NCBI GenBank assembly: GCA_039555135.1
Contig: CP114179.1
Location: 2,728,001 to 2,792,000 of the forward strand
Direction: 5' to 3'
DNA: 64,000 nucleotides
Origin: Phycisphaeraceae bacterium D3-23
GTDB taxonomy: Bacteria; Planctomycetota; Phycisphaerae; Phycisphaerales; Phycisphaeraceae
The notes under the pieces: generated by a model
Databases searched by the model: none
What the model was told of the DNA's origin: nothing
Seen by the model: the letters and a program-made list of their open reading frames with translations, nothing else
Shown here: one piece after another, positions 1 to 64,000 of the stretch
How the letters are laid out: each line of letters begins with the position of its first letter
Numbering within the stretch: the stretch's first letter is position 1
Program-made: the position numbers and the translations under genes

Positions 1-197
1 GTGCCGTTGGCGGACTGCAGGTCGCGGATGTACCACGTCCCGTCGCCCTCGGGCGTGAGCTCCGCGTGCCGCCGGGAGATCGTCTGGTCGCTGAGCACGA
101 TCGACTCGGACGAGCGCCCGATCATCTGCGGCTCATCATCGGGCAGCGTCAGCCGCATCCCCTTGTCCGGCCCCTGGATGACATTCAGTACGAGCAA
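1..197 (-). CDS. FHA-domain protein, 3' end outside window
   Basis: The first 65 codons are visible; the rest runs off the left edge. The start is taken as TTG at 197, because an AAGGAG ribosome-binding site lies 7 nt upstream (205-210). The visible protein is the first half of a forkhead-associated fold: a strand containing GPDKG, then the phosphothreonine-binding signature GRSSES...ISRRHAEL and the DLQSANG strand. FHA domains bind phosphothreonine peptides downstream of Ser/Thr kinases. It follows argH on the same strand, separated by a palindromic repeat, so cotranscription is doubtful. What lies C-terminal (kinase, secretion or other domain) cannot be seen. Confidence 0.8.
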   Translation of the reverse strand, partial: MLVLNVIQGPDKGMRLTLPDDEPQMIGRSSESIVLSDQTISRRHAELTPEGDGTWYIRDLQSANG

Positions 198-238
198 ACG
201 CGGGCTCCTTTGCCCTTAGTTTATCGGGGGAAAAGAGG

Positions 239-362
239 AGTGGCCACAGATGGACACGGATAAACACAGATCAATCAAAGAAGGGAATTACCTCTCCTTG
301 CAATTCGACTTCTCAGCTTCCAATCCCACAATCTGTGTTGATCTGTGTCCATCTGTGGCTAC
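239..362. repeat. Long inverted repeat overlapping the argH stop
   Basis: Left arm 242-270 and right arm 331-361 are near-perfect reverse complements made of the repeated word (C)ACAGAT / ATCTGTG. The right arm contains the argH stop codon (359-361), so the hairpin would form in the 3' end of the argH transcript and could act as a terminator or stability element. Two other copies with the related word ACGGAT occur at 15283-15401 and 22418-22498. Confidence 0.85.
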
Positions 363-1789
363 CCTTTCAACCGCTCCTTCCACGCCGCGAGCTGTTGCTC
401 GAACCCGCTCACCCCCGCGTTGCCGGCCGACTGGTAACGCTTCACCACGTTCTCCGGGCCCAGCCAGTCAAACACGTCATCGCCGACCGCGTCGGCGCTG
501 TTGTACTCGGCGCACACCGCGTTCATCTCGTCGATCTTGAGCTGTTCGAGCTTGTACCGGCCTGTCTCGTTGCACAGCCCGACCAAGCGCCCCACGACCT
601 GGTGCGACGTGCGGAACGGCACGCCCTTGGTCACCAAGTACTCGGCCAGCGAGGTCGCGTCGAGGTAGCCGTGGTCGAGGCCCTGCTTGATGCGGTCCTC
701 GTTGAAGGTGACGGTCTTGACGATGCCCGCCGCCATATCGAGGCAGTCGCACACCGCGTCGTAGGCGGCGAAGAGGTGGCGCTTGTCTTCCTGCAGGTCG
801 CGGTTGTAGCCGACGGTGAGTCCTTTGCACATGGTGAGCAGGGCCATGAGCGAGCCGTAGACCTGGCCGGTCTTCCCGCGGATGAGTTCGAGCATGTCCG
901 GGTTCTGCTTCTGGGGCATCATCGACGACCCGGTCGTGTAGGTGTCGGCGATCGTGATGAACCCAAACTCCGTCGTCGCGTAGATGATCCACTGCTCCGC
1001 CCAGCGTGAGAGCCACATGGAGGTCATGGTGAGGGCGTAGGTGAAGTCGAGGGCCGCGTCGCGCGAGGCGGTGGCGTCGATCGAATTCTCGGAGGGAGGC
1101 CCGGCAGTCGTAAACTGGTCGGCGGTGAATTCACGATCAAGCGGGAGACTGCTGCCAGCGATCGCACCACTCCCGAGTGGGCAAGTGCTGTTTCCGCCAT
1201 GTACAACTAATGCATGAAGCCGTGATGCCGCACGTTCTAGTGAAGACAGCCAAGCCATGATCTCCCCACCGAGTACGATCGGTTGTGCCCGTTGCAAGTG
1301 CGTATAGGAGGGCATCACAATATGCCCAAATCTTTCTGCGATGGTTACGAAAGACTCTGATAAGGCGTCGATCCGATCGAGTATCTCGTCTTCGGCGTCG
1401 TCAACCCACAGCATCAAATCCAGCGCCACCTGATCGTTCCGACTGCGCCCGGTATGCAGCTTCCTTCCCGCGTCCCCCGCCTTCTCGATGAGTGCGGCTT
1501 CGATGCACATGTGGACGTCTTCGAGTTCGACCTTCCAGCCGGGCCAGGCGTCGCCCTGCTCGGCGATCTCTTTCTCAATCTCGTCAAGCCCGGCGTTGAT
1601 CTGCGCAAGGTCGTCATCCGTGATGAGCCCGACCTTGCAGAGCATCGCGGCGTGGGCCTTGGACCCGCGGATGTCGTGGGTGTAGAGGCGTTTGTCGTAG
1701 TCCAGCGACGCGACGAACCGCGCGGCCAACGGGTCTTGCTCGGACCCCGACCCCTTCGCGTGTTCCCAGGGCTTGTGTGCAGTGCTCAT
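359..1789 (-). CDS. argH: Argininosuccinate lyase
   Basis: 476 residues, the usual length for ArgH. It catalyses the last step of arginine synthesis, splitting argininosuccinate into arginine and fumarate in the cytoplasm. The fumarase/aspartase superfamily signature GSSMMPQKQNPD is at about residues 285-297, with the mobile catalytic loop; HTGRSRNDQ is at about 110 and THLQRAQP at about 160, both characteristic of argininosuccinate lyase. The ATG at 1789 gives MSTAHKPW, which matches the family N-terminus; an upstream in-frame extension is possible but has no family support. No other arg gene is nearby. The stop codon lies inside a palindromic repeat. Confidence 0.97.
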   Translation of the reverse strand: MSTAHKPWEHAKGSGSEQDPLAARFVASLDYDKRLYTHDIRGSKAHAAMLCKVGLITDDDLAQINAGLDEIEKEIAEQGDAWPGWKVELEDVHMCIEAALIEKAGDAGRKLHTGRSRNDQVALDLMLWVDDAEDEILDRIDALSESFVTIAERFGHIVMPSYTHLQRAQPIVLGGEIMAWLSSLERAASRLHALVVHGGNSTCPLGSGAIAGSSLPLDREFTADQFTTAGPPSENSIDATASRDAALDFTYALTMTSMWLSRWAEQWIIYATTEFGFITIADTYTTGSSMMPQKQNPDMLELIRGKTGQVYGSLMALLTMCKGLTVGYNRDLQEDKRHLFAAYDAVCDCLDMAAGIVKTVTFNEDRIKQGLDHGYLDATSLAEYLVTKGVPFRTSHQVVGRLVGLCNETGRYKLEQLKIDEMNAVCAEYNSADAVGDDVFDWLGPENVVKRYQSAGNAGVSGFEQQLAAWKERLKG

Positions 1790-1882
1790 CGCGGCAGTGT
1801 ACACGCTCGGACAGTGTGCCTGGACTGGTTGCTTAAGCAACCAGTCCGACACAACGTCAATCTTCAGATACCCGAACTAAAA

Positions 1883-3145
1883 TCAAAACGGCAGATCATC
1901 ATCCTCAAACGCGTCCTCGTCTTCCGACTCAAACAGGCCCGGCTTGTCGTTTGCGCCGTTCCACTCGTCGAGCGGTAGGAAGGTGTCGGCGTCAAGCGTT
2001 TCGTCGTCGCAGGCCTCGCCGTAGACCTCGTCGTCTTCAAACCCGGCGCGGTGGTGGACGCGGATGATCTTCGCGAGCGACTCGCCCATGACGTCCGCGA
2101 CCGATCGGCAGGTCTCGACGAGCCCCAAGGGGAAGGGCTGGCCCGAATCGCGGAACAGCGCGACCACCGCGAGCGGCTCGTCGTCGGCGAAACACGCGAA
2201 CGTAATCAACCCACAGTCGGCGAGGTAGTGCCAGTCGTCGCCCAGCAGCTTTTGCAGCGCGGCGTTGTCGGTGATCTCGACGACCTCCACACACTCGCCG
2301 ATACGCGGCGCGAGTACATCGCCCAGGTGTTCGAGCAGCATGTCGGCCGACTCGCCCGAGCAGTCGTAGTTCACATACCCGCCCAGCGAATACTCGTCCA
2401 TCGTCGCGGGCAGGAAGATCGCCGCGTTGCAGGGCCCGGCCTGTGAGACGAGGTATTCGAGCGTCTTGCGCAGCACGACTTCGAGGTCGAGCTCTTCGCC
2501 GAGCACGGCGGTGAACCCGCTGTTGGCGACGGCGTCCTGCATCTGCACCGCGAGTTCCTGGTACGCGGTCACGAGGTCGTTGCACAAAACATCGACCTGG
2601 TCGCTGACCTCGGCCCGTGCGGCGTCGAGCTGCTTGCACAGCTTCTTGAGCTTGCGGATCTGTCGGGCCTGGTCGCGCAGCGCCTGCTGGCGGTCGAGCG
2701 CCGCGCGGACACGGTCGGCGAGCAGCGCGCCGTCGATGAGCCCCTGCGCCCCGTCGTGCTTCACGAGGTAGTCCGTCGCGCCAAGACGCATCGCCTTCTG
2801 CGCGAGGTCGAAGGCGGGGCTGGCGGATACAACGACGGCCTGGGTCGCGTGCTTGGAGGTCGCCAGCTCGTTGACGAGTTCGAGCCCGCTGCCATCCGCG
2901 AGGTCGGGGTCGATGACGGCGACGTCGATCGCGCGTTGGGCGCTGATCACGTCGCGGGCCTTGGCGAGGGTATCGGCGTAGAGGACTGTGGTGTTGGGGT
3001 CGGCGCAGCGTTCGAGCGCGGTGCGCAGGGACGGGTCGCGGTCGACCAGCAGCAGCCGGCGGTGGCGCGGGGTGTTGCTGGGCTTGGGTCGGCCGGCCTG
3101 GCGCTCCGCGCGGTGGGCTGGCGGGTTGTCGTGGGCGTCGCTCAC
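1883..3145 (-). CDS. Response regulator with coiled coil and GAF-like domain
   Basis: 420 residues. Residues 30-140 form a receiver domain: acidic pair in LLLVDRD (34-37), probable phospho-acceptor Asp79 in IDPDLADG, and lysine in DYLVKHDG. A coiled-coil stretch (about 145-195) follows, then a GAF-like region (about 205-365) with no DNA-binding domain. The C-terminus is extremely acidic (repeated E and D, ending DDDLPF). Its place next to an HDOD-histidine kinase and an HTH-receiver protein suggests one phosphorelay. The output is unknown; the GAF part may sense a ligand or mediate binding. The receiver call is secure, the GAF call is by fold resemblance only. Confidence 0.8.
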   Translation of the reverse strand: MSDAHDNPPAHRAERQAGRPKPSNTPRHRRLLLVDRDPSLRTALERCADPNTTVLYADTLAKARDVISAQRAIDVAVIDPDLADGSGLELVNELATSKHATQAVVVSASPAFDLAQKAMRLGATDYLVKHDGAQGLIDGALLADRVRAALDRQQALRDQARQIRKLKKLCKQLDAARAEVSDQVDVLCNDLVTAYQELAVQMQDAVANSGFTAVLGEELDLEVVLRKTLEYLVSQAGPCNAAIFLPATMDEYSLGGYVNYDCSGESADMLLEHLGDVLAPRIGECVEVVEITDNAALQKLLGDDWHYLADCGLITFACFADDEPLAVVALFRDSGQPFPLGLVETCRSVADVMGESLAKIIRVHHRAGFEDDEVYGEACDDETLDADTFLPLDEWNGANDKPGLFESEDEDAFEDDDLPF

Positions 3146-3343
3146 GGTGCTCTCCTCTGGGGTTCCCGGTCTCCGCCGGGCGTGGGTTCCAGAGGGGGTA
3201 TCGACGCGGCGCGTCGGGGTGTGAACGCCATCGCAGACAAAGAGGCAAGTCCGTGCGCGACCCTGCGGGCTGGTCGGGCTGCCGCCTTATGGGGCGTGTC
3301 GTGGGCGGCGCGAAAGGCGCAGGCGGTACAGACGGGGGAGTGG

Positions 3344-3449
3344 GAATTTGGTGATTGGGCGATTGCGTGATTTGGTGATTGGGACAGGGCAACTCGCATG
3401 TGAGTCATCGTGCAATCGCTAGATCGCCAGATCACCCAATCGCAAATTT
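3344..3449. repeat. Inverted repeat of GATTGGG-type words
   Basis: Left arm 3344-3382 and right arm 3410-3448 pair imperfectly. Each arm is itself made of degenerate copies of a GATTGGG/GATTTGG word about 8-9 nt long. It sits just beyond the stop of the HDOD-kinase gene (3457). The same word family recurs at 52670-52816 in the tRNA array. Confidence 0.8.
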
Positions 3450-3456
3450 GTCTTGT

Positions 3457-5751
3457 TCAACCGTTCCCGCGGATCGGGAGGGTGACGCTGGCGGTCGTGC
3501 CCAGGTCGGGGGTCGAGTGCAGGTCGATGCGTCCGCCGTGCGCGATGGCGAGCTGCTGGGCGCGGGGGAGCCCCATGCCGATCTGTCGGCCCGCGGGCTT
3601 AGCGCTGAAGAAGGGGTCAAACGCGTGGCTCGCGGTGCGTTCGTCCATCCCGTCGCCGTCGTCGATGACCTGGATCACGAGCGACTCGGTGTCGTGCTCG
3701 ACCTGCGCCGAGACGTTCACCGCCGAGCGCGGGTTGGACTGCAGCGCGTTGACGATCAGCTCGGTGAGGATGCGGCCGACGAGCGGGGCGTCGCAGTTGA
3801 CGATCGGCAGCTCGTGCTTGATCGAGAGGTAGATCTCTGCGCCGCGTTCGCGTTTGGATCGGCTTAGCTTGACCTTGCGCACGACCTCGTCGAGCAGCGC
3901 GAGCATATCGATCGGCTTGCAATCGGCGCGCGGCGGGTCGGCGAACATGTGCAGCCCGGTAATCAGGTCGCTCAGCCGGTGCGCTTCCTGGAAGATGAGC
4001 TGCGCGGACTGCTGCTCTTTGCTGGCGCTGGGCAGCGACATGGAGAGGAGCTGCGATCGGCCGGAGATCACCGCGAGCGGGTTGTTCATCTCGTGCGCCG
4101 CGCCGGACGCCATCTCGCCCAGCCGGGCCATGGATTCCTGGCGGAGCAGCCGGTCCTGCGCGTCGGCCAGGGCGGCATGAGTCTCGGTGAGTTGCTCGCT
4201 GAGGTGGCGTGCGCCTTCGTACTGCGCGGCCGAGGCGATCGTCGCGCCCCACGTATCGGCGAGCGGCTGCATCAACACCCACGCGGGCAGGTTGGTTTGG
4301 TCGTGCAGCAGGATCCCGGCCGTGCCCCAGCCGCTGGCGAGCGGGAAGAGCTGGATCTGACGGACATCCTCGGCCCCGAGCAGCGCGTCGGCGAGCCAGG
4401 GCAAGAGCCCGGCGAGCGTCATGCCCATCGGCTGCGAGGCGTCGAGCGTCGTCAGGTCCGGCGCGTGCGGCGGCGGATCGACCACCTCAAAGCGCGCGGC
4501 CGCGCCGGGCTCGGGGCACTGCCCGATCAGCCACTCGGGCTTGCCGTCGGCGTCCTGGCTGGGGTAGAGCACGGCGTAGAACCCCTCGCCCAGCAGACGA
4601 CGGGCAGAGACCAAGACATCGTCGAGCACGTCCTGTACGGTGCGGCCCATGTCGGCGTTGGCGTGGAACGTGTGGATCTCTTCCATCACGCGCTGCTGTG
4701 AGGCGACTTGTCGGCCGCGCTTCTCGAGCTGCTCGTTGAGCCGGCCCAGCGCCTGGTTCGCCTTCTGCACCGACTGCATCAAGAGCTCGTGCGACGGCAT
4801 ATCGTGGAGCCCGAGCATCGTGCCGCGTTCTTCGAGCTCGCCGTAGAGCCGGTCGGTGGCGTCGGCGACGAGCGCGGGGTCGAGCCCGAGCTGCGCGGTC
4901 ATCATCGCGGGGTCGCGTTTGAAGCTGTGGTTGCCGGAGTACCCGATGAGCTGTCGGCGGACGATCGTGTCGGCCAGCGCGATGAGCCCGATCATGCGCT
5001 TGTGCGGGAGGTCAGGCAGCGCCTCGTACGCGCTTCCGTGCAGCCAGATACAGTCCTGCAAGAGGTGCGGCATGCCCCACTGCTCGGCCAGCCGTTTGCC
5101 GGCGGTGTGGTGGTCGAGCCCGATGATGCGGCGCTCGGCCTCGGCGATGTTGCCCTGGCGCAGCTTGGCGACCTCGATGACGCGCATGTAGCTGCGCGGC
5201 AGGGCGAGGTCGAGCGCGAGCTTGCCGACATCGTGCAAAAGCCCGCAGACAAACGCCTCCTCGGGCACCAGTTCCGGGTCGCCCGGGTGCAGCTTCGCGA
5301 TCAGCTCCGCGATGATCGCCACGGCCAAAGAGTGGGACCAGAACCCGGCCCGGTCGAACGGCTCGGGCGGCGTGGGCTCGGGGTCGGCCTCGGCGTTTCG
5401 ACCTTCTAGCAGGGGTAAAGCGGGCGGCTCGGTCGGCTTTGGGCCGTAGACCTCGAAGACCTTGAGCGAGAGCACGGCGTTCCGGATGGCGTGGAAGCCC
5501 AGCAGCTTGACGGCCCGGTCGATCGTGAGCACATCGCGCACACCCTTGTCGGCGCTCTTGCACAGCGATAGGACTTTCGCGGTCAGGGCCGGGTCGGCGG
5601 CGATCATCTCGACGACTTCGCTGAGGTGCGACTCGTCGCTCGCGGTGAGCTGCAACAGGCGCGTCGCCACCGCGGGCAGTGTCGGGAGCGAGTCGATCTG
5701 CCGGAGGATGAGTTCGATGCGTCGCGGCTTGGACAGCTCGGCGGAAACCAT
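3457..5751 (-). CDS. HDOD-domain hybrid histidine kinase
   Basis: 764 residues. An N-terminal HDOD domain (about 10-215) contains an HD-like LLHDVGK at about 172. A middle GAF-like sensor region (about 345-520) is followed by a HisKA dimerisation helix with the phospho-accepting histidine in AAHEMNNP (about 552), and a HATPase_c domain (about 610-760) with N-box (ELIVNALQSN), G1 box (DDGDGMD) and G2 box (IGMGLP). No transmembrane helix, so it is a cytoplasmic sensor. HDOD plus kinase in one chain suggests it reads an intracellular signal. Receiver-containing genes lie on both sides on the same strand, the likely partners. Starts ATG at 5751, after a perfect palindrome. Confidence 0.88.
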   Translation of the reverse strand: MVSAELSKPRRIELILRQIDSLPTLPAVATRLLQLTASDESHLSEVVEMIAADPALTAKVLSLCKSADKGVRDVLTIDRAVKLLGFHAIRNAVLSLKVFEVYGPKPTEPPALPLLEGRNAEADPEPTPPEPFDRAGFWSHSLAVAIIAELIAKLHPGDPELVPEEAFVCGLLHDVGKLALDLALPRSYMRVIEVAKLRQGNIAEAERRIIGLDHHTAGKRLAEQWGMPHLLQDCIWLHGSAYEALPDLPHKRMIGLIALADTIVRRQLIGYSGNHSFKRDPAMMTAQLGLDPALVADATDRLYGELEERGTMLGLHDMPSHELLMQSVQKANQALGRLNEQLEKRGRQVASQQRVMEEIHTFHANADMGRTVQDVLDDVLVSARRLLGEGFYAVLYPSQDADGKPEWLIGQCPEPGAAARFEVVDPPPHAPDLTTLDASQPMGMTLAGLLPWLADALLGAEDVRQIQLFPLASGWGTAGILLHDQTNLPAWVLMQPLADTWGATIASAAQYEGARHLSEQLTETHAALADAQDRLLRQESMARLGEMASGAAHEMNNPLAVISGRSQLLSMSLPSASKEQQSAQLIFQEAHRLSDLITGLHMFADPPRADCKPIDMLALLDEVVRKVKLSRSKRERGAEIYLSIKHELPIVNCDAPLVGRILTELIVNALQSNPRSAVNVSAQVEHDTESLVIQVIDDGDGMDERTASHAFDPFFSAKPAGRQIGMGLPRAQQLAIAHGGRIDLHSTPDLGTTASVTLPIRGNG

Positions 5752-5764
5752 GGTATTAGAAGCG

Positions 5765-5825
5765 AGAAGTCAGGAGACAGGAGATAGAAGTTCGTGCGGC
5801 TTCTATCTCCTGTCTCCTGACTTCT
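5765..5825. repeat. Perfect 26-bp inverted repeat between signalling genes
   Basis: Arms 5765-5790 and 5800-5825 are exact reverse complements with a 9-nt loop. The arm contains direct repeats of AGGAGA(C/T)AG-type words. It fills the 84-nt gap between the HTH-receiver gene (ends 5836) and the HDOD-kinase gene (starts 5751), so a transcript crossing the gap would carry a 26-bp hairpin just before the kinase start. Confidence 0.92.
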
Positions 5826-5835
5826 GCGTTCTTCC

Positions 5836-6474
5836 TCAAACTTCCAAAAGGGAGTTGATCTGCGACATCAGCTTCTGGATGTCGAACGGTTTTTTGATAA
5901 ACGCGTCGGCGCCGGCTTCGAGCAGCCCGTCGACCTCGCTCTGCTCGACCACGCCCGAGACAATCACGACGCGCATCGACTGCAGGTCTTTGTTCTCGCG
6001 CACGGTCTTGCACACGACGTTGCCATTGACATCCGGGAGCATGTAGTCGAGCACCATCAGGTCGGGCTTGAACTCGGCGGACTGCACACCGGCGTCGTAG
6101 CCCGTGCTCGCGGTGCGGACCTCGAAGCGGTCGTCGCGCGACAGCACATCCTCAAGCAACTCAACGATGCGCGGGTCGTCGTCGACGACGAGGACCTTCT
6201 TGCGCCCCTGCGCGAAGTCGTCGACTGGGATGTCGTTGTGCTTCATGAAGCGGATGAGCTCTTCGCGCGGGATGCGTCGGAAACGCGAGCCCGGGACACG
6301 GAAGCCCTTGAGCCGGCCCTTGTCGAAGCAGCGGATGATCGTCTGCTGCGAGACCTTGCAGACCTCGGCGGCTTCCCCCGTGGTAAAAATCTGCTTGTCG
6401 AACAGATCGGCCTTGCCGTTCTTGCCCGACTGCGAGGTACCGTTGCTGCCGTTGCTGCCGTTGGTGGCACTCAT
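5836..6474 (-). CDS. HTH (excisionase/MerR-like)-receiver response regulator
   Basis: 212 residues. A Ser/Asn/Gly-rich linker (1-22) is followed by an excisionase-type winged helix (about 27-78: FTTGEAAEVCKVSQQTIIR...GSRFRRIP). A receiver domain (about 92-210) follows, with the acidic cluster LVVDDD, phospho-acceptor near Asp142 in MVLDYMLPD, and the conserved lysine in FIKKPF. The order HTH then receiver is the reverse of the common receiver-effector layout. It is the first gene of a three-gene minus-strand signalling run and is the best candidate DNA-binding output of the neighbouring kinase. Confidence 0.88.
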   Translation of the reverse strand: MSATNGSNGSNGTSQSGKNGKADLFDKQIFTTGEAAEVCKVSQQTIIRCFDKGRLKGFRVPGSRFRRIPREELIRFMKHNDIPVDDFAQGRKKVLVVDDDPRIVELLEDVLSRDDRFEVRTASTGYDAGVQSAEFKPDLMVLDYMLPDVNGNVVCKTVRENKDLQSMRVVIVSGVVEQSEVDGLLEAGADAFIKKPFDIQKLMSQINSLLEV

Positions 6475-6704
6475 GTGAAACCCCTGATCTGACGCCTGGT
6501 CGCCCCAATGCTCGGCCTAACTCCAGTGCTGGAAAACACTTCCATGCACACCCGCCGACGGGCTTACCCAGTTTGTCCAGCTTTACATCGGGGCCATCTG
6601 GGGCCGACTTAAGGGTAGGTGGGGTTGGACGGGTGGAATTGGTCAGGGGGGAATTCGATGGCCCGTGCCCACGATCGATGGGCGCGGGCTTCTTGGCATC
6701 AGCG

Positions 6705-7952
6705 ATGCAGGTCCGGGTCCCAATCGTGCGACATCTGACACGCACACCCGCGACCTCGCCCCGGCCTGGTCATCTATCATCCGGCATCGCCTCGAACCCG
6801 CCCCAACCCGAAGCACCATCCCAACCCGCAGCGCCCGGCGCGGCGCGCTCGTTCCCCTGTCGGTCGTGCGGGGCGGACCTCGCGTTCAAGCCCGGGCTCC
6901 ACGCGCTGAGCTGCGACTACTGCGGGACCGAGAACGCGCTGCCCGACAAGACCGATGGCAAGGTCCAGGAGCAGGACTACCTCAAGACCCTCGCGGTCCT
7001 CAAGGGGCGCTACGAGACACTCCACCCGCCGACGCTCAAGTGCAACGGCTGTGGCGCGGCCGTCGACCGCCCGCCGCACATCGACGCGCTGCCCTGCCCG
7101 TTCTGCGGTTTCGGGCTCGTCGACGCCGGCATCAACGACCGCGTGCTCAAGCCCGAGGCCGTGCTCCCGTTCCACCTCAACGAACAAGACGCGCGCGACG
7201 CATTTCGAAAGTGGGTCCGCAAGCTCTGGTTCGCGCCCAACGCGCTCAAACGCGACGCAAGAAACGGCGACCGGCTCACCGGCGTGTATATCCCCTACTG
7301 GACCTACGATTCACACACCGTCAGCGACTACACCGGCCAGCGCGGCGAGCACTACTGGGTCAACGAAAGCTACTGGACCACCGAAACCCGCACCGACTCC
7401 CACGGCCGAACCCGCAGCCGACGTGTCCGCAAAACGCGACGCGTACGAAAGACCCGCTGGTATCCCGCGTCGGGTACGGTCGCGGTCGGCTTTGACGACC
7501 TGCTCGTGCTCGCGGGCAAGTCGCTGCCCGAAGCGCTGGTGAAAAAGCTCACGCCCTGGGACCTCGCGCACCTCCAGCCCTACCAGGACGCCTACCTCGC
7601 CGGGCTCCTGGCCGAGCGGTACCAGGTCAGCGTCGAGCCGGGCTTCGTGGTCGCGCAGCAGAAGATGGCGCCGACCATCCGCAGCCACGTCGCAAGCGAC
7701 ATCGGCGGCGACGAGCAGCGCATCCACCGCGTCACCACCCAGTACCACGACATCGCCTTCAAGCACATCCTCCTGCCCATCTGGTCCTGCGCCTACCGTT
7801 TTAACAACAAGGTCTACCGCTACCTCGTCAACGCACGCACCGGAAAAGTCCAGGGCAACCGGCCGTACAGCTACTGGAAGATCAGCGCGACCATCCTGAC
7901 GATCCTCGGCATCATCGCCGCCGTCGCCGCGCTCATCGCGATGCAGGGCTAA
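6705..7952 (+). CDS. Zinc-ribbon protein with C-terminal membrane helix
   Basis: About 415 residues if it starts at the ATG at 6705; the start is uncertain because no clear ribosome-binding site is visible, and a GTG at 6726 or an ATG at 6678 are alternatives. Two treble-clef or ribbon-type cysteine pairs are seen: CRSCG...CDYCG and CNGCG...CPFCG. A basic, aromatic middle region follows (WVNESYWTTETRTDS, then repeated RRVRKTR), and one C-terminal transmembrane helix (ATILTILGIIAAVAALIA). Similar proteins are annotated as hypothetical or as replication-factor-Y-like zinc-finger proteins; the function is not known. Confidence 0.75.
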   Translation: MQVRVPIVRHLTRTPATSPRPGHLSSGIASNPPQPEAPSQPAAPGAARSFPCRSCGADLAFKPGLHALSCDYCGTENALPDKTDGKVQEQDYLKTLAVLKGRYETLHPPTLKCNGCGAAVDRPPHIDALPCPFCGFGLVDAGINDRVLKPEAVLPFHLNEQDARDAFRKWVRKLWFAPNALKRDARNGDRLTGVYIPYWTYDSHTVSDYTGQRGEHYWVNESYWTTETRTDSHGRTRSRRVRKTRRVRKTRWYPASGTVAVGFDDLLVLAGKSLPEALVKKLTPWDLAHLQPYQDAYLAGLLAERYQVSVEPGFVVAQQKMAPTIRSHVASDIGGDEQRIHRVTTQYHDIAFKHILLPIWSCAYRFNNKVYRYLVNARTGKVQGNRPYSYWKISATILTILGIIAAVAALIAMQG

Positions 7953-8043
7953 CCAGGGCCTGCGGTTTCCATCCGTGAGTCACCGTTGCGATAGCCCACG
8001 GCTACGTCACGCCGGGTCGTGAGCAGCGGTGTTGTTTCGTGCG

Positions 8044-9081
<1,038 letters not shown>

Positions 9082-9209
9082 GAGTGTAGCGGGCGGGCGA
9101 GGCGTGATGCAGGATGTGCCGGGGCCGGTTTTATGTTTGGTGCTGCAACGCGCGGGCGATACGATGGGCGATGTGGGACCAGCCGTCGTGGTGGCGAGAG
9201 GGTTTCGTG

Positions 9210-9575
9210 ATGCCGCTACAGATCGCGGAGAATCAGCCGGGCTTCAAGGCCTGGGCGGTCCTTTCTTCATTGGTGCTTGGTGTGATGTGCCTGCTCGCGG
9301 GAGCGTGTGTGATACACATGCAGTCGATGGTGGAAATCTACGACATCGAATTCAAGACCGGGATGCGGCTGGGGATGCGGCTTGGGCTAACAGGGTTCGC
9401 GATCGTTTGGTGCGGCTATATGGTGCTGCTTGCCTTCGCCACGTCTACGAATCGATATCGGGGTTGGCTGCGTGTTGTTATGTCGGTGTGGGTCGTGCTC
9501 GCCTGCTTGGGCATGATCGGGGTCATCACCGGATGGTTTGGCACCGTCATCGGTTGGGGCGGCGGGGTGATGTAA
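9210..9575 (+). CDS. Small membrane protein, function unknown
   Basis: 121 residues from the ATG at 9210 (GAGAGGG upstream). Three hydrophobic segments are visible, about residues 12-35, 55-75 and 83-105, the last ending in a glycine-rich tail. No family is recognised. It is divergently placed from the MoxR gene; the coding call rests on the hydrophobic pattern and reading-frame length only. Confidence 0.5.
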   Translation: MPLQIAENQPGFKAWAVLSSLVLGVMCLLAGACVIHMQSMVEIYDIEFKTGMRLGMRLGLTGFAIVWCGYMVLLAFATSTNRYRGWLRVVMSVWVVLACLGMIGVITGWFGTVIGWGGGVM

Positions 9576-9878
9576 GCGTTGTCACGCGTGGGGGTAGACT
9601 GATCCGGGGCTTCACGGACTCAGCCCTCGGCCTGGGGCGAGTTTTCTGCACGGGAAGCCATTGTTGTCGCGCGGACCATAGCATCTACCGGGTCTTTGGT
9701 GCGATTTTTCGCCAGTTTTTCAACGCGTTATACACATTATTGGACCCGATTCATCCACATCTCTTGGTATTGCCGACACGACAGGTAGCAGCGAACAATG
9801 ATCAAACATCGCCCTAAGTTACTTGTTAGCAGCGGATTCAAGAGGTCTCAGCATGCTGAGTTACTCGAGAACTTCAAA
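9576..9878. other. Intergenic region upstream of mraZ
   Basis: No convincing gene. The region is more AT-rich than its surroundings from about 9695 on, which suits a promoter region for mraZ. A perfect 14-bp palindrome, CTCAGCATGCTGAG, lies at 9847-9860, about 100 nt before the mraZ start. Confidence 0.5.
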
Positions 9879-9918
9879 AAATGTGGCGGAAGTGATGCGA
9901 AGTGTTGCGTTGTGGGGG
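9879..9918 (+). promoter_or_regulatory. Probable MraZ operator, four 10-bp direct repeats
   Basis: Four consecutive 10-bp units, AAATGTGGCG, GAAGTGATGC, GAAGTGTTGC and GTTGTGGGGG, share GTG at the same phase. MraZ is known to repress its own promoter through several short direct repeats at about one helical turn spacing; this is the right motif type, spacing and position (42 nt before the start codon). Inference, not proof. Confidence 0.6.
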
Positions 9919-9959
9919 TGAGCCGTTTATAGTTCTTCGCAGCAGAGGGACACGTCACT

Positions 9960-10472
9960 TTGGTCTTCACCGGCAACTACGAGCACGCGATTGATGCCAA
10001 GCACCGTATCGCCATCCCGTCGGACATCCGACGCAAGCTCCAGCGGGAGATTGAGGGCGACGACGGGCAGGGCAAGGGTTCCGGGGGCGATCGGCCCGTC
10101 GTGCTCTACGCCGTCCTGGCCGGGGAAGAGACGATCGCTCTCTACACCGAGGCCGGTTACGACCGGCTGTCTGAAGAGCTACGAAACTCGGGGCTCGACC
10201 CCGAAGAACTGTTGGAGTACGAGGACCTGTTTTACGCCATGTCCCAGCAGATCGAGCTGGACAAGGCCGGCCGGGCACGGCTGCCCGACCACCTGCTGGC
10301 TCGGACGGGACTCTCTGGGGATGTGGCCCTGACGGGCGCGGGCGACCACCTGAAGATTCGGGACAAGGTCGCCTGGCAGGCAAAACTAGACGCGAAGCTG
10401 GCGGATCGGCCGGGCGCGTTGGTGAACCCGAGACTGTTGATAGGCCGGCGCACGGATCGTGCCGGAGATTGA
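9960..10472 (+). CDS. mraZ: Transcriptional regulator MraZ
   Basis: 170 residues, slightly long for MraZ because of a glycine-rich insert at about 35-45. Two SpoVT/AbrB-like half-domains are seen, each with the MraZ DxxxR motif: DAKHR in AIDAKHRIAIP and DKAGR in ELDKAGRARLP. MraZ is a ring-shaped repressor at the head of the division and cell-wall gene cluster. The start is TTG at 9960 (AGAGGGA upstream). The usual partner rsmH (mraW) and the dcw genes do not follow: about 1.1 kb without a clear gene comes next, with terminator-like hairpins. Confidence 0.92.
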   Translation: MVFTGNYEHAIDAKHRIAIPSDIRRKLQREIEGDDGQGKGSGGDRPVVLYAVLAGEETIALYTEAGYDRLSEELRNSGLDPEELLEYEDLFYAMSQQIELDKAGRARLPDHLLARTGLSGDVALTGAGDHLKIRDKVAWQAKLDAKLADRPGALVNPRLLIGRRTDRAGD

Positions 10473-10756
10473 GCGACGGATCGCAATTCGGGCTGGAACG
10501 GCGTGAAAACCGCCGGGTTGGCCCAAGACAAAGCGGCAGGGCGGGCTTGGACGAGCCCGCACTGCCGCACCAGGAAACCAGCGGAGCCGAACGGATTCTC
10601 GGCCAACGCATCGACGGCCGCGAAGGCGTGTCCACGGGACCAAGGACGGTCCCCAAGCACGTCAGACTGATTGCATCAGTGATCAGAAGCCTCGGCCTCG
10701 ACCACGCCCAGTCATGCCGTCCTTGCGACGGCCACTCCGCTGGCTGGCAGCATTGT

Positions 10757-10795
10757 AGCCCCAGACTCGCCTTCGGGCAGGTCTGGGGCTTCTTG
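10757..10795 (+). terminator. Hairpin terminator downstream of mraZ
   Basis: AGCCCCAGAC pairs with GTCTGGGGCT around a short loop, followed by TTCTT. It is the first good terminator-like hairpin after mraZ on the plus strand. Confidence 0.6.
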
Positions 10796-11166
10796 CTGGA
10801 CAGGGGGTGGAAAATACCCGCAGGGGCGTCATTCTTCGCCGATGTAAAAATAGGCAGGAATTTTTGGGCGGGCTTGACAAGTTGTGTCGATAGCACGCGC
10901 ATGGGACATGTGGAACCGCCCACGTCCGATACGAACCGGCTTCATAGCTTTGGTACACGATTTTCAGAAAAAAAATTGACTGACGCCCATTGGAATGTGA
11001 ACTTAGGTAAGATGGTGTCGTAGAGTGAACATGGGACACCCCGATTGAACGCCGTGCAACCTTTGCACAAGACACGCGAACAGTGATCCAGCCCGCCTTG
11101 CCTGCCTAGAATGAACCGATCCCGGGCCGACCTGACAGGCCCGCTTCCACAGTCTTTTCTCCTCCG

Positions 11167-11206
11167 CCACGCCCCGTGGGTTCCGTCTGCGAGGCGTGGT
11201 TTTTTT
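11167..11206 (+). terminator. Rho-independent terminator
   Basis: CCACGCC pairs with GGCGTGG across a 19-nt loop, followed by seven or more T residues (11200-11206). It would end any transcript started in the gene-poor region upstream. Confidence 0.75.
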
Positions 11207-11216
11207 AACGTGTTGG

Positions 11217-11250
11217 ATGGGCCGAGCGCGAGCGCTCGGCCCATTTTTTT
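11217..11250 (+). terminator. Strong rho-independent terminator
   Basis: GGGCCGAGCGC and GCGCTCGGCCC form an 11-bp perfect stem with a 2-3 nt loop, followed by seven T residues (11244-11250). It lies only 10 nt after the previous terminator, giving a tandem stop. Confidence 0.85.
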
Positions 11251-11272
11251 GATGCTGCGGCGCAACGGGCTT

Positions 11273-11381
11273 GGGTGCCACACAACTGCCCGGTCCGCCG
11301 GGCTGCTGTGTGCGATTGAAACAAAACGATTGTCGCCCCTGCACACAGCAGCCCTCCGAGCAGGTCAGTTGTGTGGCACCC
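11273..11381. repeat. 109-nt inverted repeat (GTGCCACACAACTG type)
   Basis: Left arm 11273-11314 and right arm 11341-11381 are reverse complements with a few mismatches. GGGTGCCACACAACTG and CAGTTGTGTGGCACCC form the ends; GGGCTGCTGTGTGC and GCACACAGCAGCCC form the inner part. No coding content. Confidence 0.85.
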
Positions 11382-11388
11382 GGCACCG

Positions 11389-11428
11389 GTGGGTTGCGCT
11401 CGCGGACTCGCTCCACCCACCCTACGGC
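11389..11428. repeat. Dispersed repeat, copy 1 (second copy at 41455)
   Basis: About 40 nt containing GCTCGCGGAC and CCACCCACCCTACGG. Its reverse complement recurs with a few substitutions at 41455-41497, so this is a dispersed intergenic repeat rather than local sequence. Confidence 0.8.
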
Positions 11429-11567
11429 TGTAATCCCCTGCAGCTGCGTTTCGTCCTGTTTTACCCTACCGCCTGCGCGTGGCGTGGGTCGTGTTTGTTA
11501 TGATCCTTGGGCTTGTCACTGCGCCGCGTCGGCGGCGGGGCGGGCGTTTCATCGGACCGAGAAAAAG

Positions 11568-12587
11568 ATGCAAGAACCAGTGCAAGAACCCGTACAAGAA
11601 CCCACCCGCGACCCCGCACAAGAGCGCAAGCATTCCGTGAGCCGACGCGCGTTCATGGCGACCGGACTCGCGGCCGGTGCGGCGGCGATCCCCGCGGCGC
11701 TCGGCACCCAGCCGGCGCACGCCCAGGCGCAAGACGCGGTGGCGGGCGCGGCGGTCGTGCCGCCCGAGGGCAAGCGGCTGCTGCTGTCGTGCAAGCTCGG
11801 CATGATCACCAAAGAACTCGCGGGCCGACGGCTGTCGCTGGCTAACCGTCTGTCGCTTGCGGGCGAGGCGGGCTTTGATGGGGTCGACCTCGACGAGGCC
11901 GGCTCGTTTACGCCGGAGGAGGCGCGGCTTGCCGTGGCCGAGTCGGGCGTGTTCGTACACAACGCGATCAACCACGCGCACTGGCAGCAGCGTTTCACCA
12001 GTGCGAACGAAGGCGAGCGCCAAGCCGCGCTCGACAACCTGATGCACTGCATCCGCGTATCGCACGCCGCCGGCGGCAGCGCGGTGCTGCTCGTCCCCGG
12101 CGCAGGCGGCGACGGCACGGAAGAAGAAACCGTCGAGCGCAGCGTCGAGTGGATCAGCAAGGCCCTGACGCTCGCCGCGTCGCTGGGCCAGCGCATCCTT
12201 TTTGAAAACGTCTGGAACCGGATGTTCTACGACCACGACGCGGGCCCCGAGCAGTCCGCCGACGGCTGGGCCGCGTACGTCGACGCGTTCAACAGCCCGT
12301 GGGTCGGCATGTACCACGACATCGGCAACCACTGGAAGTACGGCAACCCGGCCGACTGGGTCCGCACCTTCGGCCACCGCGCGGTGAAGTTCGACGTCAA
12401 GGGCTTTAGCCGGGCGAACAACAACTGGTCCGAGATCGGCGAGGGCGACCTGCCCTGGGGCGAGGTCCGCCAGGCGCTCGACGACATCAACTTCCACGGC
12501 TGGCTCACGGCCGAGGTCGGCGGCGGGGGGCTTGCCCGGCTCATCACCGTGCGCGAACAGATGCAGCGTGTTTTTGCGATCGGCTAA
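11568..12587 (+). CDS. Exported sugar phosphate isomerase/epimerase-like protein
   Basis: 339 residues. The N-terminus carries a 4-codon tandem repeat (QEPVQEPVQEPT) before a twin-arginine signal (SRRAFMATGLAAGAAAIPAAL...AHAQAQ), so the enzyme is exported folded. The rest is a TIM barrel of the AP-endonuclease-2/xylose isomerase-like family (FDGVDLDEAG, LLVPGAGG, ILFENVWN, GMYHDIGNHW, VKFDVKGF). The metal-binding Glu/Asp/His pattern is present; the substrate is unknown. It is next to a Tat-exported Gfo/Idh/MocA oxidoreductase on the same strand (gap 79 nt), a pairing common in planctomycete carbohydrate loci. The ribosome-binding site is weak. Confidence 0.85.
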   Translation: MQEPVQEPVQEPTRDPAQERKHSVSRRAFMATGLAAGAAAIPAALGTQPAHAQAQDAVAGAAVVPPEGKRLLLSCKLGMITKELAGRRLSLANRLSLAGEAGFDGVDLDEAGSFTPEEARLAVAESGVFVHNAINHAHWQQRFTSANEGERQAALDNLMHCIRVSHAAGGSAVLLVPGAGGDGTEEETVERSVEWISKALTLAASLGQRILFENVWNRMFYDHDAGPEQSADGWAAYVDAFNSPWVGMYHDIGNHWKYGNPADWVRTFGHRAVKFDVKGFSRANNNWSEIGEGDLPWGEVRQALDDINFHGWLTAEVGGGGLARLITVREQMQRVFAIG

Positions 12588-12666
12588 ACCCACAGCCGAC
12601 GCGGTTTTGTATGATTGATCCTTGTCACGGGTGGTTTCCACTAGCCAAAGAAAGATTGGACCGACC

Positions 12667-14082
<1,416 letters not shown>

Positions 14083-14108
14083 GCGGACGCATCCAAGACA
14101 TCAACGAA

Positions 14109-14141
14109 ACACCCGCGCTCGAAAGAGCGCGGGTGTTTTTT
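14109..14141 (+). terminator. Rho-independent terminator with GAAA loop
   Basis: ACACCCGCGCTC and GAGCGCGGGTGT form a 12-bp perfect stem closed by a GAAA tetraloop and followed by a T tract (14137-14141). It ends the oxidoreductase transcript. Confidence 0.92.
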
Positions 14142-14145
14142 GTTT

Positions 14146-14226
14146 CAGTTTGAAGCCCACAGCGTTTCAACTCGAAGCCCACAGATTTTATCTGTGGGTG
14201 CCACCCACCCATGAAATGGGTGGGCT
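14146..14226. repeat. Two adjacent hairpins of GCCCACAG/CCACCCA type
   Basis: GAAGCCCACAG occurs twice as a direct repeat (about 14153 and 14180). The second copy forms a hairpin through CCCACAGAT/ATCTGTGGG, and CCACCCAT/ATGGGTGG forms the next hairpin. It lies between convergent genes. Confidence 0.7.
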
Positions 14227-14239
14227 CCGATGCGAGTGC

Positions 14240-15193
14240 CTACTCGAAATCATCCACTTCCTTGTACGCATCGATCACGGCACGTTCGCCCTCGCGCCCC
14301 GGCCGGCTGTTGCCGTGCTCCATGCCGACGACGCCGTCGAACCCCTTGCGGTGCAGGTGGCGGAAGACGTTTTTGTAGTTGATCTCGCCGGTGGTGGGTT
14401 CTTTGCGGCCGGGGTTGTCGCCGACCTGGATGTAGGCGATCTCGTCCCAGGCCTGGTCCATGTTGGGGATCAAGTTGCCCTCGCTGATCTGCTGGTGGTA
14501 GAGGTCGTCGAGGATCTTGCAGGACGGCGAGTTGACGCCCTTGCAGATGAGGTAGGCCTGCGGGATTTCGGTGAGGAACAGCCCGGGGTGGTCGCGCCAC
14601 CAGTTGAGCGGTTCGAGCACCATCACCAGCCCCGACGGCTCGCAGACCTCGGCCATGACCTTGAGGTTCTCGATGCAGTTGGCCATCTGGTAGTCGAATG
14701 CGATGCGCTGGGTGACGTTGCTTGGCACGACGGTACACCACTTGGCGTGCGTGCGCTCGGCGACGGCGAGCATGCCGGCCATGTGGCGGCGCAGGCCGTC
14801 TTGGAACTCGTTGGAGGTGTTGAGGACGAAGTCTTCCTTGCCAAAGCCCGAGTAGGCGACGAAGACGCCCATCGTCATGTTGAGGTCGCGCATCGCCTGG
14901 CCGCAGCGCTCCTGGTCTTCGACGGACCGCCCGGGCATGCCGTTGTCTTCCCAGGCGGTGAAGCCCTCGTCGGCCGCGAAGCGGAGCTGGTCGACCAGGT
15001 CGCCGCCCGCGTGGTGGCGGAACATGCCAAAGTGCGGCGCGTATTTGAGCTTGAACCCGCCCGCGCCCCCGGAACCTTCGGCCGCGGCATCTTGCTTGAG
15101 TTGGGGCGTCGCGGCTGCTGCGGCGGCTGAACCCGCGGCGGTGAGGGATGCGGCGGCGGCGGCGCTGGTGGCGATAAATTCACGGCGTTTCAT
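14240..15193 (-). CDS. Exported hydroxypyruvate isomerase-like TIM-barrel protein
   Basis: 317 residues. The twin-arginine signal KRREFIATSAAAAASLTAAG is followed by an Ala/Gly-rich linker and an AP-endonuclease-2/hydroxypyruvate-isomerase-like TIM barrel: FTAWEDNGMPGR, CTVVPSN, MVLEPLNWWRDHPG, CKILDDLYHQQISEGN, YIQVGDNPGRKEPTTGEINY, GMEHGNSRPG. The VLEPLN, LDDLYHQQ and VGDNPGRxEP signatures are those of hydroxypyruvate isomerase (Hyi) and related epimerases. The signal peptide places it outside the cytoplasm, where the true substrate may be another sugar derivative. It is minus strand, convergent with the oxidoreductase at 12667. Confidence 0.88.
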   Translation of the reverse strand: MKRREFIATSAAAAASLTAAGSAAAAAATPQLKQDAAAEGSGGAGGFKLKYAPHFGMFRHHAGGDLVDQLRFAADEGFTAWEDNGMPGRSVEDQERCGQAMRDLNMTMGVFVAYSGFGKEDFVLNTSNEFQDGLRRHMAGMLAVAERTHAKWCTVVPSNVTQRIAFDYQMANCIENLKVMAEVCEPSGLVMVLEPLNWWRDHPGLFLTEIPQAYLICKGVNSPSCKILDDLYHQQISEGNLIPNMDQAWDEIAYIQVGDNPGRKEPTTGEINYKNVFRHLHRKGFDGVVGMEHGNSRPGREGERAVIDAYKEVDDFE

Positions 15194-15249
15194 GGGCGGG
15201 CTCCTGAGGGTGGGTCTGATTGTATCTCGCGGGGGGTCTACGGAAAATT

Positions 15250-15448
15250 ACCGCAGCGTGCGCGGAGGAAGGCGGGGGAAATGGCCACGGATTTCAAGGA
15301 TGGACACGGGTTGGGACCGAGTTTTCCAGGACAATTGCCTGCGTTCCTTCACGATCCCGATGGGCTTGCGTTTCTTTTCTGATCCGTGAACATCCGTGGC
15401 TGTTTTCTACTTGCCTTCCTCTGTGCTCTCCGCGCACTCTGCGGTGAG
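15250..15448. repeat. Nested palindromes of two different word families
   Basis: Outer arms 15250-15273 and 15413-15448 pair (CCGCAG..GTGCGCGGAG with its complement). Inner arms 15283-15309 and 15381-15401 pair through CCACGGAT/ATCCGTGG. The inner element thus appears to sit inside the loop of the outer one. No gene occupies 15194-15531. Confidence 0.8.
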
Positions 15449-15455
15449 ATTCCCA

Positions 15456-15498
15456 CAAAAAACGGGCCCGCCCCGGCGAACCGGAACGGACCCGCTTG
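15456..15498 (-). terminator. Terminator of the minus-strand oxidoreductase gene
   Basis: On the minus strand a GC-rich imperfect stem (CGGGTCCGTTCC with GGGGCGGGCCCG) is followed by TTTTTTG. It lies just after the stop of the gene ending at 15532. Confidence 0.75.
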
Positions 15499-15531
15499 GA
15501 GGATCCGGGGTCTGGCAGAGTGACGCTTCGA

Positions 15532-16929
<1,398 letters not shown>

Positions 16930-17123
16930 TCCTCTTGCATAGATGGATGTAAAAAATTAGAGCGTCGAGTCCAAGCGTACCGCAACCCCCGCGCAGCCGC
17001 CAGCGCCTACTACGTAATAACGTCAACTGCGGGGCGAACCTTACACCCCGGGCAAGAAACCCCGGGTCACCTCCACGCACCGCTTTGCACGGCCCACATC
17101 CCCCCTGCGCATTTTCAACCCGC

Positions 17124-17154
17124 AGGAAGCCCACGCTCACCGAGCGTGGGCTTC
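17124..17154. repeat. Hairpin of GAAGCCCACGCTC type
   Basis: GAAGCCCACGCTC and GAGCGTGGGCTTC form a perfect 13-bp stem with a 3-nt loop. There is no U-tract directly beside it. It lies in the 300-nt gap 16930-17230, which otherwise holds only the terminator at 17173 and no gene. Confidence 0.7.
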
Positions 17155-17172
17155 GGGCAGGCATGTCCGCGC

Positions 17173-17203
17173 AAAAAACAACCCCGCCGGGCGGGCGGGG
17201 CTG
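17173..17203 (-). terminator. Terminator of the MFS permease gene
   Basis: Read on the minus strand, AGCCCCGCCC and GGCGGGGTTG pair around a short loop, followed by TTTTTTG. It lies 28 nt beyond the permease stop codon at 17231. Confidence 0.85.
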
Positions 17204-17230
17204 TGGGGGGATCAAACTGAGGTGTTGGGT

Positions 17231-18670
17231 CTAAACCGCCTCATCCTTCAACGCGGCCTCGGCGACCTCGGCCTCGTCTACGCCTTCTCGGTCGACCTTG
17301 TCCCAGAATCCGACCGCAAAGATCACCAGAATCACCGCGGCCATCCCGGCGGGGAAGTACCAGTAGTCCTTCCAGTCGTCCATGGCCTTGGCGACCAGCG
17401 TCATGTCGATGCCGTCGGGGTAGCCTTTGCCGAACATACCGAGCATTGTGTCCAAGAAGCCGGGGGCTTCCTGTTCGCCCTTGAGGGTGGTGATGTGGTC
17501 GAGCAGCGGCTGGTGGTTCGCGGGCCCGACGCCGATATCGCCGACATGGTTGGGCAGCGCGATATTGGTGAACGGGAAGTTCCCGCTGAACGCCATACGG
17601 AAGCCGAAGAACATGCCTAGCCCCTGCGTGAGGAACACGAGCAGGCCCTGGGCCTGGCCACGGACATCCTTGGGGGAGCGTTTGTCGGTGTAGATGAAGC
17701 CGGTGACGAAGAAGAAGTCGTAGCAGATGCCGTGCAGCGCGATGGCGAGCAGGAGCATCCACATGATCTGGTCGGGTGCGCCCATCGCAAACAACGCATA
17801 GCGCAAGACCCAGCAGCCCATCCCGATCAGCAGCATCATCTTGACGCCGAGCTTCCGGAAGAAGAACGGGATGAGGAGCATGAAGAAGATCTCGGACATC
17901 TGCCCGAGCGTCATGGCGGCGCCGGCCTGCTTGAACCCCGCCGCGCCGAGGTAGGCCGACGTCTGTCCGTAGTAGTAGGCCAGCGGGATACAGATCAGCG
18001 TCGAGCAGACCGCGAACACGAGGAAGGGGGGGTGCTTGAGCAGCTTGAACGCGTCGAGCATGAACAGCGACCCGATATCCAGCGGCTTGTCCTTGGCCGG
18101 CGGCGGGGTGTGCGGGAGCGTGAAGCAGTATGCGCCCAGCAGGATACTGCTGACCGCCCCGAGCCAGAAGATGTTGAGCGAGTCCGACCAGCCCACCGCA
18201 CCCAGCCCGAGCCCGGCGGCGATCCACCCGATGGTGCCCCAGACACGGGCCTTGGGGAACACCTCTTGAGGCAGGTGCGTGAAAGTGATGGTGTTGCCCA
18301 GGCCCAGGGTCGGCATGTAGCAGAGCATGTAGGCAATCATCAGCCAGACGATGAGCCCGCCATTTTCCGACCCGTTCTTCGAGAGCACCGCGATCCCGAT
18401 CATGATGGCCCCGCCGATGAGCATCAGCACGCCCATCACCCGCTCGGACGAGAACAGGCGGTCGGCGATCAGCCCGAGGAACAGCGGCGCGATGATCGCG
18501 GCGATGGGGGCGCTCTCGTAGGCACCGCCGATGAAGTCGCCCAGGCCGTTGGCCCCCATCGCCAGCGCGAGCGTGGCGAACCACGCCCCCCATGCGAAGA
18601 ACTGGAGGAACATCATGATCGAGATTCGGACCAGCGCGTTGGTGTGCGAGGATGCAGACGGGTCGGGCAT
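17231..18670 (-). CDS. MFS permease of the nucleoside:proton symporter type
   Basis: 479 residues, starting ATG at 18670 with GGAGG upstream. Twelve transmembrane segments are visible. The N-terminal half begins RISIMMFLQFFAWGAWFATLA and includes FLGLIADRLFSSERVMG, the cytoplasmic loop signature of the family; ITFTHLPQEVFPKARVWGTIGW is typical of the NupG/XapB-like group and its planctomycete relatives. The long periplasmic insert (about 385-435) before the last helices is unusual. It probably imports a nucleoside or small sugar by proton symport. It lies near exported oxidoreductases, so sugar-derivative import is also plausible. Confidence 0.85.
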   Translation of the reverse strand: MPDPSASSHTNALVRISIMMFLQFFAWGAWFATLALAMGANGLGDFIGGAYESAPIAAIIAPLFLGLIADRLFSSERVMGVLMLIGGAIMIGIAVLSKNGSENGGLIVWLMIAYMLCYMPTLGLGNTITFTHLPQEVFPKARVWGTIGWIAAGLGLGAVGWSDSLNIFWLGAVSSILLGAYCFTLPHTPPPAKDKPLDIGSLFMLDAFKLLKHPPFLVFAVCSTLICIPLAYYYGQTSAYLGAAGFKQAGAAMTLGQMSEIFFMLLIPFFFRKLGVKMMLLIGMGCWVLRYALFAMGAPDQIMWMLLLAIALHGICYDFFFVTGFIYTDKRSPKDVRGQAQGLLVFLTQGLGMFFGFRMAFSGNFPFTNIALPNHVGDIGVGPANHQPLLDHITTLKGEQEAPGFLDTMLGMFGKGYPDGIDMTLVAKAMDDWKDYWYFPAGMAAVILVIFAVGFWDKVDREGVDEAEVAEAALKDEAV

Positions 18671-18826
18671 GGAGGCCTCCGTGGATGAGAATTCTGTCAG
18701 CAGGCGCGACCCGCCCGCTCGGAGCAAGGCAAGAATATAGCTTGCACGGCCCGCTTGTGCCTGTGGACGGCGTAGGGCCGGGTTATCGGAGGGGGCCAAT
18801 CAGAACCTTGCGGCGAGCGCTCCCAA

Positions 18827-18943
18827 GGACGTGTGTGAGACGCCGACGAGCCGCGACCGTCAGGGAGCGGGGCTACTCCCAGGGCAGCCCGCCCCGCTCC
18901 CTGACGGTCGCGGCTCGTTGATTTCGACTTCTCACACACGTCC
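18827..18943. repeat. Nested palindrome with perfect 27-bp inner arms
   Basis: Inner arms 18846-18872 and 18893-18919 are exact reverse complements containing GAGCCGCGACCGTCAGGGAG. Outer arms 18827-18840 and 18930-18943 (GGACGTGTGTGAGA and its complement) flank them. It lies between the sulfatase stop (18947) and the permease start. Confidence 0.9.
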
Positions 18944-18946
18944 CCC

Positions 18947-20734
18947 CTAATCCACCCGCTCGACCTCGATGAAGAACGCCGGGCGGTCGGTGCCGTCGGG
19001 CTGGGTCAGGCGGGCGCGGAGTTGGGCGTGGTCGGCGGGTTCGAGGTCGAGCTCGACGACGGCCGCGTTGGCTTCGGGGTCGGCGTCGGCGGTGGCGGTC
19101 TGGCCGGCGATGCTGACGGTTGCGCTCGCGGCACCCGTCGCGCCGCCGTGCTCGGGGGGGAAGCGGCGGAGGGTGAAGCGGTATCGGCCGGGCTGGGCGA
19201 TGTCGACGAGGAAGAACCCTTCGCCCGGCCGGTTGCGCTCGGCGTGGACCTGGTGCCAAGGCGCACCGTCGTGGCCGGGCTCATCGTGGTGCAGGTCGTG
19301 GGTCGTCAGTGTCGTCGGGTTCGCCGCGTCGTCGCCAAGGATGTACGCGACGTCGGGCAGGTCGGCGGTGAGGTCTTCCCACCAATGCTCATAGGCACCA
19401 CGCATGACGGCGACCCGTCCCGGATGGCGTGCCGCAAGGTCCTCGTTCTGGCCCGGGTCGTTACGGAGGTCGTAAAGCTCGGCCCCGTTCACCAGCCGGT
19501 AGTTGTCCGTCATCACACAGCATGTGCGCCACTTTGCGGGTCGTTCGATCCGTTGGCTCTGCACGAAGTAGACCCAGTCGTCGTTCGCAGATCGCGCGCC
19601 TTGGCTTTCGCGGATCATCGGCACAAGGCTCTGGCCGTCCATGAGCGCGGCGAGTTCCGGGTTCTCTGGCTGCCAGCAAAGCTCTAAAATCGTGGGCATC
19701 AGGTCGATGTGAGCCGTGATCGTTTCGATCTCTTTGGCGCGGTCTGCGCTCCCGCCGATCCCCCCGCCCGGCCAACGGATGAAACACGGCACGCGGTGCC
19801 CGCCCTCGTACGCCGAGCCCTTGAACCCCGTCATCCCCGCGTTGTACTGCGGCCAGCTTTCCTGCTCCATCCAGCCCGCAGAGGTGCCGTTGTCGGTCAT
19901 GTAAATCACGATCGTGTTCTCGGCCAGCCCCTGCTGGTCGAGGTAGGCCATCAAGCGCCCGAGGTTGTCGTCGATGCAGGTGATCATGCCGTAGAACTTC
20001 GCGTGCTGCTCGGGCAGGCCCGCGTCGCGGTACGGCTGGACATACGACTCGGGCGCGAGGTACGGCGCGTGGGGCGCGTTGGTCGAGAGGTAGCAGAAGA
20101 ACGGTTGGTCGCTCTCTTTCTGCCCGCCGATCCACTGTGTTGCTTGCTCGAACCAGACGTCGGTGCAGTAGCCGGGGTACTGCTGCCAGCCGGTGGTGTT
20201 GGAGCGGTAGTGGTCGTCGAAGTAGTCGTTGCCCCAGTAGTCGGGGAGGTTGCCCAGCCCGCCGCCGCCGTGGGTGAGGACGGTGGTAAAGCCCTGGTCC
20301 TCGGGCCGGCAGGGGTAGGCGTCGCCCAGATGCCACTTGCCGAACATGCCCGTGGCGTAGCCCGCATCGCGCAGGACCTCGGCGAGTGTGACCTCGTCGG
20401 GGTCGAGCATGGAGCGTCCCTGGATCGTGTGCCACACGCCGGTGCGCATCGCGTAGCGCCCGGTCATCAGCGCCGCCCGCGTCGGCGAGCAGGTCGGATC
20501 CACGTGGAAATTTGTCAGGCGTACGGACTCGGCATGGAGCGCATCGGTGTGAGGGGTTTGGAGGATGGGGTTGCCATGCGCGGCGATGTCGCCGTAGCCC
20601 TGGTCGTCGGTGATGATGAGGATGACATTGGGGCGCGGTTCGTCGGCGGTCGTCGCCGTCGCCGTCGGGTTAGACGCGCAACCCACGGCGAGGAACACGA
20701 GCAATGCGAGCAGCAGGGGGGCGGTGGGTCTCAT
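18947..20734 (-). CDS. Sulfatase lipoprotein (arylsulfatase family)
   Basis: 595 residues. A signal peptide with lipobox (LVFLAVGCAS) predicts a lipid-anchored exported protein. The sulfatase core has IITDDQGYGD metal ligands, the formylglycine site CSPTRAALMTGR (cysteine matured to formylglycine), FGKWHLGD, and the second metal site MTDNGTSAGW. After residue about 480 there is an extra beta-rich domain (GEGFFLVDIAQPGRYRFTLRRFP), possibly for carbohydrate binding. Planctomycetes use such sulfatases to desulfate algal polysaccharides. No formylglycine-generating enzyme gene is in the window. A palindromic repeat follows the stop codon. Confidence 0.95.
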   Translation of the reverse strand: MRPTAPLLLALLVFLAVGCASNPTATATTADEPRPNVILIITDDQGYGDIAAHGNPILQTPHTDALHAESVRLTNFHVDPTCSPTRAALMTGRYAMRTGVWHTIQGRSMLDPDEVTLAEVLRDAGYATGMFGKWHLGDAYPCRPEDQGFTTVLTHGGGGLGNLPDYWGNDYFDDHYRSNTTGWQQYPGYCTDVWFEQATQWIGGQKESDQPFFCYLSTNAPHAPYLAPESYVQPYRDAGLPEQHAKFYGMITCIDDNLGRLMAYLDQQGLAENTIVIYMTDNGTSAGWMEQESWPQYNAGMTGFKGSAYEGGHRVPCFIRWPGGGIGGSADRAKEIETITAHIDLMPTILELCWQPENPELAALMDGQSLVPMIRESQGARSANDDWVYFVQSQRIERPAKWRTCCVMTDNYRLVNGAELYDLRNDPGQNEDLAARHPGRVAVMRGAYEHWWEDLTADLPDVAYILGDDAANPTTLTTHDLHHDEPGHDGAPWHQVHAERNRPGEGFFLVDIAQPGRYRFTLRRFPPEHGGATGAASATVSIAGQTATADADPEANAAVVELDLEPADHAQLRARLTQPDGTDRPAFFIEVERVD

Positions 20735-20756
20735 GGTGTCTCCAGGGGAGTGATTG

Positions 20757-20841
20757 AACCACGAAGGACACGAAGAGAACGAAGGAATGCGAAAGAGTGG
20801 TCTCGGATTGCCGTCCTTTGTGTACTTCGTGCTCTTCGGGG
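20757..20841. repeat. Inverted repeat of CACGAAG-type words
   Basis: The left arm (20759-20785) is made of CCACGAAGGACACGAAGAG-type repeats; the right arm (20815-20839) is its imperfect reverse complement. It separates the divergent sulfatase and cysteine dioxygenase genes, so it lies in their shared promoter region. Confidence 0.8.
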
Positions 20842-20914
20842 TCTAAAATTGCCTTGCTTCCCGTGTTTCGAGATCGCCCCGCCATCGGGTAGAATAGGGT
20901 CTAGGATACGCCCT

Positions 20915-21469
20915 ATGTCTACCACCGTGACCGACAAGCTGTCCCCGCTGCTGACGTACCTCGATTCGCTCACCGCCGAGCGGGCCGATGTGCAGCTGCT
21001 GGCCGAGGCGCTCGACCGGCTTGATGGGCTGACGATCGACGACCTGGCCGACTACGCCGTGTTCGACGCCCACGACTATCGGCGAAACCTCGTCGTCGAG
21101 GGCGCGATGTACGAGGTCCTCGTCCTGTGCTGGAAGTCGGGCCAACGCAGCCCGATCCACGACCACGCCAACTCCGTCTGCGGCGTCAAGGTCCTGCAGG
21201 GCAAGCTCACCGAGGTCCGCTACCGCGAGTCGCCGTGTGGCCAAGTCGTCGCGCGGGACTGCCGGGAGATGGAAGCCGGCGGGCTGTGCGCCTCGGTCGA
21301 CCACGACATCCACGAGATCAGCAACCTTGAGGCCGAGGGCGACGACCTCGTGACGATGCACATCTACTCGCCGCCGCTGCGCGAGATGGCGATGTACGAC
21401 CCCGCGAAGCCCGGCAAGATGACCTACCGCCCGGTGAACTTCGAATTCCTTGAGGGTAGCGGGATTTAG
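20915..21469 (+). CDS. Cysteine dioxygenase-type cupin enzyme
   Basis: 184 residues, usual for bacterial cysteine dioxygenase. The cupin iron ligands are the two histidines of SPIHDHANSVCGVKVLQG and a third in VDHDIHEISNL. The Cys in the SVCGVKVL stretch lies where related enzymes place the residue cross-linked to Tyr or a Gly. It oxidises cysteine to cysteine sulfinate. ATG at 20915; a short inverted repeat (ATAGGG...CCCTAT, 20894-20916) overlaps the start codon. The convergent neighbour is a TauE/SafE-type sulfite exporter, a sensible partner because cysteine sulfinate breakdown releases sulfite. Confidence 0.88.
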   Translation: MSTTVTDKLSPLLTYLDSLTAERADVQLLAEALDRLDGLTIDDLADYAVFDAHDYRRNLVVEGAMYEVLVLCWKSGQRSPIHDHANSVCGVKVLQGKLTEVRYRESPCGQVVARDCREMEAGGLCASVDHDIHEISNLEAEGDDLVTMHIYSPPLREMAMYDPAKPGKMTYRPVNFEFLEGSGI

Positions 21470-21473
21470 CCTC

Positions 21474-21533
21474 CGGAATGGCGGATGGGCGATTTTGGAT
21501 TGCGGATTGAATTGTCGTTCTATCCGCCATCGT
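21474..21533. repeat. Short inverted repeat of GGCGGAT words
   Basis: GGCGGATGGGCGA... with internal GGATTGCGGATTG words is followed by ATCCGCCATCG, giving a short imperfect hairpin. It lies between the convergent cysteine dioxygenase and exporter genes and may end both transcripts. Confidence 0.6.
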
Positions 21534-21534
21534 C

Positions 21535-22347
21535 TCACCCCGCCAGCATCTTCACGCACGCGACGACGAGCAGCAGCGTGAACACCGCGCGCACCCACAC
21601 GACGGGGAGCTTGTGCGTCAGGTGGGCGCCGGCGTAGCTCGCGGCGATGGCGGTGGTCGCGAGGACGGCGGCGATGAGCAGGGCGGTGGGCGCATCGACG
21701 GGGAGCCCATTGGTGGTGGGGTGGTGCAGGTCGTGGAGCCCCATCAGCTTCCGCGCCGCGCCGACCGGGGCGGTCAGGCACATGACGGTCGAGCTCACCG
21801 CGACGCTGTTGCGCAGCGGGAGGTTGCAGAAGCGGTGGATCAGCGCGACCGCGATCACGCCGCCGCCGATGCCGAGGAGCCCCGCCGCGAGCCCGACGGT
21901 GACGCCGATGAGCGTGCAGCGGAGCCAGTCGGCGTGGGTCGGGCCTTCGTCTTCGTCGTCCCCGTTACCGCTGCGTTTCTGGAACAGCTTGCGGGCGTTG
22001 ATGTAGACGGCGTAGAGGAGGAACACGCCGAAGATCTTTTCAAGCGCATCGCCGTCGAGCCGATCGCTGAGCATGACGCCGACAACGATCGCGATCAGCG
22101 CCCCGGGCAGCATGCGCCCCGCGACGTCGAAGCGGATCGCGCGTTTTTTGTAGTGCTTGATAAACGCCGGGATCGCGACCAGCACGTTGACACACATCGC
22201 CGCGGCCTGGGCGAGGTGGTAGTCCGCGCCCAGCCCGACGTTGATGACGGGGATCATGATGACGCTGCCGCCGATGCCCAACAGCCCGGCGAGCAGCCCC
22301 GCAACAAGGCCCGTGACGATCAGGATGGCGACGGCGAACGAAGTCAA
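21535..22347 (-). CDS. TauE/SafE-family membrane exporter
   Basis: 270 residues with about eight transmembrane segments in two repeats, each starting with a glycine-rich signature (GLLAGLLGIGGSVIMIPV and GLAAGLLGIGGGVIAVAL), the hallmark of the sulfite exporter TauE/SafE family (formerly DUF81). A charged cytoplasmic loop (KRSGNGDDEDEG) separates the halves. The start is TTG at 22347 with no strong ribosome-binding site, so the start is less certain. The likely substrate is sulfite or a sulfonate, given the cysteine dioxygenase gene next door. Confidence 0.88.
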   Translation of the reverse strand: MTSFAVAILIVTGLVAGLLAGLLGIGGSVIMIPVINVGLGADYHLAQAAAMCVNVLVAIPAFIKHYKKRAIRFDVAGRMLPGALIAIVVGVMLSDRLDGDALEKIFGVFLLYAVYINARKLFQKRSGNGDDEDEGPTHADWLRCTLIGVTVGLAAGLLGIGGGVIAVALIHRFCNLPLRNSVAVSSTVMCLTAPVGAARKLMGLHDLHHPTTNGLPVDAPTALLIAAVLATTAIAASYAGAHLTHKLPVVWVRAVFTLLLVVACVKMLAG

Positions 22348-22376
22348 GCGGGCAGTGTAGCGGTGTTACGGGATGG

Positions 22377-22525
22377 CCTCACGCAAAGGCGCGAAGGCGC
22401 AAAGAAAGGCAAACAACAAGCCACGGATGTTACGGATCAACACGGATGGATGACCACACCGTCTTCCGATCCGTGTTGATCCGCGACATCCGTGGCTTCT
22501 TCCCGCATTGCGCCATTGCGTGAGG
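22377..22525. repeat. Nested palindromes, GCGCAAAG outside and ACGGAT inside
   Basis: Outer arms 22377-22404 (CCTCACGCAAAGGCGCGAAG) and 22506-22525 pair. Inner arms 22418-22447 and 22469-22498 pair nearly perfectly through CCACGGAT...ACACGGAT. The two belong to different word families, so one element seems to have landed inside the other. Confidence 0.9.
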
Positions 22526-22533
22526 TCAAAAGC

Positions 22534-23688
22534 TCACACCCCCACCGCCTCCATCGCTTTGAGATGGTTGAGCACCTGGTCGACCTCGTCCTCGGTGTTG
22601 AAGTACCCGAAGCCGAAGCGGATCGTGCCCGGGCCCGGCAGGGTGCCGATCGTCTCGTGCGCGAGCGGCGAGCAGTGGTACCCGGCCCGTGTCGCGACCT
22701 CGTGCTTCTCGGACAAGTACGCCGCGACATCCTTCGGGTCGCGCCCCTTAAAGTTGCAAGAAACCACCGCGACTTTCTGGTCGCAGTCTTTCGTGCCGTA
22801 GACATGCGCGCCCGGCACGTCGTCGAGCCCATCGATGAAGCGCAGCGTCAGCGCCATCTCGTGCTTGCGGACTTTCGTGACGCCGTTCTCTTCGAGCCAC
22901 TTCACGCCCGCCGCGAGGCCCGCGATGCCGATGGCGTTGTGCGTGCCGACCTCGAACTCGCTGGGCATCTTGCCCGACATCGGGTGCCGGCCCGAGTCCT
23001 TGCCCGTCCCGCCCACCGCGAACGGCGCGAGCTGTACACCTTCCTTCACATACAGCCCGCCGATGCCCGTCGGGCCGTACATCCCCTTGTGCCCGGCGAA
23101 GACCATGAGGTCGGGGTCCAGGTCGCGGACCTTGAAGTCGATGATCCCCGCCGACTGGGCCGCATCCAGCAGCAGCGTCGTCCCGTACCGCTTGCACAGC
23201 GCGGTCAGCTCGGCGTACGGCAAGATCTCGCCTGTCACGTTCGCCGCCATCGTGCAGATGACGACGCGGATGTTGCCTTCCTTGATCTTCGCTTCGATGT
23301 AGTCGAGGTCGAGCGGGCTGCCGACCTGGTAGGGCGAGACGTGGAACGAGATGTCGCGCCGCTCGGCCACCAGCCGGATTGCGCGGGAGGAGGCGTGGTG
23401 TTCGAGCCCGGAGATAATCGCCGCGTCGCCGTGCTCCCAGGCGAGCCCCTGGATCGCGGCGTTGGTGGCGTACGTGCAGCCGGGCATCATGGCGAAGCGC
23501 GACGGGTTGTCGATGCCGAGGAAACCGGCGATGGTCTTGCGGGCGTCTTCCATCGCGTTGGCCGTGTCGTCACCTTCGGCCGAGTGCGTTCGGCCGGGGG
23601 TCGACATGTTCCGCACCGCGTCGTCGATCGCCTTGCACACCGGCTCGGGCTTGGGCCAGGTCGTCGCGGCATTATTCAGATAGATCAC
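22534..23688 (-). CDS. Class V aminotransferase, cysteine desulfurase-like
   Basis: 384 residues. The start is GTG at 23688, preceded by GAAGGAG. It is a PLP-dependent fold type I enzyme: the PLP lysine is in VFAGHKGMYGPTG, the cofactor-stacking histidine in GLEHHASS, and the catalytic-cysteine loop in TRAGYHCSPLAHETIGT, as in SufS/CsdA-like desulfurases. It begins MIYLNNAATTWPKP. It would abstract sulfur from cysteine as persulfide. No iron-sulfur scaffold gene is adjacent. The nearby cysteine dioxygenase makes a second cysteine-consuming enzyme in 3 kb. Confidence 0.92.
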   Translation of the reverse strand: MIYLNNAATTWPKPEPVCKAIDDAVRNMSTPGRTHSAEGDDTANAMEDARKTIAGFLGIDNPSRFAMMPGCTYATNAAIQGLAWEHGDAAIISGLEHHASSRAIRLVAERRDISFHVSPYQVGSPLDLDYIEAKIKEGNIRVVICTMAANVTGEILPYAELTALCKRYGTTLLLDAAQSAGIIDFKVRDLDPDLMVFAGHKGMYGPTGIGGLYVKEGVQLAPFAVGGTGKDSGRHPMSGKMPSEFEVGTHNAIGIAGLAAGVKWLEENGVTKVRKHEMALTLRFIDGLDDVPGAHVYGTKDCDQKVAVVSCNFKGRDPKDVAAYLSEKHEVATRAGYHCSPLAHETIGTLPGPGTIRFGFGYFNTEDEVDQVLNHLKAMEAVGV

Positions 23689-23828
23689 GCATTGCTCCTT
23701 CGCTCGGCCGCGCGTGTTGGCGGGCCTTGGGGGGCGGGGTATCGTACCAAGTGTTTCCCCCAAAGCGTGCCCCCTGTTCAGGGGCCGGGCCAGCCAAATA
23801 CCACGCCATTTCCACCGGAGCCGCCGGG

Positions 23829-24512
23829 GTGCAGACGATCAGCCAGGACCCATACGAGACGCTCATCGACGCCGCCACCGTCCTCTCCCAGGACGCCCAC
23901 GGCCCCAAGGTCTACGCGCTCGCCGACGGCACCGTCCTCAAGCTCTTCCGCCACAAACGCCTGCTCTCCAGCTCCCGCGTCTGGCCCTACGCCAAACGCT
24001 TCGAGCTCGCCGCCAAAGCGCTCGCCAAGCGCGGCATCCCCTGCGTCCAAGTCATCAAGGTCGCCCGCGTCCCGCACCTCAAACGCGACATGGTCGTCTA
24101 CACCTACCTCGCCGGCGAGACCCTCCGCGCCATGCTCGTCGACGCGATGGCAGCCAACGACACCGCCGCCCGCGACGCGCTGCTCGAGCAGCACGCCGCC
24201 TTCCTCGCCAAGCTCCACCAAGCGCGCATCTACTTCCGCGCTGTCCACTTCAACAACGTCATCGTCACCCCCGACAACACCCTCGGCCTCATCGATATCT
24301 CCGAGGTCTGGCCCTTCCCCTTCCCCCTTAACCCCCTCCAGCGCGCCCGAAACCTCCGCCCCATGCTCAAGTACGACGAAGACCGCGCCGCCCTCACCGG
24401 CTACGGCCTCAAACGCTTCGTCAACGACTACCTCACCCACGCCCAGCTCACCCCCCCGAGCAAACTCCTCTTCAACGCCTGGGTCGCCGGCTTCCACCGC
24501 GGCAAGGCGTAG
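23829..24512 (+). CDS. Lipopolysaccharide kinase-like protein
   Basis: 227 residues from the GTG at 23829 (GGAG 9 nt upstream); the start is uncertain. It has a minimal protein-kinase-like fold: nucleotide-binding lysine in GTVLKLFRHKRL, catalytic loop FRAVHFNNVIV (degenerate HRD with H and N), and metal-binding aspartate in GLIDISEVW. This is the pattern of Kdo/heptose kinases and of small toluene-tolerance-type proteins. It may phosphorylate a lipopolysaccharide core sugar at the inner membrane. It is divergent from the desulfurase gene. Confidence 0.75.
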   Translation: MQTISQDPYETLIDAATVLSQDAHGPKVYALADGTVLKLFRHKRLLSSSRVWPYAKRFELAAKALAKRGIPCVQVIKVARVPHLKRDMVVYTYLAGETLRAMLVDAMAANDTAARDALLEQHAAFLAKLHQARIYFRAVHFNNVIVTPDNTLGLIDISEVWPFPFPLNPLQRARNLRPMLKYDEDRAALTGYGLKRFVNDYLTHAQLTPPSKLLFNAWVAGFHRGKA

Positions 24513-24635
24513 GCCGGGCCGGATTGAAAAAAACCGCCAGCCGCATGAAAGGTCTGTCCAGCCGGCTGCGGTATGCCCGTAGAGGCCCATATCCCTCTTC
24601 CTGGGCCCTAGGCCCTGGCACCTAACCGCTACCTC

Positions 24636-25106
24636 ATGTCCGTCACCCCCGAAACCATCCTGAAGCTGATGCTCCGCGAGCGGATCCGCCTTGTGGCCTA
24701 CATCACCACGATCGTCGGGGACCGGCACCACGCCGAGGATTTGTTCCAAGACCTCTCGGTCGAGGCGTTGAAGAAGGCCGAGACGATCAACGACGAAGAC
24801 CACCTCCTGGGCTGGCTCCGTACCGGTGCCCGGTTCCGCGCGATCGACCACCTACGTCGGCAGGCGGCCCGGCCGCTGTCGTTCTCGCCCGAACTGGCCC
24901 AGAAGCTTGACGCCGCGTGGGAAGCCGCCCCGCGGGATGACGCGACCGACCAGATCGATGCGCTTCGGGATTGCCTCGATGAGCTGACACCGCGTGCGAA
25001 GAAGATGGTCGAGCTGCGTTATCAGGACGGCCTCACCGGCACCGAGCTGGCCGAACGCGTGAAACGGACACCCAACGCCGTGTACATCGCTATCGCGGAT
25101 CCATAA
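24636..25106 (+). CDS. ECF RNA polymerase sigma factor, C-terminus frame-broken
   Basis: 156 residues in the uninterrupted frame. Sigma region 2 covers YITTIVGDRHHAEDLFQDLSVEAL and GWLRTGARFRAIDHLRRQ; region 4 covers LDELTPRAKKMVELRYQDGLTGTELAERVKRTPNAVY. The family end, A-L-S-R-x-x-x-A-L, is found in the next frame (LSRIHKALGECVKHRLG, stop 25168-25170), reached by a net +1 shift near 25085-25095. The extended frame would overlap the next start codon as ATGA, the normal sigma/anti-sigma coupling, so the break is likely a recent indel or an assembly error. It probably controls the PEP-CTERM/prepilin/sulfatase genes downstream. Confidence 0.85.
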   Translation: MSVTPETILKLMLRERIRLVAYITTIVGDRHHAEDLFQDLSVEALKKAETINDEDHLLGWLRTGARFRAIDHLRRQAARPLSFSPELAQKLDAAWEAAPRDDATDQIDALRDCLDELTPRAKKMVELRYQDGLTGTELAERVKRTPNAVYIAIADP

Positions 25107-25166
25107 AGCCCTGGGCGAGTGCGTGAAGCACCGGCTTGGCCGAACGAACAACGAAGGGGGGCGAGT

Positions 25167-26969
25167 ATGAGCGACGCCGCCACCCCTCCCCCTGCGGGCC
25201 CGCTGTCCGAGGACGCCTTTCGTGCGCTGTGCCTGCGGTACCACGCCGGTGAGATTGACGCCCGTGGGTTTGAGGAGTTGTGCGCCGAGCTGGACGCCAG
25301 CGACGAACGCCGGGCGGTTTTTGTCGAGACCGCGATGCAGGCCGAGGCGATGCACCAGGTCTACGACCACGCCGCCGCCGAGCAGACCGCGGCCGAGCTC
25401 GGCATCGCGGACGACGATGAATTTGACATCATGAGCGAGGTGGTCGCGTCCGCACTTGCAGAGCGCAGAAAGCATGAGCTGGAAGATGAGGCCAACCGCC
25501 AACTCGCAGCGCAGCTGGCGGAGGACGCCCGCAACCGGCGGTTTGAGTTGCGGCGTAACGCGGCCCCCGAGCCCGTGAAGCGGGTGGTCGTGATGCCCAA
25601 GGCCGTGGTCTGGCTTGGAGCTGCTGCTGTTCTTGGGTTGCTTGCGACCGTGATCACACTGTTGAATCCGTCGACGCCCTCCAACACGCCGTCCAGGGCG
25701 GACTCTGAGCGCACGCCCACCTCACGCTCCACCGCGCCCCCGGTGCTGGCGACCCTTGTCTATTCCCTGGACGCACGCTGGGCGGACGACGCCGACGCAT
25801 GGAGCGGCCGTCTGGGGCTGCGGCAAGGTGAGCACCGCTTGGCTGAAGGGCTGGTCGAGATCGAGCTGGCCGATGGCGTCCGGGTAGTCCTCGAAGCCCC
25901 TGTCGCTTTTACGCTGACAGGGACCAACGCGATGGAACTGGCCCAAGGCCGGCTCGTTGCCCATGTCCCGCCGTCGGGCTACGGATTTTCGGTCGATACA
26001 CCCACGGCCCGGATCGTGGACTACGGCACGGAGTTTGGGGTCGAAACCGATGGCTATCGCGCGACGCAGGTCCATGTGTTCCGTGGCGAGGTCCGTGCGG
26101 CGTCCCGTGTCGAGGGCGTGGTGGTTGGGGAGCCCCGGCCGGTCATGGCTCAGCAGGCTGCGGTGATCGACGCCGGGGGGGCGTCGATCACCCTTGTTGA
26201 TTTTGATGAGGCGTCGTTTGAACGGCGGGTCGCGAAGCGGCTCGATTTGGCGGACATGATCGTCGGCGGCGACGGAACCACCGGCCGCCGCGACATCGGC
26301 ATCCACCCGCTGACGGGCGCAATCGCCCGCGGGATCGGCTCGGCCCCCAACGCCATGATCATGCTCGGCACCGGGGAGGCCCGCCCGGTCCCGGGCAGCC
26401 CATTTGTCGCCCGCGTCTTCATCCCCAGCACACACGGCTCTCTCTCCGGCCTGCCGGCAGGCCTTGATCTGCCCGGCCTGCCAAGAACCAACGGGGTCGG
26501 CTTCGGGCTGCTGTGGTGTGGCGAACAACTCCCCGCCGAATCGCCCAACCCGGCAACGCCGGTCACAAACAACATTGTCGGCTACGATTTCGACGGCCCC
26601 GACCACCAGTCACTCATCATGCACGCCAACGTCGGCCTCGTGATCGACCTTGACGCGATCCGCGACGCCAATCCCGGCATGCGTATCGCCAGCGTTTCAG
26701 CCGTGATTGGGAATACGGCCGGGCAAAACCCCGCAGACCCGGCCTTGCCGCTCCGGACCGAGTTCTTGGTCTTACTGGACAATGACCTTGTGGCCCACGA
26801 ACGCTTCGCTTCAACCGACCCGGCGAGACGACACGCCGCCGAGTTGGACATCGAGATCGCCCAAGGACAACGTTACCTCACGCTGGTTAGTGCCGACGCC
26901 GGTGACCAGAACCACCGCGACTGGCTGGTCGTTGGCGACCCGATCATTTTTCTGGAACCGATCCCCTGA
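25167..26969 (+). CDS. FecR-type anti-sigma membrane protein with NPCBM-like domain
   Basis: 600 residues, ATG at 25167 with GGGGGG upstream. The N-terminal cytoplasmic part has the LRYHAGEIDARGFEELCAELDAS motif of planctomycete FecR-like proteins, then one transmembrane helix (about 145-165) and a FecR beta domain outside (LVEIELADGVRVVLEAPVAFTL, GFSVDTPTARIVDYGTEFGV). The C-terminal part (about 480-600) resembles an NPCBM or jelly-roll carbohydrate-binding module (FLVLLDNDLVAHERFAS... DWLVVGDPIIF). With the adjacent ECF sigma factor it would sense an extracellular, perhaps polysaccharide, signal. Confidence 0.85.
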   Translation: MSDAATPPPAGPLSEDAFRALCLRYHAGEIDARGFEELCAELDASDERRAVFVETAMQAEAMHQVYDHAAAEQTAAELGIADDDEFDIMSEVVASALAERRKHELEDEANRQLAAQLAEDARNRRFELRRNAAPEPVKRVVVMPKAVVWLGAAAVLGLLATVITLLNPSTPSNTPSRADSERTPTSRSTAPPVLATLVYSLDARWADDADAWSGRLGLRQGEHRLAEGLVEIELADGVRVVLEAPVAFTLTGTNAMELAQGRLVAHVPPSGYGFSVDTPTARIVDYGTEFGVETDGYRATQVHVFRGEVRAASRVEGVVVGEPRPVMAQQAAVIDAGGASITLVDFDEASFERRVAKRLDLADMIVGGDGTTGRRDIGIHPLTGAIARGIGSAPNAMIMLGTGEARPVPGSPFVARVFIPSTHGSLSGLPAGLDLPGLPRTNGVGFGLLWCGEQLPAESPNPATPVTNNIVGYDFDGPDHQSLIMHANVGLVIDLDAIRDANPGMRIASVSAVIGNTAGQNPADPALPLRTEFLVLLDNDLVAHERFASTDPARRHAAELDIEIAQGQRYLTLVSADAGDQNHRDWLVVGDPIIFLEPIP

Positions 26970-26977
26970 TTTCTAAC

Positions 26978-27003
26978 CCTGCCTGTGTTGGGCAGATTTT
27001 TCA
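26978..27003 (+). terminator. Weak hairpin before the PEP-CTERM gene
   Basis: CTGCC and GGCAG form a short stem with a TGTGTT loop, followed by ATTTTT. It lies between the FecR-like gene and the PEP-CTERM gene and may partly end transcription. Confidence 0.5.
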
Positions 27004-27027
27004 CCACTTCCTAACGGAGGAATTGAC

Positions 27028-27726
27028 ATGATGACTCGTACCCTTCTCGCTTCGCTCGTAGCCGTTGGCCTCGCCGGCGCATCCCACGCCGCAATCGTCA
27101 CCTATACCGCAGGTGACATTAACGGTGGCGTATTGACCACGACGTCGTTTACCGACGGCGACATCACCCTGACCCCGTTTGTCAACGGCGTTCAAACCAC
27201 CTTCAATGACAATGTCACGCGGCTTGGCATCGTCGGCGGCTCGAACAACAACGCCTTCACGGATCCTGACACTGATCCTGGCAACGGCAACGAAGAGACG
27301 CTGGAGTTCATCTTCTCGGCGACCTCCGGCCTGACCGGCTTCGACTGGGACTTTGCACGTGCAGATGGGCCCGGTGCCAACGACGGTGTGTTCATCTCCG
27401 GATTTACAGCCGACCCCGGTGCGACGCTCGGTGGCCCTGGCGCGGTATCGGCCAACCCCAACACTGTTTCCTACGACGCGGGTACCGGCACGCTTCAGAT
27501 CGACATCACTGGAGCAAACTTCGGTGGTAACGTCGACTCGATCGCGTTCTCCAACCCCGGCGCCAGCGCTGGCCAGACCCTGACGCTTGTCGCGACCGAC
27601 ACGACTCAGTCCGGTGCTCAGTTACCAATCCGTTCAATCTCCTTCGAGAACCAGGTTCCCGAGCCCGGCTCGCTGGCCTTGCTGGGCCTCGGCGGCCTGA
27701 TGATCGCACGCCGTCGTCGTGGCTAA
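27028..27726 (+). CDS. PEP-CTERM sorting-domain protein
   Basis: 232 residues. Signal peptide: [20 protein letters not shown]. The mature part is a beta-rich, Asn/Asp/Thr/Gly-rich exported domain of no recognised family. The C-terminus is the PEP-CTERM anchor: [14 protein letters not shown], then a basic end (ARRRRG). PEP-CTERM proteins are exported and processed by an exosortase, often linked to exopolysaccharide. GGAGG is 6 nt before the start. It is the first gene downstream of the ECF/FecR pair and a likely target of it. Confidence 0.93.
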
Positions 27727-27744
27727 ATCTGTTCCTCCTTCAAT

Positions 27745-27778
27745 CGGCCGGCCCTTTAGGGGGTCGGACGGTTTTTTG
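27745..27778 (+). terminator. Terminator/attenuator after the PEP-CTERM gene
   Basis: A GC stem (CCGGCCC with GGGGGTCGG, TTTA loop) is followed by TTTTTT. It separates the PEP-CTERM gene from the prepilin-like genes and could give strong expression of the first gene and weaker read-through. Confidence 0.75.
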
Positions 27779-27793
27779 CAACGAAGACGAACC

Positions 27794-28537
27794 ATGCTAA
27801 AAACAATGCTAAAACGCGGTTTTACTCTGATTGAATTGCTAGTCGTGATTTCAATCATCGCGCTGTTGATTGCGATCCTGCTGCCGGCACTCGGCATGGC
27901 ACGAGCGTCGGCACGGGCGGCGGTGTGCATGAGCAACTTCCGCCAAATCGGGATTGCGCAGATGGTCTACGTCCAGGATTACCACTACTACCCGCCAAGT
28001 TGGGACTTGGCGACCGGCGAAGTCTATTGGATGGCATCGCTCCGTGAATATACCGAAGGCAGCGAGGACATCTTCTTCTGCCCAAGCGCGGTCGCCGAGG
28101 CCAAGTGGTCCAAGCAGCTGGGCTCGGGTCAGTCTGCCGAATGGGGGTATGTAGACGACGAGGTCCGGCAGCGCACCGGCCCGGGCAACTCTGACCCGTT
28201 CAGCTACGGGATGAACAACGGCGGCTCACACGACGGGTTCCTGCCCCCACTGGGTCTCAACCACAGCATCAATCAACCCTTTGTGTTGTTTGAAGAAACG
28301 GTGAGCCCGTCCGAGTTCATCTGCTATGGCGATACCTCCGTCGATGGCGTATACGACCATTTCATTGATGAAGACGTACCCGGCGAGTATCCCGACCCAC
28401 GCCATGTCGGCGGCGTCTGCAACATTCTTTATGCCGACGGGCATGCCGCGCCCGAGCGGCAGGACGACCTGATCGACCCGACCAACTCATCCCCCGACAT
28501 CCGACGCCGCTGGAACAACGATAACCAGCCGCACTAA
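27794..28537 (+). CDS. Prepilin-like protein with H-X9-DG motif, copy 1
   Basis: 247 residues. The type IV prepilin N-terminus is [20 protein letters not shown], with glycine before Phe+1 and Glu5. The C-terminal part carries a histidine then DG spaced as in the planctomycete DUF1559-like H-X9-DG family ([14 protein letters not shown]). Such pseudopilin-like proteins are abundant in planctomycetes and are exported by a type II/IV-like system; their role is unknown. It is the first of three tandem genes on the plus strand. Confidence 0.93.
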
Positions 28538-28589
28538 TCGCCCGTCCGTGAGCGATCTCGACTTCGAACCCTTTTGTAAAGAATGCACC

Positions 28590-29426
28590 ATGCTGAAACG
28601 CGGATTCACACTCATCGAACTGCTCGTCGTCATCTCGATTATTGCGCTGTTGATTGCGATCTTGCTGCCGGCCTTAGGCGCTGCCCGTAAGTCGGCGCGG
28701 CTGATGCAGAACGCAACGCAGGTGCGCGGCCAGCAACAGGGGCTCGTGATCTTTGGCCAAGAAAACAAGGGCTACTACCCCGGGATCAATTCCAAGGGCG
28801 ACCTGTTCATCGCTGCCGCAGACAACATCTCGGATAAGCCCGGCAACATGGTGCAGGCCCGCTTTGCACTCCTCCTGGAAGGCGATTTTATCTCTGCCGA
28901 TTACCTCATCAGCCCGGCAGAGAACAACGAGGAGTATGTCCACGAGCCTTACAGTACCGGCAGTGGCTCCTCGTTCCGCAGCAACAACTACTCCTACGCC
29001 ATGCTTGAGCTAGGCAATGTCCATCCGAGGTTTCAGAACGAGACCACGATAGGCTACCACCGAACACGCGAATGGAACACGGAAAACATCAGCAGCACCG
29101 TGATCGTGATCGGCGACCGCCTGCTCTCCTACGACCCCAGCCCGTTTGTCCTGGAAAACTACCGCAATATACATAACGGCGACGGCGGGAAGTACATCGC
29201 CTCGCAGGTCTTTAACGATGGACACGCCGAAACCATCAGTACCTTTATCACAGAGACGGAATACAACGGGTACGCCAACGACCGCGACAACGTCTATGCA
29301 CGGCAGGACGACCCGTTCGGCAACACGCAGAGCCCAGTCTCGCCGGGGGGTGTCAACACTGCAAACTGCATGTTGATCGCCAAGAATGCGTTTGTCGTGT
29401 TCAAATCAGACGGCATCATCGAGTAG
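28590..29426 (+). CDS. Prepilin-like protein, copy 2
   Basis: 278 residues with the same prepilin N-terminus ([20 protein letters not shown]). The C-terminal part differs from copy 1 and shares with copy 3 an ending that keeps FNDGHAE in place of the H-X9-DG core. The gap to copy 1 is 52 nt and to copy 3 is 19 nt, so this is one operon. ATG at 28590 is chosen to put the prepilin signature near the N-terminus; a GTG at 28548 is also in frame. Confidence 0.9.
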   Translation: MLKRGFTLIELLVVISIIALLIAILLPALGAARKSARLMQNATQVRGQQQGLVIFGQENKGYYPGINSKGDLFIAAADNISDKPGNMVQARFALLLEGDFISADYLISPAENNEEYVHEPYSTGSGSSFRSNNYSYAMLELGNVHPRFQNETTIGYHRTREWNTENISSTVIVIGDRLLSYDPSPFVLENYRNIHNGDGGKYIASQVFNDGHAETISTFITETEYNGYANDRDNVYARQDDPFGNTQSPVSPGGVNTANCMLIAKNAFVVFKSDGIIE

Positions 29427-29445
29427 CACGATCTGGAGCCCCCCT

Positions 29446-30228
29446 ATGTACCCACGCCGACATGCTTTTACACTAATCGAACTCCTGGTGGTCATCTCGA
29501 TCATCGCACTCCTCATCGCGATCCTGCTGCCTGCGCTGGGTGCGGCCCGGCGGTCGGCCGCGAAGATGAAGAACTCGGTCAGTCTCCGCTCACTACACCA
29601 GGCCCAGTCGACATACGCCGTCGATAACAACGGCTACTACACCGGTCTGTTCCCTGACGGCAGCGTCAAGACGACGATCGACTTGGAAAACGAATTTGGC
29701 ACGGGCACAGGTAGTTTTTTCTTTCAGAACGGCACCTCAGTCCTGCCTCGTTTCGCGATCCTCGCAGATGGAGATTATGTCGCCTACGAACATATCGTCA
29801 GTACGCAGGACACCGACCGTGAGGCGTGGGACGGCAATACCACATTCACGCACAGAAACCTCTCGTATGCGGCGCTGGATATCTCGGTCGCCGGCTCATC
29901 CTCCCGCCAGGCCTGGCGCAACGACGGAGACAGCCGTACCCCCATCTTCTCCGACCGCAGCACTTCAATCGCGCCGACCAACATCGGCAGCAGTCTGTGG
30001 GACAGTGACCAGTGGGAGGGCGGGGTGACTTGGAACGACGGTCACGCCACATTTGAGCCCGAGCCGGTTGTCGGTACAACCTCCTTGGGGGGTGAGACGA
30101 TTGAAGACGACAACCTGATCGACGAGGCCACCAGCGACAACGGCGAATCGCCCGGTTCACACGTCCGAATGATCAAGTTCAACGAGAACTTTACGAACAT
30201 TGCGTACCCCGGAGGCTTCCTGCCTTAG
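29446..30228 (+). CDS. Prepilin-like protein, copy 3
   Basis: 260 residues: short leader [20 protein letters not shown], then a globular part related to copy 2 (FAILADGDYVAYEHI in both, WNDGHATFE for FNDGHAE). GGAG lies 9 nt before the start. The three copies share the N-terminal 35 residues almost exactly while the bodies diverge, as expected where the helix is the fixed export and assembly element. The gene is followed by a sulfatase-SGNH fusion 62 nt later. Confidence 0.9.
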   Translation: MYPRRHAFTLIELLVVISIIALLIAILLPALGAARRSAAKMKNSVSLRSLHQAQSTYAVDNNGYYTGLFPDGSVKTTIDLENEFGTGTGSFFFQNGTSVLPRFAILADGDYVAYEHIVSTQDTDREAWDGNTTFTHRNLSYAALDISVAGSSSRQAWRNDGDSRTPIFSDRSTSIAPTNIGSSLWDSDQWEGGVTWNDGHATFEPEPVVGTTSLGGETIEDDNLIDEATSDNGESPGSHVRMIKFNENFTNIAYPGGFLP

Positions 30229-30290
30229 TAGTTGATGTAAAAATCATCTCCGCATCTGCAATCAGTATCCCACTCTGAGAAGGAGCTTTC

Positions 30291-32501
30291 ATGCGCGTCC
30301 TGTCACTCGCCTTGCTCTTGGCGTTCATCTCACCCCTCGCCAATGCCCAGGCCGACAACCCGCCCAACGTCGTGCTGTTCATGGTCGATGACTTTGGCTG
30401 GACCGACTGGCAGTACGACGCCGTACTCAACCCGACCGGCAGCATGCTGTACGAGACGCCCAACATGCTGCGTCTTGCGCAGCACGGGGTGAACTTCACC
30501 AACGCCTACTCCGCGAATGCCGTGTGCTCGCCCTCCCGCGCGGCTGTGATAACGGGGAAAGACCCCGCCCGAATACGCATCACCGACTGGATCCCCGGCG
30601 GCAACTGGCAGCACCCCACCCTGCAAGACCCGAGCGATTGGGACGTCACGCTGAACGACAGCGAAACTACACTGGCCGAAGCGCTCCAAGAGAATGGCTA
30701 TGACACCGTGTTTATTGGGAAATGGCACCTCGGGACGAACGGGAGTGACGCCGCGAACCCCTTTCAGAACGGATTCGATGTCAACATCGCTGGCGGACAC
30801 CGCGGAAATCCGGGAAACTTCTTCGCGGGCGATGATCGCAGCTTCAACCTGCCCGGCATGGCATCGAACTATCAGCCAAGTGCTTATCTTCCCGATGTAC
30901 TATCTTCGGACGCGATCCGATACCTTCAGGAACGGCCTTCAAGGAACGAAACCGACCCATTCTTTCTGTACATGTCACACTATGCAGTGCACACGCCGAT
31001 CCAGGCCCCGGCCGCCACGGTCCAGTACTACCAGAACAAGCTGGACGCCGGAGGAGACTTTGGGGAACATGATCATGCCACCTACGCCGCGATGGTCCAC
31101 CACGTCGATCTGGCGCTAGGCAGACTGATGGATGAGCTTGAGGCGCAGGGGATACTCGATGAGACCCTGATTATCCTTGCGTCCGACAATGGCGGGCTCT
31201 GGGCCGCACAGGGTGACCCGACTTCAAACGCCCCGCTCCGAGCCGGGAAAGGCAGCTGGTACGAGGGCGGAATCCGAACACCATTGATCGTCGCGTGGCC
31301 CGGCAACAACGCTTTCGTGCAGGGTGTTCTCTGCGACGATGTCATCATCGGCCACGATATCTACACAACCGTTCTTGAACTCACCGGCACCCAAGGCAGC
31401 CCGGCACATAACGCAAGCACAGACGGCGTCAGCTTTGCGCCGGGCTTGTGTGGTGAACAGCACGATCGTGGCACAACCTTCTGGCACTACCCGCATATTG
31501 CCGACCAGGACCATGCAAGCGAACTTGTATCGGGCGGAACCTATCTGACGGCCGCAAGGTCGGGTGACTGGAAGCTCATGTACTTTTATGCTGACCAGTC
31601 CTGGGAGCTATACAACCTCTCCGAAGACCTCGGCGAGACGACAAACCTCGCAGGGGAACACCCCGATATCGTCGCAACGCTCGGCCAGGAGATCGTTGAT
31701 TACCTGATTGAGATCGACGCACAACTCCCGGTTGATCAGGCGACAGGTGAGCCCGTCGCACCGCCTAGTATCGACCAGCTCGGCCTGGGTGACATCGACA
31801 GCGACAGCGTTTCCAACCATGGTGATGTCGAAATCCACTTGGCAAACAGCGCAGCCGATCCCGACGATTACCTCGCTCCACTGGCTGAGGAGTTGAGGAA
31901 GACCTGGCCCGACAACCGTACAGTCAATATCGTCTGCCACGGCCACAGTGTGCCTGCGGGCTACTTCCAGACACCGCGGGTCGATACGTTCAACAGCTAT
32001 CCCCACCTGATGCATGTAGGCCTGAATGAGCGGTACCCCAACGCCGTTATCAATGTCATCGTGACTGCGATCGGCGGGGAAGCATCTCCCGCAGGCGCAG
32101 CGCGCTTCGAGCGGGAGGTCTTGAACCATGACCCCGACCTGTTACTGATTGATTACGCATTGAACGACCGGGGCCAGGGGCTCGAACGATCCGAGGCAGC
32201 TTGGCGTGAGATGATCGAGGCCGCGTTAGAGCGCAACATCCCAATGATTCTGCTGACGCCAACCGCGGCGCTCCGCGCGGACTTGGCCGACCCTGATGAC
32301 CCTCTAAACCAGCACGCCGAACTGGTCCGAGCCCTCGCGAAAGAGTACGGCGTCGCGTTGGTGGATAGCTACGCCGGCTTCAAGCAGCACGTCGCGGACG
32401 GCGGGGACTTACTGGAACTCATGAGCCATGGTGTGCATCCCAACCGGGCCGGCCACGATCTCGTTGCCCAGCGCCTGCTGTGTTGGTTCCCGTCGGAGTA
32501 A
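30291..32501 (+). CDS. Sulfatase fused to an SGNH hydrolase
   Basis: 736 residues. Signal peptide, then a sulfatase domain (about 22-480) with VVLFMVDDFGWTD metal ligands, formylglycine site CSPSRAAVITGK, FIGKWHLG and second metal site ASDNGGLW. The C-terminal part (about 530-736) has SGNH blocks: I GHSVPAGYF, II IGGEAS, III DYALNDRG, V HGVHPNRAGHD. Together they suggest sulfate-ester and acyl-ester removal by one exported protein, fitting an acetylated, sulfated polysaccharide. GAAGGAG is before the start. It closes the prepilin operon and may share ECF control. Confidence 0.9.
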   Translation: MRVLSLALLLAFISPLANAQADNPPNVVLFMVDDFGWTDWQYDAVLNPTGSMLYETPNMLRLAQHGVNFTNAYSANAVCSPSRAAVITGKDPARIRITDWIPGGNWQHPTLQDPSDWDVTLNDSETTLAEALQENGYDTVFIGKWHLGTNGSDAANPFQNGFDVNIAGGHRGNPGNFFAGDDRSFNLPGMASNYQPSAYLPDVLSSDAIRYLQERPSRNETDPFFLYMSHYAVHTPIQAPAATVQYYQNKLDAGGDFGEHDHATYAAMVHHVDLALGRLMDELEAQGILDETLIILASDNGGLWAAQGDPTSNAPLRAGKGSWYEGGIRTPLIVAWPGNNAFVQGVLCDDVIIGHDIYTTVLELTGTQGSPAHNASTDGVSFAPGLCGEQHDRGTTFWHYPHIADQDHASELVSGGTYLTAARSGDWKLMYFYADQSWELYNLSEDLGETTNLAGEHPDIVATLGQEIVDYLIEIDAQLPVDQATGEPVAPPSIDQLGLGDIDSDSVSNHGDVEIHLANSAADPDDYLAPLAEELRKTWPDNRTVNIVCHGHSVPAGYFQTPRVDTFNSYPHLMHVGLNERYPNAVINVIVTAIGGEASPAGAARFEREVLNHDPDLLLIDYALNDRGQGLERSEAAWREMIEAALERNIPMILLTPTAALRADLADPDDPLNQHAELVRALAKEYGVALVDSYAGFKQHVADGGDLLELMSHGVHPNRAGHDLVAQRLLCWFPSE

Positions 32502-32573
32502 GAACTGAGTGCCCGTCAGAACTGTATGTGCACCACGAACGATATCGCTCTCTGGTCGCCGTAAGGCTTTCCG

Positions 32574-32854
32574 GCATACTCCCGAAGACATGCGGAGTGC
32601 TCAAGAGGAAGTGACGAGCGCACGGGCGGCTTCCTTGAGTACTCAGTAAGCATTGTTAAGCGCTCCGGAGAGCTTGCGGAGCGCTCACGGGTATTTGCGG
32701 AGCGCTCAAGAGCGTCTCTTGAGCGCTCAAGAGAGCTTGCGGAGTACTCAAGAAGGGCTCTTGAGCGCTCCAGAAGGTTTGGCGAGCGTTCAAACAAGTC
32801 TGCCGAGCGCTCCGGCGGCTCGTTGGAGCGCTCGTGAAAGAAGTAGGAGTACTC
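32574..32854. repeat. Exactly phased 21-bp array of palindromic octamers
   Basis: Thirteen octamers of type GAGCGCTC or GAGTACTC begin at 32595, 32616, 32637, 32658, 32679, 32700, 32721, 32742, 32763, 32784, 32805, 32826 and 32847: exactly every 21 bp. A degenerate fourteenth is at 32574. The 13-nt spacers vary but often contain AAGAG and CTTGCG. The TA-centred form is at 32637, 32742 and 32847, every fifth unit (105 bp). Period 21 is both two helical turns and seven codons; open frames through it encode ERS-type heptads on either strand because GAGCGCTC is its own reverse complement. No start codon or family supports a protein. Confidence 0.95.
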
Positions 32855-33200
32855 CGGGACGGCCTATTGCTCTGTTTCTTCGATGTTTTGCCGTGATTTG
32901 GGTGCGGTTTCACATGGCGCGAAGTGTGCATCGCGGTGCGGCTGGTAGGTTTGTGACGACTTTTTGGGTTGGGGGGTAAAGTCGGGTGGTGGGTGGTTCG
33001 ATGTCGGTACTGCCGCGCGGGTGTTCCGGGCGGCGGGATGGCCGGGGCGGCTTTTCCAGGGATTCTTCCGGTACTCACAATCGTTTTCTGGGTTTCCGTA
33101 TTCGCTCCCGGTCGTTCCGGGCGCGGGGTTCCTTTCGAACGTTTTCGCCCCGGGTCTTCCATCTCTACTTCTGCTCTTCCTTTATTCAAAGGAGTTTGCT
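32855..33200. other. Leader region before the 33201 gene
   Basis: No gene seen. It contains T-rich and GC-rich patches and ends in AAAGGAG 7 nt before the ATG at 33201. It may hold the promoter and 5' leader of that gene. Confidence 0.4.
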
Positions 33201-33887
33201 ATGTCTCGGACTTTTCTGCCATCACGCGAATCGGACCTTGTTATCTGGACGACGTCGTTCCAGTCGACCATCGTGTCGGCGGCGTCGGACTACGGGCTCA
33301 CCGACACGCAGGCGGGTGACTACACGACGACACAGAGCGCGTTCGTGTCGGCCCACCAAGTCGCCAACGACCCGATGACGCGGTCGCCCGGCAACATCGA
33401 GGCGAAGAACACCGCCAAGGATGCGCTAATCACGATGACGCGGGAGTTGGTGGATATCTGCCAGGCGTCGCCGGTGATGGACAACGATAAGCGTAAGGCG
33501 CTAGGCGTGACGATCCGCGACAACACGCCGACACCTGTGCCGGTCCCCAAGACCTCGCCGAACATCGACATCCTGTCGGTGGTCGGGTGGACCGTGGAAC
33601 TCCGGCTGCACAACGAGGATTCGACGAAGCGCGCCCGGCCCGACGGCGTGAAGGGCGCTACGGTGTTCAGTTATGTGGGCGAGACACCGCCGACGAGCGT
33701 GGACGATTGGAAGTTCGAGGGCAACATCTCGAAGACCGAGACGAAGGTCCACTTCCCCTCGACCCTCGCGGCGGGGACGAAGGTGTGGGTGACGGCGTTC
33801 TGGTTCAACACGACCAGCCAGAGCGGCCCTGCGGCCGCGCCCGTGAGCACGAACCTGCAAGGCGGGACCGTCGCGAAGGCGGCGTGA
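33201..33887 (+). CDS. Conserved-type protein with fibronectin-III-like end, unknown function
   Basis: 228 residues, ATG at 33201 with AAAGGAG. The N-terminal half is helical (SFQSTIVSAASDYGLTDTQ; ALITMTRELVDICQAS); the second half is beta-rich (DILSVVGWTVELRLHNED; YVGETPPTSVDDWKFEG; TKVWVTAFWFNTTSQSGPAAAPV), resembling a fibronectin type III fold. No signal peptide. I recall similar hypothetical proteins in planctomycetes but know no function. The following gene is a GNAT protein 134 nt downstream. Confidence 0.7.
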   Translation: MSRTFLPSRESDLVIWTTSFQSTIVSAASDYGLTDTQAGDYTTTQSAFVSAHQVANDPMTRSPGNIEAKNTAKDALITMTRELVDICQASPVMDNDKRKALGVTIRDNTPTPVPVPKTSPNIDILSVVGWTVELRLHNEDSTKRARPDGVKGATVFSYVGETPPTSVDDWKFEGNISKTETKVHFPSTLAAGTKVWVTAFWFNTTSQSGPAAAPVSTNLQGGTVAKAA

Positions 33888-34021
33888 GCCCTGGGAGTAG
33901 GCACTATCAAGGGCCCTGCCCTTGGTGGTCCCGAAAACACCTCACAACTTCGCGCGGGGGAGGGGAAGTTCTTCTCCCGCGTATTCTGATTCTGTTACGA
34001 GTTCTAACCGGGAGTCTTGTC

Positions 34022-35323
34022 ATGTCGGATGTAATTCGTGTGCTGAAAGATGTGGATGGGCAGGTTCCCGGGCCGCTACTACCTGTCCCCTCGCCGGAGC
34101 GGCTTTCCGGGGGCGCGGTGTCGATCCGGGACGCGGTGGAGAGCGACATCCCGTTTATCGATGCGTTGCAGAAGGCGAACAGCGCGGGGGTGGGGTTCAT
34201 GCATATGGCGACGCTGCAGGGGCACCTGGCGCAGGGGCATGTGCTCGTGGCCGAGCAAGTGAACAGTGAGCCGTCCACAGTGAATAGCCAAGGCCATGCC
34301 TCGCCTGTTCACTGTTCACCGGGCACTGTTCACTCACCGGCTTCGCCGGTCGGCTACTGCATCGGGGTGGACAAGTATTTCAAACGCGAGGATGTCGGGG
34401 TGATCTATCACATGAACATCGCCCCGGAACGGCGGCGGGGGCTCGTGGCGGCGGTGCTGTTGCGGGCCATGTTTGATCGCAGCGCGTACGGCGTGAAGCT
34501 GTATTGCTGCTGGTGCGCGCAGGACCTGTCGGCCAACCGGTTCTGGGAGGCGATGGGGTTTGTGCCTCTGGCGTTTCGGACGGGCAGCCGGAAGAAGTCG
34601 TGGAAGGGTGAGGACGGGGCGCGGCACAAGGGGCCTCGGATTCATATCTTTTGGCAGAAGCGGATTCGGGCGGGGGATGAGGGTCCGGGGGCGACGCCTT
34701 GGTGGTTCCCGTCGCAGACGGGGGGCGGGGCGATGCGTGAGGACCGGATCGTGTTGCCGATCCCGCCCGGGACGCATTGGTCCGACGCGAAGCCCGCCGT
34801 TCTTCCGGGGGTCGATGTGGTGTTTGGCGAGATCGCCGACGAGCGGGAGGAGGCGTTGAAGTTGATCGCAGGGGCCGAGGGGTCAGGGGCCAAGGGGCTG
34901 AGTGCGGAAGAGAAAGCGGCGCGGAAGGCGGAGCGCAAGGCGAAGCGGGAGCAGGCGGAGCGCGAACGGGCCGAGGCGGCGGAGCGCGCGGCGAGTGTCG
35001 CATCCGGCGGCCTGCACTTTGGCCCCCCGGAAGCGGATTCACCTAACGGCAAGTCGGACGCCGCGAAGCAGGCGCGGAAGGAAGCAGAGAAGGCGGCGCA
35101 GAAGAAGGTGTCCAAGAAGAACGACCCCCAGCTGGTCGCGATGGCGCGGGAGCTGCGGGACCGTTGGCAGGAGCATGTTGTCGCCCAGCCGGGCATGATC
35201 GAGGACCGTCGGCAAGGGAAGTACGACGTGAGCCGGTTGATTGAAGCTTCTCCGCCACAAGTGGAGGCGGTCGAGATCGTCTCGGAGGTTCAGGCGGAGC
35301 CGAAGCGGCTGGATGCGGCGTAG
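34022..35323 (+). CDS. GNAT acetyltransferase-like protein with basic coiled-coil tail
   Basis: 433 residues, ATG at 34022, CGGGAG 9 nt before. The N-terminal half resembles a GNAT acetyltransferase: AVESDIPFIDALQKANSAG, then the acetyl-CoA-type strand VIYHMNIAPERRRG and VLLRAMFDRSAYGVKLYCCWC, then NRFWEAMGFVPLAFRTGSR. A highly charged Lys/Arg/Glu coiled coil (about 290-400) follows. Residues about 80-106 (SEPSTVNSQGHASPVHCSPG...) are encoded by an intergenic-type palindrome that interrupts the GNAT domain in frame. Substrate unknown. Confidence 0.75.
   Translation: MSDVIRVLKDVDGQVPGPLLPVPSPERLSGGAVSIRDAVESDIPFIDALQKANSAGVGFMHMATLQGHLAQGHVLVAEQVNSEPSTVNSQGHASPVHCSPGTVHSPASPVGYCIGVDKYFKREDVGVIYHMNIAPERRRGLVAAVLLRAMFDRSAYGVKLYCCWCAQDLSANRFWEAMGFVPLAFRTGSRKKSWKGEDGARHKGPRIHIFWQKRIRAGDEGPGATPWWFPSQTGGGAMREDRIVLPIPPGTHWSDAKPAVLPGVDVVFGEIADEREEALKLIAGAEGSGAKGLSAEEKAARKAERKAKREQAERERAEAAERAASVASGGLHFGPPEADSPNGKSDAAKQARKEAEKAAQKKVSKKNDPQLVAMARELRDRWQEHVVAQPGMIEDRRQGKYDVSRLIEASPPQVEAVEIVSEVQAEPKRLDAA
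34259..34337. repeat. GTGAACAGTG palindrome inside a coding region
   Basis: Left arm 34259-34287 (GTGAACAGTGAGCCG...CAGTGAATAG) and right arm 34304-34337 are imperfect reverse complements of the GTGAACAGTG family. The same family occurs in the tRNA array at 57176-57252. Here it lies inside an open reading frame without breaking it. Confidence 0.85.
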
Positions 35324-35325
35324 GG

Positions 35326-36153
35326 TTAGTGCGCCTGCGAAGGCGGGTGGCCGAAGTGTTTTTTGTAGGCGCGGGAGAGGTGGAAGGGGCTGGAGAAGTT
35401 GAGGTGGTCGGCGACGCGCTGGACGGTGAAGCGGCCGGTCATGAGGAGGGAGCGGGCGGTTTCGAGGCGGAGGGTGTGGTGGTAGCGTTTGGGGGGTGAG
35501 CCGGTGGCGCGTTCGAAGGCGTCGGCGAAGGCGCGGGGGGTGAGGTTGGCGATGCTTGCGAGCTGGGCGACGCTGAGGTTTTCGTGGACGCGGTCGTGCA
35601 TGGCGTTGATGACGCGTTCGATGCGCTGGTCGGCGGGGCGGTCGGCGGGGGTGTGTTGCGCGGCGTAGCTATAGAGCAGGGCGGCGAAGTGGGCGGAGGC
35701 GAGGCGCTGGCGTGCGGGGTCGGGCCGGCGGAGCTCGCGCTGGATGGTTTTGATGCGGGCGTCCTCGGCGTCGGTGTAGGGGAGGTGGAGCGGGGTGTAG
35801 GGCTGGACGTGCTCGGGCTCGCGCATGAAGAACTCGAACCACCACAGCCGCCAGTGGTCATCGGCGGTGTGCCAGGTGTCGAGGTCGGCCCAGGGGAGGA
35901 CGAGGAGGGTGTTGGGGCCGAGGGTGTGGGTCTGGCCGGCTTCGGTAGTGATCGTGCCTTGGCCGGCGGGGGTGCGGATGGCGACGAGTGCGGTGTGGTC
36001 GGGTGTGATGGTGCTGGTGTGTTGGTCGCCGTCCCACGTGGGCCAGCGGCGGGTGTGGGCGTAGTGGCGGTCTTCCTCGGCGTCCCAGAGGCGGTAGAGG
36101 TGGAGGGCGTCGATATGGGCGTCGGCTTGTGCGGTGGAGGGGAAATTGTGCAT
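35326..36153 (-). CDS. AraC-family transcriptional regulator
   Basis: 275 residues. The N-terminal part is a cupin-like effector domain (VAIRTPAGQGTITTEAGQTHTLGPNTLLVLP); the C-terminal part (about 175-272) has two helix-turn-helix motifs of AraC type (SVAQLASIANLTPRAFADAFERATG and TVQRVADHLNFSSPFHLSRAYKKHFG). It probably senses a sugar-like ligand. It is divergent from the planctomycete cytochrome cluster at 36334 (180-nt gap), which it may control. It converges head-to-head in stops with the GNAT gene 2 nt away. Confidence 0.93.
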   Translation of the reverse strand: MHNFPSTAQADAHIDALHLYRLWDAEEDRHYAHTRRWPTWDGDQHTSTITPDHTALVAIRTPAGQGTITTEAGQTHTLGPNTLLVLPWADLDTWHTADDHWRLWWFEFFMREPEHVQPYTPLHLPYTDAEDARIKTIQRELRRPDPARQRLASAHFAALLYSYAAQHTPADRPADQRIERVINAMHDRVHENLSVAQLASIANLTPRAFADAFERATGSPPKRYHHTLRLETARSLLMTGRFTVQRVADHLNFSSPFHLSRAYKKHFGHPPSQAH

Positions 36154-36333
36154 AAAAATCGACCAGTGACGGTGTTTGATGCTAACGATTGGGTGCGTGC
36201 AGCGGCATGCAGGCGTTGCGGGAGCGCAAAAGTATATGCGGCGGGGCGTTCTCGCTATTCCTTGCGCGGGGCATCCGCGCTAAGATGTGGGACTGCGGAT
36301 AGCGCATCTATATAGAAGCAGGACACGGCACGC

Positions 36334-39300
36334 ATGAGCACACGTAAGACGAAGTGGACGACGACGGCCGGCTGGCTTGCGGGGCTCGCGATGATGGGCG
36401 GGGCAGTGGCCTGGGCGAGTGCGCTCTGGGCCCCGGCGGATACACCTGATGATGAGGCCGAGTTGGTGCGGGTGGCGACGGGGTCCGGGCATTGGCAGTG
36501 GGACGTTTTTTCGCCCGCGACGCCGCGTGTCTCGGCCGCGCCTGGTTCCGGGGGCGAGGGCGAGGTCGACTTCTCGCGGGATGTGCTGCCGATCTTGTCG
36601 AACTCGTGCTACCTGTGTCATGGCCCCGACCAGGAATCGGAGGAGGCGCAGGACGCGGGGTTCCGGCTGGATGTGCGTGAGGAGGCGTTGGCGTTTGAGG
36701 CGATCGTGCCGGGCGATCCCGAGGCGTCGATCATGATGGATGTGATTACATCGTCGCGGTCGTCGCGCTTGATGCCGCCGCCCGAGTCGCACAAGCCGCG
36801 TCTGACCGAGGCGCAGGTCGAGACGCTTCGGCGGTGGATCGAGCAGGGCGCGGCGTACACGGACCACTGGGCGTTTGTGCCGCCGGTTTCGCCGGCGTTG
36901 CCGGAAGTGAGTGATGATGATTGGTGCCGCAACGGGATCGACCGTTTTGTGTTGGCACGTTTAGACGGCGAAGGCATGTCGCCCTCGCGTGAAGCGGATA
37001 AGCGGCGACTGATCCGGCGGGTGTACCTGGATCTGATCGGCCTGCCGCCGACGCCGGCGCAGGTCGAGGCGTTTGTGAATGACGAATCGCCCGATGCGTA
37101 CGGGCGCGTTGTGGATGGATTGCTTGCGTCCGGGCATTTTGGCGAGCATTGGGCGCGGCAGTGGCTCGATAAGGCGCGCTACGCAGACAGCAAGGGGTTC
37201 GAGGCCGACCGGGCGCGGGTGATGTGGCGGTACCGCGACTGGGTGATCGATGCGTACAACAACGACATGCCGTTCGACGTGTTTACGCGCGAGCAGATCG
37301 CGGGGGACTTGCTGGACGACCCGACGCTGGACCAGCTGATCGCGACGGGGTTCCACCGCAACACGAAGGTGAATGACGAGGGCGGGACGGACGATGAGGA
37401 GTTTCGCAGCGCGGCGATCATCGACCGGACGAACACGACGATGGAGGTGTGGATGGGGCTCACGGCCGGGTGCGCGCAATGCCATACGCACAAGTACGAC
37501 CCGCTGTACCACCAGGAATACTACGAGCTCTATGCGTTTTTTAATCAGACGGCGGACGCGGACCGCAATGATGAGCAGCCGAAGATCCCCGCGCCGACGG
37601 TTGAGCAGGCGACTCGGATCGCGACGCTGGAGGCGGAGATCGATGCGATGCGCAGCGGGCTCGTTGAGCCCGGCGGGGCGCTCGCGGCAGGTCAGCATGG
37701 ATGGGAGCGCCAGGCACTCGAGCAGTCCACGCAGTGGCACCCCTTGACCGTCGAGAGCGCTGACTCCGCGGGTGGGGCGACGCTGAGCCGACAGCCCGAC
37801 GGGTCGGTGCTCGTGACGGGCGAGAACCCCGAGACGGATGTGTACACCGTCCGCGCGTTGACGGACCGCGTGGGGATCACGGCGGTGCGGATCGAGGCGC
37901 TCGCGGACGACCGCCTGCCGGGCCCGGGGCCGGGCCGGACGCCGCACGGGAACTTTGTGCTGAGTCAGGTCGAGCTTGCTGCCGAGCCGGTCGGTGAGAC
38001 GAGCGCGCCGGTGGGGCGGTACGTGCGCGTCGAGCTGGACGGCGAGGAGCGCATCCTCTCGCTGGCGGAGGTCGAGGTGTTCGTCGGCGAGGAGAATGTC
38101 GCGGTTGGCGCGAAGGCGACGCAGTCGAGCACGGCCTTTGCGGGGCCGGCGTTCCACGCGGTGGACGGCGATACGGACGGCGACTTCGAGAACATGTCGG
38201 TCACGCACACCGCGATCGAAGCGGACCCGTGGTGGGAAGTTGAACTGGACGCGGTGCAGGCGATCGATCGGATCGTGCTGCACAATCGTGTCGGCGCGAA
38301 CTTGCCACAGCGACTAAGCGGTGCGCGGGTGAGTGTGCTGGATGCCGAGCACCACGTGGTCTGGCAGACCACGATTCCGCAGGCGACCGCCCAGCCGATG
38401 TCGCTGGCGACGTCCGGCCCGGTGCGTGTGACGCTGCAGAACCCGTCGGCAACCTTCGAGCAAGACGATTGGCCGATCGCCAAAGCGATCGATGGCGACC
38501 TCGGCGCGGCGTCGGGCTGGGCCGTTGGGCCCCGCCAGGGCGAGGACCACGCGGCGGTGTTCGAGGCCTCGGCCGACCTCGGCATGGACGGCGGGACCGC
38601 GCTCACGTTCACCCTGCACCAGACGCACGGCACGCAGCACACGCTGGGCCGGTTCCGCATCAGTGTGACCGATGCGCCGCGCCCCGTCCGGCTGATGCCC
38701 GCGGAGATCGGGGCGATCCTTGCGACCGCGCGGGACGAGCGCACCGCCGAGCAGGCGCAGAAACTCACGGCGTACTACATCGCCGTCGCCCCCGAGGCGG
38801 AGGCGTTTCGTCAAGAGCTCGCGGTGATGGAGCGTGAGCTGCAGCAATTGCGCGGGAGGGTGCCGACCGCGCTGGTGATGCGCGAGTTGGCGGAGGGTCA
38901 GCAGCGCACGACGCTGTTGTTCCTGGGCGGGAGTTTCCTGGCCCCCGACACCGAGCGTGGCCCGCTGTCGCCGAGCACGCCCGCGTTTTTGCACGGCTAC
39001 CCCGAAGGCGCACCCAACAACCGGCTGGGCCTGGCGCAGTGGCTCACTTCGCCGGACAACCCGCTTACCGCGCGGGTGCAGGTCAACCGGGTCTGGGAAG
39101 AGTTCTTCGGCACCGGGCTGGTCGAGACGACTAACGACTTCGGCTTCCAGGGCAGCTACCCGTCGCACCCCGATCTGCTCGACTACCTCGCGGTGCAGTA
39201 CCAGACCGACATGCAGTGGTCGACGAAGCAACTCATCCGCATGATCGTGATGTCGGCAACGTATCGGCAGACCTCGGCGGTGGACGCCGAGCGTTTGGAG

Positions 39301-39963
39301 CGCGACGCGTACAACCGGCTGCTGTCGCGCGGTCCGCGGATGCGCTTGAACGCCGAGCAGATCCGCGACCAGGCGTTGGCGGTGGCGGGGTTGTTGCATC
39401 ACGAGATCGGCGGGCCTTCGGTGTTGCCGTATGTGCCCGATGGGCTGCTGCCCCAGGCGTTTGACTCGTTCGTGCAGCAGACCAGCAGCGGGGACACCGC
39501 GATCTACCGGCGCGGGCTCTACACCGCCTGGCGGCGCACGGGGCACTACCCGTCGTTCGCGGCGTTCGATGCGCCCGACCGCAGCGTGTGTACGATCAAG
39601 CGGTCGCAGACCAACACGCCGCTGCAGGCGCTCGTGACGCTCAACGACCCGGTCTACATCGAGGCGGCGCAGGCACTGGGGCGTCGGCTGATCGAAGAGC
39701 AGGGCGGCGACCTCGATGCGCGCTTGCGGCGCGGCTTCAACCTCGCGCTGGCGCGGGATGCGTCGCCCGAGGAGGCCGCGATCCTGCGCAATGTCTACGA
39801 CGCGGCGCTGGCCGAGTATCAAGACGCCCCCGACGAAGCGATGCAGATGGCGACCGACCCGCGCGGCCCGCTGCCCGATGGCGTAGACCCCGCCGACGCC
39901 GCGGCGATGACGGTCGTGTGCAATGTGATTCTGAACCTGGATGAGTTCCTCAATAAACCATGA
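36334..39963 (+). CDS. Planctomycete cytochrome (PSCyt1/DUF1549/DUF1553) with discoidin insert
   Basis: 1209 residues. A membrane anchor or signal (about 10-30) is followed by a planctomycete cytochrome C domain with heme-like CYLCHG (about 91). DUF1549 (about 200-400) contains [31 protein letters not shown] and a second motif [11 protein letters not shown] (about 380). A discoidin/F5-8-type insert follows (about 555-680, [11 protein letters not shown]...[22 protein letters not shown]), then DUF1553 (about 850-1200: [36 protein letters not shown]). It is thought to be an exported electron-transfer or substrate-binding protein. It overlaps the next gene by ATGA, so they are coupled. Confidence 0.95.
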
Positions 39964-41435
39964 AAAAGTTCAACCCCCAAGCCAACCTCCACGCCGCGAA
40001 GGTCGAGTCGATCACCCGTCGTCACTTCCTGGGCAAGGCGACCAAGAGCTTCGGCGCGGCCGCGCTCGCCGGTCTGCTTACGGACAACGGCCTGTTCGGT
40101 GCGGCGCACGCGTCGAGTATGGAGGACGCCGTGCTCGCCGCGGGCACACACTTCGCGCCCAAGGCCAAGCGGATCATCTACCTGCACATGGCCGGCTCGC
40201 CGCCGCACCACGACCTCTTGGACTACAAGCCGCTCTTGACCCAGCGCTCCGGCGAGGTCGCCCCGGCCGACTGCTACGCGCAGCGCAGCGCGTTCGTGAA
40301 GCCCAACGCGAAGGTGCTCGGCTCGCCGTTCGAGTTCGAGCAGGTCGGTCAGAACGGTCTGCACGTCAGCGAGCTGCTGCCGCACTTCAAGACGATCGTG
40401 GACGATGTCTGTGTCTGCCGGTCGATGTACACCGATCAGTTTAATCACGCGCCGGCGCAGCTGATGCTCTACACCGGGCACATGCTGCAGGGCCGGCCGT
40501 CGATGGGCTCGTGGTTGACCTATGGATTGGGCAGCGAGAACAACGACCTGCCGGCCTTTACGGTTCTCGTGTCGGGTGGGAAGAAACCTGCGGCGGGCAA
40601 CGCGGCGTGGGGCAGCGGGTTTTTGCCGACGGTGCACGCCGGGGTGCAGTGCCGCAGCGAGGGCGACCCGGTGCTGTATGCGAGCAACCCGCCGGGCATG
40701 GACCGCACTGGGCGCGAGCGGACGATCGACGCAATCAACCAGTTGAATGCGATGCAGGCGGCGGAGTTTGGCGACCCCGAGACGCTCACGCGGATCGAGC
40801 AGTACGAGCTCGCGTTCCGCATGCAGGTGTCGGTGCCCGAGGTGATGGATATCGCCAAGGAAGACCCCGAGACGTTGGAGCTCTACGGCGCACAGCCGGG
40901 CGCGACGTCGTTCGCGAACAACTGCCTGCTCGCGCGTCGCCTGAGCGAGGCGGGCACGCGCTTTGTCCAGCTCTTCGACTGGGGCTGGGATGTACACGGC
41001 ACGAACCCGGGGGACGACCTCGAGAACCAGCTCGTGATGAAGTGCCGACAGTCCGACCGGCCCGTCGCGGCGCTGATCAAAGACCTCAAGCGTCGTGGCT
41101 TGCTGGATGAGACGCTGGTGATCTGGTCGGGCGAGTTCGGGCGGACCGTCATGAACGAGGCGCGCAACGGCAGCACGTACCTGGGGCGTGACCACCACCC
41201 GAGCTGTTTCACGATCTTCATGGCCGGGGGCGGGAGTAACGCCGGGGCGGTCGTTGGCGCGACGGACGAGTGGGGGGCGCACGTGGCCGAGGACCCGGTG
41301 CATGTCCACGACCTGCAGGCCACGGTGCTCGCGCTGATGGGGATCGACCACGAACGGCTGACGCACCGTTTCCAGGGCCGGGACTACCGGCTGACCGATG
41401 TACACGGCGAAGTGAAGCGGGCGTTGATGGCGTGA
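39960..41435 (+). CDS. DUF1501 protein, Tat-exported
   Basis: 491 residues. The twin-arginine signal is ITRRHFLGKATKSFGAAALAG. The DUF1501 fold (sulfatase/alkaline-phosphatase-like superfamily) is indicated by AKRIIYLHMAGSPPHHDLLDYKP, FQHxxxMxD-type stretches (DQFNHAPAQLMLYTGHMLQG), RFVQLFDWGWDVHG, LVIWSGEFGRT and GRDHHPSCFTIFMAGGG. DUF1501 genes almost always follow DUF1549/DUF1553 genes in planctomycetes, and the start codon here overlaps the stop of the upstream one. Role unknown; likely the exported partner of the cytochrome. Confidence 0.95.
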   Translation: MKKFNPQANLHAAKVESITRRHFLGKATKSFGAAALAGLLTDNGLFGAAHASSMEDAVLAAGTHFAPKAKRIIYLHMAGSPPHHDLLDYKPLLTQRSGEVAPADCYAQRSAFVKPNAKVLGSPFEFEQVGQNGLHVSELLPHFKTIVDDVCVCRSMYTDQFNHAPAQLMLYTGHMLQGRPSMGSWLTYGLGSENNDLPAFTVLVSGGKKPAAGNAAWGSGFLPTVHAGVQCRSEGDPVLYASNPPGMDRTGRERTIDAINQLNAMQAAEFGDPETLTRIEQYELAFRMQVSVPEVMDIAKEDPETLELYGAQPGATSFANNCLLARRLSEAGTRFVQLFDWGWDVHGTNPGDDLENQLVMKCRQSDRPVAALIKDLKRRGLLDETLVIWSGEFGRTVMNEARNGSTYLGRDHHPSCFTIFMAGGGSNAGAVVGATDEWGAHVAEDPVHVHDLQATVLALMGIDHERLTHRFQGRDYRLTDVHGEVKRALMA

Positions 41436-41454
41436 GTGAGGACCAGTGGCGGTG

Positions 41455-41497
41455 AGCCGTAGGGCGGGTGGAGCGCGTCCGCGAGCGATACCCGCCG
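41455..41497. repeat. Dispersed repeat, copy 2 (reverse of 11389)
   Basis: CCGTAGGG and GGAGCG(C/A)GTCCGCGAGCG match the reverse complement of 11389-11428 with few substitutions. It lies between the DUF1501 gene and the NHL-repeat gene. Confidence 0.8.
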
Positions 41498-41633
41498 CAC
41501 CGTGGGCAGTCATTTTGCTCTGCCTCGGGCCGAAGGCACGAATCGTGATAACTTAAACCGCATTCCAGTCCGGCTTGCGCCGGATGTCAGGCGGGGATGT
41601 CTGCCCCCCACTAAAACTCTCCGAGCTATATTC

Positions 41634-43160
41634 ATGAAACATGACGCCTTTACCGCCACCGCCCTCGCCGCTTTGCTCTTCGCCTGCCCCGCGCTCGCGC
41701 ATCCGGGGCACGGCACGCCGATCGCGGAACACGACCACCCGGCCCAGAGCCGGTTCCAGCAGGAGCGCGTCGTAACCGGCTGGGGCGCACAGGCCTACGC
41801 CTCGGTCCCCGGCTGGTGCCAGCCCCCGGAAGGCGACCACTTCGGCGCGACGCACGGCAGCATCGCGGTCGATAGCGAAGGCAACCTCTACGTCGCGCTC
41901 GACTCGGGCACGCACGGCCTGGCGGTCTACGCCAGCGACGGCGCGTTCGTCCGCATGATGGGCGAGGGCTACGTCGGCACGCACCACCTGGTCTACGTCG
42001 AAGAGGACGGCACGGGCTACCTCTACGGCGCGCACCTCGCGGGCAAGCGCATCTACAAGATGACGCTCGACGGTGAAGTGCTCTGGACCGTCGGGTGCCC
42101 GATGGAGTCTGACAAGTACAACGACCCGAACCAGTACAACCCCACGGCCGTCGCGGTCGGGCCCGATGGACGCATCTACGTTGTCGATGGCTACGGCCAG
42201 AACTGGGTCCACGTCTACGACGCCGAGCTGAACTACCAGCAGTCGTTCGGCGGGCGGGGTACCGGCGACGGGCTATTCATGACGTGCCACGGCATCGCGG
42301 TCGACCCGCGCGGCGACGAGCCGACGCTGATGGTCTGCGACCGCGAGAACCGGCGCTTGCAGCGGTTTACGATGGATGGCGAGTTCGTGTCGGTCACGAC
42401 GACCGGGCTCTATCGCCCCTGCGCGGTGTCGTTCCACGGCGAGTACGTCGCGGTCGCCGAGCTCGCGGGGCGGGTGGTGATCCTGGATGGCAACGACCAG
42501 CCGGTGAGCGTGCTGGGCGACAACCCGGTCGATGCGCGGCGGGCGAATTTCGGCGTCGAGCCCGCAGTGTGGGAGGAGGCGGTGTTCAATGCGCCGCACG
42601 GGCTGACGTTTGATAACGAAGGCAACCTGCTGATTATGGAGTGGAACCGTTGGGGCCGGGTGACATTTATGGAGAAGGTCGCGGAGGTCGACGCGCCCGA
42701 CGCGCCTGCGTCCGACAAGTACGCCGCCGGCCCGGAGACGTATGGCCGGTGGCTTAGCCGAGACGCGGCAGTCACCACCAGCTCGACCTCGGAGTGGGAC
42801 ACGCCCGGCAGCCATGCGCTGTTGGTGCAGGCGAACCGGCCCGAGTTTACGCCGGATTACGCGTTCCACACCAGCGAGGAGGTCCGGCCTTGGGTGCGGA
42901 TCGACTTGGAAGAGGAGCACGATGTGCGCGGCGTCAGCATCTGGAACCGCAGCGAAGTCGCCGCCCGTGCCAATGGCTTGAAGCTGCTGATCTCCAGCGA
43001 CGGCGAGAACTGGGAGCCCGTGTGGGAGGGCGAAGAGTTAGCCGCGCTGTCGGAGATCGACCTGCCCGTCGGCACGCGCGCCCGGTACATCGTCCTGCTC
43101 GTCGATCGCGACGACGCGACGTTCCTGCACCTCAAGCACGTGCGCGTGTACGGGGAGTAG
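41634..43160 (+). CDS. Secreted NHL-repeat beta-propeller protein with discoidin-type C-terminus
   Basis: 508 residues, signal peptide (ATALAALLFACPALAHPGHG), ATG at 41634. Repeated NHL-like blades (IAVDSEGNLYVALDSG, VAVGPDGRIYVVDGYGQNW, IAVDPRGDEPTLMVCDREN, GLTFDNEGNLLIMEW) suggest a six-bladed propeller over about 60-370. The C-terminus (about 400-508) is a discoidin/F5-8-type fold (VRPWVRIDLEEEHDVRGVSIWNR...LKHVRVYGE). Such propellers bind ligands or act as lyase/dehydrogenase scaffolds. Its place inside the cytochrome/DUF cluster suggests an exported role in the same pathway. Confidence 0.9.
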   Translation: MKHDAFTATALAALLFACPALAHPGHGTPIAEHDHPAQSRFQQERVVTGWGAQAYASVPGWCQPPEGDHFGATHGSIAVDSEGNLYVALDSGTHGLAVYASDGAFVRMMGEGYVGTHHLVYVEEDGTGYLYGAHLAGKRIYKMTLDGEVLWTVGCPMESDKYNDPNQYNPTAVAVGPDGRIYVVDGYGQNWVHVYDAELNYQQSFGGRGTGDGLFMTCHGIAVDPRGDEPTLMVCDRENRRLQRFTMDGEFVSVTTTGLYRPCAVSFHGEYVAVAELAGRVVILDGNDQPVSVLGDNPVDARRANFGVEPAVWEEAVFNAPHGLTFDNEGNLLIMEWNRWGRVTFMEKVAEVDAPDAPASDKYAAGPETYGRWLSRDAAVTTSSTSEWDTPGSHALLVQANRPEFTPDYAFHTSEEVRPWVRIDLEEEHDVRGVSIWNRSEVAARANGLKLLISSDGENWEPVWEGEELAALSEIDLPVGTRARYIVLLVDRDDATFLHLKHVRVYGE

Positions 43161-43175
43161 GCTGCCTGGTCTTCT

Positions 43176-43592
43176 CTACCCGTCGTCCTCTTCGTCCGCC
43201 GCGACTTCGAGGGTGACATGGATATCCATGCGTTTGGCGTCGACATCGAAGCGGTAGTCGCCCGGCGGGAGGGTGGCGTAGAGCTCACCTTCGTCGCTGT
43301 TGTTCTGGATGCGGACGGCGGTATCGACGATGCGGTAGTCCCGGTCGCCGTGGTCGATCCGGCGGTAGATGCGGACGCGCATGTGGCAGCCGCTGGCGGT
43401 CTTGTCGGCGTCATAAGTGAGCTTGACCCGTGTCTCTTCGCGGATCGTAACTTGGTGGCGGCGCATGAGGTCGCGGTTCTCGACACTGCGCTGGTCGTTG
43501 AAGAGGACCTGGCCAAAGGCCGAGCCCGAGACAGGCAGGAGCAGGGCCAGCAGCAGGGCGGCGAGGACGCGGCGGGCGGGGGTATTCAGCAT
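43176..43592 (-). CDS. Small secreted protein, unknown function
   Basis: 138 residues, ATG at 43592. Signal peptide ARRVLAALLLALLLPVSGSAFG. The mature part is mainly beta (VLFNDQRSVENRDLMRRHQVTIREET; GCHMRVRIYRRIDHGDRDYRIVDT; ATLPPGDYRFDVDAKRMDIHVTLEV). It ends in an acidic EEDDG. No family is recognised. It is on the opposite strand to the genes on both sides. Confidence 0.7.
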   Translation of the reverse strand: MLNTPARRVLAALLLALLLPVSGSAFGQVLFNDQRSVENRDLMRRHQVTIREETRVKLTYDADKTASGCHMRVRIYRRIDHGDRDYRIVDTAVRIQNNSDEGELYATLPPGDYRFDVDAKRMDIHVTLEVAADEEDDG

Positions 43593-43779
43593 GGTCGGTT
43601 TTCCCGGGCGTGTTGAAACGGGCCTGAATGGGCCGGGTACGATTGTACGGCCCCGGGCGTGGCGGCGGAAGCCCTGATGCGGGGCCCTTCGGCCCGCCGA
43701 TAGGGGTGTAATGCCCGCCGCTGCGTAGCGTCGCGCTTGTGGAGGGGGATTGTGCTGTTTCACACCCGTTTTCGGTCTT

Positions 43780-46335
43780 ATGTCCATGCCCGACCCATCC
43801 ACCCACCCGAGTCTGCAGGACACCCCGTCGGGTCGGCCGCGCTGGCTGCTGCCCGCGGCGCTGGGCGGTGTGTTTGTCGTCGCGGTGGGAGGGCTGGCCG
43901 TGCTCGGGGCCTCGCCCGGCGGCGCGGATGCCCAGGGCCGGACCGTCGTGATCGACGCGACCGTCAAGGGCGCCGACGCCAACGTCTCGCAGATCATCAA
44001 CCGCACCCCCGCCGCGCGGCTGCAAGACGGCCGCGACCCGCAGGCCGTCGAGCTCGAACGCCGTCTGAACGCAGATGTCGCGCCGCTGCTCGAACAGTAC
44101 TGCTACGAATGCCACGGCAACGGCGAACGCAAGGGCCGGGTCTCGCTCGACGGCGCAACAAACATCACCGACGTGCTTGAGATCGCCGACGACTGGGCCG
44201 CCGCCCGCGACATGCTCAACGACCGGCTGATGCCGCCCGAGGATGCGCCCCAGCCCACCGCGCACCAGATCCTGACGATCAACCAGTGGATCGACGACGC
44301 GCTCGACTACTACCCGCCCGACGCCGAGCCCGACCCCGGGTGGTACACGATCCACCGCCTGAACAAGAACGAATACCGCAATACGCTGCGCGACCTGCTC
44401 GGGATCGACCCCGACGATGTCGATATCGCCGAGCACCTGCCGCCGGACGACACGGGCTACGGCTTCGACAACAACGCGGATGTTTTGTCGATGTCGCCTT
44501 TGCAGGTCGAGCAGTACCTCGACGCGGCCGAGCACGCGATCGAGCTGTCCATCGGCAGCCCGATTGTCGTGAACGAAGAACCTGTGCGCATCCGCCGGCT
44601 GACGATGGAGGGCGGGGGCAACCCGCTCGACCGTGGCGGGTTCCACCTGTACTCGCGAGGCACGGTGACGGGCCGGCACGCGTTCCCCGCGGATGGCGAA
44701 TACGTGATCCATCTGGAGGCCTGGGGCGACCAGGCCGGCGACGAGCCTGCGAAGGCGGAGGTGCGGGTCGACGGCCGGCGGGTCGAGGTTATTGATGTCC
44801 CCGCGACGTCGCGTCGGCCCGGGACGTACGAAGTCGAGATCGAGGTCGATGAGGGCGAGCACCGCATCGACGTGATCTTTGTGAACGACTACTACGTAGA
44901 GGGCCGTGCCGACCGCAACCTCGCGGTGTCGTGGATCGGCATCGCGGGCCCGGTGAACGTCAGCACCGAGCGGTCGGCGGCGTACCGCGATGTGTTTTTC
45001 GTAACGCCGAACGTGACCGACGGCGGCGAACGGATCGAGGGCGCGCCGGGCCGGCAGCGCCTGCCCGAGCGTGCGGCCGCGCGGCAGGTGATCGAGAAGT
45101 TCGCGACCCGCGCGTTTCGCCGACCTGTCAGCCGGGAGGAACTCGCGGCGCTCCAGCGTCTTTATGAAGAGTCGCGTTCGTTCGGCGACAACTACGAAGA
45201 CGCCGTGAAACTCACGCTGACCGCGGCGCTCGTCTCGCCCAATTTCCTGTACCGTCCGGTCGAACACCCGACGCCCAACGACGCCAGCGCGATCTACACG
45301 CTCAGCGACTACGAGCTCGCCAGCCGGCTGTCGTTTTTCCTCTGGTCGAGTATGCCCGACGACCGGCTGCTCGATTTGGCCGAGCGCGGCCTGCTGGGCG
45401 AAGACCGCACGCTGCGTGAAGAAGTCCGGCGGATGCTCGCCGACCCGCGCAGCGATGCACTGGTCGAAAACTTCGCCGGGCAGTGGCTGCTCTTACGCAA
45501 CCTCGACACACTCGAGATCGATCGTGAGCGGTACGCAAGTTACGACGACACCTTGCGCGCCGCGATGCGGACCGAGGCCGAGCTGTTCTTCGCGGACGTG
45601 CTGCGCAGCGATCGGCCGATCCGGGACTTCATCCAGAGCGGCGACACGTTCCTGAACCAGGCCCTGGCCGAGCACTACGGGATTGACGGCGTGCGGGGCG
45701 ACCGTTTCCGCCGGGTCGAGCTGCCCGCAGGTTCACCGCGCGGCGGAATCTTGACGATGGGCGCGGTGTTGACGGTGACGAGTAATCCGACGCGCACCAG
45801 CCCGGTGAAGCGTGGGCTCTACGTGCTTGAGCAGGTGCTGGGCACACCGCCCCCGCCCCCCCCGCCGGACGTCCCGCCGCTGGAGCAGACGGCCGAGGCG
45901 CTGGCCGAGGGCGCGACGCTGCGCGAGCAGCTCGCCGCGCACCTGGCGGACCCGAACTGTGCGGTGTGTCATGTGCGGATGGACCCGATCGGGCTGTCGA
46001 TGGAAAACTTCGACGCGACCGGCGCGTGGCGCGAGCGCGACGGGGACCTGGCGATCGATGCGGCCGGCGAGCTGCCCGGGGGGATCGTTTTCGACGGATC
46101 GACCGAGCTTAAGGCGATTTTACTGGACGAACAGGCCCTTTTCGTCGAGAATCTAACGAAGAAGATGCTGACGTACGCGATGGGCCGGGGCGTCGAGCCG
46201 TTCGATCGGCCGATGGTCCACGGCGTGGTCCAGCACGTCCGCGCAAACGACGACAAGCTCTCGGCGATGATCGAGGCGATTGTGTTGAGTGACAGCTTCC
46301 GGACCTGCCGCGGCAGGGCGGTGCGTGATGACTAG
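43780..46335 (+). CDS. DUF1587/1592/1588/1585 planctomycete cytochrome protein
   Basis: 851 residues, ATG at 43780 (an ATG at 43786 is equally possible). One N-terminal membrane helix (PRWLLPAALGGVFVVAVGGLA) precedes a cytochrome-type CYECHG (about 108). Then DUF1587 (YTIHRLNKNEYRNTLRDLLG), an inserted carbohydrate-binding-like beta domain (about 290-400), DUF1592 (NFLYRPVEHPTP...LSDYELASRLSFFLWSSMPD), DUF1588 (LNQALAEHYGI... GGILTMGAVLTVTSNPTRTSPVKRG), and DUF1585 with CAVCHVRMDPIG (about 728). The pair of CxxCH motifs suggests heme binding. It is followed 10 nt later by the DUF1552 gene, its usual partner. Confidence 0.94.
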   Translation: MSMPDPSTHPSLQDTPSGRPRWLLPAALGGVFVVAVGGLAVLGASPGGADAQGRTVVIDATVKGADANVSQIINRTPAARLQDGRDPQAVELERRLNADVAPLLEQYCYECHGNGERKGRVSLDGATNITDVLEIADDWAAARDMLNDRLMPPEDAPQPTAHQILTINQWIDDALDYYPPDAEPDPGWYTIHRLNKNEYRNTLRDLLGIDPDDVDIAEHLPPDDTGYGFDNNADVLSMSPLQVEQYLDAAEHAIELSIGSPIVVNEEPVRIRRLTMEGGGNPLDRGGFHLYSRGTVTGRHAFPADGEYVIHLEAWGDQAGDEPAKAEVRVDGRRVEVIDVPATSRRPGTYEVEIEVDEGEHRIDVIFVNDYYVEGRADRNLAVSWIGIAGPVNVSTERSAAYRDVFFVTPNVTDGGERIEGAPGRQRLPERAAARQVIEKFATRAFRRPVSREELAALQRLYEESRSFGDNYEDAVKLTLTAALVSPNFLYRPVEHPTPNDASAIYTLSDYELASRLSFFLWSSMPDDRLLDLAERGLLGEDRTLREEVRRMLADPRSDALVENFAGQWLLLRNLDTLEIDRERYASYDDTLRAAMRTEAELFFADVLRSDRPIRDFIQSGDTFLNQALAEHYGIDGVRGDRFRRVELPAGSPRGGILTMGAVLTVTSNPTRTSPVKRGLYVLEQVLGTPPPPPPPDVPPLEQTAEALAEGATLREQLAAHLADPNCAVCHVRMDPIGLSMENFDATGAWRERDGDLAIDAAGELPGGIVFDGSTELKAILLDEQALFVENLTKKMLTYAMGRGVEPFDRPMVHGVVQHVRANDDKLSAMIEAIVLSDSFRTCRGRAVRDD

Positions 46336-46345
46336 AGAGACAACT

Positions 46346-47770
46346 ATGAGCAGTAGCGATACGAAGCGTAGCGGGCAGGTGAACCTCGGCGGCCGGGCGG
46401 GCGGCGTGTCGCGCCGGACAGTGCTGCAGGGGCTGGGCGTCGCGATGGCGCTGCCCTGGCTCGAAGCGATGTCGCCGGGCACGATGAGCAAGGCGATCGC
46501 GCAGGCCGCCGGTCCGGGCGGGGGCGGCAGCGCCGCCGCGCCGACGCGCATGGCCATGATTTTCGCGCCCAACGGCGTGAACTACGAGCACTGGGTGCCC
46601 ACCGGCACGGGACGCAACTTCGACCTCTCACCGACACTCCGCCCCATCGAAAGTGTCCGCGAACACATCAACGTCATGACCGGGCTCACGCTCGACAAGG
46701 CACGCGCCAACGGCGACGGACCCGGCGACCACGCGCGCTCGTCGGCCACCTACCTCACCGGCGCTCAGGCCCGCAAGACCAACGGTAACGACATCCGCAT
46801 CGGCGTCAGCGTCGACCAGTTCGCCGCGCAGCAGATCGGGACACAGTCCCGCCTGCCCTCGCTCGAGATCGGCTGCGAGTCGGGCCGACCCGCCGGCAAT
46901 TGCGACTCGGGCTATTCCTGCGCCTACGTCTCTAACATCGCCTGGCACGACGAAGATACGCCCGTCCCCAAGACCATCGACCCGGCCGAGGTCTTCGAGC
47001 GCCTTTTCGGCGATATCGAGCAGGCCCGCGCCGACGGCGAACGCCAGCGTCAGCAGCGCCGACGCGGCAGCGTGCTCGACTACGTGCAGGAAGATACGCA
47101 CCGCCTCGAGCGTCGGCTCGGCGCGGCCGACCAACGCAAGCTCGACGAGTTCCAGACCTCCATCCGCGAGATCGAACGCCGCATCCAACTCGCGCAGACC
47201 GCCGACGAAGCACCCGTCCCGCCCGAGGGGACCCAGGCCCCGGCCGGCATCCCACGCGAAGTCGGCGAACACATCGACCTCATGTACGACATGATGCTCC
47301 TCGCGTTCCAGATGGACATCACCCGCATCAGCACGTTCATGCTCGGCGTCGGTGGCAGCAACCGCTCGTTCCCCGAGATCGGCGTGCGCGAAGGACACCA
47401 CTCCCTGTCGCACCACCGCAACAACGGCGGCATGATCGACAAGATCCGCCGCATCGACCGGTTCTATGTCGAGCACTTCGCCAAGTTCATCGAGAAGATG
47501 GCCGGCGTCCGCGAGGGCGAGGGCACGCTGCTCGACAACAGCATGATCCTTTATGGCAGCGGCATCTCGGACGGCAACCGCCACAACCACCACGACCTGC
47601 CCGTCCTCCTCGCGGGCAAAGCGGGCGGGACCATCGAGACGGGCCGGCTGATCCAGCACCGCCGCGACACGCCGATGTGTAACCTCTATATGTCGATGCT
47701 CGACCGCATGGGCTGCGACGTCGCGGAGTTCGGCGACGCGACGGGTCAGCTAAGCGGTCTGACGACGTAG
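46346..47770 (+). CDS. DUF1552 protein, Tat-exported
   Basis: 474 residues from the ATG at 46346; an in-frame ATG at 46328 is possible. Twin-arginine signal: SRRTVLQGLGVAMALPWLEAM. The DUF1552 core contains MAMIFAPNGVNYEHWVP, HINVMTGLTLDKARANGDGPGDHARSSATYLTGAQ, SLEIGCESGR, DGNRHNHHDLPVLLAG and a C-terminal LYMSMLDRMG. The family is the standard companion of the DUF1592 type just upstream, 10 nt away. Both are exported and of unknown role; the fold is thought to be related to alkaline phosphatases. Confidence 0.94.
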   Translation: MSSSDTKRSGQVNLGGRAGGVSRRTVLQGLGVAMALPWLEAMSPGTMSKAIAQAAGPGGGGSAAAPTRMAMIFAPNGVNYEHWVPTGTGRNFDLSPTLRPIESVREHINVMTGLTLDKARANGDGPGDHARSSATYLTGAQARKTNGNDIRIGVSVDQFAAQQIGTQSRLPSLEIGCESGRPAGNCDSGYSCAYVSNIAWHDEDTPVPKTIDPAEVFERLFGDIEQARADGERQRQQRRRGSVLDYVQEDTHRLERRLGAADQRKLDEFQTSIREIERRIQLAQTADEAPVPPEGTQAPAGIPREVGEHIDLMYDMMLLAFQMDITRISTFMLGVGGSNRSFPEIGVREGHHSLSHHRNNGGMIDKIRRIDRFYVEHFAKFIEKMAGVREGEGTLLDNSMILYGSGISDGNRHNHHDLPVLLAGKAGGTIETGRLIQHRRDTPMCNLYMSMLDRMGCDVAEFGDATGQLSGLTT

Positions 47771-47948
47771 GGCAGACGCAAAGCCGGGGGAATCCCCCTG
47801 TAATAGATCGTTTGCGGCAAGTCCCCTCACACCTCTTGTGACATCGGTAAACTATCAGCGTAACCCCGCAGCCCGATTGGGCGTCTGTGGGTTACGCCGT
47901 GCTCCCGCGCGGACGCATCGATCTACACACCTTGAGGAAGGCTACTTG

Positions 47949-50825
47949 ATGATGACCCGCTATCCGCTCGCCCTGATCGCCGGGCTCGCGCTCGCCCTAT
48001 TCACGACCTCGGCCAACGCCCAGGACCGCTACGCCCTCAACGAAGGCGAGACCGTCGGCGTCATGGGCAACGCATTCGCCGAGCACATGGCCCGCAGCGG
48101 CTACTTCGAGGCACTCGTCCAGGCGGCACACCCCGACGCTCGCGTCACCGTCCGCTCCGTCCCCTGGGGCGGCGACGAGGTCGGCCAGCGCGTCCGCGAG
48201 CACAGCGTGCCCAACGCCGAGGCCCGCCTCGGGCAGTACGGTGCCGACGTCGTCGTCATGTTCTTCGGCATGAGCGAATCGTTCGGCGGCGAAGCGGGCC
48301 TCGAGCGCTTCGAGCAGCAGCTCGCCGCACACCTTGACGACTACCAGGGCCGACAGTTCAACGGCGATTCCGCCCCGCGCCTCGTGCTGGTCTCCCCGAT
48401 CGCGCACGAAGACCTCGGCGCCCCGCTCCCGACCGGCGCGGAGGTCGCAAGCCACAACGCGTCGCTCGCCGACTACACGGATGTGATGCGCCGCGTCGCC
48501 GAGGCCAAGGGCGTGCGTTTCGTCGACCTGTTCGCCGCGTCGCAGGCGCTCTACGCCGCGCAGGACGCCGCGCTCACCAGCAACGGCATCCACCCCAATG
48601 AGCTGGGCTGCTTCCACTTCGCCAAGGAGATCGGCAACCAGCTCGGCTGGATGAATGGTGACGGCAACGCCGACGCGGCCGACGCGCTGCGGACTCTCGC
48701 CTTCGATAAGTTCTACCACGAGCGCCTGCACTACGCGGCGACGAACACCGAGTACGTCTGGGGCCGACGGGCCGAGCCGTTCGGCGTCGTCAACTTCCCC
48801 GAAGAGATGCAGCAGATCGAGCGCATGGTCGCCGCACGCCAGCAGGCGATGTGGGACATGGATAAGCCCAGCCCTGCGCAGCTCTTTGCCAACGCGCCCA
48901 CCGGCCCGGCGATCTGGGAAGCGACCCCGACCTCGCAGGACTTCGACGAAGACCAGTGGACCCCGACCCCCGTCGAACTCATCGACCGCGGCGGCTCCAT
49001 CGGCGGGCTGGACATCAAAGACCCCGATGACTTTATGGAAGCGTTCACCGTCGCCGATGGCTACGTCGTCGAGTGCTTCGCCTCCGAAAAAGACTTCCCC
49101 GAACTCGCCTGCCCGCTCGCGCTGACCTTCGACGACCGCGGTCGGCTGTGGGTCCTCGTCTGCCCGACCTACCCCCACGTCCTGCCCGGCAACCGCCCCG
49201 ACTGCAAGATCCTCATCATCGAGGACACCAACAGCGACGGCAAGGGCGACAAGCTCACCATCTTCGCACGCTACATGGACATCCCCACCGGCTTCGTCAT
49301 CGACGGCGACGGCGCGGTGTACGTCGGCCAAGCGCCCTACCTCTTCAAGCTCACCGACACCGACGGCGACAGCGTCGCCGACCGCAAAGAAACGCTCTAC
49401 ACCGGCTTCGGCATGCCCGACTCGCACCACACCATCAGCGCGTTCGTCTGGGAGCCCGGCGGCACGATCCTCATGCACGAAGGCGTCTTCACCCGCACCA
49501 ACGTCGAAACCCCGCGCGGCACGCAACGCACCCGCGACGCCGCCGTCTGGCGCTTCGACCCCCGCACCCTCGAACTCACCGCCATCGCACACACCGGCCA
49601 CCCCAACCCCTGGGGGCACACCATCGACGAGCACGGCCACGGCATCATGATGGACACCTCGGGCGCAAACCAATTCAACTTCGCCCACCTGATCTCGCCC
49701 TACGTCTTCCCCCACAAACCCGGCAAGCCCGCCCCCGTGGTCTCGCGCGGCCGACCCACCTCGGGCAGCGAGATCATCTACACCCGACACTTCCCCGACG
49801 ACGTCCAAGGCACCTACCTCTCCAACAACGTCATCGGTTTTCATGGCACGTTCTGGGACCGGCTCAACTTCGACGGCGAAGCACACTCCGCCTACACCTC
49901 CGAACGCATGCCCCAGGACCTGATCCAGAGCAGCAACCCCAACTTCCGACCCGTCGCCTGCGAGCTCGCGCCCGACGGCTCGCTCTACATCGCCGACTGG
50001 TGCAACCCGCTCATCGGCCACATGCAGTTCTCCGTCCGCGACCCGCGACGCGACCACACGCATGGCCGAATCTGGCGCATCACCCACGCCGAACGCGACC
50101 TCGTTGACGTCACCAACATCGCCGAGGCAAGCCACGGAGAGCTGCTCGAATTGCTCCGCACCTACGAGCAGAACCCGCGCGACCGCGCCCGCCGACGCCT
50201 GCAACGCGCCGACCCGGCCGTGGTCCTGCCCCTGCTCGACGCCTGGCTCGAAGAGCTCGACGACGACGGCGACGACTACGGCCGGCTGATGCTCGAAGGG
50301 CTCTGGATCCACCAGGCCCACGGCAGCGTCAACGTCGACCTGCTCGAAGAGGTGCTCGACCTCGACAACGCCGCGGCCGTCGCCGGCGGGGTGCGTGTCT
50401 TGCGGTATTGGCTGCAACTGGGCCACATCGCACAGCGCGATGCCGACCGACGCATCCGCCGGCTCACCGACCACGACGACATGCGTGTCCGCATCGAACT
50501 GGTCATGGCCTGCGCCTACCTGGCGGACGCCGACGATGCGAAGGAGTACATCAACGAGATCGCCGAGATGCCGATGGACCAGGGGATGCAGAACGCGCTG
50601 CAGCAGTCGCTCAAATACCTGAACGAGCGACCCGCCGTCGAGGACGCTGGCCAGGTCGGCGACGCTGGCGATCAGACCGATCACCGGATCGATATCGCCG
50701 AGAAGCTACGGCTGCTCGACCTGCCGGCCGAGGCGCTGATGCAGGAGGCGGCCGAGAACGACGCGAAGGCGGCAATCGCGCTGGAGCGGCCCGATGTCCC
50801 TTTTCCTTCCGCCAGCAGGCGCTAA
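47949..50825 (+). CDS. SGNH hydrolase fused to PVC-type heme protein, main part
   Basis: 958 residues in this frame. ATG at 47949 has GAGGAAGG upstream; signal peptide RYPLALIAGLALALFTTSANAQ. An SGNH-like esterase domain follows (about 25-235: VGVMGNAFAEHM; VVVMFFGMSES; NGIHPNELG). Then comes the PVC-type membrane-bound dehydrogenase-like beta-propeller (about 350-730: FTVADGYVVECFASEKDFPELACPLALTFDDRGRLWV; GLGMPDSHHTISAFVWEPGG; EHGHGIMMDTSG; SLYIADWCNPLIGHMQ) and HEAT-like helices. The frame ends at 50825, but the protein clearly continues in another frame (see 50804-51951). It probably ended in the cytochrome domain encoded downstream. Confidence 0.85.
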   Translation: MMTRYPLALIAGLALALFTTSANAQDRYALNEGETVGVMGNAFAEHMARSGYFEALVQAAHPDARVTVRSVPWGGDEVGQRVREHSVPNAEARLGQYGADVVVMFFGMSESFGGEAGLERFEQQLAAHLDDYQGRQFNGDSAPRLVLVSPIAHEDLGAPLPTGAEVASHNASLADYTDVMRRVAEAKGVRFVDLFAASQALYAAQDAALTSNGIHPNELGCFHFAKEIGNQLGWMNGDGNADAADALRTLAFDKFYHERLHYAATNTEYVWGRRAEPFGVVNFPEEMQQIERMVAARQQAMWDMDKPSPAQLFANAPTGPAIWEATPTSQDFDEDQWTPTPVELIDRGGSIGGLDIKDPDDFMEAFTVADGYVVECFASEKDFPELACPLALTFDDRGRLWVLVCPTYPHVLPGNRPDCKILIIEDTNSDGKGDKLTIFARYMDIPTGFVIDGDGAVYVGQAPYLFKLTDTDGDSVADRKETLYTGFGMPDSHHTISAFVWEPGGTILMHEGVFTRTNVETPRGTQRTRDAAVWRFDPRTLELTAIAHTGHPNPWGHTIDEHGHGIMMDTSGANQFNFAHLISPYVFPHKPGKPAPVVSRGRPTSGSEIIYTRHFPDDVQGTYLSNNVIGFHGTFWDRLNFDGEAHSAYTSERMPQDLIQSSNPNFRPVACELAPDGSLYIADWCNPLIGHMQFSVRDPRRDHTHGRIWRITHAERDLVDVTNIAEASHGELLELLRTYEQNPRDRARRRLQRADPAVVLPLLDAWLEELDDDGDDYGRLMLEGLWIHQAHGSVNVDLLEEVLDLDNAAAVAGGVRVLRYWLQLGHIAQRDADRRIRRLTDHDDMRVRIELVMACAYLADADDAKEYINEIAEMPMDQGMQNALQQSLKYLNERPAVEDAGQVGDAGDQTDHRIDIAEKLRLLDLPAEALMQEAAENDAKAAIALERPDVPFPSASRR

Positions 50826-51951
50826 CGCGGCTGGCTGGCGACAACCCCGAAGCGCAGGCGCGCAAGCTGTTTGAGGTGCTCCTCGCCGGGACGATGCGCG
50901 CCGACCATGTCGCCCGCTCGGTCGCCGAGTTGTTGTTGTCGATCGAGCCGACCGCCTTGGCGTCCGTCGCCGTCGATTTGCGCAGCTATCTCGACGACCC
51001 GATGCCCGAGCGCCGCGCCTTGGCGATGGCCGTGCTCATCCGATCCGGCCAGCCCCTGGCCGAACTCGCCCAGCGTGACCAGGCGGCGCTGCTTGGCGCG
51101 GTGGCTGCCATGTCGCCCGCGCAGTTGCCCGACAGTGCCGTCGCGGACCTCAAGCAGCTGGTCGAGGACGGCACCGTCGCTTTTGATACGGGTGTCCTCG
51201 AGGTCGCCCGCCTGTCGAAAGATAGCGACGCGCTGTTTACTTGGCTCCGCGGCTACATCGACCCGGTTCGCCCGGTCGGGTTTGACCAGTGGGGCGAGGG
51301 GCATGTGCGTGCGATGGCGGCGCTGCGCGGGATGCACGCGGTCGACATCGTCGACTGGCCCGCAGGCTACGAAGAATACCGCGTGGCGCAGGCCGAGTCT
51401 GCTGTGCTTGAACAAGGCCGTGAACTGTACTTCATGGCCGAAGAGGGCTGCGTGAAATGTCACGGCGAGCAGGGCGAAGGTGTCGAGGGCTACCCGCCGC
51501 TCGCGCTGTCGCCCTACGTGCTAGGCCACCCGCAGCGTTCTTCGGCGATCGTCGTCCACGGGCTGCGGGGGCCGCTGACGATGCCTGACGGCCGGACGTT
51601 TGAGGCGCAGATGGACCCGGTCCAAAAGGGCTCGCTCTTCTCCGACGCCGAGGTCGCCGCGATCCTGACCTACGTCCGCCAGAGCTTTGGCAACTACGCC
51701 TCGGCCGTGACGTTTGCCGATGTCCAAGCCGCACCCGCCCCCGCCGACCTCGGGAGTTGGGAGACGACCAGGCTGCTCGAAATGTTCCCGCTGAAATACG
51801 ACCGCCTGCTCGCTTCGAGCGACGCGCCCGCCGGACCAAGCGTCAAGCCCTGGCCGCGCCGCGCGGCGGGATGCTCATCATGCTCGCCGTTGTCTTCGGC
51901 CTCAACGCCGTCCTCGGCGGCGTCACCTTCCTCGCCAACCGCAAGGCCTAA
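50804..51951 (+). pseudogene. C-terminal part of the SGNH/PVC-heme gene, out of frame
   Basis: Continues the previous gene after an apparent -1 shift at about 50797-50804, where GTC CCT TTT CCT contains the heptamer C CCT TTT. The new frame reads SFRQQALTRLAGDNPEAQARKL, helical repeats, then a cytochrome c motif GCVKCHGEQGEGVEGYPPLAL (about 51450) and MPDGRTFEAQMDP. Near 51825 a second apparent -1 shift leads to a C-terminal membrane segment (MLIMLAVVFGLNAVLGGVTFLANRKA, stop 51949-51951). Two breaks in one conserved gene suggest sequencing indels or decay rather than two genes. Confidence 0.75.
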
Positions 51952-52043
51952 GCGCGCGCTACCGCTCGACATCTGCTTGAACGGCAACAGCCGCTTGCGG
52001 CTTAGCGCCGCGCCGCGCTCAGCCGCAAGCGGCCTCTACAAAA

Positions 52044-52125
52044 TGGGGTGGGACGGAGTCGAACCGCCAGTGGTCGAAGACGCCCGGGTTACAGCCGGGG
52101 GGGCCTGCCCATGCCCAACCACCCC
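52044..52125 (-). tRNA. tRNA-Tyr(GTA)
   Basis: 82 nt. The acceptor GGGGTGG/CCACCCC pairs perfectly. The anticodon stem is a perfect 5 bp with loop reading GTA at 34-36. The long variable arm (about 14 nt) is that of class II tRNA-Tyr. The discriminator is A and U8 is present. Confidence 0.9.
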
Positions 52126-52161
52126 AATTTTGACGCATGAAGAGCGGACGATGAACACAAG

Positions 52162-52247
52162 CGGAAGGCGGAGGACTCGAACCCCAAGCCGTAAAGCTCC
52201 ACCCGTTTTCGAGACGGGGGCCGCCCCGGTGGCGAACATCACCTTCC
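52162..52247 (-). tRNA. tRNA-Ser(CGA)
   Basis: 86 nt. Acceptor GGAAGGT/GCCTTCC (one T-G pair), anticodon stem perfect, anticodon CGA, long variable arm, discriminator G as expected for Ser. The D-region is odd: position 8 is G, and the D-stem GCC/GGC starts about five bases late. The T-stem has one mismatch. Function uncertain. Confidence 0.75.
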
Positions 52248-52281
52248 ATTCCTCTCCCCATTCTCCAACTCCATTCCAAAA

Positions 52282-52353
52282 TACCCCGTCCGGGAATCGA
52301 ACCCGGGCTTCCGGCATGAGGGGCCGGCGTCTCTGCCATTCGACCGACGGGGC
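52282..52353 (-). tRNA. tRNA-Glu(CTC), unusual C33 and C8
   Basis: 72 nt. Acceptor with G1-T72, T-arm perfect with TTCGATT loop, D-stem GTC/GAC typical of Glu. The anticodon loop reads CCCTCAT, so the anticodon is CTC and position 33 is C instead of the near-universal U. Position 8 is also C. Confidence 0.8.
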
Positions 52354-52404
52354 GTAGTTGGAAGCTTGCAACGCGCAATGCGTGCTGCCAAGAATCCGGG
52401 AAAA

Positions 52405-52490
52405 AGGAAGGCGGTGGGCACGATCCACAGACCTTGACGGTCCCATCCGGCTAGCAACCGGAGCGGCGGCCAACCCGCCATTCACCTTCC
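52405..52490 (-). tRNA. tRNA-Ser(GCT), divergent T-loop
   Basis: 86 nt. Acceptor GGAAGGT/GCCTTCC as in the neighbouring Ser(CGA); anticodon stem perfect, anticodon GCT; variable arm with GACC/GGTC stem. The T-loop reads ATCGTGC instead of TTCRANY, position 8 is G, and the discriminator is T rather than G. May be a pseudo-tRNA. Confidence 0.65.
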
Positions 52491-52495
52491 TTGGA

Positions 52496-52541
52496 GAAGT
52501 CCTGAGTCCTGAGTCCTGAGTCTTGAGTCTTGAGTAGGGTG
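52496..52541. repeat. GAGTCCTGAGTC-type tandem words
   Basis: Degenerate tandem copies of a CTGAGTC/TTGAGTC word (six within 46 nt). Related words occur at 54956-55023 and 57343-57413, all between tRNA genes. Confidence 0.75.
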
Positions 52542-52589
52542 ACAACTGCCGATCACCAAGCCTCACGCCTCACCCCCGAAGCCCCTCAA

Positions 52590-52662
52590 AGACCGGGGCG
52601 GGAATCGAACCCGCTTTGTGCGCAGTTGCAGTGCGCCGCCTTTGCCATTCAGCCACCCGGCC
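52590..52662 (-). tRNA. tRNA-Cys(GCA)
   Basis: 73 nt. Acceptor GGCCGGG with one G-T pair, T-stem perfect, anticodon stem perfect, anticodon GCA, discriminator T (the U73 typical of tRNA-Cys), U8 present. Good canonical cloverleaf. Confidence 0.92.
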
Positions 52663-52669
52663 GGGATGG

Positions 52670-52816
52670 GTCATTTTGTGATCTGGCGATTTGACGATTG
52701 GGCGAAACCAAGACCGCCAAGGCCGACAGTTGCGGTGAGTCATATTTTTCACACGTAATGCCCCGATTGCCAAATCCGAAATCACCAAATCACCAAATGA
52801 CACGATCGCCAAATGA
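52670..52816. repeat. GATTGGG/CCAAAT-type inverted repeat
   Basis: The left part (52670-52704) has TGATCTGGCGATTTGACGA-type words; the right part (52768-52816) has complementary ATCACCAAATCACC-type words. Same family as 3344-3449. Confidence 0.75.
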
Positions 52817-52821
52817 ATCAA

Positions 52822-52892
52822 TGCGGCCGACAGGAATCGAACCTGCTTCTCCACCGTGGCGGGGTGGCGTTCTGCCGATGAACCACGGCCGC
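52822..52892 (-). tRNA. tRNA-Gly(GCC), unusual C33
   Basis: 71 nt. Perfect acceptor GCGGCCG/CGGCCGC, D-stem GTTC/GAAC, anticodon stem perfect. The loop is CCGCCAC, so the anticodon is GCC and position 33 is C rather than U. U8 is present, discriminator A. Confidence 0.85.
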
Positions 52893-52970
52893 AAAACTCC
52901 CGCCGCCACGCCCCGGAACCCCCGGAGGATTCCGGTAGACGCGACGGCGGGATCGGGTAACGAGAACACA

Positions 52971-54131
52971 TCAAACGCGGCCGGCCTTCTCGTCGGGGCC
53001 TACCTTCGGCGGGTCGCTGTCGCCGGCGGCGCCCGCGAGCGAGCGCACCTGCTCCAGCATCCCGCCGTTGCCGAAGACAAAGGTCGCCTTCGTGCCGCGC
53101 ATGATCTCCTGCAACGACTCGAGCTCCTTCATCCGCGTGAGCGCCGGGTTGTCGGCCAGCAGCTTGGCCGTGTTCACCTGGCTCCGCGCGGCGGCGGTCT
53201 CTTCACGCCGGCGGATCAGGTTCGCCTCGGCCTGCTTCTGCGCGAGGATCACCTCGTTGAGGATCGCCTTCATGTCGCCCGGCAGGATCACGTCCCGCAG
53301 GCCGACCGCCTGGACCGACACGCCGAACGCCTCGGCCCGCGACGCCAAGGCGTTACGCACCTCGTTACCGACGGCGTCCTTGTCCGTCAGCAGCTTGTCG
53401 AGGATTCGCGTGCCGACCGCCTCACGCAGCGCGAGCTGCGCGTCGCGGTAGAGCGCCTGGGCGTAGTCCGCCACCGACTCCACCGCACGGCGGGCATCGA
53501 CCACCCGGTACGTCACCAGGAGGTTGACACGCAGCGTCACCTTGTCCGCCGTCATGATCTCCTGGCCCGCGACGTCGAGCGACTGCTCACGCAGGTCGAC
53601 GATCTTCCGTTCGATCCGGCCCGCGCCGCGCCAGTACACGTACAGGCCCGGCGACAGCTCGCCCACCCGCACACCGTCGCGGTAGACCAGCACCGTCTCG
53701 CCCGGCTCAACGTGCACGCCGTCGAAGTAGCGCGACGCGGTCGGCAGCGCCAGCACCGCCTCGATCTTCTTGTGCGTGAAGACAAAGTCGTCCACGTTGT
53801 ACGTCTCGACCTCGACCTTGGCCGGGCCGTTCCAGAAGACGTGTCGGCCCGGCGCGAGCACGCCGCGCAGCCGACCATCGACCCACAGCAACGCCCGCTC
53901 GTCGTCGGCGAGCTCGACCCGCAGCGTCTGCGCCGCAACCGCGGGGTGGTCGATCAGCACGTCCAGCATCTTGTGCTTGAACGCGACATCCAACCGGTCG
54001 ATGACCTCGACACGGTCGGTGCCCAGCAGGAAGCCCGGCTTCCAATATGCGCCGGGCGAGAGGAGTCCCTTGAAGTCGCCGTGGCGGAACCACAGGCCGA
54101 CTTCGTGCTTACGGATGCGTAGCTTGAACAT
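52971..54131 (-). CDS. Slipin/SPFH (band 7) family protein
   Basis: 386 residues, start ATG at 54131 with AAAGGAG 8 nt upstream. The SPFH core spans about 170-300 (MTADKVTLRVNLLVTYRVVDARRAVESV; EAVGTRILDKLLTDKDAVGNEVRNALASRAEAFGVSVQAVGLRDVILPG). An alanine/glutamate-rich coiled coil follows (EVILAQKQAEANLIRRREETAAARSQVNTA), typical of slipins. The N-terminal region (about 1-150) is beta-rich with repeated ALLWVDGRLRG/VFWNG elements and no transmembrane helix. Band-7 proteins form membrane-associated rings. I recall slipins next to bacterial RNA-repair (RtcB-type) operons; no ligase gene is in this window. It sits inside the tRNA array on the same strand. Confidence 0.9.
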   Translation of the reverse strand: MFKLRIRKHEVGLWFRHGDFKGLLSPGAYWKPGFLLGTDRVEVIDRLDVAFKHKMLDVLIDHPAVAAQTLRVELADDERALLWVDGRLRGVLAPGRHVFWNGPAKVEVETYNVDDFVFTHKKIEAVLALPTASRYFDGVHVEPGETVLVYRDGVRVGELSPGLYVYWRGAGRIERKIVDLREQSLDVAGQEIMTADKVTLRVNLLVTYRVVDARRAVESVADYAQALYRDAQLALREAVGTRILDKLLTDKDAVGNEVRNALASRAEAFGVSVQAVGLRDVILPGDMKAILNEVILAQKQAEANLIRRREETAAARSQVNTAKLLADNPALTRMKELESLQEIMRGTKATFVFGNGGMLEQVRSLAGAAGDSDPPKVGPDEKAGRV

Positions 54132-54603
54132 GGTCTGTGCTCCTTTGAGACAGGTGAAAAATGGTGGGGCAGGCACATCGCCCGCCACCAGAAAAGAAAA
54201 CAAAGTCAAAAGCGAGTCGGAGGCGTGCCAACTTGTTGCCACCACGACCGTCCGGGCGGGGCCGGCTTGAGAGTCGGCAGGGAGCGTGCTGGCGTCCCTT
54301 GGCCGGGCGCCGCGCTCGTGCCGACGCGCGGGGTTCACATGAACCCGTTGTGTCGGCGTCTGCACGACGCGGGGCCGAGCGACCGCACGGGCGCGCCGGA
54401 GCGCGCCCTGCGCTTTGCCGAATCGGTATCCGCCGGGCCGCGGGGCCCGTTGATCGCTGCCGTATGGTGTCGTGCTGCGCCGACGAGCGGCAACAGCCAA
54501 AACACAACGCGGCCGGTGGCATCGAGCGGCCTGCGCCCCCGACCCGTGAGGAGCCCGAACTTCGGGCGATAGGGGGAGTCGAACCCCGGGCTTGCGCCCT
54601 GCC
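54132..54603. other. 472-nt GC-rich gap inside the array
   Basis: No gene supported. It contains a T-arm-like fragment near 54569-54600 (AGTCGAA loop with C/G-rich stem) that looks like the 3' remnant of another tRNA, without acceptor or anticodon parts. Confidence 0.5.
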
Positions 54604-54677
54604 AGGAGTGGGCCGGATTCGAACCGGCAACCCACGGATTCACAGTCCGTTGCTCTTACCATTTGAGCTACCACACC
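54604..54677 (-). tRNA. tRNA-His(GTG), divergent acceptor
   Basis: 74 nt. The T-arm and anticodon stem are perfect and the anticodon is GTG. The acceptor has a T3-T70 mismatch, there is no G(-1) to pair with C73, and the discriminator is T. A second, better tRNA-His lies at 56148, so this copy may be degenerate or specialised. Confidence 0.75.
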
Positions 54678-54781
54678 AACCGCGATGCCTTTCGATGCCA
54701 ATGCACGGGACACGCCGGGCCGACCGCGGGGCGGGGCCGGTGCGCCGCTGGACAACACCGCGGTGATGGACGAGTGAGAAA

Positions 54782-54853
54782 CACGCACGGCAGGATTCGA
54801 ACCCGCACCTGGCGGATTTGGAATCCGCCGCTCTACCTTTGAGCTACGTACGT
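54782..54853 (-). tRNA. tRNA-Trp(CCA)
   Basis: 72 nt. Acceptor ACGTACG with one T-G pair, anticodon stem perfect, anticodon CCA, discriminator G as in tRNA-Trp, U8 and A9 present. Good cloverleaf. Confidence 0.92.
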
Positions 54854-54874
54854 CGTGATGGAACCAAAAACAAA

Positions 54875-54946
54875 CTGCACCGGCAGGAGTTGAACCCGCA
54901 ACCCTCTCCGTAACAAGGAGCCGCACTACCGTTGTGCTACAGTGCA
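54875..54946 (-). tRNA. tRNA-Asn(GTT)
   Basis: 72 nt. Acceptor TGCACTG/CGGTGCA (one T-G), anticodon GTT, T-loop TTCAACT, discriminator G, U8 present. One mismatched pair (G-A) lies at the outer end of the anticodon stem. Confidence 0.9.
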
Positions 54947-54955
54947 ATGATTGGC

Positions 54956-55023
54956 TTGAGACCTGAGTCTTGAGTCTTGAGATTGTTTCCTTTCCTCAAC
55001 ACGCAATGCTCAGGCCTCAAGCC
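54956..55023. repeat. TTGAGTC/CTCAGG-type inverted repeat
   Basis: GAGACCTGAGTCTTGAGTC and CTCAGGCCTCAAG form an imperfect palindrome made of short words. It lies between the Asn and Arg(TCT) genes. Confidence 0.7.
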
Positions 55024-55034
55024 CCTCCCCCCAA

Positions 55035-55107
55035 TCACCCCGGCCGGACTCGAACCGGCATGGGCCCGTTTAGAAGACGGGTGCTCTCCCGATTGAGCTA
55101 CGGGGCA
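55035..55107 (-). tRNA. tRNA-Arg(TCT)
   Basis: 73 nt. T-stem and anticodon stem perfect, anticodon TCT, U8-A9 present. The acceptor has T-G pairs at 1-72 and G-T at 2-71, discriminator A. It reads AGA/AGG codons, rare in GC-rich genomes. Confidence 0.9.
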
Positions 55108-55123
55108 CGTATTGGCGAAACAA

Positions 55124-55196
55124 AGCTGGCGGCCGGATTCGAACCGGCGTGATCCGTATTACGAGTACGGCGCTTGAGCCGCTCAGCCACACCAGC
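55124..55196 (-). tRNA. tRNA-Thr(CGT)
   Basis: 73 nt. Acceptor GCTGGTG/CGCCAGC with one T-G, D-stem GCT/AGC, anticodon stem perfect, anticodon CGT, U8 present, discriminator T. Canonical. Confidence 0.9.
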
Positions 55197-55217
55197 GTGG
55201 TTGGGCTTGAAAGAAAA

Positions 55218-55289
55218 TGGCCCCCGTGGGAGTCGAACCCACACCCAACGGATTAAAAGTCCGCTGCTCTGCCTTCGAGCTACGGGGCC
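55218..55289 (-). tRNA. tRNA-Lys(TTT)
   Basis: 72 nt. Acceptor GGCCCCG with one G-G mismatch at 7-66, T-arm perfect, anticodon TTT, discriminator A, U8-A9 present. A second tRNA-Lys (CTT) lies 51 nt away. Confidence 0.88.
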
Positions 55290-55339
55290 GGCGACGCCGT
55301 GGCTGCGCGATCGCAACCGCGCAACCACGACGCACCAAA

Positions 55340-55413
55340 TGAAACGGGTGGGCCACGATCCCACAACCTGCCGGTTAAGAGCCGGCTGCTCTGCCCGCTT
55401 GAGCTACCGTTTC
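55340..55413 (-). tRNA. tRNA-Lys(CTT), divergent T-loop
   Basis: 74 nt. Perfect acceptor GAAACGG/CCGTTTC, perfect T-stem and anticodon stem, anticodon CTT. The T-loop reads ATCGTGG, lacking T54 and A58; tRNA-Ser(GCT) in the same array has ATCGTGC. Confidence 0.82.
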
Positions 55414-55420
55414 AACAATA

Positions 55421-55495
55421 TGCGTCGTGTCGGAATCGAACCGACGGCCTGCTGGTTGGAAGCCAGCCGCTCTGGCCAACGTGAGCTAACGACGC
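55421..55495 (-). tRNA. tRNA-Gly(TCC)
   Basis: 75 nt. Perfect acceptor GCGTCGT/ACGACGC, T-stem and anticodon stem perfect, anticodon TCC, U8 present. Canonical. Confidence 0.9.
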
Positions 55496-55537
55496 GTGTC
55501 GCCGACTTACGCCGGCGCGGTGGGTGGTGTTCATTCC

Positions 55538-55803
55538 CTAAAAGTAGTGGTCGCGGTTGACCCCGTCGTACCTGCCGCTCTTCATGCAGCACTTCTTGAA
55601 AGCACCGGCCCGAGCCGCAGGGGCAGCGGTCGTTGCGGCCGAGCTTTTCGACGAGCTCCTTCGAGCCGTGTACAACGCGGATGCCGCGCTTCACGTTCGT
55701 CTCGGAGGGGTAGCCCTTCTTCCGCTTGCTGATCGGCTCAAAAGGAGAATGCTTCTTCGAGTTCGTGCTGTTCTTCGTGTTCGTCTTTGGGGTCCTGGTG
55801 CAT
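55538..55803 (-). pseudogene. SEC-C motif protein, frame-broken
   Basis: Starts ATG at 55803 behind a strong AAAGGAGG. The conserved reading is MHQDPK, then [20 protein letters not shown] after a shift near 55787-55790, then [20 protein letters not shown] with the zinc-binding SEC-C motif RCPCGSG, and after a second shift near 55590 the rest of it, [20 protein letters not shown] (stop 55538-55540). SEC-C motifs bind zinc and often interact with ribosomes or SecB-like partners. Two breaks in 266 nt suggest indel error or decay. Between tRNA-Gly(TCC) and an 88-residue ORF. Confidence 0.7.
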
Positions 55804-55845
55804 GATGCACCTCCTTTCGTAAAGGGTGAAACTGGAATTGGTCAT

Positions 55846-56112
55846 TCAGGCACGCCGCGCCCGCCCGCGACGGGTCTTGGTGCCCATGTCGGAGGCCGAG
55901 CGCTGCTTTTTGTGCTGCCGTTCAAACAATCGCATCGTGTCCTTGGCGATCGGTTGGCCGACAGACTCGACGCGCCAGCCGTCTTCCATGCCGTGGGGCA
56001 TTTCGAGTTTCAAAACCCGGCCGACCACGGCAACGCTGGCGGGGATGAAGCCGACGGTGGCGCGGTTCGCATTGGTCATGCGGCACTGGCGGTACATCTC
56101 TTGGCGTGTCAT
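55846..56112 (-). CDS. 88-residue protein, unknown function
   Basis: ATG at 56112, GGAG about 8 nt upstream. The protein reads TRQEMYRQCRMTNANRATVG, a beta-like central part (VVGRVLKLEMPHGMEDGWRVES) and a Lys/Arg-rich end (FERQHKKQRSAS...TRRGRARRA), possibly nucleic-acid binding. No family recognised. It lies in the array between the SEC-C remnant and tRNA-His(56148). Confidence 0.65.
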   Translation of the reverse strand: MTRQEMYRQCRMTNANRATVGFIPASVAVVGRVLKLEMPHGMEDGWRVESVGQPIAKDTMRLFERQHKKQRSASDMGTKTRRGRARRA

Positions 56113-56147
56113 GGGTGGGCTCCGATCTTGTGAGAGGAACAGGAAAG

Positions 56148-56222
56148 GGTGACGGACGGGACTCGAACCCGCTTGGGCCGGGCTCACAACCCGGTGCCTC
56201 GACCGCTTCGGCATCCGCCACC
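56148..56222 (-). tRNA. tRNA-His(GTG), canonical copy
   Basis: 75 nt including G(-1) at 56222. Acceptor GTGGCGG/CCGTCAC with one T-G, discriminator C73 opposite G(-1) as His-tRNA synthetase needs, anticodon stem perfect, anticodon GTG. Position 8 is A instead of U. Confidence 0.88.
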
Positions 56223-56254
56223 ATCAATCGAACGAACATCAAACGAAACACAAT

Positions 56255-56325
56255 CAGCGCGGCAGGATTCGAACCTGCGGCCACCCGGACCCAAACCGGG
56301 CATTCATCCAACCGAACTCCGCGCT
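56255..56325 (-). tRNA. tRNA-Pro(TGG)
   Basis: 71 nt. Perfect acceptor AGCGCGG/CCGCGCT, T-arm perfect, anticodon stem perfect, anticodon TGG. Position 8 is A, so U8 is missing, and the D-arm is short. Confidence 0.85.
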
Positions 56326-56334
56326 GTGTTGAAA

Positions 56335-56430
56335 GGTGGGGCGGGCATCCTGCCTGCCATCGCGGTGCAGCCGTGAATCGTGTCACGGTCAACGCCGGGT
56401 CGCAATGGCAGGCTGGAAGCCCGCCCCACC
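56335..56430. repeat. GGTGGGGCGGGC palindrome
   Basis: Left arm 56335-56364 and right arm 56400-56430 pair through GGTGGGGCGGGC and GCCCGCCCCACC, and through TGCCTGCCATCGCG and its complement. It lies between tRNA-Pro and the HNH gene stop. Confidence 0.85.
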
Positions 56431-56433
56431 GGG

Positions 56434-57045
56434 TTAGTCGTGCAGCTCCGTGTTCCAGTAGGCCGCGTCGACGAAGTGCTTCCACGCTTCGTGCCGGGCC
56501 CGGCCGGGACGCAGCAGCATCTGCGCCGGGTCGGGCCGGCGCGGCCGACGGATCAGCTTCAGCCCGGCCTGCTTGGGCGTCCGCCCGCCCTTGCGGGAGT
56601 TCACGGCCACCGAGCAGCACACCAGGTTGTCCCACGTCGTCTTGCCGCCCTGCGACGTCGGGACGACGTGGTCCAGGTTCAGCTCGCTGGCCGGCAGCTT
56701 CTGCCCCGTGTACTGGCACGTGTAGTTGTCACGCAGGTACACGTTCTTCCGGCTCAGCCGGACCGCGGGCCGATGCATCCGGTCGAACTTCAACAGCCGG
56801 ACAACAGGCGGGACACGCACCGCGCTCGACACCGTCTTCACATACGTGTGTCCGCCGCGCTCGAAGTCGTCGGCAAACTCGCTCAGCGCGTGCCACGAGT
56901 CGAAGTCGTACGCCTGGTAGTCGGTATCGACCGCCTCGACCCGGCCGACGAACAGGTCGGCGAGCGCCTCGGCCGCGGTGACGACGCGCAGCGCCGCCCA
57001 GTTCTTGTTCAAGACGAGCACATCCGTGCTCAGCGCCATCGACAT
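56434..57045 (-). CDS. HNH endonuclease family protein
   Basis: 203 residues, ATG at 57045 with AAGGAGG upstream. The N-terminal half (LSTDVLVLNKNWAALRVVTAAEALADLFVGR) is the conserved front of a widespread bacterial HNH family; the catalytic part (about 100-165) has YLRDNYTCQYTGQ and LDHVVPTSQGGKTTWDNLVCC, the H-N-H motif with zinc-binding cysteines. The family is common in cyanobacteria and other phyla as a chromosomal gene, so presence alone does not prove mobility. Here it is placed in the array in the same direction, between tRNA-Pro and tRNA-Ala. Confidence 0.92.
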   Translation of the reverse strand: MSMALSTDVLVLNKNWAALRVVTAAEALADLFVGRVEAVDTDYQAYDFDSWHALSEFADDFERGGHTYVKTVSSAVRVPPVVRLLKFDRMHRPAVRLSRKNVYLRDNYTCQYTGQKLPASELNLDHVVPTSQGGKTTWDNLVCCSVAVNSRKGGRTPKQAGLKLIRRPRRPDPAQMLLRPGRARHEAWKHFVDAAYWNTELHD

Positions 57046-57100
57046 CGTCGGCCTCCTTTCAGTTGAAGCATGTGACGTGAATAAAGAAATGAAAACAAAG

Positions 57101-57172
57101 TGGAGCCGCGGGGGATCGAACCCCGACCTTCCGGTTGCAAGCCGGGAGCTCTTCCAGTTGAGCTACAGCCCC
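57101..57172 (-). tRNA. tRNA-Ala(TGC)
   Basis: 72 nt. Acceptor GGGGCTG with the G3-U70 identity pair of tRNA-Ala, anticodon TGC, T-arm perfect, U8-A9 present, discriminator A. One mismatch in the anticodon stem. Confidence 0.93.
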
Positions 57173-57175
57173 AAA

Positions 57176-57252
57176 TCAGTGAACAGTGAATAGTGCACAG
57201 TGAACAGATGGAACAACTACCCTGTTCACTGTGCACTCTTCACTGTTCACTC
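57176..57252. repeat. GTGAACAGTG palindrome in the array
   Basis: CAGTGAACAGTGAATAGTGC and GCACTCTTCACTGTTCACT form a long imperfect stem. The same word family is inserted in frame in the GNAT gene at 34259-34337. Confidence 0.9.
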
Positions 57253-57259
57253 AAAAAAG

Positions 57260-57333
57260 TACCGCCGGCAGGATTCGAACCTGCACCTTGACCGTTTCTG
57301 AAACGGCTCCCTCTTCCGTTGGGGTACGGCGGC
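57260..57333 (-). tRNA. tRNA with CAG anticodon, short variable loop
   Basis: 74 nt. Acceptor, T-arm and anticodon stem pair well; loop TTCAGAA gives anticodon CAG, the complement of the Leu codon CTG. Bacterial tRNA-Leu has a long variable arm; here it is only about 6 nt. Either the Leu identity is unusual or it is charged with something else or inactive. Sequence rechecked by eye. Confidence 0.7.
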
Positions 57334-57342
57334 ATGAAAGAA

Positions 57343-57413
57343 GTCGTGAGTCCCGAGGCATGAGTCCTGAGAGAGTACGTCTTATCCTCAAGCCCCATAC
57401 CTCAAGACTCACA
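57343..57413. repeat. GAGTCCTGAG-type inverted repeat
   Basis: GTGAGTCCCGAGGCATGAGTC and CCTCAAGCCCCATACCTCAAG pair in part, made of short words like those at 52496 and 54956. Confidence 0.65.
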
Positions 57414-57422
57414 CCTTCCCAA

Positions 57423-57494
57423 TCACCCCGGCAAGACTCGAACTTGCACGCTCCGGCTTCGGAGGCCGACGCTCTTCCATTGAGCTACGGGGTG
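57423..57494 (-). tRNA. tRNA-Arg(CCG)
   Basis: 72 nt. Perfect acceptor CACCCCG/CGGGGTG, T-stem perfect, anticodon CCG, U8-A9 present, discriminator A. One G-T pair in the anticodon stem. Confidence 0.9.
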
Positions 57495-57520
57495 GGTCTC
57501 AGATGAGTAAGCAAACGAAG

Positions 57521-57593
57521 TTAGGCCGGCGGGACTCGAACCCACAACCTGCCGGTTCAAAGCCGGCCGCTCTACCGATTGAGCTACAGCCCA
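57521..57593 (-). tRNA. tRNA-Gln(TTG)
   Basis: 73 nt. Acceptor TGGGCTG with two G-T pairs, anticodon stem perfect, anticodon TTG, U8-A9 present, discriminator A. Confidence 0.9.
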
Positions 57594-57597
57594 GGCA

Positions 57598-57669
57598 TCG
57601 ACCCGGCGGGGTTCGAACCCGCGACCAGGCCCTTATAAGGGACCCGCTCTGCCGCTGAGCTACGGGTCG
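57598..57669 (-). tRNA. tRNA-Ile(TAT)
   Basis: 72 nt. Perfect acceptor CGACCCG/CGGGTCG, T-arm perfect, anticodon stem with one G-T, anticodon TAT reading ATA. Most bacteria read ATA with a lysidine-modified CAT tRNA, so a TAT tRNA is notable. U8-A9 present, discriminator A. Confidence 0.88.
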
Positions 57670-57678
57670 CCACACCAA

Positions 57679-57751
57679 TCACCCCGGCAGGAATCGAACC
57701 TGCACCCTCCGGATTCGTAGTCCGGCGTCCATCCGGCTGGACCGCGGGGCG
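57679..57751 (-). tRNA. tRNA-Arg(ACG)
   Basis: 73 nt. Acceptor CGCCCCG/CGGGGTG with one G-T, perfect anticodon stem, anticodon ACG (A34 usually becomes inosine). Position 8 is C instead of U. Confidence 0.88.
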
Positions 57752-57778
57752 TGTGTTGTGATGCGCTCGCAACGTTGT

Positions 57779-57840
57779 TTAGCCGTCGCCCATCGGGCGG
57801 CGCGTTTGCTGAAAAGCGCCGCCCGTTGGGCGACGGCTAA
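57779..57840. repeat. 25-bp palindrome of GCCGTCGCCC type
   Basis: Arms 57779-57803 and 57816-57840 pair with one mismatch (TTAGCCGTCGCCC.../...GGGCGACGGCTAA) around a 12-nt loop. It lies between tRNA-Arg(ACG) and tRNA-Asp. Confidence 0.9.
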
Positions 57841-57884
57841 GCATGTTCTTTGCATGCAGCGTATGGCTTTCATGCAATACCAAG

Positions 57885-57956
57885 CGACGCCGACGGGAAT
57901 CGAACCCGCACCGTCTTCCTCGACAGGGAAGCGCTCTGCCTTCGAGCTCCGGCGTC
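57885..57956 (-). tRNA. tRNA-Asp(GTC)
   Basis: 72 nt. Perfect acceptor GACGCCG/CGGCGTC, perfect anticodon stem, anticodon GTC, discriminator G as expected. Position 8 is G instead of U. Confidence 0.9.
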
Positions 57957-57986
57957 ATTGTAAATTGATACATCGAACGATAGAAA

Positions 57987-58058
57987 TTGACCCGGGAGGA
58001 TTTGAACCTCCGGCCTGTCGGTTATCAGCCGACCGCTCTGCCACTGAGCTACGGGTCA
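57987..58058 (-). tRNA. tRNA-Ile(GAT)
   Basis: 72 nt. Perfect acceptor TGACCCG/CGGGTCA, perfect T-stem and anticodon stem, anticodon GAT, U8-A9 present, discriminator A. Canonical. Confidence 0.93.
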
Positions 58059-58195
58059 TCGAAGTCTGCGCTCCCGGAGGCCGTGCCCACGACATGCAAT
58101 AGTGCGCCGGGTCGGCCCCGGGGGCAGACATTCATTCATCAATCCGCTCTTCACATGTCAAGGATCGTTCGTGCGCTTGGCACGTGCTCTTCAAA

Positions 58196-58269
58196 TCACC
58201 ACGGCAGGGGTCGAACCTGCGACATCCTCTTTGTAAGAGAGGCGCTCTGGCCAGCTGAGCTACGCGGTG
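58196..58269 (-). tRNA. tRNA-Val(TAC)
   Basis: 74 nt. Acceptor CACCGCG/CGTGGTG (one T-G), T-arm and anticodon stem perfect, anticodon TAC, U8-A9 present. Canonical. The 137 nt before it (58059-58195) hold no gene seen. Confidence 0.93.
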
Positions 58270-58384
58270 TCGTTGGCGCACCGATCGCGCAGGCGGGTCG
58301 TAGCCGTCCTGCCCGCTCGACGCGGTGCGCCACTTTCGGGTCTCAGCCCCCGGGACGCTTGTCCGGGCGGCTGCATTTAGTTGG

Positions 58385-58456
58385 TCGCGATGGCTGGATT
58401 TGAACCAGCATCCTGTCCCGTATGAAGGGCCTGCTCCGCCGTTGAGCTACATCGCG
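58385..58456 (-). tRNA. tRNA-Met(CAT), elongator type or Ile(CAT)
   Basis: 72 nt. Perfect acceptor CGCGATG/CATCGCG including a C1-G72 pair, so not an initiator tRNA, which has a mismatch there. The anticodon stem lacks the three G-C pairs of initiators. Anticodon CAT could be elongator Met or, if lysidine-modified, Ile. Confidence 0.85.
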
Positions 58457-58542
58457 TGGGTTGTCGATTCGGGTTCAAGGCGTGCCCTCCGGTTTCGGGA
58501 ACAAACGTTGTTTTGTGCTTGTTTCAAGCTGTGTTTACGTGA

Positions 58543-58616
58543 TGACCTTGACGGGACTCGAACCCGCAGGCTCCGCCTTGAAAGGGCGGCGTGCTAACCG
58601 ATTGCACCACAAGGCC
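58543..58616 (-). tRNA. tRNA-Glu(TTC)
   Basis: 74 nt. Acceptor GGCCTTG/CAAGGTC with one G-T, perfect anticodon stem, anticodon TTC, U8 present. First tRNA downstream of the promoter-like sequence. Confidence 0.92.
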
Positions 58617-58698
58617 GTGGTCGCGCGACGCTGCGTAATCGCATCGGGCGTTCGATGTTCAGGTTGTGGGTCGGGGCTGCCGAGGTCCGGGGGCCGGG

Positions 58699-58935
58699 CT
58701 AGGCGAGCAGGGCTTTGGGGTGGGAGACGACAAATTCGTGTCCCAGCCAGCCCCTGACTCGGCCGATACCCGGCTCGGTATCGATCGGCATACTTGATAT
58801 GCCTGAAAGATACGCGCCGGCCTGGTCGGCCTGGCCGAAGAAGGGATGCAACGCCACGTGACCAGTCTCGGCAGCACACAGCGTCACACCCTTGGCGGGT
58901 TCGACGTGATTCAGATTGTGCTGCGAGGTCATCAT
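58699..58935 (-). CDS. 78-residue leader ORF of the tRNA array
   Basis: ATG at 58935 (GGAG 9 nt upstream; a second ATG follows at once). The protein begins TSQHNLNHVEPAKGVTLCAA and ends VSHPKALLA; no family recognised. It is the first ORF downstream of the promoter-like motif and precedes tRNA-Glu(TTC). It could be a real small gene or a leader. Support is modest. Confidence 0.45.
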   Translation of the reverse strand: MMTSQHNLNHVEPAKGVTLCAAETGHVALHPFFGQADQAGAYLSGISSMPIDTEPGIGRVRGWLGHEFVVSHPKALLA

Positions 58936-59204
58936 CGGTCTATGCTCCAGCCCGTCGTGGGCCCGTGTTCGTTGCGATGCAAAACATATCGTCTGTTCGA
59001 TCGCCGTGCAAGAGTTAAAACGCGGCGGGTGTAGATTTTGTTCCCGATGCGCGCTGTAAGTCTTGTGTTTTGAGATTTCGTAAGAAAAAAACAGCGGGGC
59101 CGCAAGCAAAAACCGTGCTGTAGCGCGGTCGATTGTGGATAAGGCCATGGTTTGGAGGAATCGGCTTTCCGTTGGGTTGTCGATGTGCTGTTGATGCTCT
59201 GTGA
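58936..59204. other. AT-richer region upstream of the array
   Basis: No gene; contains the promoter-like motif below and an A/T tract near 59080-59095 (AAGAAAAAAAC) that may assist the promoter. Confidence 0.5.
58983..59011 (-). promoter_or_regulatory. Sigma-70-type promoter for the tRNA array
   Basis: On the minus strand: -35 TTGCAC (59006-59011), a 17-nt spacer, -10 TATGTT (58983-58988). Spacing is exact for sigma-70. It would start transcription just upstream of the 78-residue ORF and the tRNAs. Inferred from sequence only. Confidence 0.55.
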
Positions 59205-59289
59205 ATAGCCGGCGTCCTACGGACGACGGACGACGGACCGTTTGCGCTTGTTTTGGGCTACAAATCCGGCGTCCGTAGGCCGCCGGCTA
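59205..59289. repeat. TAGCCGGCG/CGCCGGCTA palindrome
   Basis: Left arm 59205-59226 (ATAGCCGGCGTCCTACGGAC) and right arm 59270-59289 pair imperfectly, with internal GACGGAC repeats. It separates the array promoter from the dehydrogenase stop codon at 59298. Confidence 0.8.
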
Positions 59290-59297
59290 CTCGGGAG

Positions 59298-61733
59298 TTA
59301 GCACAGGATGCGTGCGCGCTGCGGGTCGTAGGGGCAGGCGTCGTGGCGCGTTGCTTTGTATTCCGTGCCGAATGCGGCGATCGTGTAGCCGTCGGTGTGT
59401 TCCGCGTGTTCAACGGGGACGTAGCCCATCGCGATGGTTTTAGCGATGCGATGGCCGAAGCCGCCGCTGGTGAGGATGCCCAGGACCTTTCCGTCGCGCA
59501 CGATTGGCTCGGAGCCGAAGAGCTCGACATCGTCCTCGATTGTGAAGATGCACATGGTTTCCTTGGGGCCTTGGGCTTTGGCCTTCTCGAGCGCAGCGCG
59601 TCCGCGGAAGTCGCCGCCGGACTTGAGGTGGACGTTGAAGCCGAGGTTCGCGTCGTAGGGCGTGTAGTCGGTGGTGATGTCGGCGCCCCAGACGAAGTAG
59701 CCCTTTTCGAGTCGGCACGACTCGAGCGCGCGGTAGCCGACGTTCGTGATGCCGTGTTCTTCGCCGGCTTGCATGAGTGTTTCGTAAACGCTCGCAACGT
59801 ACTCGGTAGGTATGTGGAGCTCCCAGCCCAATTCGCCGTGGTAGCTGACGCGGAGCGCGAGGACGGGCGCGGAGGCGATGTAGATTGTCTTGCACGTGCC
59901 GAACGGGAAACCTTCGTGGCTGACGTCGCCCTCGGCGACCTCCTCTAGCACCTTACGCGCGTTGGGGCCGCAGAGATTGAGCACACCGCGCGAGGAGGTC
60001 GCGTTGTAGGCGACGACGTTGCCTTCGTCACGGATGTTCTTGCTGATGTAATCGAGGTCGTGGCCGACCAGCGCAGTGCCGGTGACGATGTAGAAGTGGT
60101 CGTCGGCGAGGCGCGCGATGGTAAGGTCGGTCTCGATCCGGCCTTTGTCGTTGCACATCTGCGTGTAGCTGAGCGTGCCGACGGGCTTGTCGATGTTGCG
60201 GGTCGAGAGGCGTTGAAGGTGCGCGAGCGCATCCCTGCCACGGACCTCGATTTTACCGAAGGAGGACTGGTCAAGGATGGCGACGCTGTCGCGGATCGCG
60301 GCGCATTCTCGGGCGACGTGTTCGTGCCAGTTGCCTCGACCAAACGTCATGGTTTCCTTGGCCTCAACGCCTTGGGGCGCGAACCACTGTGCGCGTTCCC
60401 AGCCGGACTTTTCGCCGAAGCATGCGCCCTGTGCTTTGAGGGTTTCGTAGAGCGGGCTTCTTCGCAATTGCCGCTGGGTCTTGGTCTGGTACATCGGCCA
60501 GGCGATGGTGTAATGCTTGGGGTAGTACTCGAGGGAGCGCTGGGCGATGTACTTCGTACTGCGGTTGTGCGCGCTGGAGAATCGGCGGATGTCGAGGGAG
60601 TAGACGTCGAGCGAGGGTTCGCCGTCGATGATCCACTCGGCCATGACCTTGCCGACGCCGCCCGCGCCGGCGATGCCGTAGCAGTTCATGCCCGCGGCGA
60701 CGTAGAAGTTACGAAGCTCCGGCGCGAGCCCGAGGACGTACCCGCCGTCGGGGGAGTAGCCGTCGGGCCCGTTGATGAGCTGCCGGACGCCGACCTCGCC
60801 GAGCTTGCTGGTGCGCATGATCGCGCGCTCGGCGAGCTGCTCGAACTGGTCGTAGTTAGGTTCGAGGAGCTGGCTGATGAAGTCCCACGAGACGCCCTCG
60901 ACCGACCAGGGGATCGGGTTGGGCTCGAACCCGCCCATGATGACCCCGCCGACCTCGGGCCGGTAGTAGATCATGTTGTCCGGGTCTCGGGTGACGGGGA
61001 ACTTACTCGGCATCCCCTCGACTTTTTCGGAGACCATGAACTGGTGTTCGAGCGGGACGACGGGGACGTTGACACCGGCCATCTTGCCGAGTTGGCGTGC
61101 CCACATACCGGCACAGTTGACGACGATGTCGCACTTGATCGTGCCTTTCTCGGTGACGACCTCGGTCGCGCTGCCGTTCTCGACGGTGATGCCGAGCACG
61201 CGATTGTTGGTGATGATATTTGCGTCGCGCGCGCGTGCGCCGCGTGCGAGGGACTGGGTGAGCATGGACGGGTCGCAGTAGCCGTCGGTCTCGATGTAGG
61301 CCGAGCCGACGACGCCGTCGAGGTTGTCGAGCAGCGGGAACTTGTCCTGTGTTTCTTTGGGGGAGAGCAGGTGGACGTCGAGGCCGAAGCTTCGGCCGGC
61401 GTTGGCGATCTTGCGGAGCTCCTGCATGCGCTGCTCGGAGGAGGCGATGCGGATGGAGCCGACGCCTTGCCAGCCGGTGTCCTGTTCGGTTTCTTGTTCG
61501 AGCTCGCGGTAGAGCGCAGCGGAGTACTGGATCATGCGCGTGACGTTGCGCGAGGAGCGGAGCTGGCCGACGAGGCCGGCGGCGTGCCAGGTCGCGCCGC
61601 TGGTGAGCTCGTTTTTATCGACAAGGACGACGTCTTTCCAGCCCATCTTGGTGAGGTGGTAGATGAGCGAGACGCCGACGACGCCGCCGCCGATGACGAC
61701 GACGCGGGCGTGTTGGGGGAGATTATCTGACAT
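59298..61733 (-). CDS. Sarcosine/dimethylglycine dehydrogenase-like flavoprotein
   Basis: 811 residues. FAD-binding DAO domain (about 8-390) with Rossmann GGGVVGVSLIYHL and GATWHAAG, where FAD attachment sites of this family occur. The C-terminal half is aminomethyltransferase-like (GcvT, about 430-810), with SSFGKIEVRGRDA, DLTIARLADDHFYIVTG and ALRVSYHGELGWELHIP. This is the layout of dimethylglycine and sarcosine dehydrogenases, which demethylate the substrate and transfer the one-carbon unit to tetrahydrofolate. The gene follows the Fe-S reductase by 28 nt, in one operon. Confidence 0.92.
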   Translation of the reverse strand: MSDNLPQHARVVVIGGGVVGVSLIYHLTKMGWKDVVLVDKNELTSGATWHAAGLVGQLRSSRNVTRMIQYSAALYRELEQETEQDTGWQGVGSIRIASSEQRMQELRKIANAGRSFGLDVHLLSPKETQDKFPLLDNLDGVVGSAYIETDGYCDPSMLTQSLARGARARDANIITNNRVLGITVENGSATEVVTEKGTIKCDIVVNCAGMWARQLGKMAGVNVPVVPLEHQFMVSEKVEGMPSKFPVTRDPDNMIYYRPEVGGVIMGGFEPNPIPWSVEGVSWDFISQLLEPNYDQFEQLAERAIMRTSKLGEVGVRQLINGPDGYSPDGGYVLGLAPELRNFYVAAGMNCYGIAGAGGVGKVMAEWIIDGEPSLDVYSLDIRRFSSAHNRSTKYIAQRSLEYYPKHYTIAWPMYQTKTQRQLRRSPLYETLKAQGACFGEKSGWERAQWFAPQGVEAKETMTFGRGNWHEHVARECAAIRDSVAILDQSSFGKIEVRGRDALAHLQRLSTRNIDKPVGTLSYTQMCNDKGRIETDLTIARLADDHFYIVTGTALVGHDLDYISKNIRDEGNVVAYNATSSRGVLNLCGPNARKVLEEVAEGDVSHEGFPFGTCKTIYIASAPVLALRVSYHGELGWELHIPTEYVASVYETLMQAGEEHGITNVGYRALESCRLEKGYFVWGADITTDYTPYDANLGFNVHLKSGGDFRGRAALEKAKAQGPKETMCIFTIEDDVELFGSEPIVRDGKVLGILTSGGFGHRIAKTIAMGYVPVEHAEHTDGYTIAAFGTEYKATRHDACPYDPQRARILC

Positions 61734-61761
61734 GGCGGATGCTTCCTGGAAGGTTAATGCG

Positions 61762-63924
61762 CTAGGGCTGGGTGTTGTTTGTGGTTGTTGCCGATTCGTC
61801 GAGGAGCGCCTCGGCGAGGAGCTCGGCGATATCTTTGACCTGGACTCTCGGGTCGCGCGCGTTGACGCCGTCGCTGACCATCGTGAGGCAGAACGGGCAG
61901 CCGACGGCGACGGTGTCGGCGCCGGTGGCGAGCAGCTCGTCGATACGTTTTTGACCGATGCGTTTATCAGGTTCGTCGTCGAACCACATGCGTCCGCCGC
62001 CCGCGCCGCAGCAGGCGGTCTCTTCGCCGTGACGTTCAGGTTCTTCGAATGAAGCGGCGCTGTCGTTCACGTTGTTGGCGGTGACGGAGAGCTGGACGAG
62101 CGAGCGTGGGGCCTTGGTTTCTCGTGCGACGCGCGCGAGGTAGCATGGGTCATGGTAGGTGACATTGCCTGCTGTGCCTGTGTTGGATGCGACCGGCTCG
62201 CGGGGGAGTTTGCCTTCGTCGATGAGCTGTTCGATCAACGCGCTGTGGTGGATAACTTCGTAGTCGCCACCGTACTGCGGGTAGTCTTGGCGCAGGGTGT
62301 TGAGGCAGTGCGGGCAGTGCGTGACGATGGTCTTCACGTTGTGCTGGTTGAGGGTCGCGATGTTGCCCTCGGCCAACTCCATGAAGACGAATTCATCGCC
62401 CATGCGACGCGCCGACTCGCCCGTGCAGTTTTCTTGCGAGCCAAGCACGGCGAAGTTGACGCGCGCGTGCTGGAAGAGCTGCACGACCGCCCGCGCGACC
62501 TTCTGCACCCTGCGGTCATACGACGCGGCGCAGCCGACCCAGTAGAGCACCTCAAAGGTCGGGTTGTCCTCGACGGAGGGGACCTCGATACCTTCTGCCC
62601 AGTTGAAGCGCTCGTTCTTGGGGAGCCCCCAGGGGTTGCCTTGGCGCTGCGTTTTTTGCAGCGCGGTTGCGGGTGGTCCGGCGAGTTCGCCTTCGCCGAT
62701 GAGGTGACGGCGCATGTCGGTGATGAGGTCAACGGGGCTGACGCCGAGCGGGCAGACGTCGTAGCAGGCGTTGCAGGTGGTGCAGGACCAGAGTGTTTCG
62801 GCGGAGATCGCGTCGCCGTGCAACTTGGGTTCGGTGGCGGTCGCTTTGTCTTCGTCCTGGCCGGCTTTGCGTGCGGCGAAGATGATCGGGCCGACCTGAT
62901 TGAGGTGTTGCTTGACATCCTGCACGACGTCGCGTGGGGACAGCGGCTTGCCCGCCTCGAACGCGGGGCAGGCGTCCTCGCATCGGCCGCACGAGACGCA
63001 GGCGTCGAGCTCGAGGAGTTGTCGGTCGGTGAAGTCCTGGACTCGGCCGACGCCGAAGCGGCCGGTGGCTTCGACTTCTTCCAGATCGACCGGGGCGAGT
63101 CGGCCAAGCTGCTTGTGCTGCGTCGCGACACTGAGCGAGCCCGCGACGATGTGCATCAGCCGGGAGTACGGGACCGCAGCGATCATGGCAAGCGCGACGA
63201 TCGCGTGGACCCACCAGAGCAGCAGGTGCGGTGTATCGACGTTGCTTTCATCGACGCCGACAAGCTCGAAGACGACGGCAAAGCCGTAGCCGACATATGA
63301 GAATCCGGGCATCGCGGTGTCTTCACGGATGATGCGTAGGCCTTCGAGGATGTAGCCCGACACGCCGAGGAAGAGGATCGCGCCGACGATGAGCCAGTCG
63401 GCGGGTCTGTGGCCGACGCTGGTCTTTCCTTTAGCACGGCGGAGGATGAACCACACGATGCCCGCGGTGAGCGCGAGGCCGAAGGTGTCCATGAAGACTT
63501 CGTAGACGGCGAAGTAGATGCCCTTATGGAAGAGCGGTTCGCGTGCGCTGTAGCCGGGCAGGAGGTCGTGTGCCCAGTGCTCGATGCCGACGAGGATCGT
63601 GCCGATCGTGAGGACGATGAAGCCGTAGAACAGGAGGGCGTGCGCGAGGGTGGCGGCGGATCGTTTGCGTGCGTTTTGCTTACGGAGCGCGCGTTGGGTG
63701 AGGGCGCGCTGCACGAACTGTTTGAACGCAGCGACGGGGGCGAATCTGATGTGGCCGCGCTGGCCGATACGCCACATGCGCCACCGGCGGTAGATGCCGT
63801 AGCAGAAGACCACGATCGCGGCGACGGAGAAGGCGTAGAACGCGATTTTGGAGCCCAGCGAGATGTTGCCGAAGATCTCGCGCGAGAGTTCGGACTTCGC
63901 AAGCAGCGGGATCGTATCGCGCAT
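61762..63924 (-). CDS. Membrane-bound Fe-S reductase (HdrD/EtfDH-like, DgcB-like)
   Basis: 720 residues. About six transmembrane helices at the N-terminus (1-280), of the NarI-like cytochrome b type with conserved histidines. Two [4Fe-4S] ferredoxin-type motifs follow (CVSCGRCEDACP about 315; CTTCNACYDVCP about 385), then two cysteine-rich CCG domains (CTGES...HCPHCLN; CCGAGGGRMW...GCPFC). Such proteins pass electrons from flavoproteins or ETF to quinone; together with the downstream dehydrogenase it fits oxidation of methylated glycines. ATG at 63924. Confidence 0.9.
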   Translation of the reverse strand: MRDTIPLLAKSELSREIFGNISLGSKIAFYAFSVAAIVVFCYGIYRRWRMWRIGQRGHIRFAPVAAFKQFVQRALTQRALRKQNARKRSAATLAHALLFYGFIVLTIGTILVGIEHWAHDLLPGYSAREPLFHKGIYFAVYEVFMDTFGLALTAGIVWFILRRAKGKTSVGHRPADWLIVGAILFLGVSGYILEGLRIIREDTAMPGFSYVGYGFAVVFELVGVDESNVDTPHLLLWWVHAIVALAMIAAVPYSRLMHIVAGSLSVATQHKQLGRLAPVDLEEVEATGRFGVGRVQDFTDRQLLELDACVSCGRCEDACPAFEAGKPLSPRDVVQDVKQHLNQVGPIIFAARKAGQDEDKATATEPKLHGDAISAETLWSCTTCNACYDVCPLGVSPVDLITDMRRHLIGEGELAGPPATALQKTQRQGNPWGLPKNERFNWAEGIEVPSVEDNPTFEVLYWVGCAASYDRRVQKVARAVVQLFQHARVNFAVLGSQENCTGESARRMGDEFVFMELAEGNIATLNQHNVKTIVTHCPHCLNTLRQDYPQYGGDYEVIHHSALIEQLIDEGKLPREPVASNTGTAGNVTYHDPCYLARVARETKAPRSLVQLSVTANNVNDSAASFEEPERHGEETACCGAGGGRMWFDDEPDKRIGQKRIDELLATGADTVAVGCPFCLTMVSDGVNARDPRVQVKDIAELLAEALLDESATTTNNTQP

Positions 63925-64000
63925 GAGGGGCTGGGCGGTGTGGCTTGTTCGGTGAAACCGGTGGGCGTATTACACGCCGGCGCAGGTACCCGCGAGTTTT

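Follow-up and report, generated by a model that had tools for sequence, protein, structure and literature searches.

Bacterial tandem repeats that combine a constant unit size (20–21 or 52 nt) with variable sequence have been described by Subirana and Messeguer and are unexplained, as set out in part of the text of PMC8161180, PMC6749651 and PMC8625621. The portion of PMC8161180 used here states that these repeats are mostly non-coding, that several occur per genome and that their size is constant between species, and it describes the 52-nt class as carrying short motifs plus their reverse within one repeat. In the same portion, the authors note two helical turns and propose a DNA-polymerizing protein or small RNAs (PMC8161180). 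By word search, terms for upstream, promoter, palindrome, hypothetical and gene family are absent from the searched text of PMC8161180. Array A, described here, is a gene-linked, symmetric variant of this known, unexplained kind of repeat and lies beside an undescribed protein family. It is located in the window, the whole stretch of DNA that was analyzed (64,000 nt from Phycisphaeraceae bacterium D3-23, GCA_039555135.1, contig CP114179.1, positions 2,728,001–2,792,000, forward strand). Array A resembles the constant-size repeats in having at least four units (13 in this case) of a constant 21 bp, in that arrays of the same genome share their size and differ in sequence and in that it and its relatives lie outside protein-coding genes as judged by frame and period-3 tests. 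Unlike the published repeats, many of the arrays reported here sit upstream of one gene family and have dyad-symmetric units, and those of Bacteroidota sit downstream of promoter motifs. These repeats were an enigma with no gene partner when published; here many 21-bp arrays are linked to one particular undescribed protein family, and this link makes the question of why 21 bp a testable one. We found no report of such an array–gene link in the literature searched, an absence that is weak evidence.

The direct repeats of iterons and of ParR- and TubR-type centromere arrays are helically phased, which suits them to cooperative binding. Array A shares their helical phasing but differs in its surroundings, as no replication or partition gene was present among the neighbors checked in Pfam (sulfatase/GDSL, undescribed family, GNAT-like and AraC-type). 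The arrays also differ from iterons and centromeres in having many chromosomal copies of unrelated sequence and in accompanying a protein that gave no match in plasmid and phage protein searches.

Array A (32595–32854, unstranded) consists of 13 palindromic octamers of the GAGYRCTC type at a 21-bp period, separated by variable 13-bp spacers. The octamers start at 32595 + 21n (n = 0–12, the last at 32847) with zero indels, which confirms the thirteen evenly spaced sites reported by the sequence-only reading. Ten octamers match GAGYRCTC exactly (GAGCGCTC in six, GAGTACTC in three and GAGTGCTC in one), and the three at 32616, 32658 and 32784 have one mismatch. A degenerate 14th unit, GCATACTC, precedes them in register at 32574–32594 with two mismatches. 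With up to one mismatch allowed, the longest 21-bp-phased run was 13 in the window versus 2 in 100 dinucleotide-Markov copies. The spacers vary, as that reading had also stated, with a between-unit identity of 39% against 84% in the cores. When the whole genome (a single contig of 4.62 Mb) was searched for pairs of exact sites spaced by 21 bp, one further place emerged, array B, in which 12 units with the same core occupy positions 921540–921789 of the genome (L011:6541-6790), with 88% identity between cores and 40% between spacers. Array B is an orphan whose next downstream gene is of the DUF262/GmrSD type (L011 7111–8781), and a second, GC-rich 21-bp repeat with a different core lies just before array B (L011, about 6286–6490).

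Both arrays appear to preserve symmetry. Across their 25 cores, the central dinucleotide was CG in 19, TA in 5, TG in 1 and CA in 0 (Fisher p = 1.1 × 10−4, possibly inflated by shared descent among units); because the central pairs are CG or TA and rarely TG or CA, the palindrome is kept rather than the letter. The spacer columns mirror the complement of their partner column in composition (symmetry r = 0.52 for array A and 0.73 for array B), and none of 5,000 column permutations gave values as high. Spacer pairing within single units showed no excess over shuffles in either array; the symmetry of the unit therefore lies in its consensus, which has two dyads separated by 10.5 bp. Inversion of units between palindromes gave weak signs in arrays A and B (best p 0.04–0.12). 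Some units of another array, L203, look flipped. A TA-type core returns at each fifth unit (105 bp), in units 3, 8 and 13 of array A and units 6 and 11 of array B.

The sequence-only reading had treated absence of phasing in related genomes as evidence against a phased array; such absence was found for paired GAGYRCTC sites at the array A spacing (none in 59 of 60 relatives), whereas 21-bp phasing with other sequences proved common upstream of homologs of the next gene. The remaining relative has one single pair, at a locus (L013) upstream of a distant member of the downstream gene family that has a 21-bp array. A three-site pattern with up to two mismatches occurred in 6 of 397 class genomes and a reversed control pattern in 5, so that this search alone is not clean; only the real pattern gave runs of many overlapping matches, in the D3-23 genome and two others (G199 and G281). 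Across 84,980 species, the exact three-site pattern was found in 94 stretches. We examined 83 loci, comprising 80 of these stretches and three viral ones, and searched the other 14 (L098–L111) for the gene family only. Most of the 83 are ordinary 21-bp tandem repeats from many phyla, and none of the 52 loci with at least five units had spacers as divergent as those of array A (lowest identity 0.43). The Nitrosomonadales MAG A14_bin-0786 contains 53 phased GAGYRCTC pairs; the family gene is absent at the loci inspected there, leaving their arrays orphan. The reading frames after two of these arrays (L033 and L046) share similar ends. Orphan arrays without a family gene are thus represented by array B and by Nitrosomonadales and Acidobacteria loci. 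The array at L166 has a single location in its own genome, so an additional orphan copy is not generally present.

Downstream of array A, a gap of 346 bp (32855–33200, forward strand) leads to a gene for a 228-residue protein (33201–33887, forward strand) with a helical N-terminal half and an Fn3-like C-terminal half. AAAGGAG stands shortly 5′ of its ATG and is possibly a ribosome site. Searches with this protein against Pfam, NCBIfam and PHROG gave nothing above the cut-off, and a PDB sequence search gave one non-significant match. An AlphaFold2 model (mean pLDDT of 90.9) predicts helices at residues 10–101 and an Fn3-like sandwich at residues 121–218, the latter matching the Fn3 fold with Z up to 12.0 over 92 residues (rmsd of 2.0). 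The resemblance to Fn3 domain proteins is confined to this predicted C-terminal half; the N-terminal four-helix bundle and the lack of any sequence family above the cut-off set the protein apart. Modeled alone, the N-terminal half had a pLDDT of 91.0. Its fold comparison against 210 chains, a list outside which other families remain conceivable, returned helical-bundle matches only (best Z of 7.7 over 85 residues, rmsd of 4.5; no chain reached Z of 8), and Foldseek gave E values above 2. The structural matches, among them the focal-adhesion FAT domain, talin bundles and an S23-family four-helix protein, score as common helical bundles do, and no DNA-binding fold was among those from the 210 chains. 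On these sequence searches and predicted models, the gene belongs to an undescribed family that combines a four-helix bundle with an Fn3-like domain. The locus also differs from known anti-phage defense systems in that no PADLOC model (E of 0.01) matched the window family protein, a Bacteroidota member or the GNAT protein.

The family gene is followed by a gene for a GNAT-like acetyltransferase (34022–35323, forward strand, 433 residues), whose best Pfam score is below the cut-off in the window and above it in a sister copy. A GNAT-like gene follows the family gene at 14 of 23 planctomycete loci examined and at none of eight Bacteroidota loci (two of them short). The GNAT-like frames contain short internal repeats, of the TTCACTG type in the window and VNP repeats at L281. 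Upstream of array A, a gene for a sulfatase fused to a GDSL-type esterase domain (30291–32501, forward strand, 736 residues) probably lies outside the cassette. Ahead of it stand three tandem genes whose start is pilin-like.

The family is multi-copy and patchy. There are 11 matches at ten loci in the D3-23 genome, and the highest copy number, 27 matches, was reached in a 2.2-Mb Dysgonamonadaceae genome. The family was present in 16 of 24 genomes chosen for bearing arrays, in 29 of 120 class genomes (some matches being weak or partial) and in 3 of 16 genomes of one Bacteroidota family. A genome of the same order (G046) had fifteen weak matches, all confined to the N-terminal part of the family profile, which suggests a related branch with a different C-terminal part. 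Weak members in a Spartobacteria genome carry strong arrays (L197 and L210), and one in a Nitrosomonadales genome has a weak array (L196). Another weak member (L212, G438:C18:446-1060) is preceded by an array with a period of 22 bp (44 bp) rather than 21 bp; because its protein was found in its own genome only among the 31 searched, this array cannot be generalized.

The association of arrays with this gene family is the main finding here; the sequence-only reading, which rightly described the array, had missed it. A tblastn search with 33201–33887 against the same-core loci identified L042, L038 and L087, with an array just upstream of each homolog, and profile searches added L062, L102 and L013 to the array loci with family members. 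Among 98 deduplicated regions upstream of family genes, a tally biased by the many Bacteroidota loci that come from genomes picked for GAGYRCTC arrays, the best repeat lag was 21, 42 or 63 in 86, and 79 contained strong arrays (identity of at least 0.55 over 105 bp). Multiples of 20 and of 22 were each the best lag in 3 of the 98. The tally omits L224 (whose upstream sequence is too short), L174 (which shares an identical upstream region with L176) and the repeat entries L183, L184 and L186 (of L042, L038 and L062, respectively). None of 300 random window segments reached 0.55, with a multiple of 21 as the best lag in 18; among downstream segments from 18 family loci, 2 of 54 reached 0.55.

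Strong arrays were also frequent in genomes that had not been selected for arrays. In two Bacteroidota genomes, drawn from the family of a genome bearing GAGYRCTC arrays, they were present at 9 of 11 loci, namely at all eight near-full-length genes and one truncated gene (L267), while the two array-less loci (L262 and L269) are fragments. Planctomycetes of the host family other than D3-23 had strong arrays at 10 of 17 genes; these are 17 of the 21 matches outside the D3-23 genome, and two of the 17, L174 and L176, share one upstream region. The corresponding count was 9 of 20 genes in further planctomycetes of the class, leaving 7 of the 17 and 11 of the 20 planctomycete genes without a strong array. 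In the D3-23 genome itself, 9 of 10 family loci have a strong array. As read from these sequence comparisons, the link is strong, extends over several phyla and is not universal. At L174 and L176 (G002), the upstream stretch and the first ~50 residues are identical and then diverge, which looks like a gene-conversion tract.

The properties of 67 clear arrays were compared. They have a median of 11 units, and their end lies at a median of 90 bp from the ATG, the distance usually being larger in planctomycetes. Dyad symmetry was significant (p < 0.05) in 49 of the 67, which backs the earlier suggestion that the sites share one face of the DNA, 21 bp being two helical turns. By eye, one array (L244) has an apparent 1-bp slip; a strict slip scan of all 67 found none. 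The sequences of the arrays are largely unrelated, with only 6 of 2,211 consensus pairs alike at 16 or more of 21 positions and a mean match of 9.9/21 within and 9.4/21 between genomes. Two proteins that are 93% identical (L236 and L237) have unrelated arrays. Over 222 same-genome pairs, array similarity hardly tracked protein similarity, with a Spearman coefficient of 0.10 for the N-terminal half (p 0.13) and 0.13 for the C-terminal half (p 0.045). Upstream of L225, two or more different 21-bp arrays stand in series over ~900 bp with a promoter-like motif between them.

We consider the chances about even that array A is a non-coding, helically phased, symmetric cis element of a cassette. The cassette would consist of a 21-bp array, then the four-helix/Fn3 gene and, often in planctomycetes, a GNAT gene. 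Array A would act as double-stranded DNA, a point that is less certain than the transcribed leader in Bacteroidota. A putative symmetric dimeric protein would take one dyad per two turns on a single helix face, and the dimers would form a cooperative row on the leader DNA and so control transcription of the cassette. Double-stranded geometry with one symmetric site per two turns is suggested because the period is fixed at 21 bp while the sequence is free and the dyads are symmetric. The encoded family protein is a natural candidate for the reader. That it reads specific sequences is not obvious given the unrelated arrays of L236 and L237; as unrelated arrays can accompany near-identical paralogs, spacing and symmetry probably matter more to the reader than letters do, or its specificity shifts with few residues. 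The points against a row of dimers on DNA include the genes that lack a strong array, the patchy occurrence of the gene, the orphan arrays and the chance level of pairing at the dyad centre. More tentatively, and at somewhat less than even chances, period and symmetry rather than sequence would be the signal, for a nucleoprotein lattice or in the transcript itself, and private, fast-turnover leader arrays would mark an undescribed multi-copy cassette in several phyla. Should a cassette read by period and symmetry prove true, orphan 20–21-nt arrays of bacteria would represent either its targets or what remains of it.

The main rival, which we regard as possible but unlikely, is that the array acts as RNA. 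Transcribed within the leader, it would form a string of short hairpins (arm, loop, arm, loop), and this string would govern how the mRNA of the gene is translated or how stable it is, or would be bound by the encoded protein. TAnnTTTG is the consensus of the Bacteroidota −7 motif. Within 150 bp upstream of the arrays, counted over 48 arrays of Bacteroidota, it occurred 16 times, versus 3.3 expected from shuffled letters, compared with 3 occurrences inside the arrays (4.3 expected) and 2 between array and ATG (1.3 expected); L209 was left out of these counts, and its inclusion leaves them unchanged. Because the motifs cluster just upstream, the Bacteroidota arrays are probably transcribed and lie within a leader. 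In the window, 32400–33260 gave no match to a sigma-70-like promoter, and no promoter was placed. Hairpins are also favored by the distribution of complementarity, which does not exceed chance at the dyad centre itself but is strong at a distance of 3–5 bases, as with loops, and by weak covariation within units (1,061 paired versus 1,020.7, s.d. 13.1). On either strand, array A outperforms its shuffles in folding (z of −7.0 and −7.5), although palindromic repeats yield such folding by construction. Against hairpins, an RNA does not require a period of 21 in most arrays irrespective of sequence, and the perfect palindromes present in some units (GAGCGCTC in the window and TTCGGGTGCGCACCCGAA in L201) leave no loop. 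The missing within-unit spacer pairing of arrays A and B and the absence of an Rfam match in 32400–33300 point the same way.

Neutral minisatellites, that is, functionless 21-bp repeats that arise and drift beside the family for mutational reasons, are improbable. The fast turnover of sequence, the orphan arrays and the 11 of 20 sampled planctomycete genes without a strong array would fit such drift. It does not account for upstream placement at one gene family across phyla, for the constant period and the symmetry in 49 of 67 arrays or for the difference between cores (84–88% identity) and spacers (39–40%) in arrays A and B.

A heptad-repeat protein or peptide (ERS repeats) as the product of the array is very doubtful, although 21 nt is seven codons. 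In array A, the sense GAG frame contains stops (TGA at 32835, TAG at 32844), as does the sense SA frame (TAA at 32647); the sole frame open across all 13 units is antisense (115 residues) and has no ATG or GTG before residue 70. All 25 units of arrays A and B have G as the third base of GAG, and the synonymous A never occurs. Neither codon-like, period-3 variability nor a conserved reading frame with a start was found through the 67 related arrays, of which seven have no open frame on either strand, and the 22-bp array of L212 is incompatible with heptads. A sense frame was open in 53 of the 67 arrays versus 42.7 (s.d. 2.9) in column-order shuffles that do not preserve dinucleotides, with none of 200 as high; for the antisense frame, the count was 50 versus 44.9 (p 0.065). 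As judged from these frames, the arrays are probably not part of a protein-coding gene, the excess of open sense frames being the one result against this. The sequence-only reading had likewise disfavored a heptad protein, which we reject on the stops, the missing starts, the lack of a synonymous GAA and the absent period-3 signal. Equally improbable is a row of operators for a LacI-family repressor: the eight-base core GAGCGCTC also forms the middle of the CebR box and the ideal lac operator, and paper titles tied to the string include a LacI promoter and Streptomyces scabies/CebE, but the bases outside the core vary, sister genes have arrays with unrelated cores and thirteen phased copies are unlike LacI-family operators in number and phasing.

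TRF listed no other 21-bp arrays in the window. A tandem repeat of seven bases, AGTCCTG, occurs at 52498–52535 in 5.4 copies.
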